Assembly (NCBI GenBank): GCA_024275095.1
Contig: JAJRZV010000040.1
Span: forward strand, 1-27,933
DNA: 27,933 bases
Reading direction: 5' to 3'
Origin: a bacterium
GTDB taxonomy: Bacteria > JAJRZV01
Shown here one piece after another: positions 1 to 27,933 of this stretch. Both the position numbers and the translations under genes were made by a program. Below the pieces are notes generated by a model. It had not been told where the DNA came from. It was given only the letters and a program-made list of their open reading frames with translations, and made no database searches. Each line of letters begins with the position of its first letter. Position 1 is the first letter of the stretch.

Positions 1-915
1 CAGGCGGAGAAGAAGCGTTACTTTACGAAGGAAGGGCACACGTACCGGATCAAAAAAGATTTTCGCGCCCAGGTGTTTTTTGTCCCGGTTAATGTTGTGG
101 AGTGGAAAACATATCCGACAATTTACGCTCCTTTTGATGTGATTTTTTTCCGTAACGTGCTCATTTACATTGCACCGGAATTTCAGCGGCGCGTGATGAA
201 GAACATCGTGAATACACTCCTGCGCGACAAAGGATTTCTTTTTCTGGGTCATGCGGATTTCCTTGACGAAGCAGCATTTCAGCTTTCGAGGATGTCATTT
301 GAAAACGTGTATGTGTTTCAAAAGAAGGGAAGAGTTGAGAAAGAGACGGTCAGAACGAGGGTAAGAAAATCTCAGGTTAAAAGAAAAGAAGGTCTTAAAT
401 CACCAGCGTCAGCAGATGACTCTCGCAGCGCGCTTCTTTTTGAACGCATGAAAGAGTGTGTAAAATCTGGCAGGGGAGAGAGCCTCGCTCGTCTCGTGAA
501 CTCTGTTAATGTAAAAAATCTTGGGGCAAAAGAAGTGCACCTGTTAAATTTTTTCAAGGCGTATGCAGCAATAATCAAAGGAAAAGTTGAAGAGGCTTCT
601 CAGCTTCTGGAAGAGGCGGCGCAGAATGGGGCACTTATCCCTGAGATCTATTACCTCATGGGATTTATCCATTCAGAGCGCGGAGATTTAATGCTGGCCC
701 TCAAGGAATTGCAGAAGGCCGTGTACCTGAACGAGAGGTTTGTCCCTGCGCATATATTGCTTTACAAACTGTTTCAGCAACTGGAAATGGAGCGTGAAAA
801 GAAGCGTGAAGAAAAGCACCTCAGGGATTTTGCCCGGGGAAAAGTGGAACCTGACTGGGGATTACTTCCGGCGGTGTCTTTGTCGGATATAATACATCCG
901 GTTATAAAGGAATAA
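1..915 (+). CDS. cheR: Chemotaxis protein methyltransferase CheR with C-terminal TPR region (5' partial)
   Basis: The reading frame is open from base 1, so the N-terminus and part of the SAM-binding fold lie upstream; 304 residues are visible. CheR methylates glutamates on chemoreceptors with S-adenosylmethionine. The visible first third has the CheR C-terminal lobe signature: a YF..-G.-Y-R-K motif, then FDVIFFRNVLIYI (family form FDLIFCRNVLIYF), then an LFLGHADFL-like segment. After a basic linker (about residues 108-130) comes a helical region with at least one clear TPR (about 215-265, LMLALKELQKAVYLNE). CheR proteins with TPR tails are typical of alternative chemosensory systems such as Frz. 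The GTG at 73 is internal and not the true start. It is first in the operon as seen, 7-13 bases before cheW. The family call is certain; the partner receptor is not visible. Confidence 0.93.
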   Translation, partial: QAEKKRYFTKEGHTYRIKKDFRAQVFFVPVNVVEWKTYPTIYAPFDVIFFRNVLIYIAPEFQRRVMKNIVNTLLRDKGFLFLGHADFLDEAAFQLSRMSFENVYVFQKKGRVEKETVRTRVRKSQVKRKEGLKSPASADDSRSALLFERMKECVKSGRGESLARLVNSVNVKNLGAKEVHLLNFFKAYAAIIKGKVEEASQLLEEAAQNGALIPEIYYLMGFIHSERGDLMLALKELQKAVYLNERFVPAHILLYKLFQQLEMEREKKREEKHLRDFARGKVEPDWGLLPAVSLSDIIHPVIKE

Positions 916-925
916 GGGGTTAGTG

Positions 926-1405
926 GTGGTGAAAGGTCAAGGAGCAGATGAATTTGTTAAAGATGTTTTTAAAAGTCTGCCTCAGGAATATGTGGTGGTG
1001 GAGGTGGGTGGGCAGAGGTACGCGTTTGAAAGAGAATATGTGAGTTACGTGCTTGACGAGCTCAAACTGAGCCGTGTGCCCGCATCGCCTCCTTTCCTCG
1101 CAGGGATGGGATTTCATACGGGAACGGTCATACCGGTTGTTGATATGAAGGTAATATTCGGCAGCGAGAAGGGAGTGTCCAGGAATGAAAAACGGAAGAT
1201 TCTCGTCATTGGTGCAGATGGATTGCGTGCCGGCGTGATGGTTGATGGGGTTCCAGAAATTGCAGAGGTGAGTGGAGAGGCTGTGAGAGAGATTGAAGGA
1301 GAGAATAAGGAGTTTGTTTTGTGTTTTCTCAAATACGGTGATGAGCACATCCCGTGTGTGGATGTGCGTGCACTTCTTCAATATTTTAAGGAGCGTATGA
1401 AGTGA
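926..1405 (+). CDS. cheW: CheW-like coupling protein
   Basis: A protein of about 159 residues that would couple receptors to the CheA kinase. The beta-rich CheW domain covers most of the length: YVVVEVGGQRYAFE near the N-terminus, then AGMGFHTGTVIPVVDMK (family form GlvnlrG.ilPVidLr), then an ILVIG...GVMVDGVPEI core (family form vvVd.Vsev), and a C-terminal DVRALL helix. Three successive in-frame GTG codons (923, 926, 929) are possible starts. A Shine-Dalgarno AAGGGG at 914-919 overlaps the cheR stop and best fits 926 (6-base gap) or 929 (9-base gap). The gene lies between cheR and a response regulator and overlaps the latter, so it is translationally coupled. It is the only stand-alone CheW here; a second CheW-type domain sits inside CheA. 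Confidence 0.92.
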   Translation: MVKGQGADEFVKDVFKSLPQEYVVVEVGGQRYAFEREYVSYVLDELKLSRVPASPPFLAGMGFHTGTVIPVVDMKVIFGSEKGVSRNEKRKILVIGADGLRAGVMVDGVPEIAEVSGEAVREIEGENKEFVLCFLKYGDEHIPCVDVRALLQYFKERMK

Positions 1406-2121
1406 TGGCTGAGTATAAGGGAAAGATTCTTATAGTGGATGACAGCGTTGTGGTACTGAGTATGCTGAAGGACAGGTTTGTTCAGGAGGGCTACAGGGTA
1501 TTCCTGGCACGTAACGGTGTCGAGGGTCTTCAGCTCGCGTTGCGTGAGCACCCTGATGTTATTATTTCAGACATTGAAATGCCGGAAATGGACGGGTGGG
1601 AGTTTTGTGAACATGTGAGAGCACTGCCTGAAACCACCAACATCCCCTTTATATTTCTTACCCAATTCAAAGATGTTCCCATGAAGGTCAGAGGGTTGAG
1701 GTTGGGTGCAGATGACTATATTACGAAACCTTTCTCAAAGGAGGAGGTTGCCGCACGTGTGGATGCCATTATCCGCAAAAAGAAAGAAATGGAAAGCAAA
1801 ATTCTCATGTCAGGTAGCCTGAAGGCCATGGGTCTTCCTGAGCTTTTACAGGTGTACGAAATGAATAAAAAGACCGCCGTGATGAAGTTCACAGGCGGAC
1901 ACAGTGGAGAAATATATTTTTTAAATGGTGAAATCGTGCATGCAGTCACTCCACAAAATCAGGGGGAGGAGGCTATTTACGAAATGCTGAAATATCAGGA
2001 TGCTGATTTTGTCATCGCTCCGTATCCCGTGGACATGGAAATCACCCGGACCGTACATCGTTCTGTTCAGGACCTTGTGCTTGAGGGTGCCAGGCGCATG
2101 GACGAAGAGGGGCGGTCGTGA
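1405..2121 (+). CDS. Response regulator: receiver domain fused to DUF4388 (PatA-like)
   Basis: A two-domain regulator of 238 residues. Residues 6-122 are a receiver: acidic pair D12-D13, phosphoacceptor D56 in IISDIEMPEMDG, and K107 in ADDYITKPF, so it should be phosphorylated by the adjacent CheA. Residues about 130-225 match the DUF4388 pattern: SGSLKAMGLPELLQVYEMNKKTAVMKF..., then GEIYFLNGEIVHAV, then GEEAIYEMLKYQDADFVI. DUF4388 is found in PatA-like output proteins and lacks a DNA-binding helix-turn-helix, so a protein-protein or c-di-GMP-related output is more likely than promoter binding; that is inference. ATG 1405 forms TGATG with the cheW stop. GTG 1402 (AAGGAG 8 bases upstream) is an equally possible start. 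With no CheY visible, this is the best candidate for the output of the pathway. Confidence 0.9.
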   Translation: MAEYKGKILIVDDSVVVLSMLKDRFVQEGYRVFLARNGVEGLQLALREHPDVIISDIEMPEMDGWEFCEHVRALPETTNIPFIFLTQFKDVPMKVRGLRLGADDYITKPFSKEEVAARVDAIIRKKKEMESKILMSGSLKAMGLPELLQVYEMNKKTAVMKFTGGHSGEIYFLNGEIVHAVTPQNQGEEAIYEMLKYQDADFVIAPYPVDMEITRTVHRSVQDLVLEGARRMDEEGRS

Positions 2122-4283
2122 TGGAGAATCAGGAGTATATTGACCTTTTCAAAGAAGAAGCGGCGGAACACTTGCAAAGCCTGGAGTCCATTCTTTTGAA
2201 AATGGAGACGGAAGGTGGTGGAGAAGAGTACGTAAAAGAGGCAAAACGCAGTGCCCATACAATTAAGGGATCGGCACGGCTGGTGGGCCTTGAAGAGATC
2301 GGGGCGGTTGCTCACAGGATGGAAGATGTGTTTAAGGCCATGGAGGAAGGGAAAATTAAACCAGAAAGAGACGTCATCACTGCGCTTTTGAAAGGTCTCG
2401 ACACAGTAAAGAGGATGCTCGAAGGGGATACCTCAGAATATGAGAACACGATCAATACTCTTTCAATGCTTATCGCGGATGATCAGGTTCAGAAAAGCCG
2501 TGGAAAGAGTAAAAGAGCGGATAAAAGCACAAGGCGTACCCCCACGGAGAAAGTACGCGCGGATTCGACGGAAGAGCAAGCACAGAAAAAAAAAGAGCGT
2601 GAACTGAAAAGAGAGTACTTTCGGGTATCTTCTTCCAAAATAGAGAAGCTTCTTAATACGGCAAGTCAGCTCCTTCTTGAGAAGATAGCGTATGAGCAGG
2701 CAGTGGAAGACCTCGAGCTCATTCCACAAACATTTGAACAGGAAGCACTGAAGCGTTTCCCGGATGCTGATAGGCGTTACGTGGAAACCCTCAGACGCAT
2801 GCTGGAAGAGCAAATTCAAGAAAGGACATCAGAAATTGAAAAGCGTCTTGAAACCCTGAGTTCCAGGGTATTCGAAGTTCAATATCAGGCCCTTTCTTTA
2901 AAGGTTGTGCCTTTTTACGTCATCACCGATGAACTGCGGCGATATGTGCGTGATACAGCAGCCTCACTGGACAAAACCGTGGTTTTTCACGTACGGGGTG
3001 AGGACGTGGAAATTGACCGGGCGGTTCTGGAACAGCTGAAGCCAGCAATAATGCATATCATTAACAACTCTATTACCCATGGTGTTGAGTCGGTGGAGGA
3101 AAGAGAGACCGCCGGGAAAAGTCCCGAAGGTAACGTTTTTTTACGAATATATCCACGTGGTCCGCGCATCGTTATTGAGATAGAGGATGATGGTCGGGGA
3201 ATTGACGTTGATAAGCTGAAGGACAGGGCTCTTGAGAAGGGGATAATAGATGATTTCCGTTACGAAAGCATGAGCGATGAAGACGCACTGAATCTTATAT
3301 TCGTTCACGGGCTTTCTACCGCGGAGGAGTTATCGCAGATTTCCGGTCGTGGTGTGGGTATGGATGTGGTGCGCGAGAACCTGTCACGAATGGGTGGGAA
3401 CATAAAGGTTGAGTCGCAACGCGGTAAGTACACCAGGTTTGTACTGGAGGTGCCCCAAACATCCTCCGTTATAAAGGGTTTATGGGTCAATATCGGCGGC
3501 GAGCTTTTTGTCGTTCCGGTGTACTTTATTCATCGGGTCATACGCTTGAAGGACTACGAATCGTTCATTGAAAAGGATACCAGGTATGTGAATGTCGAAG
3601 GTCGTTTCGTGGAGGTGATAGATCCGCTGCTGGTGTTTGGGTGGGGTGAGTATGACGCACCCACAAAGTACGGTATGGTTTTGAGGGTTCCGGCAGGTCT
3701 GTTCTGTGTGTACATTGACGATTTTATGGAGGAGGAGGATGTACTTGTCAGATCACCCGGCCCTGTTCTTGAACGCAATCCGTACATTGCCGGCGTTGTG
3801 GTTGGAGGGGACGGTATCCCCCATGTGATCCTTGATGTTTTCCAGTTGCGAGAGGCACGCGCGCGGACCATAAAACCCCGGACAGAAGGGTTTGAATTCG
3901 AGAAGATACTCGCAAAACGCAGCCTCAAGATCCTTTTAGTGGACGATTCTGTTACCACACTTCGCTTTGAGAAGGACGTTCTTGAAGATGCCGGTTACAC
4001 TGTTGTTACCTCCCTCGATGGTGAAGAAGCCTGGGACAGGTTCCAGCAAGAAGAATTCGATCTCGTGGTGACCGATATTCAAATGCCGCGCATGAACGGC
4101 CTGGAGCTTACTCGTCGTATAAAATCCCATGAAAAGGCAGTTCCTGTAATCGTTGTGTCTTCACTGGGTACGGACGAGGACGTGAGAAAGGGCATGGAAG
4201 CGGGTGCCGATGCTTACATTGTAAAGAAGGATTTTACTCCGAGGTCCTTCTTGCAGAAGGTAAGACAAATGATCGGTGAGTAA
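2121..4283 (+). CDS. cheA: Hybrid chemotaxis histidine kinase CheA with C-terminal receiver
   Basis: A 720-residue phosphorelay kinase. In order: an HPt domain (1-105) with phosphorylatable H46 in AHTIKGSA; a charged linker (about 125-170) with no recognisable P2 domain; a dimerisation and helical region (about 170-270); a HATPase domain with N box HIINNSITHGVE, G1 EDDGRGID and G2 GRGVGMDVV; a CheW-like domain (about 450-585); and a receiver at the end with D652 in VVTDIQMPRMNG and a terminal YIVKKDF. The CheA-receiver layout is that of FrzE/ChpA-type systems, where the fused receiver acts as modulator or phosphate sink. ATG 2121 (TGATG overlap, GAGGGG 8 bases upstream) is preferred over GTG 2118. 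An A9 run at 2586-2594 lies in the linker (see findings). CheB starts 2 bases after the stop. Confidence 0.96.
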   Translation: MENQEYIDLFKEEAAEHLQSLESILLKMETEGGGEEYVKEAKRSAHTIKGSARLVGLEEIGAVAHRMEDVFKAMEEGKIKPERDVITALLKGLDTVKRMLEGDTSEYENTINTLSMLIADDQVQKSRGKSKRADKSTRRTPTEKVRADSTEEQAQKKKERELKREYFRVSSSKIEKLLNTASQLLLEKIAYEQAVEDLELIPQTFEQEALKRFPDADRRYVETLRRMLEEQIQERTSEIEKRLETLSSRVFEVQYQALSLKVVPFYVITDELRRYVRDTAASLDKTVVFHVRGEDVEIDRAVLEQLKPAIMHIINNSITHGVESVEERETAGKSPEGNVFLRIYPRGPRIVIEIEDDGRGIDVDKLKDRALEKGIIDDFRYESMSDEDALNLIFVHGLSTAEELSQISGRGVGMDVVRENLSRMGGNIKVESQRGKYTRFVLEVPQTSSVIKGLWVNIGGELFVVPVYFIHRVIRLKDYESFIEKDTRYVNVEGRFVEVIDPLLVFGWGEYDAPTKYGMVLRVPAGLFCVYIDDFMEEEDVLVRSPGPVLERNPYIAGVVVGGDGIPHVILDVFQLREARARTIKPRTEGFEFEKILAKRSLKILLVDDSVTTLRFEKDVLEDAGYTVVTSLDGEEAWDRFQQEEFDLVVTDIQMPRMNGLELTRRIKSHEKAVPVIVVSSLGTDEDVRKGMEAGADAYIVKKDFTPRSFLQKVRQMIGE

Positions 4284-4285
4284 GG

Positions 4286-5302
4286 ATGCCCAAGCGTGTT
4301 CTCATAGTGGATGACTCCCGGTTAATGCGAGAGTACGTGAAGGGAATGCTGGAGGAATCCGGAGAGTTTCAGGTGGTGGGAGAAGCTGAAGATGGCATGG
4401 ATGCCCTGCAAAAAGTGAAAGTTGTAAAGCCTGATGTTGTTCTCATGGACGTGATTATGCCGCGTATGAACGGTCTGGAAGCGACCAAACGGATTATGGA
4501 AAAGTATCCGGTTCCTATTTTGATATTCAGTTCTACAGTGGAGGAGAAAGATGTGGAGTATGCCTACAACGCGGTGAAAATGGGTGCGGTGGATGTAATG
4601 GCGAAGCCTGATTCTTCCACTATCGAGGAGGACGAATTCCGCAAAGAATTTATAAGGCGGTTGAAGATTGTTTCCAATGTGAGCGTGCTCAGGCGTAGGG
4701 GGGGGCAGAGGAAAAAGGTCGCTTCACCGGCGAAGGTGACTCACACCAAGGAGGTTTTTGCCATCGGAGCATCAACAGGAGGCCCTGCTGCTGTTAGTTT
4801 CGTGTTACAAAAGATGAGCAGTGGTAACTTTTTCGTGCTGATTATTCAGCATATGGCAAAAGGTTTTGACAGGGGATTTGTTAACTGGCTCCGGGGAGAA
4901 ACAGGATGGGACGTGCGCCTCGTAGAAGAAGGCATGAGAATCAGAAATGGTGTCGTGTACGTTGCTCCCTCGGGATACCACACTGTACTCAAAGGCAGGA
5001 AGCTCTATCTCGATGACTCTCCACCTGTAAAAAGTTGCAAACCATCCATTGATGTGGGATTTCGTTCGGTCGCAGAGGAGTACGGAAGACGTGTTCTCGG
5101 AGCCATCCGTACAGGAATTGGCGATGACGGTGTAGAAGGTTGTCGAAGTATTAAAGAAAAAGGCGGCTACATCATAGCTCAGGACGAAACTTCGTCGGTC
5201 GTTTACGGGATGCCCCGTGCAGCACTGGAAGCAAAAGTTGTGGACACCGTGCTTTCGCTTGATAAAATACCAGAATTGGCCGGAGATTTACTGAAAGATT
5301 AG
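4286..5302 (+). CDS. cheB: Protein-glutamate methylesterase/glutamine deamidase CheB
   Basis: A 338-residue response regulator that removes methyl groups from chemoreceptor glutamates, opposing CheR. Receiver: residues 1-122, D9-D10 acidic pair, D55 in VVLMDVIMPRMNG, K107 in VMAKPDS. Linker: about 123-155, basic. Methylesterase: about 156-338 with the triad S163 (AIGASTGGP), H189 (IIQHMAKGF) and D281 (RTGIGDDG). Length and order match family norms. It starts at ATG 4286 directly after the cheA stop, with GGTGAGTAAGG as ribosome-binding region. Phosphorylation of D55 by CheA is expected to activate the esterase. A G8 tract at 4698-4705 lies inside the linker (see findings). No receptor gene is visible in the window, so the substrate MCP must be encoded elsewhere. 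Confidence 0.96.
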   Translation: MPKRVLIVDDSRLMREYVKGMLEESGEFQVVGEAEDGMDALQKVKVVKPDVVLMDVIMPRMNGLEATKRIMEKYPVPILIFSSTVEEKDVEYAYNAVKMGAVDVMAKPDSSTIEEDEFRKEFIRRLKIVSNVSVLRRRGGQRKKVASPAKVTHTKEVFAIGASTGGPAAVSFVLQKMSSGNFFVLIIQHMAKGFDRGFVNWLRGETGWDVRLVEEGMRIRNGVVYVAPSGYHTVLKGRKLYLDDSPPVKSCKPSIDVGFRSVAEEYGRRVLGAIRTGIGDDGVEGCRSIKEKGGYIIAQDETSSVVYGMPRAALEAKVVDTVLSLDKIPELAGDLLKD

Positions 5303-5313
5303 GGAAATTGTTG

Positions 5314-5820
5314 ATGCGGAAACGAGATTTTTTAAAACTGAATCTCACCCGAAGGGAAGCTCTCACACTGGGAATTGTCGCCGCGGGATATTCTCTTTTC
5401 ACTTCCGTGGTAAGGGTTCGAGCGTCCGAAAAGGCTGGCACACCTGCAACCATGACAACGATTCTTAAATATGCTGCAGATGCGTTGCTCCCCCCGGGAG
5501 GTTCTCTGCCGCAGGCACCTTCTCAACTTGGTGTACCGGAGGAAATTCTTCAGTTTGTTTCCAAGCAGCCACCGAGTGTTCAGAAAGATTTTCGATCAGC
5601 TTTAATGGCTCTTGAAGTAATGCCTATCCTGGAGCTTCGTTTTAAACGCTTCACCAGCATGTCTCCGCAGGAGCGCGTACAATATTTTGCTTCCTGGGAA
5701 AAGAGCAGATGGGGGCTTAAGCGAAAGATATTTGTAGCACTTAAAAGTGCAGTAACTTTTGCATACTTCTCGCACCCGGAGGTGTGGGAAAAAATCGGGT
5801 ATGAGGGGCCTCTGATATGA
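5314..5820 (+). CDS. Tat-signal small subunit, gluconate 2-dehydrogenase subunit 3-like
   Basis: A protein of 168 residues. The N-terminus looks like a twin-arginine export signal: R13-R14 in LTRREALTLG, followed by a hydrophobic stretch (IVAAGYSLFTSVV) and a possible cleavage site at VRA-SEK (about residue 37). A second RKRDFLK motif at 2-8 also resembles the Tat consensus. The mature part begins TTILKYAADALLPPGG, like the helical small subunits that accompany membrane-associated GMC dehydrogenases (gluconate 2-dehydrogenase subunit 3 family). The family call rests on this pattern and on the neighbour and is moderate. Start ATG 5314 has AGGG at 5301-5304; TTG 5308 and 5311 are alternatives. 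It overlaps the GMC gene by ATGA, and its likely role is to escort the signal-less GMC subunit through Tat. Confidence 0.68.
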   Translation: MRKRDFLKLNLTRREALTLGIVAAGYSLFTSVVRVRASEKAGTPATMTTILKYAADALLPPGGSLPQAPSQLGVPEEILQFVSKQPPSVQKDFRSALMALEVMPILELRFKRFTSMSPQERVQYFASWEKSRWGLKRKIFVALKSAVTFAYFSHPEVWEKIGYEGPLI

Positions 5821-7355
5821 AAGAACATTCCGAAAAAGGAAAAATCTACGGGCCAGGCGATTACTCCAGGAAGGGTACCACCTACCTTTCAGCTGATGTA
5901 TGCGTTGTGGGGACGGGTTCTGCAGGTGCTGTGGTTGCTGCTGTTCTTGCATCAGCAGGCGTTGATGTGCTGGTCCTCGAGGAGGGGCCCTATTACGCTT
6001 CTGAAGATTTCAATCAACTCGAGCATTTGATGATTCCTGCACTCTACCGTGAGAGTGCGAACCAGATGGAAGAGTGCTTCAACATTTCTGTCATGCAGGG
6101 ACGGTGCGTGGGGGGCAGTCCTGTTGTGAATATGGCTGACTGCGTGATGACCCCGAGACCGGTGCATGAACACTGGATACGATATTTTGGATATGCCGGG
6201 CCATCCTATTGTGAACTTTCAAAAGCAAATGAGATCAATACACGTCGTATGAACGTTAATAAAATTCCAGAAGAAGAACTTAATGAAAACAATCGTCTTC
6301 TCCTTGAGAGCGCTCGTTCCCTGGGCTTATCGGCTCGAACTTTTGAAAACAACAGGGTCAATTGTGTGGGATGTGGTTATTGCCTTATCGGGTGTCATTA
6401 CAGAGCCAAGCAGTCCACGCTTGTGACGTTTGTGGAGGATGCTTTGAAGGATGGGGTGCGGCTTTTTTCCCGTGCGAGAGCCGAAAGATTTGTCTGGACC
6501 AAAGGGCGGGCCCGCGTGCTGGAAGGGGTTTTCTTGGAAAAGGACTCTGATGTTCCCATGGGACGGTTTGAAATAAGAGCACACGAGTTTGTGCTGGCCG
6601 CGGGCGCGATACATTCTCCTCTTGTTTTAATGCAGAGTGGGATCCAAATTGAAGGAATCGGGGATAACCTCTCGTTGCAGCCGCAAATGCCGGTGATGGC
6701 TCTTTTCGAGAAAGAAATTGTGGCTTACAGGGGCATTCCCCAGGCTGCCGTGGTGGATGCTTTTGAAGAAATTGACGATGAGAAGGGACTCAGCGGTTTT
6801 CGTATAGAAGGTATCATGGCGGGGCCAGCCATGAGTTCAAGTTTTGGTCCTGGTTCAGGTCTGGAATTCAAACAATTAATGACACGTTTCCGGCATATTG
6901 CAGCAGCACTGATTCTTTTTCCCGATCGTCCATCAGGGTATGTGAGGGTAAAGGAGCGGGGGAGGGCGCTGATTAAATACCGGTTTTCTGATGAACTCGC
7001 ACGCACCATACGTAAGGGGTTGAAGGAAGCAGCTCGCATTTATCTTCATGCCGGAGCCCGTTTGGTGGCTTTTCCGACGCTTCCGGGAGTTACGGTTAAA
7101 AGTTTAAATGACTTGCATCGTATTGATTCGATCTCCTTTACACCCGCACACGTAAGAATGATTTCCGCCCATCCTCAGGGGACCCTTCGCATGAGCGAGA
7201 GAGGACCTGTCCGCCCTGATTTCAGGCTCAGGGGATTTGAGAATCTTTACGTTTGTGACTCCAGTATATTTCCTACAACCTCTTCATCTCATATCATGCT
7301 GCCCGTAATGGCATACGCACGGGTGGCTGCTGACCGGCTCATTCAGGCTCTCTGA
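5817..7355 (+). CDS. GMC-family FAD oxidoreductase with a four-cysteine iron-sulfur motif
   Basis: A 512-residue flavoprotein. FAD-binding Rossmann motif at 28-56 (VCVVGTGSAGAVVA, ending VLVLEEGP). A second family motif is GRCVGGSPVVNMADC at about 96-109. The C-terminal GMC signature contains H452 (SAHPQGTLRM) and H492 (SSSHIM), near the usual catalytic His positions, within VCDSSIFPTTSSSH. C183, C186, C189 and C193 form CX2CX2CX3C followed by HYRAKQST, resembling the cysteine-rich insert of long-chain-alcohol-oxidase-type GMC enzymes and suggesting a [4Fe-4S] centre. The substrate is unknown; an alcohol or polyol is expected from the family. There is no signal peptide, and the preceding Tat-type subunit overlaps by ATGA, so a co-exported complex is inferred. 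It is the last gene of the operon that begins with the chemotaxis genes. Confidence 0.85.
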   Translation: MKEHSEKGKIYGPGDYSRKGTTYLSADVCVVGTGSAGAVVAAVLASAGVDVLVLEEGPYYASEDFNQLEHLMIPALYRESANQMEECFNISVMQGRCVGGSPVVNMADCVMTPRPVHEHWIRYFGYAGPSYCELSKANEINTRRMNVNKIPEEELNENNRLLLESARSLGLSARTFENNRVNCVGCGYCLIGCHYRAKQSTLVTFVEDALKDGVRLFSRARAERFVWTKGRARVLEGVFLEKDSDVPMGRFEIRAHEFVLAAGAIHSPLVLMQSGIQIEGIGDNLSLQPQMPVMALFEKEIVAYRGIPQAAVVDAFEEIDDEKGLSGFRIEGIMAGPAMSSSFGPGSGLEFKQLMTRFRHIAAALILFPDRPSGYVRVKERGRALIKYRFSDELARTIRKGLKEAARIYLHAGARLVAFPTLPGVTVKSLNDLHRIDSISFTPAHVRMISAHPQGTLRMSERGPVRPDFRLRGFENLYVCDSSIFPTTSSSHIMLPVMAYARVAADRLIQAL

Positions 7356-7533
7356 TTGCACAAAAATGTACAATCGTGCACCTGTATGTCCAAAAAAAAA
7401 GCAGGTATATCAGGTTGAATTGTAAAACCCCGTGAAAAATAAGAATATTTTTGTGCGTTTTCACAGGCACATTTCTTGATGTTTTCCTTTCCGGGTCTTT
7501 TGGTTTATTTACTTCACCTCAGGAGGTGTGAAA
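7356..7533 (+). promoter_or_regulatory. Intergenic leader with several inverted repeats upstream of the radical SAM gene
   Basis: A non-coding stretch of 178 bases, AT-rich compared with its neighbours. From 5' to 3' it holds: TGCAC (7357-7361) paired with GTGCA (7376-7380) around the palindrome TGTACA (7367-7372); an A9 run at 7391-7399; AAAAATA (7435-7441) paired with TATTTTT (7446-7452); and GTGAAAA (7432-7438) paired with TTTTCAC (7458-7464). The last two stems overlap and exclude each other. No U-tract terminator for the GMC gene is evident. I could not identify a convincing -35/-10 pair. An operator or RNA switch is inference only. Confidence 0.35.
7513..7532 (+). promoter_or_regulatory. 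Possible Shine-Dalgarno-sequestering hairpin
   Basis: The near-perfect Shine-Dalgarno AGGAGGTG (7521-7528) of the radical SAM gene is preceded immediately by CACCT (7515-7519), which can pair with AGGTG (7524-7528) leaving a 4-base loop. TTCAC (7513-7517) can alternatively pair with GTGAA (7528-7532). Either stem would bury the ribosome-binding site just before ATG 7534, as in thermosensor or attenuator leaders. The stems are short, so this could be chance. Confidence 0.3.
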
Positions 7534-9237
7534 ATGGGTATTCTTGATTTTGCACGTGTAAAACATGATGAAAACCTGCGTGACCTATATGCATTCGAAC
7601 AGCCTGAGTTTACTCTTACAGGACATGCGATAAAACCTGTCAAAAAGGGCCTCCCAAAAGAAATAGAATCGCTTTGCCCTGAATGTACAAAGGTTATCCC
7701 GGGGATTCTTTACGCAGAAAACGGCAAGGTTATGATGAAAAAGGAGTGCGAAGAACACGGGGTTTTTACTGATGTTTTCTTTGGGGACGTTGATCTTTAT
7801 CTGAAAATGGAAAAATTTCACTTCGGAGACCAAAAAGGGGTTGCCAACCCGGCGATTCCAAATGCAAAGGTATGTCCTCTTCAATGCGGCCTGTGCAACA
7901 TGCACCTCTCTCACAGCGGCCTGCCCATTATAGATATTACCAACAGGTGTAACCTTAACTGTCCTGTATGTTTCGCTCACGCGAACCAGGCGGGATTTCT
8001 CTACGAGGTAAATCTGGATCAGGTGCGGTTTATGCTTGAGACACTTCTGGCACAGAGACCTGTGCCTGCCGACCGCATTCAAATTTCAGGTGGAGAGCCG
8101 ACTATTCATCCTCAGTTTTTTGAAATTGTCAGGCTCGTGAAAGAGATGAATTTTGATTATGTTCAGCTTAATACGAACGGCATCAAGATGGCGGATCTGG
8201 AATTTGCACAGCGGGTGAAGGAGGCAGGTGTTGAAACCCTTTATCTCCAGTTTGACGGGCTCAAGCCAGAGACGTACAGGAAGATCCGGGGCGATGAGAG
8301 AGTCCTTGAGAAGAAACTACAAACTGTGGAGAACTGCAGAAAGGTAGGTATAACCATCGTCCTGGTTCCCACCATTGTGGGTGGAATTAACGACTGCGAG
8401 GTTGGAGCAATTCTCAAGTTCGCCATTGAAAATCACGACGTGATTAACGGGATCGCCTTCCAGCCCGTGGCTATCACCGGCAGAATTAATCGCAAGAAGC
8501 GCCAGGAAATGCGTTATACCCAGGCGGACCTGGCGTATGACCTTAAGGAACAAACAGGAATTGTTGAACCGATGCGTGACTGGTTGCCCCTTGCTGCCCT
8601 TACCCCACTCTCCAAACTGGCTGCTGCTCTTAAAGGCAAGCCGGCTCTTACTATTTCCACTCATCCTCACTGTTCTGGAGGCACTTACCTTTTCATTGAC
8701 TCGAAAGGCCAGGCGTATCCCATCGGAAAATTCATTGATTGCGAAGGCATGCTAAAAGAAGCCGACCGCATTGCCCGTGAAATTAAACCTTCGCGTATCA
8801 AGCTCCTTTCAGAAGCCAAGGCCTTTTTTGCATTGAAAAAGTACTTTAAACAAGATAAGGCTCCTGAAGGGCTTACGTTCGAAATCTTTTTGAAAAGCTT
8901 TGACAGTTATCAGAACAGGAACCTGCGCAAGTCCCAGACAGGCCTCAAAGAACACGGATACCCCACGGTCTTTGCTGCTGCCATGCACTTTATGGATTCC
9001 TACAATTACCTGGTAGAGCGCGTGATGCGCTGTGTGATTCACTATGTGACACCTGACGGGAAACTCTATCCCTTTTGTGCGTACAATTCAGGGCCGTGTT
9101 TCCGTGATCGCGTGGAAGCGCGGTTTCGGCTTTCCGAGGAGGAAACGAAGAGAATCATAGTTCAGGAAAATTATCCTCCGGAACTCCGCAGACTCGCGAA
9201 AAAACTCGGTATGGATGTCCCGGAAACGAGAAGTTAA
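7534..9237 (+). CDS. Radical SAM enzyme, tetraether lipid synthase (Tes)-like, COG1964 type
   Basis: A 567-residue enzyme. Residues 45-80 form a zinc-ribbon/rubredoxin-like knuckle (C48PEC51, C72 in KECEEHG). C114, C118 and C121 (KVCPLQCGLCNMH) precede the core. The radical SAM motif CX3CX2C is C139-C143-C146 in DITNRCNLNCPVCFA, with the SAM-binding GGEPT at 186-190. Further conserved-looking cysteines are C380 (HPHCSGGT), C403, C500 (MRCVIHY) and C515 (LYPFCAYN). The order of a knuckle, CPxxCGxC, TNRCNLxCPxCFA and a C-terminal PFCAYN segment is, from memory, that of the Tes family, which joins two lipid tails by C-C bond formation to make membrane-spanning ether lipids; many members are uncharacterised. 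Bacterial substrate specificity cannot be read from sequence. ATG 7534 has AGGAGG 7 bases upstream. It is a single-gene unit with its own terminator. Confidence 0.78.
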   Translation: MGILDFARVKHDENLRDLYAFEQPEFTLTGHAIKPVKKGLPKEIESLCPECTKVIPGILYAENGKVMMKKECEEHGVFTDVFFGDVDLYLKMEKFHFGDQKGVANPAIPNAKVCPLQCGLCNMHLSHSGLPIIDITNRCNLNCPVCFAHANQAGFLYEVNLDQVRFMLETLLAQRPVPADRIQISGGEPTIHPQFFEIVRLVKEMNFDYVQLNTNGIKMADLEFAQRVKEAGVETLYLQFDGLKPETYRKIRGDERVLEKKLQTVENCRKVGITIVLVPTIVGGINDCEVGAILKFAIENHDVINGIAFQPVAITGRINRKKRQEMRYTQADLAYDLKEQTGIVEPMRDWLPLAALTPLSKLAAALKGKPALTISTHPHCSGGTYLFIDSKGQAYPIGKFIDCEGMLKEADRIAREIKPSRIKLLSEAKAFFALKKYFKQDKAPEGLTFEIFLKSFDSYQNRNLRKSQTGLKEHGYPTVFAAAMHFMDSYNYLVERVMRCVIHYVTPDGKLYPFCAYNSGPCFRDRVEARFRLSEEETKRIIVQENYPPELRRLAKKLGMDVPETRS

Positions 9238-9273
9238 ATTGGGACCCCCAGGGGATGATTTCACGATCGTGGA

Positions 9274-9297
9274 GGGGCGGGGGACCGCCCCTTTTTT
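9274..9297 (+). terminator. Intrinsic terminator of the radical SAM gene
   Basis: GGGGCGG (9274-9280), loop GGGA, CCGCCCC (9285-9291), then six T (9292-9297): a 7-bp, all-GC stem with U-tract 36 bases after the stop codon. A 10-base perfect palindrome CACGATCGTG (9262-9271) lies just upstream. The T-run abuts the stop of the convergent permease gene. Read from the minus strand the stem has no following U-tract, so it is mainly a plus-strand terminator. Confidence 0.9.
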
Positions 9298-9299
9298 AT

Positions 9300-10274
9300 T
9301 TATTGTCCCTTTTCTTTTACTACTAAGGATGCCCGGAGGCTTTCGCCGATAACGTTGAAGGCAATTACCGCCAGTACAATGAATGCCCCGGGAGCAAGGG
9401 TCCAGGGCCGGTCAGCGAGGATGGAGATGTTGAGTGCCTCGGCAAGCATGTTGCCCCACGATGGATCTGGCTCGCGAATGCCGAGCCCCAGCATGCTGAG
9501 CGCTGACTCTCCTAGGATATATGCCGGAATGTTGAGTGTCATCACGACCACTGTATATCCGAGGGTAAGTGGAATGACATGGCGTATGAGGGTGCGTATG
9601 TGACCTGCCCCCATGGCCAGTGAAGCCACCACGTGGTCTGACGTGCGTATGCTGGCAACCATTCCCCTGATGACGCGAGCAAAGCCGGCCCACCCGATAA
9701 AACTGAGTATGAGCACGATAATCAGAAATGTCTGGGCAGATGAAAGCCCTGGTGGAATGACCACTGATAAAGAGAGCAACAGGAAGAATGACGGAAGGGA
9801 CATGAGTACTTCTGTAAGGCGCATGATGAGCATGTCAACCAGACCACCAAAATAACCCGCAATGCCGCCGAAGAGTAACCCCAAAACAGCAGTTATGCAC
9901 ACCCCCACAATGCCGATGCTCAGACTGATACGGCCGCCGTATATGATGCGTGAAAGAATGTCTCTCCCCAGGCTGTCGGAACCGAGAAGAAAGCATGGGC
10001 ATTCACACGAGAGAAGTTTTCCTCTACTGAGTAAGTGAACATTGCATATTCGGCCAGTTTCCCGGTACCCCTCGGGTGTGCGCTGGATTTCGCGCACGTG
10101 GGGCCTGAAGGTGTATCCCCCATCTGTTTTCAGGAAAAAATGTATTCTCATGGGTGGTGCTGCCGGATAACTTCGAAATTGATGCTTATAGCTGTAGGGT
10201 GCCACTATCGGGGCCGCGAGCGCGGAGAAGGCTAGGATAATGAGTATGATCAGAGCCCCCTTTGCTTTCATCAT
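9300..10274 (-). CDS. Peptide-type ABC transporter permease (DppC/OppC family)
   Basis: A 324-residue inner-membrane permease of the dipeptide/oligopeptide/nickel class. One N-terminal membrane segment (about 6-25) is followed by a long periplasmic loop (about 28-97, longer than in E. coli DppC and containing C77, C90, C92 and C94). Then comes the hallmark LGSDSLGRDILSRIIYGGRISL, further membrane spans, and the cytoplasmic EAA loop (LAMGAGHIRTLIRHVIPLTL) that docks to the ATPase. The C-terminus has the family SALSMLGLGIREPDPSWGNML motif. The start at 10274 makes an ATGA overlap with the upstream permease gene, showing tight coupling; ATG 10271 is the alternative. It is the last gene of the minus-strand operon, converging on the radical SAM gene. 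The substrate is probably a peptide but unproven. Confidence 0.9.
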   Translation of the reverse strand: MMKAKGALIILIILAFSALAAPIVAPYSYKHQFRSYPAAPPMRIHFFLKTDGGYTFRPHVREIQRTPEGYRETGRICNVHLLSRGKLLSCECPCFLLGSDSLGRDILSRIIYGGRISLSIGIVGVCITAVLGLLFGGIAGYFGGLVDMLIMRLTEVLMSLPSFFLLLSLSVVIPPGLSSAQTFLIIVLILSFIGWAGFARVIRGMVASIRTSDHVVASLAMGAGHIRTLIRHVIPLTLGYTVVVMTLNIPAYILGESALSMLGLGIREPDPSWGNMLAEALNISILADRPWTLAPGAFIVLAVIAFNVIGESLRASLVVKEKGQ

Positions 10275-11236
10275 TCCACCCGCACGCGTGGATCCACGAC
10301 AGCAAGGGCCGCGTCAGCGAACATGTTGCCGATGACCAGGAGTACCGACCCCATCAGCACTGAACCCATGATGAGGTAAAGGTCCTGGGCCAGTACAGCT
10401 TTGAGCAGTAGGGTGCCGAGCCCCTGGAGGTTGAGAATGATTTCTATCAGTGCGGCTCCGGAAAGCACTGTTGCAAATTCAAAGCCCAGGAGGGTGATGA
10501 AGGGATTGAGCGCGTTTCTCATAACGTGAAGGAGAATGACGCGCCTTTCACTCAGGCCCTTGGCACGTGCAGCTGTAACAAAGGTTTCGTTGATGAATTC
10601 CAGGAAGTTGCTTCTCACCAGGCGAAACAGGTACGAAGCCGAGGGTACACTCATGGCGATGACGGGGAGCACGAGATGGTACAGTCGGTCAATTATTTTT
10701 TGGGGTACGGACATGAAAAAATATTCAGGACTGTAAGTGCCCCCGAGGGGAAAATAAGCGCTACGCGATGCTGCAAACAGCAGAAGAAATGCAATGAGAA
10801 ATCCTGGAGTGTACATGAACAGATATGATGCTCCCATGAGTATTTTGTCTTCCGGCTTGTTTTTGCGCCATGCGGTGAAAATCCCTATGATGAAAGCGAG
10901 TGACCAGGTAACGCATATGCTGGCCAACGATAGAAGAAAGGTATTGAATGCACGCGAGGCAATAAGATCAGCTACGGGTGCACGGTATGCGAAGCTGATG
11001 CCCAGGTCAAGGTGGAGCACCCTCCACAGCCAGTGAAAATACTGCAACAATACGGGCTGGTCGAGGCCGAAACTTTTTCTCAGGCGTTCTACAGTTTCGG
11101 GGGAGATTTGGGGGTTCATTTTCAGCGCGGACAGGTAATCACCCGGTGCTGCCTGAATAATGAGAAACGAAATGAGCGTAATTCCAAGTACCAGCGGGAT
11201 GCTCACAATAAGACGCCTGATGATGATTTTTAACAT
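10271..11236 (-). CDS. Peptide-type ABC transporter permease (DppB/OppB family)
   Basis: A 321-residue permease partner of the DppC-like protein. The N-terminus IIIRRLIVSIPLVLGITLISFLIIQAAPGDY is the classical DppB first membrane helix with the PGD motif. Next is LRKSFGLDQPVLLQYFHWL, family-typical, then the membrane domain with an EAA loop (FVTAARAKGLSERRVILLHVMRNALNPFITLLG) and the terminal DPRVR motif. Length and order are normal. ATG 11236 has AAGGA a few bases upstream. It starts 7 bases after the stop of the substrate-binding protein and overlaps the next permease by 4 bases. Together the three genes form an importer lacking its DppD/DppF-type ATPases, which must be encoded elsewhere or shared with another system. 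Confidence 0.91.
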   Translation of the reverse strand: MLKIIIRRLIVSIPLVLGITLISFLIIQAAPGDYLSALKMNPQISPETVERLRKSFGLDQPVLLQYFHWLWRVLHLDLGISFAYRAPVADLIASRAFNTFLLSLASICVTWSLAFIIGIFTAWRKNKPEDKILMGASYLFMYTPGFLIAFLLLFAASRSAYFPLGGTYSPEYFFMSVPQKIIDRLYHLVLPVIAMSVPSASYLFRLVRSNFLEFINETFVTAARAKGLSERRVILLHVMRNALNPFITLLGFEFATVLSGAALIEIILNLQGLGTLLLKAVLAQDLYLIMGSVLMGSVLLVIGNMFADAALAVVDPRVRVE

Positions 11237-11243
11237 TTTTCCT

Positions 11244-12926
11244 TCACGGCTCCAGCGTCATGTATTCCCATCGATGCCATCCCCACACAGTAGGATAGAA
11301 ATTTTTCACCCGTGGGAGATAAGCAGAGTAAAGGACCTGACGCACAAGCGGAATCACAGGCAGTTCCCTGTGCAGTATTTCCTGGATTTTCCAGTAAATG
11401 GCGATACGTTTTTTTTCATCGAGTGTGGTTGCTCCTTCATCTACGAGTCGGTCGATCTCAGCCTCCCAGGAAGTGGCGGGTTTTTCCTGCGCAGGATTCC
11501 AGATGTGAAGTTTACCTGACGATTTCAGGATGTTGGCGCCGTTGTGTGGTTCTACTGAACCCGTAAATCCGATGACCACAGCATCCCAGTCAAAGCTGGC
11601 AACAAGCCTTTCCACGAGGCTGTTAAAGTCGAGTGGCCTGAAATTTACCTTCATACCCAGCTTGGTAAGGTCGTCCATAATGATGGAACAGAGTTTTTCC
11701 CGCACCTGGTTGCCCGCGTTGGTGAAGAGGTTGAACTCTATTCGATTGCCCTCCGGATCTTCCAGCCACCCGTCTCCATTGGTATCCACATAGCCGCATT
11801 TTCGGAGGATCTCTTTCGCTTTGGAGGGGTTGTAGTCGTAGTCTTTAAGATGAGGATGATGGTATTTCACATTTGCAGGAGAGATGAAGGCCACGGCCGG
11901 TACTCCAATACCAAGCAGCACGTTTTGCACCATGGTTTTTTTGTCCAGGCTGTATGCCACGGCTCGCAGGAAGCATCGATCGGAGAACCATCGAAGTCGC
12001 GGGTCTGTTTTTCCATTTTTTACGTAGTGGCGGGGGTTGCGATTGAAGGTAAGGAATGTAATTCCTGGTGCTACGCCGGTTTTTTCAATTTTTACTTTCC
12101 CTTTTCTGGAGAGTTTTTTCAGGCGGGATATGTCTTCTGCTCTGGGTGAATAGATGTCTATGTCACCGTGGGTAAATCTCAGGAACTGCGTGTCAGCTGA
12201 TGGAATAATTAACAGAGTTCTGCGTTCGATGTATGGAAGTGGTTGACCATTGTTATCATATTTCCAGTAGTGAGGATTCCGCCGGTAAAGAATGAATTGT
12301 GCGGGTTCGTACCTCACCATGGTATAAGGGCCGGAGGCCACGATGCTTGAGGGGTCTTCGCTTATGTTCCAGCGTGATGCGAATCGTCCTGCTTTGAGAT
12401 CCTTCTCCAGAATGTGTTCTGGAAGTATGGGTATCCCACCTACTGAATGCAGGAAAGGGGCGAAAGGTACAGGAAGATAGAACTCCACAGTACGTTTATC
12501 AGGAGTAAAGAACTGAATAGGTTGACCGTTGACTTTGAGAATGTCGGCATAACTGTTGGGTACGCTGGGGTTGTAGATCACCTTCATGGTGAATATGACG
12601 TCTTCGGATGTAAGAGGGACTCCGTCAGACCACACGAGATTTTTACGAAGCGTAAAAGTCCACCTTTTGCCGTCGGGCGATACTTCCCACCTTTCAGCCA
12701 AAGACGGCTTGAAGTCAAGGGTGAGAGGATCCATTTCCACCAGAGAATCGAACAGCGGCCCCACCGCATCGGTAGAGCTGGTTTCGTCTGCCACAATCAA
12801 ATTAAATGTTTTAGGGTCTGAAAGGGTGGCAAGCCGTAAGGATAGGGGCGGATGACCTCCTGCTTTTTTACAGGCGGGGATAGATAAAAGCAATAACGCT
12901 GAGAATATTGACGCGAATACACGCAT
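11244..12926 (-). CDS. Extracellular substrate-binding lipoprotein, peptide type (SBP family 5)
   Basis: A 560-residue binding protein that would deliver a peptide-like ligand to the two permeases encoded just downstream. Residues 1-19 are a lipoprotein signal ending IPAC with C19 as lipidation site. The mature part has the DppA/OppA signature: PKTFNLI..., LVEMDPLTLDFKPSLAERWEVSPDGKRWTFTLR, VWSDGVPLTSEDVIFTMK, and later FLRAVAYSLDKK and NPSKAKEILRKCGY. The C-terminal IYWKIQEILHRELPVIPLVRQVL matches the family close-out. Length is typical. It follows mlaD by 12 bases on the same strand, with no obvious Shine-Dalgarno before ATG 12926, so it probably depends on the upstream operon for expression. 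Nickel or other ligands are possible within this family. Confidence 0.91.
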   Translation of the reverse strand: MRVFASIFSALLLLSIPACKKAGGHPPLSLRLATLSDPKTFNLIVADETSSTDAVGPLFDSLVEMDPLTLDFKPSLAERWEVSPDGKRWTFTLRKNLVWSDGVPLTSEDVIFTMKVIYNPSVPNSYADILKVNGQPIQFFTPDKRTVEFYLPVPFAPFLHSVGGIPILPEHILEKDLKAGRFASRWNISEDPSSIVASGPYTMVRYEPAQFILYRRNPHYWKYDNNGQPLPYIERRTLLIIPSADTQFLRFTHGDIDIYSPRAEDISRLKKLSRKGKVKIEKTGVAPGITFLTFNRNPRHYVKNGKTDPRLRWFSDRCFLRAVAYSLDKKTMVQNVLLGIGVPAVAFISPANVKYHHPHLKDYDYNPSKAKEILRKCGYVDTNGDGWLEDPEGNRIEFNLFTNAGNQVREKLCSIIMDDLTKLGMKVNFRPLDFNSLVERLVASFDWDAVVIGFTGSVEPHNGANILKSSGKLHIWNPAQEKPATSWEAEIDRLVDEGATTLDEKKRIAIYWKIQEILHRELPVIPLVRQVLYSAYLPRVKNFYPTVWGWHRWEYMTLEP

Positions 12927-12938
12927 GGATTTGTCTGT

Positions 12939-14405
12939 TCAGTATGAACCCACAAGCGCAGCTGTAGCAGCGAGCCCGAGCAGGCGGCGCAGGTCTTCAT
13001 CCGTAAGTTTTACACCGCCACCGATGAAATACCGCATTTTTCCTGCACTGTTGATGGCATCGTCCACTCCACCGTAAAGGTAAAAGTATTTCCACGGGAG
13101 AATTTCAAGCCCTACCTTCAGGTTGGGATTGGTGGAACGCATAAAATCGTAAGCATCAAGTGTAAACACAAGGGCATCGTTGAAAAATGACGTATCTACG
13201 CCGAATCCGCCTGTAGATTGAATAATTCCACCTCGAAGTGTAAACCGTCCCAAGCGGTATCCGATTTCAGCGCTGAATTTTAATTTCCGCGACAATGTTT
13301 TCTGGATCACAGTGGTTGAGGTTCCGGCTGTCTGGTCTGTGGTTTCGATTATTGTTTCATTGACAGTCATCTCGGGTACGCTGGCTACCTCGAGCAGGTA
13401 GAATTTATTTTTTCTCGGTGAAATTTTGAGGCCGAATATGTTTTTATGCCTGTTTTCCCCGACAGGTTCAAATTCCCCCCGATAGATGAGCTGTATTTGG
13501 AGTTGAGAAGATGCTTTAACCGAGTCGCCGAAGAAAGAGATAACGTTTTTAAACTTTTCGCTCATTTTTTTGTCTGCAACAAGTGAGCCCAGAATTCCTT
13601 CACCGGCATTAATTTTTTTCAACAGTGCTTTGGCTTCCTGTACCGCATCTGAGGCATCAGCTGCAGCCTTCCGAAAGTCTGCAATAGCACTTTTTGTATC
13701 CGATTTTACTCCCCCGAGCAGGTCTGTTACTTCATCCGCGGCCTTTTCAAGTTTCTCGGAAAGTTCAGGGGATTTTTCGCGGATATAAGCTGCAATTTTT
13801 CTCATGTCTGATATGAGTTTGTCTATTTTGTCAGCGTTTTTTTCCATACGCTCGGCGAGATTTTCACTGAACCCTTTGAGATTGGTGATAATTTCTTTGA
13901 GAGATGCTTTTGTCTCTTCGGTGGTCAGTACCTCTTTGAGGCTGGCTGTTATATCTTTGAGGTTATCTGCCACTTCTCCCAGCTTTGCCGATAGGGACTC
14001 AAGGTCCAGAGGCATTTCTTCGCTGGGGATGAATTCTCCTTCCCGGAGGTACCCTGATTCGGGATTGCCGGGTCGAATGTCCAGATACTTATCACCGAGC
14101 ATTCCTCTCATGCGGATATAGATGCGGGAGTCGCGTGGAATTTTATATTGAGGATAAATGAGTAACTTGACCGTGGCTTTACTGTTTTCGAGTTGTTTGC
14201 CCACTACCTGTCCGACTTTGATTCCGGCGATGTAAACGGGAGTTTCTTTCACGACACCGTAAGCATTTTCAAAAGAAGCGTAAAGGGTATAGCCGTGCAT
14301 TTTCTCACCGTATTTACCGAAACGGAAGGTGAGCCAGAAGGATATGAGGAGTGTAAGGAATACGAATATTCCGACCTTCACCTGAGATGTCAGTCCCGTG
14401 CCCAT
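12939..14405 (-). CDS. mlaD: MlaD-type MCE protein with helical rod and C-terminal beta-barrel-like domain
   Basis: A 488-residue protein, far longer than E. coli MlaD (about 183 aa). N-terminal membrane helix at about 10-28; MCE domain at about 38-125 (TPVYIAGIKVGQVVGK, then RGMLGDKYLDIRPG); a long amphipathic helical region at about 132-292, rich in Glu/Lys/Ala with the common GEGILGSLV segment; then about 300-488 of alternating polar/hydrophobic strands with aromatic turns (RGEF, FYLLEVASV, LKFSAEIGYRLGRFTLRGGII, NPNLKVGLEI, YFYLYGGVDDAI, MRYFIGGGVKLTDEDL), as expected for outer-membrane barrel strands. This matches the transenvelope MlaD described in Veillonella and seen in other diderms, in which one protein bridges both membranes for phospholipid transport. 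The domain boundaries and barrel are inferred by eye. It lies 7 bases after mlaF. Confidence 0.88.
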   Translation of the reverse strand: MGTGLTSQVKVGIFVFLTLLISFWLTFRFGKYGEKMHGYTLYASFENAYGVVKETPVYIAGIKVGQVVGKQLENSKATVKLLIYPQYKIPRDSRIYIRMRGMLGDKYLDIRPGNPESGYLREGEFIPSEEMPLDLESLSAKLGEVADNLKDITASLKEVLTTEETKASLKEIITNLKGFSENLAERMEKNADKIDKLISDMRKIAAYIREKSPELSEKLEKAADEVTDLLGGVKSDTKSAIADFRKAAADASDAVQEAKALLKKINAGEGILGSLVADKKMSEKFKNVISFFGDSVKASSQLQIQLIYRGEFEPVGENRHKNIFGLKISPRKNKFYLLEVASVPEMTVNETIIETTDQTAGTSTTVIQKTLSRKLKFSAEIGYRLGRFTLRGGIIQSTGGFGVDTSFFNDALVFTLDAYDFMRSTNPNLKVGLEILPWKYFYLYGGVDDAINSAGKMRYFIGGGVKLTDEDLRRLLGLAATAALVGSY

Positions 14406-14412
14406 GTTTTAA

Positions 14413-15174
14413 CTAATCCATAATTTTTATCGGGCCTTCAGCCTTTCTGTGGAGGAATTGTAACACAACCTCGTTGCTTGTGTTTCGGAATTCATCAGGT
14501 GTGCCTTCCTCAATAATACGTCCTCCGTAAAGCATGGCGATCTTGTCGGCAATTTTGAAGGTGCTTTGAATGTCATGGGTAATGACAATACACGTGATGC
14601 CGAGTTCATCCCGCGTTTTAATAATGAGATTGTCAATAATATCGCACATCACGGGATCGAGCCCCGTGGTGGGTTCGTCGAATATAATTACTTTCGGCTC
14701 TAAGGCCACCGCCCTTGCCAGAGCCACGCGCTTTTTCATTCCTCCGCTCAGTTCGGCTGGATACTTGCCTTCCACATCTTTCAGCCCCAATCTGTGAAGT
14801 ATCTCCTGGACACGTTCTTTAATTTCTGCCTTTGTCATCTTCGTATGTTCCACAAGGGGAAAAGCGATGTTTTCTTCCACGGTCATGGAATCGAACAGGG
14901 CACCGGACTGGTAGAGCATCCCGAATTCTTTGAGCATCTCTTTTCGTTCATGAGTGGGCATGTTGACCACGTCTCGGCCTTCGTAAAGGATACGCCCTTT
15001 GTCAGGTTTGAGCAGTCCCACAATGTGTTTTATCAATACTGTTTTCCCGCATCCGCTGCGTCCCAGAATCACGGTGGTTTTATGTCGAATGACTGTGAGA
15101 TTGACGCCGTCGAGTACCTTCACATCACCAAACGATTTGTGGAGGTCTTCTATGACAATAACTGCGTCTTCCAT
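14413..15174 (-). CDS. mlaF: MlaF-type ABC ATPase of the lipid transporter
   Basis: A 253-residue ATPase. Walker A is GRSGCGKT (38-45, K44); signature LSGGMKKR at 142-149 in the variant typical of MlaF/MCE-associated ATPases; Walker B VIIFDEPTTGLDP with E167; switch H196 (VITHD). It powers lipid movement by the MlaE permease bound to MlaD. ATG 15174 fits the family N-terminus (IEDLHKSFGDVKVL), with AAAGGA just upstream at short spacing. A TTG at 15186 overlapping the mlaE stop would add four residues and is less likely. It lies directly between mlaE and mlaD, and no mlaB, mlaC or mlaA gene is present nearby, as in minimal MlaEFD loci. Confidence 0.94.
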   Translation of the reverse strand: MEDAVIVIEDLHKSFGDVKVLDGVNLTVIRHKTTVILGRSGCGKTVLIKHIVGLLKPDKGRILYEGRDVVNMPTHERKEMLKEFGMLYQSGALFDSMTVEENIAFPLVEHTKMTKAEIKERVQEILHRLGLKDVEGKYPAELSGGMKKRVALARAVALEPKVIIFDEPTTGLDPVMCDIIDNLIIKTRDELGITCIVITHDIQSTFKIADKIAMLYGGRIIEEGTPDEFRNTSNEVVLQFLHRKAEGPIKIMD

Positions 15175-15182
15175 TGGTCCTT

Positions 15183-15974
15183 TCAATACATCAATGCTGT
15201 GAGCAAATAGTCAAAAATAAATATGGATACTGATGCCACTACCACAGCATGAGTGGTTGCCCTTCCCACACCTTCTGCGCCACCCGATGCGTTGTAGCCC
15301 ATGTGTGTACAAATGGCCGATATTACGTAGCCAAATACAGCAGCTTTGAGAAAACCGTTAAAATAGTCTTCTGCTGTCACGTAGTAGAAAATCTGGTCCC
15401 AGTATGCAAACGAGGTTACGCCCACGACATTTACGCTGATGATATGTCCACCGATGAGGCCCAGGAATGTGAACAGGGCGTTGAGGAGGGGTAACATCAG
15501 TATGGAGGCAACAAGCCGGGGAGTAATGATGTACTGGACCGGGTCAATGCCCATGGTAAAAATAGCATCAATTTGTTCAGAAATTCGCATTGTTCCGATT
15601 TCTGCCGCCATTGCACTTCCTGCGCGAGCAGTTACTAAGAGAGCGGTAAACACCGGTGCAAGTTCTCTGGTCAGTGAAAGTGCCACTGTTGGTCCGATAA
15701 GCGTTTCCGCACGAAAGAGTCGAAAGGCGTGGGAAGACTGAAACGCCAGGATCATTCCGGTAAAAAGGCCGGTCAACCCGACAATAAATGTTGATTGTGC
15801 TCCGATAAACTCCATCTGTTTAAGAAGATTTCTCCACCTGTAAGGGGGTACGAACGCAAGATATAAGCCACGAATTGCATTGATGAAGATGCCCCCCGTT
15901 TCTGAAAGAAAAGTCGAGGAGGTGGCGCCGAGCTTGTCGAAAAACAACAGCAATTTCTCTTGGAACTTTTTCAT
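15183..15974 (-). CDS. mlaE: MlaE-type lipid ABC transporter permease
   Basis: A 263-residue inner-membrane permease. The MlaE signature is plain: FVGLTGLFTGMILAFQSSHAFRLF-like segment, ETLIGPTVALSLTRELAPVFTALLVTARAGSAMAAEIGTMRISEQIDAI, then MGIDPVQYIITPRLVAS, and a C-terminal GYNASGGAEGVGRATTHAVVVASVSIFIFDYLL. About five to six membrane segments are visible. It forms the membrane part of the MlaEFD complex. ATG 15974 makes an ATGA overlap with the stop of alr and is preferred; ATG 15983 would add three residues. The overlap implies that envelope lipid transport genes are co-expressed with alanine racemase. Confidence 0.94.
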   Translation of the reverse strand: MKKFQEKLLLFFDKLGATSSTFLSETGGIFINAIRGLYLAFVPPYRWRNLLKQMEFIGAQSTFIVGLTGLFTGMILAFQSSHAFRLFRAETLIGPTVALSLTRELAPVFTALLVTARAGSAMAAEIGTMRISEQIDAIFTMGIDPVQYIITPRLVASILMLPLLNALFTFLGLIGGHIISVNVVGVTSFAYWDQIFYYVTAEDYFNGFLKAAVFGYVISAICTHMGYNASGGAEGVGRATTHAVVVASVSIFIFDYLLTALMY

Positions 15975-17083
15975 TGTATCCATGTTCGCGTCGCCCGCCT
16001 CGATAGTGATGCAAGAACTTCATAGCTGATGGTTCCTGCATGGTTCGCTACCTCGTCGGCGGTAATGGTTTCCTCGCCGTCTTCTCCGATAATGACCACT
16101 CTGTCACCGATCTTCGCACGTGGATTTTCGGTAAGGTCTATCATGGTGAGGTCCATGCACACATTTCCCACAATGGGACAGCGTTTGCCTTTCACGAGGA
16201 CTTCCCCGCGATTGGATAAGGCTCGCCATATACCATCAGCATATCCTCCTGCAATGATGCCTATGAGCGAATCTCTTCGGGTTACGAATGTGTGGGAGTA
16301 TGAGATGCCACGTCCGGCGGGCATTTTTCGAATGGACAGTATCCGGGTCTCCATGGAAAGGGCTGGTTGAAGTTTTAGTGGAGATTTCCGCGCTGGTACG
16401 GGATTAATACCGTAGATGGCCAGCCCGGGTCTTACCATGTTGAAGTGACTTTCGGAAAGGTAAATGGTGCCTGCACTGTTTGCAAGGGAGAAAAACTGTA
16501 CAGATGAACAACGTGAGAAAATATTTTTTATATGACTGAATATGCGAATCTGTTCCTGTATAGTGTCCATGCAACCCAGGTCTGAATAAGCAAAATGCGA
16601 TGCAATGCCGTGAAGCTCCAGTACCCGGTTTTCAGAAAAGGTTTGCATCAACAGGGAGGCCTTTTCCGGGTCGAATCCCAGACGCCCCATGCCCGAGTCA
16701 AATTTGAGAAAGACCTTTACCGAGGTGTTGTGGCGGGCAGCTTCCTGTGAGAGCGCTTTTATCTGGTAGTTTTCAAAAATAAAAGGGATTAAGCGGTAGT
16801 GCACAATTTCCTGAGCTTCCGAGGGATTAAAACCTCCCATTACAACAACAGGTTTTTTTATTCCGTGGTTGACGAGTTCTACACCTTCCCCCACCGTGGC
16901 AACGGCCAGCATATCCACAAGCTTTTCAATCGTCTTTGCCACATGGATGGCCCCGTGACCGTATGCATCTGCTTTCACAACAGGACATATTTTTACGTGT
17001 TTCTCCACTACATTACGTATTGCTTGAATATTGGTTTCGATCCGTTTCAAATTAACGATTATTTGAAGATGTCTTTCTCCCAT
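15971..17083 (-). CDS. alr: Alanine racemase
   Basis: A 370-residue PLP enzyme converting L- to D-alanine for peptidoglycan. PLP-binding K37 lies in PVVKADAYGHG and catalytic Y262 in GRGISYSHTF. Other family marks are FLKFDSGMGRLGF (125-137), NMVRPGLAIYGINP (215-228), GGYADG (279-284), GNVCMDLTMID and the C-terminal YEVLASLSRR. Length is normal. ATG 17083 is preferred because AAGGA lies 10 bases upstream; ATG 17101 would add six residues and has no Shine-Dalgarno. It leads the minus-strand operon and diverges from the lytic transglycosylase gene. A TACAAT (minus strand, 17117 to 17112) could be its -10 element, but the -35 is poor. Confidence 0.96.
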   Translation of the reverse strand: MGERHLQIIVNLKRIETNIQAIRNVVEKHVKICPVVKADAYGHGAIHVAKTIEKLVDMLAVATVGEGVELVNHGIKKPVVVMGGFNPSEAQEIVHYRLIPFIFENYQIKALSQEAARHNTSVKVFLKFDSGMGRLGFDPEKASLLMQTFSENRVLELHGIASHFAYSDLGCMDTIQEQIRIFSHIKNIFSRCSSVQFFSLANSAGTIYLSESHFNMVRPGLAIYGINPVPARKSPLKLQPALSMETRILSIRKMPAGRGISYSHTFVTRRDSLIGIIAGGYADGIWRALSNRGEVLVKGKRCPIVGNVCMDLTMIDLTENPRAKIGDRVVIIGEDGEETITADEVANHAGTISYEVLASLSRRATRTWIQ

Positions 17084-17202
17084 GAGAGTGTTGTCCTTCA
17101 TTCAGGTCATGATTGTATCACATAAGCACATATCAGAAACTCCGGACAGTAACGGGTGCCCTTTCGCATCTTTTAAGAACTAATGTTACTATCCCTAAGG
17201 AT
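17084..17202. promoter_or_regulatory. Divergent intergenic region between alr and the lytic transglycosylase gene
   Basis: A 119-base non-coding stretch that must carry the promoters of two long divergent operons. On the minus strand TACAAT (17117-17112) is a candidate -10 for alr, with only a weak GTTTCT at the -35 position. On the plus strand TACTAT (17187-17192) resembles a -10, but a start point there would lie within a few bases of ATG 17203. AGTAAC (17149-17154) and GTTACT (17185-17190) are an inverted pair. No promoter is assigned with confidence. Confidence 0.3.
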
Positions 17203-19314
17203 ATGTTTGCCAGAAGTTGTAAAAAATATTTATCTGTACTGCTCGCCATAACCATCTGCTGGATTGGCGGATGTGCTGTAAAGATGCCCCGACCCGGGCC
17301 TTTTTCTGAAACAGGCGAGTGTGAAGTTCAGCCGTCTAAACCCGGTACAGAATATGAAAAATATTTTCCTCTTCTCAAAGGTCTGTGTTTTATCAATCTG
17401 GGAAAGTACAGAGAAGCACTTCGGGTCCTATCGTTGAGCCCTGAGGATGTGGAGCCGCTTGACGATTACCTGGTTTTTTTCTACGCATGGGCTCTTTATG
17501 GAAGCGGTGCCAGTCGTGATGCTGTTTCACTGCTGGAGTGGGCGGAAAAGAAGTACAGCGCCTCTCCTCTTTCTCCTTTATTCAGAGCATTTCGGATCGT
17601 TGTGGAAGGGGAAAGCGGGAAAAGAGGAACATCGGCGAAAGTACTTTCACAAATTTTACCGGAGATTCCTTCAAGTGTGCTCAAACATTACGTAATGTAC
17701 CATCAAATAATTTTCTCTTCGCGTGAAGGAATTGACGAAAAATTGAAAGAAACGATAGATGATTTTCTCGCTCTTGTGCCTTCTCCTCCATATGTATTGT
17801 CCCTTTACTCTTTAAATCTACTGGGAGCTCATGAGCTTCTGTCATGGATGGAAAGGGCTTTTAATTCGGGGCGTTATTCCTATGTGACATCCGTGTTCCC
17901 TCACGTGAAAGATCGAGCACTGAAATTTTCTGCTTTTCCTGAAGCCTGGATGATGGCTGCGGTTTCTTATTTTTTCACAGGACGATACAACGAGAGTGAA
18001 GCAATTTTGAAGCGCTTTATTTCATATGGTGAAGAGGAGTACAGTGCACAGAGTCTCTTTTATCTGGCACGTATTTATTATCGTACCGGTAGAAAAGACA
18101 AGGTTATTCCTGCGTTTAAAAAAATTATTCGGCAATATCCCGGCTCTTCGTGGGCTCCCCGGGCTGCTTACAAAATCATGGAACTGGTAGATTTAAGGGA
18201 GAAGCTGAAGTATCTGGACATTATTATAAAAAATTATCCTCAAAGTGATCTCAGTGCCAAGGCGGCCTTTTTGAGGGGACTTTACTCGCACATGCTCGGT
18301 GATGATGAGAAGGCCGTTGAATATTTACAATTAGCAGCCAGCCTGGAGGGTCTCACTCCAAGAGTTAAGAGAAGCACCTCCTACTGGAAACTACGTTTGT
18401 CTCCCGAAGTAAAAACAGAAGACGTGATTTCTTTCGCTGCTTCAAGCCCTCCGGACCATTACACTGTTCTGGCTGCAGCAGTTCTTCTCTCACACGATGT
18501 GGAGTTCGCTGGTGTTGAGGGCGGCGAGGAGTCTGTCCGGATGATCCGGCTCATTTCTCCTTTTGAAAAGGAAACACGTCGCATACGCATCCTTTTCGAT
18601 TTGGGACTAAAGGGTTTTGCCTCCTATGAAATGAACTTTTACGCTTCACGTTTTTCCTCAAAAGAAGAAGGGTTTGCTTTTCTGGAATCACTGGTAAAGA
18701 CCGGGCTTCCACATTTTTCAATCCGGTGGTTTGGACGCTTTCATTCATATCCTTCATCATCCACTGATATTGTAAGAGATGAGGTATATAAACTTCTTTT
18801 TCCCAGAGCATTTGATAGGGAGGTAAGGAGATTATGCGTGGAGCGTCATGGTCTTGACGCAAATCTTGTATATGCACTTATTCACCAGGAGAGTCATTTC
18901 ATGAAGCAGGCTGTTTCTGTTGCAGGAGCAAGGGGGTTGATGCAGCTCATGCCGTTCACAGCCTCCAGGGTCGCAGACATTCTCGAGCTCGGCCCTGTAT
19001 CCGGAGAAATTCTCTTTAAGCCAGAGGTCAATATCAATTTAGGATGCCAGTATTTGAAGATTTTGCTGGACAGTTTCGACGGCAATGTTCCCCTTGCTCT
19101 TGCAGCGTATAATGCAGGACCCAGGAATGTACGCCGCTGGCTTGAAGAACTTGCTCCACGTCAGATTGATGAATTTATTGACACCATTCCATATCCTGAG
19201 ACACGCAGATATGTACAGCTGGTTTTAGCCAAGTGGTTCTCTTACACTGCACTTTATGGAGGAATTTTACCTGCCAGAGCGCTGCTGCTGAACAGTCACA
19301 CAGGAGGCATGTGA
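17203..19314 (+). CDS. Lytic murein transglycosylase (SLT family) lipoprotein with TPR-like superhelix
   Basis: A 703-residue exported enzyme that cleaves peptidoglycan glycan strands with formation of 1,6-anhydro ends. Residues 1-24 form a lipoprotein signal (AITICWIGGC, lipidation at C24), which fixes the start at ATG 17203 although AAGGA at 17197-17201 is very close to it. A TTG at 17113 in the same frame would bury the signal. Residues about 50-530 are helical repeats like the Slt70 U-domain and TPRs (RYNESEAILKRFISYG, YRTGRKDKVIPAFKKIIRQYPGS). The SLT domain (about 545-680) has catalytic E563 in ALIHQESHF, then GARGLMQLMP, NINLGCQYLK and LALAAYNAGPRNVRRWL. It heads a long plus-strand gene run, 6 bases before rsmD. 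Confidence 0.92.
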   Translation: MFARSCKKYLSVLLAITICWIGGCAVKMPRPGPFSETGECEVQPSKPGTEYEKYFPLLKGLCFINLGKYREALRVLSLSPEDVEPLDDYLVFFYAWALYGSGASRDAVSLLEWAEKKYSASPLSPLFRAFRIVVEGESGKRGTSAKVLSQILPEIPSSVLKHYVMYHQIIFSSREGIDEKLKETIDDFLALVPSPPYVLSLYSLNLLGAHELLSWMERAFNSGRYSYVTSVFPHVKDRALKFSAFPEAWMMAAVSYFFTGRYNESEAILKRFISYGEEEYSAQSLFYLARIYYRTGRKDKVIPAFKKIIRQYPGSSWAPRAAYKIMELVDLREKLKYLDIIIKNYPQSDLSAKAAFLRGLYSHMLGDDEKAVEYLQLAASLEGLTPRVKRSTSYWKLRLSPEVKTEDVISFAASSPPDHYTVLAAAVLLSHDVEFAGVEGGEESVRMIRLISPFEKETRRIRILFDLGLKGFASYEMNFYASRFSSKEEGFAFLESLVKTGLPHFSIRWFGRFHSYPSSSTDIVRDEVYKLLFPRAFDREVRRLCVERHGLDANLVYALIHQESHFMKQAVSVAGARGLMQLMPFTASRVADILELGPVSGEILFKPEVNINLGCQYLKILLDSFDGNVPLALAAYNAGPRNVRRWLEELAPRQIDEFIDTIPYPETRRYVQLVLAKWFSYTALYGGILPARALLLNSHTGGM

Positions 19315-19320
19315 ACTTCG

Positions 19321-19869
19321 ATGGTGAGAATTACCGGTGGTGAAAAAAAAGGATTTTTGCTTAAAGTGCCACGTAGAGCACGCCCAACATCTGCACGCGT
19401 ACGTCAATCCATATTTTCTCTGCTCGGTGAGAAGGTCAGGGATGCCGTTGTTCTCGATCTTTTTTGTGGCTCTGGTGCACTCGGGATTGAGGCCCTTTCG
19501 AGAGGAGCCCTTTTTGTCGTGTTCGTGGATTCTCACAGGGAAGCTGTTGAGTGTACCAGGCAGAACCTGAAAAAGTGTGGATATGAGGAAGTTGCAAGGG
19601 TTGATCAGAGGGGTTTTGTCCAGGGCGTTAAAAGTTTGAAAACAAAAATGCAGTTTGATGTAATTTTTGCAGACCCACCTTACGGGAGGAATGCGTTGGC
19701 AGAGGTTTTGAAAATTTGTGCGCGTACCAGCGTGTTAAAACAGAATGGAGTGCTTGTGGTAGAACACAGGACCGAGCAGAGTCTGCCCGATGTATATGAA
19801 ACTCTCCGACGGTATCGTTTCAAACGGTTTGGGGGCACATCAGTAAGTTTTTATCGAAAGGAGGGATGA
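19321..19869 (+). CDS. rsmD: 16S rRNA (guanine(966)-N2)-methyltransferase RsmD
   Basis: A 182-residue SAM-dependent methyltransferase modifying G966 of 16S rRNA. Diagnostic features: ITGGEKKG near the N-terminus, RPTSARVRQSIFSLL (family RPTtdRvREalFNiL), SAM-binding VLDLFCGSGALGIEALSRGA, and the catalytic DPPYG (N6/N2-methyltransferase class). Length is normal. ATG 19321 follows the transglycosylase stop by 6 bases; GGAGG lies 12 bases upstream, and GTG 19324 is an alternative. Its last 4 bases or terminal A overlap coaD. The rsmD-coaD pairing is common across bacteria, which supports both calls. Confidence 0.95.
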   Translation: MVRITGGEKKGFLLKVPRRARPTSARVRQSIFSLLGEKVRDAVVLDLFCGSGALGIEALSRGALFVVFVDSHREAVECTRQNLKKCGYEEVARVDQRGFVQGVKSLKTKMQFDVIFADPPYGRNALAEVLKICARTSVLKQNGVLVVEHRTEQSLPDVYETLRRYRFKRFGGTSVSFYRKEG

Positions 19870-20354
19870 TGACCACAGCTATATATCCAGGAACTTTTGA
19901 TCCGATCACCCTCGGTCACGTCAACATTATAGAGAGGGGGTTAAAAATTTTTGACCGGATTATCGTGGCCGTTGCTTCTCATTCGGGAAAGGACCCCGTT
20001 TTTACTATTGAAGAGCGTCTGGAATTAATACGGGGTGCATTTAAGAACGATCAGCGTGTTACAGCAGAATCGTTTGATGGATTGCTTGTAGATTTTGCCA
20101 GGAGGAAGGGAGTGAAAATTATTCTCAGGGGTCTGCGCACTGTGGCTGATTTTGAGTACGAGCTCCAGATGTCATTGGCCAATAAAAAGATGTACCCTGA
20201 AATGGAAACGTTGTTTATGATGACAGAGGGTGCGTATTCTTATTTTTCTTCTTCTTTGATAAAAGAGATTGCGCGGCTGGGCGGTTGCCTCAGGGGGATG
20301 GTTCCGGAGAATGTGGAGGAAGCCTTAAAGAAAAAGTTCGCCGGAGGTGTTTAA
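19869..20354 (+). CDS. coaD: Phosphopantetheine adenylyltransferase (CoaD)
   Basis: A 161-residue nucleotidyltransferase transferring AMP from ATP to 4'-phosphopantetheine in coenzyme A synthesis. The N-terminal AIYPGTFDPITLGHVNII holds the TxGH nucleotide-binding motif (H17). Other family motifs are GLLVDFARRKGVKIILRGLRTVADFEYELQM and the YFSSSLIKEIARLGG loop (family SSSLVKEVA). AGGAGG at 19859-19864 gives 4-base spacing to ATG 19869 and only 1 base to ATG 19866, so the second ATG is favoured, sharing its A with the rsmD stop. The stop codon directly abuts the start of aspC. Confidence 0.97.
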   Translation: MTTAIYPGTFDPITLGHVNIIERGLKIFDRIIVAVASHSGKDPVFTIEERLELIRGAFKNDQRVTAESFDGLLVDFARRKGVKIILRGLRTVADFEYELQMSLANKKMYPEMETLFMMTEGAYSYFSSSLIKEIARLGGCLRGMVPENVEEALKKKFAGGV

Positions 20355-21539
20355 ATGGTTTCAGAAAGAGCAAAAAGCGTAAAGCCATCACCTACTCTTT
20401 CCCTTTCAGCAAAGGCCAAAGCACTTAAAGCTCAGGGGATAGACGTGGTCAGTTTTTCTGCAGGAGAGCCTGACTTTGATACACCCGATAATATCAAGCA
20501 GGCGGCCATAAAAGCTATTGAACAAGGGTTTACCAAGTACTGTCCGGTGGATGGAATCCCGGAGTTGAAGGAAGCAATTATTGAAAAATTCAGGGTGGAT
20601 AATGGCCTGGAATACAAACCTTCAGAGATCGTAGTTTCCTGTGGTGCCAAACATTCTATATATAATGTACTTCAGGCAGTAGTAAATCCTGGAGATGAAG
20701 TGCTGATTCCGTCTCCCTACTGGGTCTCTTATCCGGATATGGCAGCCCTTGCCGGAGGTGTTCCTGTTATAGTTGAAGGTAAGGAAGAAAATGGGTTCAA
20801 AGTCACCCCGGACGACATCTTGTCAAAAGTTACAGATAAGACGAAGGTTTTCATTCTCAATTCTCCGTGCAATCCAACAGGGGCGGTCTACTCGCGTGAG
20901 GAACTGGAGGCACTGGGTAGGGCATTGCTTGATACCAAGATTCTCATTATATCCGACGAAATTTATGAAAAACTTATTTATGATGGAGAAAGACACTATT
21001 CAATTGCTTCTGTGGTGCCGGATCTTAAAAGCCGGACAGTGGTTGTGAACGGTGTGTCCAAGGCGTATTCTATGACGGGCTGGCGCATTGGATATGCAGC
21101 CGGTCCTGAAGATGTCATGCGTGCCTGTGCGAAGATTCAGTCACAGTCCACTTCAAACCCCACCAGCATATCTATGGCAGCATCTGTCGAGGCTCTCAAA
21201 GGACCACAGGATGCGGTGGAAAGTATGCGGCGCGAATTTGAACAGCGGCGCAATGTACTGGTAGATGGTCTCAACGCAATTTCAGGGATTACATGTTTTA
21301 AACCCAGGGGGGCGTTTTACGCTTTCCCCAATGTCAGTGGACTTTTCGGACGCACAATCGGGGGCAGAGAAATAAAGTCGTCTATGGATTTTTCTGAGGT
21401 GCTACTGGATGTGGCACGTGTGGCTGCGGTACCTGGAAGCGCTTTTGGTGCAGAAGGATACCTGCGCATGTCATATGCAACGTCTATGGAAAACATCAGG
21501 GAAGGGTTAAAGAGAATTAAAGAACTGGTGGAGGGGTGA
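20355..21539 (+). CDS. aspC: Aspartate aminotransferase family PLP enzyme (AAT subgroup Ib type)
   Basis: A 394-residue class I/II aminotransferase. The opening SERAKSVKPSPTLSLSAKAK followed by SAGEPDFDTPDNIK is characteristic of bacterial Ib aspartate/prephenate-type aminotransferases. NSPCNPTG, the SDEIYEKLIYDG segment, PLP-binding K236 in NGVSKAYSMTGWRIGY, and the terminal RMSYATSMENIREGL are all present. It interconverts aspartate and oxaloacetate with glutamate; some relatives also use prephenate, so exact specificity is open. ATG 20355 has GGAGGT 6 bases upstream and follows the coaD stop without a gap. It overlaps the flavin-reductase-like gene by TGATG. Confidence 0.93.
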   Translation: MVSERAKSVKPSPTLSLSAKAKALKAQGIDVVSFSAGEPDFDTPDNIKQAAIKAIEQGFTKYCPVDGIPELKEAIIEKFRVDNGLEYKPSEIVVSCGAKHSIYNVLQAVVNPGDEVLIPSPYWVSYPDMAALAGGVPVIVEGKEENGFKVTPDDILSKVTDKTKVFILNSPCNPTGAVYSREELEALGRALLDTKILIISDEIYEKLIYDGERHYSIASVVPDLKSRTVVVNGVSKAYSMTGWRIGYAAGPEDVMRACAKIQSQSTSNPTSISMAASVEALKGPQDAVESMRREFEQRRNVLVDGLNAISGITCFKPRGAFYAFPNVSGLFGRTIGGREIKSSMDFSEVLLDVARVAAVPGSAFGAEGYLRMSYATSMENIREGLKRIKELVEG

Positions 21540-22099
21540 TGGCACCTGAAGACTTTGTGCAGGTAGAGCCTGATTTAATGCCTTTTGTTGTACCTGTTGT
21601 GCTGGTTACTGCTCGCGAGGGAGATTTCGATAACTTGATGGCCGTAGCATGGTTTGGTGTAGCGTGTTCTGAACCACCATGCGTATCTGTTGCCATTCGT
21701 CCTGGTCGCACCACCAATCCCATGATACGTAAAAGCTGGATTTTCGGAGTATCTGTACCCGGTCCAGACCTGGTAAAAGAGGTGGATTTTGCCGGAACCC
21801 AACCCGGCTCTCGTGTAAACAAGTGGGAGGCTCTTTCATTAGAGATGTTTTACGGTGAGAAAACAGGAGTGCCTCTCGTTAGGAAATGTCCTGTTAATCT
21901 TGAATGCCAGGTGCGTCATGTGATTCGTCTTGGTACACATGATTTATTTATCGGAGAAGTTGTAAACCTATATCTTAACGAAAGAGTCCTTGAAAATGAC
22001 ACCCTCGCTACCGTACCTCTTAATCATCTTCTTTACTGTCATCCACAGCAGCGGTATTATGAAACGGGTCGTCCGGTAGGGATGAGAGGAAAAGGATAA
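21539..22099 (+). CDS. Flavin reductase-like FMN-binding split-barrel protein
   Basis: A 186-residue protein resembling the flavin reductase-like family (PF01613-type). It opens PDLMPFVVPVVLVTAREGDFDNLMAVAWFGVACSEPPCVSVAIRPGRTTNPMI, matching the family pattern p.PVvlVTt...g..N......w....s..Pp.v.vai...r.T...i. A later HDLFIGEVVNLYLNE segment also fits. Members bind FMN and act as flavin reductases or have unknown redox roles. Partner and substrate are not evident from the housekeeping neighbours. ATG 21539 overlaps the aspC stop (TGATG) with GGAGG 4 bases upstream; GTG 21536 is the alternative. Followed by a 31-base gap. Confidence 0.85.
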   Translation: MAPEDFVQVEPDLMPFVVPVVLVTAREGDFDNLMAVAWFGVACSEPPCVSVAIRPGRTTNPMIRKSWIFGVSVPGPDLVKEVDFAGTQPGSRVNKWEALSLEMFYGEKTGVPLVRKCPVNLECQVRHVIRLGTHDLFIGEVVNLYLNERVLENDTLATVPLNHLLYCHPQQRYYETGRPVGMRGKG

Positions 22100-22130
22100 A
22101 GGATGTAAGGAACAGGGAAGCCAAGATTAT

Positions 22131-22733
22131 TTGAATAAGAAGGGGGTGATTGAGACAGTACCGCTTGATATTCCAACAGCGTTTTTTTTGGGAGGCGTGA
22201 TTGCACTTACCGACTGGTGGTCGGTAAAGAAGCGAGAGAGCATCCTTTTTTCCCGGGCTTCCTTAGCAGGTGCATTATGTGGTTTGTGGTACGGATTCGC
22301 AGTGACATATTTTTACGTTCGTTACCCGGACTGGATGCTGGCCTACGCAGTTGACTACAGGGAAATTCCTACTGTTTTGATGCTTTTTATTTTTTATGTT
22401 TCTCTCGCGATTGCAGGTTTTTCTTCATCGGTTCTCACTCAGGTGGCCATAAAAGAGGGACATAAGGTGATGGCGTGGATACCTGCATTTACGGGCCTTG
22501 TGGTTCTCATATATGTGTGGGGTATCACCTGGGATCAATATTTCCACATAGGAACGTATGTTGAATATCATTCTGGCAATGCTGTCCCCTTGCAGAGACA
22601 TTCCAGCATGCAAAAAGCCATGAATATTCTGGGTCCTGTGGGATTGCTACCGTATGTGGTTGTTGGAGTAGTGAATCTACGTCGGGGCTTGAAGCAGAGA
22701 TCACATGAAGGTAAACCTGCTTCTCACGGGTGA
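22131..22733 (+). CDS. Multi-pass membrane protein of unknown function
   Basis: About 200 residues; I do not recognise the family. Hydrophobic stretches at about 13-27, 42-62, 82-104, 117-135 and 163-181 suggest four to five membrane segments. The loops are rich in Tyr, Trp and His (RYPDWMLAYAVDYREIP; WDQYFHIGTYVEYHSG). The start is uncertain: TTG 22131 is the most upstream, while GTG 22146 has a purine-rich AAGGGGG directly against it. The 29-base overlap with cinA and the same-strand packing suggest a genuine gene of the operon rather than a chance frame. Nothing points to a specific reaction. Confidence 0.65.
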   Translation: MNKKGVIETVPLDIPTAFFLGGVIALTDWWSVKKRESILFSRASLAGALCGLWYGFAVTYFYVRYPDWMLAYAVDYREIPTVLMLFIFYVSLAIAGFSSSVLTQVAIKEGHKVMAWIPAFTGLVVLIYVWGITWDQYFHIGTYVEYHSGNAVPLQRHSSMQKAMNILGPVGLLPYVVVGVVNLRRGLKQRSHEGKPASHG

Positions 22734-23934
22734 AGAACTCCTCAGAGGCCGCATAGTAGACCAGAACGGTGTTTACGCTTCCCGATTGATTACTCTGTAT
22801 GGTCATGTAGTTGAAAGGATGGTCTATGCGGGTGATAACCCCTTTCATATTGCTCACGCCATTAAAGAGCTTTCTTCCACGGCTGATCTCCTGATTATAT
22901 CCGGAGGACTTGGTGCTACCGGTGATGATGTAACCCGGGAGGCACTTCAGCATCTCGGGTTGAATCTTATTGAAAGCGAATTGAGCCGAAGGCGGCTTGA
23001 ACGAATCCTTCGCCAGCGGGGTGCTGAGCCAACCTCAAGAGACAGGAGAGCATTTCTCATTCCAGAGGGATCTCATGAATTGAGGAATCCCATTGGTACA
23101 GCACTGGGCATTCGCTTTACGTTTGGCAACGCACTCGTTTTTCTTCTCCCGGGAGTGCCAGATGAATTCAAAGCCATGTTTCACATGCATATAGAACCAG
23201 TACTCAGACGAGAAGCAGGGGCATGGATAACCAGGAGCTGGACCCTGTTCGGCATCAGGGAGGTGGAGCTCGACGAGATGTTGAGGAATGTACTTGAAGA
23301 TTTACCTCTGAATGTTTCTTTCAGACCTTCGTATCCTTTATTGGTGTTCGAAATTGCAGTGCGTGCAGATGATAAATACAGGGCCGAAGAGATTGCAGGT
23401 GTGGCAGAAAGAAAAATAAAAGAAGTTGTTTCACCTTACATTTTTGTGGAAGGAGATGAAGAACCTGCATCCACGTTGAGAACGCTTATGGAGGATATGA
23501 ATGCTACGGTGGCGGTGGCAGAGTCGTGTACAGGAGGATTGCTCAGCTCTCTCATTACAGACGTGCCGGGAGCTTCAGGATACTTCCTCGCTGGTTACGT
23601 GACTTACAGTCCTGAAGAGAAGGTAAAAGTTCTGGGGGTAGACAGGAGGAGTATTGAAAAATACGGTGTGGTGAGTGAACAGGTGGCGGGAGAAATGGCG
23701 GCTGGGGCCTCTCGTATCAGTGGGGCTGTATACTCGGTTTCCACCACAGGATATGCAGGACCGGAAGGAGGTGATGCGAACAATCCTGTGGGTACGGTTT
23801 ATATAGGAGTGGCCGAGAACGGAGAGGTTAAAAATGTTCAGCGTTTCTTTTTTCGTGGCAGTCGTGAAAGATTGAAAAAAGCTTTTGCACTGGCTGCCCT
23901 CTTTACTTTGTACACTCATGTGAGGAGCAAATAG
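22705..23934 (+). CDS. cinA: CinA family protein: MoCF-type domain plus NMN deamidase domain
   Basis: A 409-residue two-domain protein. N-terminal molybdopterin-binding-like (COG1058) domain: LLTGEELLRGRIVDQNG and SGGLGATGDDVT (usual form GGLGPTxDDxT; here Ala replaces Pro), then FLLPGVPDEF. C-terminal deamidase (COG1546) domain from about 262: AESCTGGLLSSLITDVPGAS with catalytic S274, then GYVTYSPEEKVKVLGV, YGVVSEQVAGEMA and TGYAGPEGG. CinA-type enzymes hydrolyse nicotinamide mononucleotide and ADP-ribose in pyridine-nucleotide salvage; a competence-linked role is known in some lineages. ATG 22705 overlaps the preceding gene, and its stop shares a base with the GTG of thpR. The cinA-thpR-recA order is a known bacterial arrangement. 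Confidence 0.94.
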   Translation: MKVNLLLTGEELLRGRIVDQNGVYASRLITLYGHVVERMVYAGDNPFHIAHAIKELSSTADLLIISGGLGATGDDVTREALQHLGLNLIESELSRRRLERILRQRGAEPTSRDRRAFLIPEGSHELRNPIGTALGIRFTFGNALVFLLPGVPDEFKAMFHMHIEPVLRREAGAWITRSWTLFGIREVELDEMLRNVLEDLPLNVSFRPSYPLLVFEIAVRADDKYRAEEIAGVAERKIKEVVSPYIFVEGDEEPASTLRTLMEDMNATVAVAESCTGGLLSSLITDVPGASGYFLAGYVTYSPEEKVKVLGVDRRSIEKYGVVSEQVAGEMAAGASRISGAVYSVSTTGYAGPEGGDANNPVGTVYIGVAENGEVKNVQRFFFRGSRERLKKAFALAALFTLYTHVRSK

Positions 23935-24509
23935 TGGGCATGGTCAGGTCGTTTGTTGCCGTAGATATCGGCGTTCAGGCGAGGCAGGAGATAATGGAGT
24001 TTATAAAGGCATTTCAAAGGAAGGGTTTTAGAGAGGGCATCCGCTGGGTGAAAGAAGATCAGCTTCACATTACTTTGAAGTTTCTCGGAAATGTTTCGCC
24101 TGCGCTTCTGGAAAAAATGGCAGAGCGTTTGAAAGATGAATGCAGTGGACTTCCTGCATTTGTTGTTCAGCTTGGAGGCACGGGATTTTTTTTCAGCGGA
24201 CGCACTCCCAGGGTTTTCTGGGTAGATGTTAAACAGGGCAAGAACGAACTGAAGCGGCTGTTTAGCATGGTGGAAGCTGTGGCTGAGGAGTTTGGATTTC
24301 CAAGGGAAACCCGAGCGTACAATCCTCATTTGACCCTTGCCCGTATCAAAGGAGGCCCTTCCGCAAAACGCCTTGTAGAAGGTGTCCGGAATATTGATTC
24401 TCCTCGATTTACATTGTTTGAGGTGAATGAAGTTCATATTATGAGGAGTGAGCTGTTGCCCGCGGGAGCACGCTATAGTAAACTGCATACGTTAAGACTG
24501 AAACTCTAA
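23934..24509 (+). CDS. thpR: RNA 2',3'-cyclic phosphodiesterase (ThpR/LigT)
   Basis: A 191-residue member of the 2H phosphoesterase superfamily. Two HxTx motifs are present: H45 in DQLHITLKFLG and H132 in YNPHLTLARIK. The N-terminus MVRSFVAVDI and the GGTGFFFSGRTPRVFWVDV segment are family-typical. It hydrolyses 2',3'-cyclic phosphate ends of RNA, and some members ligate RNA in vitro. The GTG start at 23934 has GAGGAG (23922-23927) 6 bases upstream and overlaps the cinA stop by one base; ATG 23940 is possible but worse spaced. It is followed by recA after 23 bases. Confidence 0.93.
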   Translation: MGMVRSFVAVDIGVQARQEIMEFIKAFQRKGFREGIRWVKEDQLHITLKFLGNVSPALLEKMAERLKDECSGLPAFVVQLGGTGFFFSGRTPRVFWVDVKQGKNELKRLFSMVEAVAEEFGFPRETRAYNPHLTLARIKGGPSAKRLVEGVRNIDSPRFTLFEVNEVHIMRSELLPAGARYSKLHTLRLKL

Positions 24510-24532
24510 AGCATTCTGTTCAGGAGGAATAA

Positions 24533-25597
24533 ATGGCAAGAACGCAGTCATCAGGGACAGGAGAGGATAAACGCAAGAAAATGCTGGAGATGGCTATATC
24601 CAGCATCGAGAAACAGTACGGCAAAGGCGCTGTCATGCGTCTGGGCGGTAAAGATGTTGTCCGTGTCCCAGCTGTATCTACCGGGTCACTGGGGCTGGAC
24701 ATAGCCCTGGGTATAGGTGGATATCCACGGGGACGTATAATCGAAATATTCGGCCCTGAAGCATCAGGGAAAACAACCCTTGCGCTTCAAGCAGTAGCAG
24801 AGGTCCAGAAACAGGGTGGTACTGCTGTTTACATAGATGCGGAACACGCGCTGGATGTGGTCTATGCCAGAAAGATAGGTGTGGATATTGACAACCTTCT
24901 CATTTCGCAACCCGACTACGGGGAACAGGCTCTCGATATCGCTGACCAATTTATCCGTAGTGGAGGGGTTGATATTGTGGTAGTGGACTCTGTTGCTGCC
25001 CTTGTTCCACGTGCAGAGCTGGAAGGAGATATGGGAGATCCCACCATGGGTGCTCAGGCAAGGCTCATGTCGCAGGCACTTCGTAAACTTGCAGGTACCA
25101 TACATAAATCCAGTTGTATTATGATCTTCATCAATCAAATCCGCCAGAAGATCGGCGTGATGTTTGGCAACCCTGAAACCACCCCTGGCGGAAACGCACT
25201 GAAGTTTTACTCCTCTGTACGGCTTGATATCCGGAAGATCGCCACTCTTCGTGAAGGAGGGGAAATTGTAGGCGCCCGTACAAAGGTGAAGGTTGTAAAG
25301 AACAAACTCGCGCCACCTTTTAAAGAGACGGAATTTGATATTATTTACGGAACAGGTATATCCCGGGAAGGTGAACTTATAGATCTGGGGGTCTCCTGCG
25401 AAGTGATAGAAAAGGCGGGGGTCTGGTATTCTTACGGGGATGAACGGCTTGGTCAGGGGCGCGATGCAGCCAGGCGCTTTCTGAAGGAGAATCCAGACAC
25501 AGCAGCAGAAATTGAGAGAAAAATTCTGCAAAAGCTTGGTATTATAAAAGGAGACACCAGCAAACAGGAGGGGGAAGGAAATAATGGAACTCAATGA
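24533..25597 (+). CDS. recA: Recombinase RecA
   Basis: A 354-residue DNA recombinase. Walker [10 protein letters not shown] (74-82), Walker B-type [17 protein letters not shown], the [22 protein letters not shown] loop, [35 protein letters not shown] (loop L2 region) and the C-terminal [17 protein letters not shown] are all present and intact. It catalyses strand exchange and stimulates LexA-type self-cleavage. ATG 24533 has AGGAGGA 5 bases upstream. Only 23 bases separate it from thpR and I see no LexA-type box there, so transcription probably comes from upstream or from a promoter inside thpR. The acidic, glycine-rich tail overlaps pilT by 14 bases. Confidence 0.98.
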
Positions 25598-26744
25598 TAT
25601 TCTAAAAATAGGGCTCCAGAACAAAGCATCGGACATTCACATAAAAGCAGGTTTGCCCCCCATTTACCGCATCAACGGCAAACTTGTTCCTTTAAAGACA
25701 GACAAGCGCTTGACACCGCAGGATGTGTCTCGAATTGCTTTCAGCATTATGAACCCGGGACAAAAAGAAGAATTCAAAAAGAAATTTGAGGTGGACCTTG
25801 CCTACGGGGTGCCGGGACTTGGACGATTCAGGGTCAATGTGTTTCAGCAGAGAGGCACACTTGCCATTGTTTTTCGAGTGATTCCTTTTGGCGTTCCTTC
25901 CATGGAGGAACTGAATTTGCCGCAAACGATTGAAAAAATTGCCGATGAAGAAAGGGGCCTGATACTCGTTACAGGGACGACAGGAAGTGGAAAATCCACA
26001 ACTCTTGCCTCGATGATAGAGTGGATTAACTCGCGCAAGACAAAACACATCATCACTATTGAGGACCCCATTGAATACCTGCTTCGGGACAAGCGAAGCA
26101 TTATTTCTCAGCGCGAGATCGGAATGGATGCTCTGAGCTTTGCCAATGCACTCAGGTCCGCGTTGCGACAGGACCCGGACGTCATCCTGGTAGGTGAGAT
26201 GAGAGATTTTGAAACCATTGAGACAGCCCTTACCGCTGCGGAAACAGGACACCTTGTTCTCAGCACTCTCCATACTCTTGACGCCACTGAAACCATCAAC
26301 CGTATCGTTTCCGTTTTTCCACCTTACCAGCAGAAGCAGGTGCGGTTGCAGCTTGCATCGGTTCTCAAGGCTGTAATTTCACAGCGACTGCTTCCCCGTG
26401 CTGATGGTAAGGGCCGTGTGCCGGCTATTGAAATACTTATCAATACAGCCCTTATTCGTGAGTTGATCATTGATCCTGAACGCACACGCGAGATTCCTGA
26501 TGCTATTGCCAAAGGATACAAATCTTACGGCATGCAGACCTTTGACCAGTCCCTCATGTTTCTTTACAAGAAAGGTCTCATTACGTATGAAGTTGCCCTC
26601 AGGAATGCGTCTAACCCTGATGATTTTGCTCTTCGTGTCAAGGGCATCAGTGGCACAGGTGATGAGGCTGTGTGGGAGGATTTCGACGTCTCCGGTAGCG
26701 GAGGCAGCGGGAAAGAGAACGGTATGAAAATCGAGCGCTTCTGA
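25584..26744 (+). CDS. pilT: Type IV pilus retraction ATPase PilT
   Basis: A 386-residue secretion-superfamily ATPase. The N-terminal PAS-like region has the [19 protein letters not shown] motif. Walker A is [10 protein letters not shown] (131-140, K137); the Asp box is [25 protein letters not shown]; Walker B is [10 protein letters not shown]; the His box is [13 protein letters not shown]. The C-terminal ALIREL corresponds to the PilT AIRNLIRE element. It depolymerises type IV pili to drive twitching motility and DNA uptake; PilU-type paralogues are similar, so the symbol is slightly less certain than the family. ATG 25584 with AAGGA just upstream lies inside the recA end. No other pilus gene is in view. 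The chemosensory operon at the window start could regulate such pili, but this is inference. Confidence 0.93.
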
Positions 26745-26745
26745 A

Positions 26746-27387
26746 TTGGGGTTGATTCGAACATACGTTTTTCTATCCACACTGTTGCTTTATCCTCTTC
26801 CGGCGTGGAAAATAGCGGACCTTGCCGTGAAGAAACTTCCGCGTATGAAGCAGTTTCAGTTTCAATATCGCGGTCAATTGTGTAATGGAACCGACTGTAC
26901 CACGCCGGTTCCCTGCGTATTCAGGGTAAAAGATAACCGTGCTGTTCTCAGGTGTGAATCATTTAAAGAGGTTTACACTGTTCCCCGAGAGAAAGGTGAA
27001 TTTCCACAACCCCTGACTCTCGTCCATTTTCAAAATTGCATTTCGCTTGCAACAGCATATCTTGCGGAGCTGGCCCGTGTAAAAAAATACGAACAACTCA
27101 CCGCGTTTATGATGTCAGCGGGTATTGACACGGAGGCCTCGGGTGTGACGCGCTGGGGAAATGATATTGCTGTTACTGTGGGTGCTGAAAGTGAAGATTC
27201 ATCTGTTTCTCAGATGTGGTTTCATCAGGAAGAGCACGTGCCCTTGCTCTTCCGAACACAACTTTCCTCCTCGTTGAAATGTGAGGTTCGTACTTCCCGG
27301 TATGTGCGCGCAGGCAGGCGCGGCCTGTTTCCGTCGGACGTGGCCGTTTATTCCAACGGGACACTTGTGCTCCACCTTAAACAATAA
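26746..27387 (+). CDS. Exported protein of unknown function
   Basis: About 213 residues, not recognised. The N-terminus (LIRTYVFLSTLLLYPLPAW) reads as a signal peptide with possible cleavage near PAW. The mature part has paired cysteines (CNGTDC, then a C about 6 residues on, and LRC) that suggest disulfides in the periplasm. The C-terminal half (QMWFHQEEHVPLLFRTQ..., then GLFPSDVAVYSNGTLVLHLK) has the feel of a half-barrel carrier such as LolA-like outer-membrane lipoprotein-sorting proteins; that is a weak impression. TTG 26746 or TTG 26752 would be the start, neither with a clear Shine-Dalgarno. It follows pilT by 1-7 bases, so it probably shares its transcript. No terminator is visible after it. 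Confidence 0.7.
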   Translation: MGLIRTYVFLSTLLLYPLPAWKIADLAVKKLPRMKQFQFQYRGQLCNGTDCTTPVPCVFRVKDNRAVLRCESFKEVYTVPREKGEFPQPLTLVHFQNCISLATAYLAELARVKKYEQLTAFMMSAGIDTEASGVTRWGNDIAVTVGAESEDSSVSQMWFHQEEHVPLLFRTQLSSSLKCEVRTSRYVRAGRRGLFPSDVAVYSNGTLVLHLKQ

Positions 27388-27403
27388 ATTGCGGCGCAAA
27401 TCC

Positions 27404-27434
27404 TTGACACTCGGCCTCACCACTCGGTTAAAAT
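27404..27434 (+). promoter_or_regulatory. Sigma70-type promoter of the terminal lipoprotein gene
   Basis: A perfect -35 TTGACA (27404-27409) is followed by TAAAAT (27429-27434, 5 of 6 to TATAAT) with a 19-base spacer, or TTAAAA (27428-27433) with 18. Transcription would begin near 27441, giving a leader of about 27 bases with a strong AGGAGGT ribosome-binding site before ATG 27468. It is the most consensus-like promoter in the window. The spacer is a little long. Confidence 0.7.
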
Positions 27435-27467
27435 GAAAAAACAAAATCCATAGTAGAGGAGGTTGCA

Positions 27468-27933
27468 ATGAGGAGAGGGAGGAATGTAATTGTTGCGGGG
27501 ATTATGGTTGCTCTCACGGGATTGGCAGGAATGGGATGCAACGGGGGAGGTGGTGAATTTAAACCGGAAGAGGCACTGACCACATGTAACAGTGTGCTCA
27601 CCAATCTCAGCACTGTATGCGCGGAGTGTAAAAGCGAACGTGACTCGGTGATTGCTGATACGCGGACATGCTATCAAAACAGCATTGAAAAAACAGATGA
27701 TCCAGTTTATCAGGCGAAATTTCGATGGGGCATCGTGATGGCTGATGTTCTGGAACTCGTGCAGATGGTTAACGCAGCCTTGCAGACGATCAGGAGCCTT
27801 CCCGTTTCCCTCGGGCCTCCTGACCTTGCTCCCCTTGCAACGCAGTGCCCTTCAGGATACTACGATGTGCCCGGTCTTATTAATTTTGTAGGCCTTGATT
27901 TTGAGCGCATCAGCGAACTGCTTTCAGATATAG
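27468..27933 (+). CDS. Small cysteine-rich lipoprotein of unknown function (3' partial)
   Basis: The frame is open from ATG 27468 to the end of the window (155 codons visible). GAGGAGGT lies about 5 bases before the start. Residues 1-24 make a signal peptide (basic RRGRN, hydrophobic VIVAGIMVALTGLAG) ending GMGC, a slightly atypical lipobox with C24 as probable lipidation site, followed by a GGGG tether. The mature part has C40, C51, C54 and C68 (CX10CX2CX13C) and a later TQCPSGYYD, suggesting disulfides or a bound metal. It has its own promoter, unlike the packed genes upstream. The family is not recognised, and the missing C-terminus prevents a firmer call. Confidence 0.75.
   Translation, partial: MRRGRNVIVAGIMVALTGLAGMGCNGGGGEFKPEEALTTCNSVLTNLSTVCAECKSERDSVIADTRTCYQNSIEKTDDPVYQAKFRWGIVMADVLELVQMVNAALQTIRSLPVSLGPPDLAPLATQCPSGYYDVPGLINFVGLDFERISELLSDI

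Follow-up and report, generated by a model that had tools for sequence, protein, structure and literature searches.

A full-length tetraether synthase family protein in an isolated bacterial lineage and its probable role in membrane-spanning lipid synthesis

The window analysed here, the whole 27,933-nt stretch of contig JAJRZV010000040.1 (GCA_024275095.1), contains an uninterrupted reading frame on the plus strand (7534–9237) that starts with ATG at 7534, runs for 567 codons and closes with a stop ending at 9237. The features of this gene and of its product are the following.

7519..7527, plus strand: ribosome-binding site with AGGAGG core upstream of ATG 7534, from direct sequence reading
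7534..9237, plus strand: tes-like gene, tetraether synthase family radical SAM protein of 567 aa (NF045702, 7TOL, AF2/Foldseek)
7675..7758, plus strand: rubredoxin-like Fe site C48, C51, C72, H75, equivalent to C9, C12, C33, H36 of the Methanocaldococcus jannaschii enzyme (MjTes)
7873..7905, plus strand: N-terminal auxiliary [4Fe-4S] cluster C114, C118, C121, H124, equivalent to MjTes C73, C77, C80 and the invariant H83
7948..7971, plus strand: radical SAM CX3CX2C motif C139, C143, C146, equivalent to MjTes C98, C102, C105; PF04055
8671..8673, plus strand: C380, which probably binds the C-terminal auxiliary [4Fe-4S] cluster, in 81/81 rows and equivalent to Mj C338; role assigned from position
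8983..9078, plus strand: M484, C500, C515 of the C-terminal auxiliary cluster; M484 is equivalent to the labile Mj Met439, Cys roles are putative
9271..9294, plus strand: intrinsic terminator of the tes-like gene, a 10-pair GC-rich stem with a 4-nt loop and a T-run

The terminator is real and convincing: the 73-nt region that spans it (9238–9310) folds with a z of –2.2, and the initial annotation, which had given the gene a terminator of its own, is borne out on this point. It had also described a structured leader, and this fails, since the leader folds no better than shuffled versions of itself (z –0.33) and Rfam gave no match; a riboswitch in this position is rejected on the same grounds. 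Of the further claim of a stand-alone gene under separate control, the terminator stands, whereas the separate control is not supported. The tes-like gene is the final one of a same-strand run (chemotaxis genes, then 5308–5820, then 5817–7355), and in the 178-nt gap between the GMC oxidoreductase gene and the tes-like gene a search of the plus strand revealed no terminator and no sigma-70-like promoter, so that co-transcription with the upstream run is possible.

The run opens with a compact chemotaxis-type cluster (73–5302, plus strand), in which CheR- and CheW-like proteins, a response regulator, CheA with a receiver and CheB can be read. The gene directly upstream of the tes-like gene (5817–7355, plus strand) codes for a GMC oxidoreductase that carries the cysteine motif CVGCGYCLIGCHYRAK, and is paired with a gene (5308–5820, plus strand) for a gluconate 2-dehydrogenase subunit 3-like protein whose N-terminus is twin-arginine-like. 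We did not find this pair beside the other bacterial Tes genes compared. Across the bacterial Tes loci compared we found no conserved neighbourhood and no flanking lipid gene in common, and those matches to neighbours in the window that do occur at other Tes loci are response regulators, which are generic.

By every sequence and structural criterion tested, the 567-residue protein is a full-length member of the Tes family. It scores 547.6 bits (E 2.3e–164) against the NCBIfam equivalog model NF045702 ('tetraether lipid synthase Tes'), about 100 bits above the curated cut-off of 450, and the match spans model positions 2–484 of 486. TrsS (NF045646) is the nearest distinct family and is similar in the N-terminal half and the radical SAM core, but the score against it, 330.4 bits, falls far short of its cut-off of 490. 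Pfam reports the radical SAM domain PF04055 and a zinc ribbon whose name goes back to the HMPTM annotation of MJ0619, since given up. The closest solved structure by sequence is 7TOL, the GDGT-MAS of M. jannaschii (427 bits, E 8.5e–127), with 42% identity over 494 residues. No second Tes turned up in the host genome, where further matches were confined to MoaA, an AhbD/NirJ-like protein and one radical SAM protein of a generic kind.

The metal sites tell the same story in more detail. We built an alignment of 81 rows from the protein, 79 relatives and the 7TOL chain, and took the ligand residues from PMC9433317. The motif blocks CPEC...CEEHG, CPLQCGLC..H, TNRCNLNCPVCFA and PFCAYN are all present, match the M. 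jannaschii metal ligands one-to-one and are near-invariant across the 80 relatives; the rubredoxin-like knuckle, CPxxCGxC cluster, core and PFCAYN segment recognised earlier are thus confirmed and can be aligned with MjTes ligands. In the M. jannaschii enzyme Met439 is the labile ligand of the C-terminal auxiliary cluster (PMC9433317). C380, C500 and C515, kept in at least 80 of the 81 rows, are probably the remaining ligands of this cluster, judging from their conservation. Contacts to 5'-dAH/SAM are retained at F147, G187, R252, Q310 and R317 (Mj F106, G145, R210, Q268 and R275). Mj S271 is replaced by Ala, as in most rows of the alignment, and Mj N108 by His (N149H, adjoining the SAM loop), which is found in no other row. 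In all, the protein deviates at eight otherwise near-invariant positions, N149H among them, and the changes are mostly conservative.

The AlphaFold (AF2) model (pLDDT 88.6, pTM 0.89) can be superimposed by Foldseek on 7TOM/7TOL end to end, over 503 columns, with TM 0.80–0.92 and rmsd 2.7–2.8 (TM 0.80/0.91 against 7TOM; TMt 0.91–0.92 against 7TOL/7TOM). No structure besides 7TOM/7TOL comes close in a PDB search with the model. The predicted fold is that of 7TOL/7TOM, lipid-binding C-terminal part included.

Two maximum-likelihood trees place the protein as the deepest branch of a 17-row clade from groundwater 'Deltaproteobacteria', Nitrospirae and unnamed MAGs (support 100/100). This clade falls within the bacterial Tes group that contains Solibacter/Bryobacterales Tes (100/97); the TrsS-like rows lie outside the Tes tree. 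Nearest relatives are bacterial, with 52–56% identity, and identity to acidobacterial and allied rows is 44–51%. Tes of Ca. Solibacter and other Bryobacterales (Acidobacteriota) thus belongs to the same bacterial group and has the same ligands, whereas our protein sits in the separate groundwater clade. The bacterial group as a whole has Thermoplasmata Tes as its sister (100/99) and, when TrsS-like rows serve as the root, is nested among archaeal Tes, although the deeper branching order is less safe as some tree rows are long-branched. The core of the initial annotation, which saw in this diderm bacterium a radical SAM enzyme that couples lipids in the manner of Tes, therefore finds support in the family score, the ligands, the fold and the tree, and the protein falls in the Tes clade with a complete ligand set rather than in some remote clade without these ligands.

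The nesting among archaeal Tes, next to Thermoplasmata, is what would speak for archaeal contamination of the bin, or for a gene recently acquired from archaea that plays no role in the host. We consider this highly improbable. The contig is bacterial in content, with a chemotaxis cluster (cheA), an Mla transporter (mlaE) and recA; GC and GC3 of the tes-like gene resemble those of its neighbours, which together make contamination unlikely, and the bacterial nearest relatives argue in the same direction. The gene content of the contig largely refutes this explanation.

A different possibility is that the Tes fold was shifted to another substrate after transfer to bacteria, for instance a different sp3 C–C coupling or a non-lipid target. 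The function of the bacterial members of the family is putative, a side branch of Tes-like proteins that has lost the N-terminal cluster indicates that the family diversifies in bacteria, and TrsS, with its similar N-terminal half, is a sister family. Every ligand and most of the checked active-site contacts are kept here, however, and the score lies above the Tes cut-off, so that a shift of substrate seems rather unlikely for this particular protein.

Which lipids might be coupled can be approached from the host genome (G000), which is 97% complete at 2.45 Mb. A 16S gene was looked for in it without success, and all 59 relative genomes drawn were 'same domain' only, with no same-phylum member among them; its recA has at most 67% identity to those of the named Tes-bearing genomes tested. 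PlsY is present, and the archaeal GGGP synthase (PF01884) gave no match in this 97% complete genome, which makes glycerol-3-phosphate acyl lipids the likely substrates. Two further proteins, C50 (1412 aa) and C85 (1348 aa), carry two PF01869 (BcrAD_BadFG) domains together with DUF2229, the architecture reported for glycerol ester reductases (Ger) validated by expression (PMC13274423). They are possible GeR candidates by this domain architecture, which is insufficient for assigning function, and the solved-structure search for a GeR candidate gave a match confined to the activase domains. DUF2229 is found in 22/26 Tes-bearing bacterial genomes versus 94/287 sampled others (Fisher 2.8e–7), an enrichment confounded by the shared ancestry of Tes-bearing genomes; in the even sample the figures are 3/3 versus 94/287 (P = 0.037). 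The domain is also non-specific, as one in three of the bacteria sampled has it and so does Lactococcus lactis, and for this reason the GeR identity of the two proteins is putative. Nevertheless, PlsY, two proteins of GeR architecture and no detected archaeal GGGP synthase taken together strengthen the earlier proposal that the organism makes membrane-spanning lipids.

We propose, with a probability of about 0.7, that the product of the tes-like gene joins fatty-acid-based glycerol-3-phosphate lipids at their tail ends, and the host probably makes membrane-spanning lipids. If the protein works as its M. jannaschii counterpart does, SAM would be cleaved at the CX3CX2C cluster, and the resulting 5'-deoxyadenosyl radical would abstract hydrogen from the terminal carbon of the first lipid tail. 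One of the sulphur atoms of the C-terminal auxiliary cluster might then hold the carbon radical until the other tail is activated by a second SAM and the termini are joined through an sp3–sp3 C–C bond. The substrates would most likely be glycerol-3-phosphate lipids whose chains derive from fatty acids and are probably iso-branched, rather than archaeal isoprenoids, and the product would be a diabolic-acid-type membrane-spanning lipid, or a branched tetraether if one or both GeR-like proteins turn esters into ethers. We infer the reaction, the substrate, the product and the expression of the gene alike. Against the proposal count the eight departures from near-invariant residues, the lack of a shared neighbourhood with lipid genes among the loci compared, and the experimental link of bacterial membrane-spanning lipids to a different enzyme, Mss.

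True tetraethers in the host are plausible, though we would put them at somewhat under even odds. A variant of the proposed coupling, differing in product, is that tails are joined to give ester-linked lipids (tetraesters or diabolic acid esters) or, by intramolecular coupling, macrocyclic ones, in either case no tetraethers, while the GeR-like proteins act elsewhere. Ca. Koribacter, Ca. Solibacter and Bacillota are reported to contain membrane-spanning tetraesters, and ester phospholipids are bound by MjTes, which forms macrocyclic archaeol as well (PMC13274423, PMC9433317); that DUF2229 is not specific to ether synthesis points the same way. Against this stand the two BB-type (2x PF01869) proteins, which share the architecture of validated glycerol ester reductases, and we regard this outcome as on the unlikely side, yet as the most serious of the alternatives.

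Comparison with characterised systems helps to place the proposed tail coupling. The M. jannaschii GDGT-MAS/Tes (MJ0619, 7TOL/7TOM) has the fold and the four metal sites in common with our protein at 42% identity, while the latter has a ~39-residue N-terminal extension, Ala for Mj Ser271 and His for Mj Asn108, and belongs to a bacterial host with no detected GGGP synthase, where the substrate is presumably fatty-acid lipids. Mss of Thermotogota and Bacillota, the enzyme tied experimentally to bacterial membrane-spanning lipids, also performs tail-to-tail coupling and is said to have a 'Tes-like catalytic architecture', a likeness that we take from its description (PMC13274423); the similarity cut-off for Mss in that study was E ≤ 1e–30 with >30% identity.

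The host gene is one more member of an already published bacterial Tes family, of which hundreds of copies are known. Zeng et al. (2022) listed 456 bacterial Tes homologues and proposed their role in brGDGT synthesis (PMC8941075). Production of brGDGTs is documented for Ca. Solibacter usitatus, where Halamka et al. consider Tes homologues as the proposed coupling enzymes (PMC10087280). A Black Sea study found Tes in 281 bacterial MAGs and describes its activity as unconfirmed (PMC11868695), and in the literature searched we found no demonstrated activity of any bacterial Tes homologue. The value of the host gene lies in the combination of a complete ligand set, an isolated lineage, no detected GGGP synthase and two partners of GeR architecture in the genome, which makes this organism a good case for testing whether bacterial Tes builds membrane-spanning lipids from fatty-acid tails.

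brGDGTs are widely used for reconstruction of past temperature and pH, and their producers beyond some Acidobacteria, as well as the enzymes involved, are unsettled. Tentatively, and with rather less confidence than in the coupling itself, this lineage, for which no same-phylum relative was drawn, may be an unrecognised brGDGT-type source that uses Tes together with a two-activase glycerol ester reductase. If this reading is true, an archaeal coupling enzyme would be combined with a bacterial ether-forming enzyme, unlike the proposed Mss+Ger route, and a wider set of source organisms would stand behind a major palaeothermometer.

Two minor observations concern other loci. On contig 50 of the host genome, at locus L100 (1883–6121 and 3–1754), one of the two genes of GeR architecture adjoins hsp20- and dnaK-like genes on the opposite strand, by reading. 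In the sample of 290 bacterial genomes taken across families, the Tes cut-off is passed in three, host included, and a separate long-branched Tes-like group occurs in five: L106 (1252–3933, minus strand), L107 (1303–3333, minus), L108 (1300–3378, plus), L109 (1312–3228, minus) and L110 (1108–3246, minus). These proteins score below the Tes cut-off and are without the N-terminal CPxxCGLCxxH cluster; they retain the rubredoxin, radical SAM (CNMMC[DE]PC) and C-terminal motifs, and MWF replaces MHF in them.
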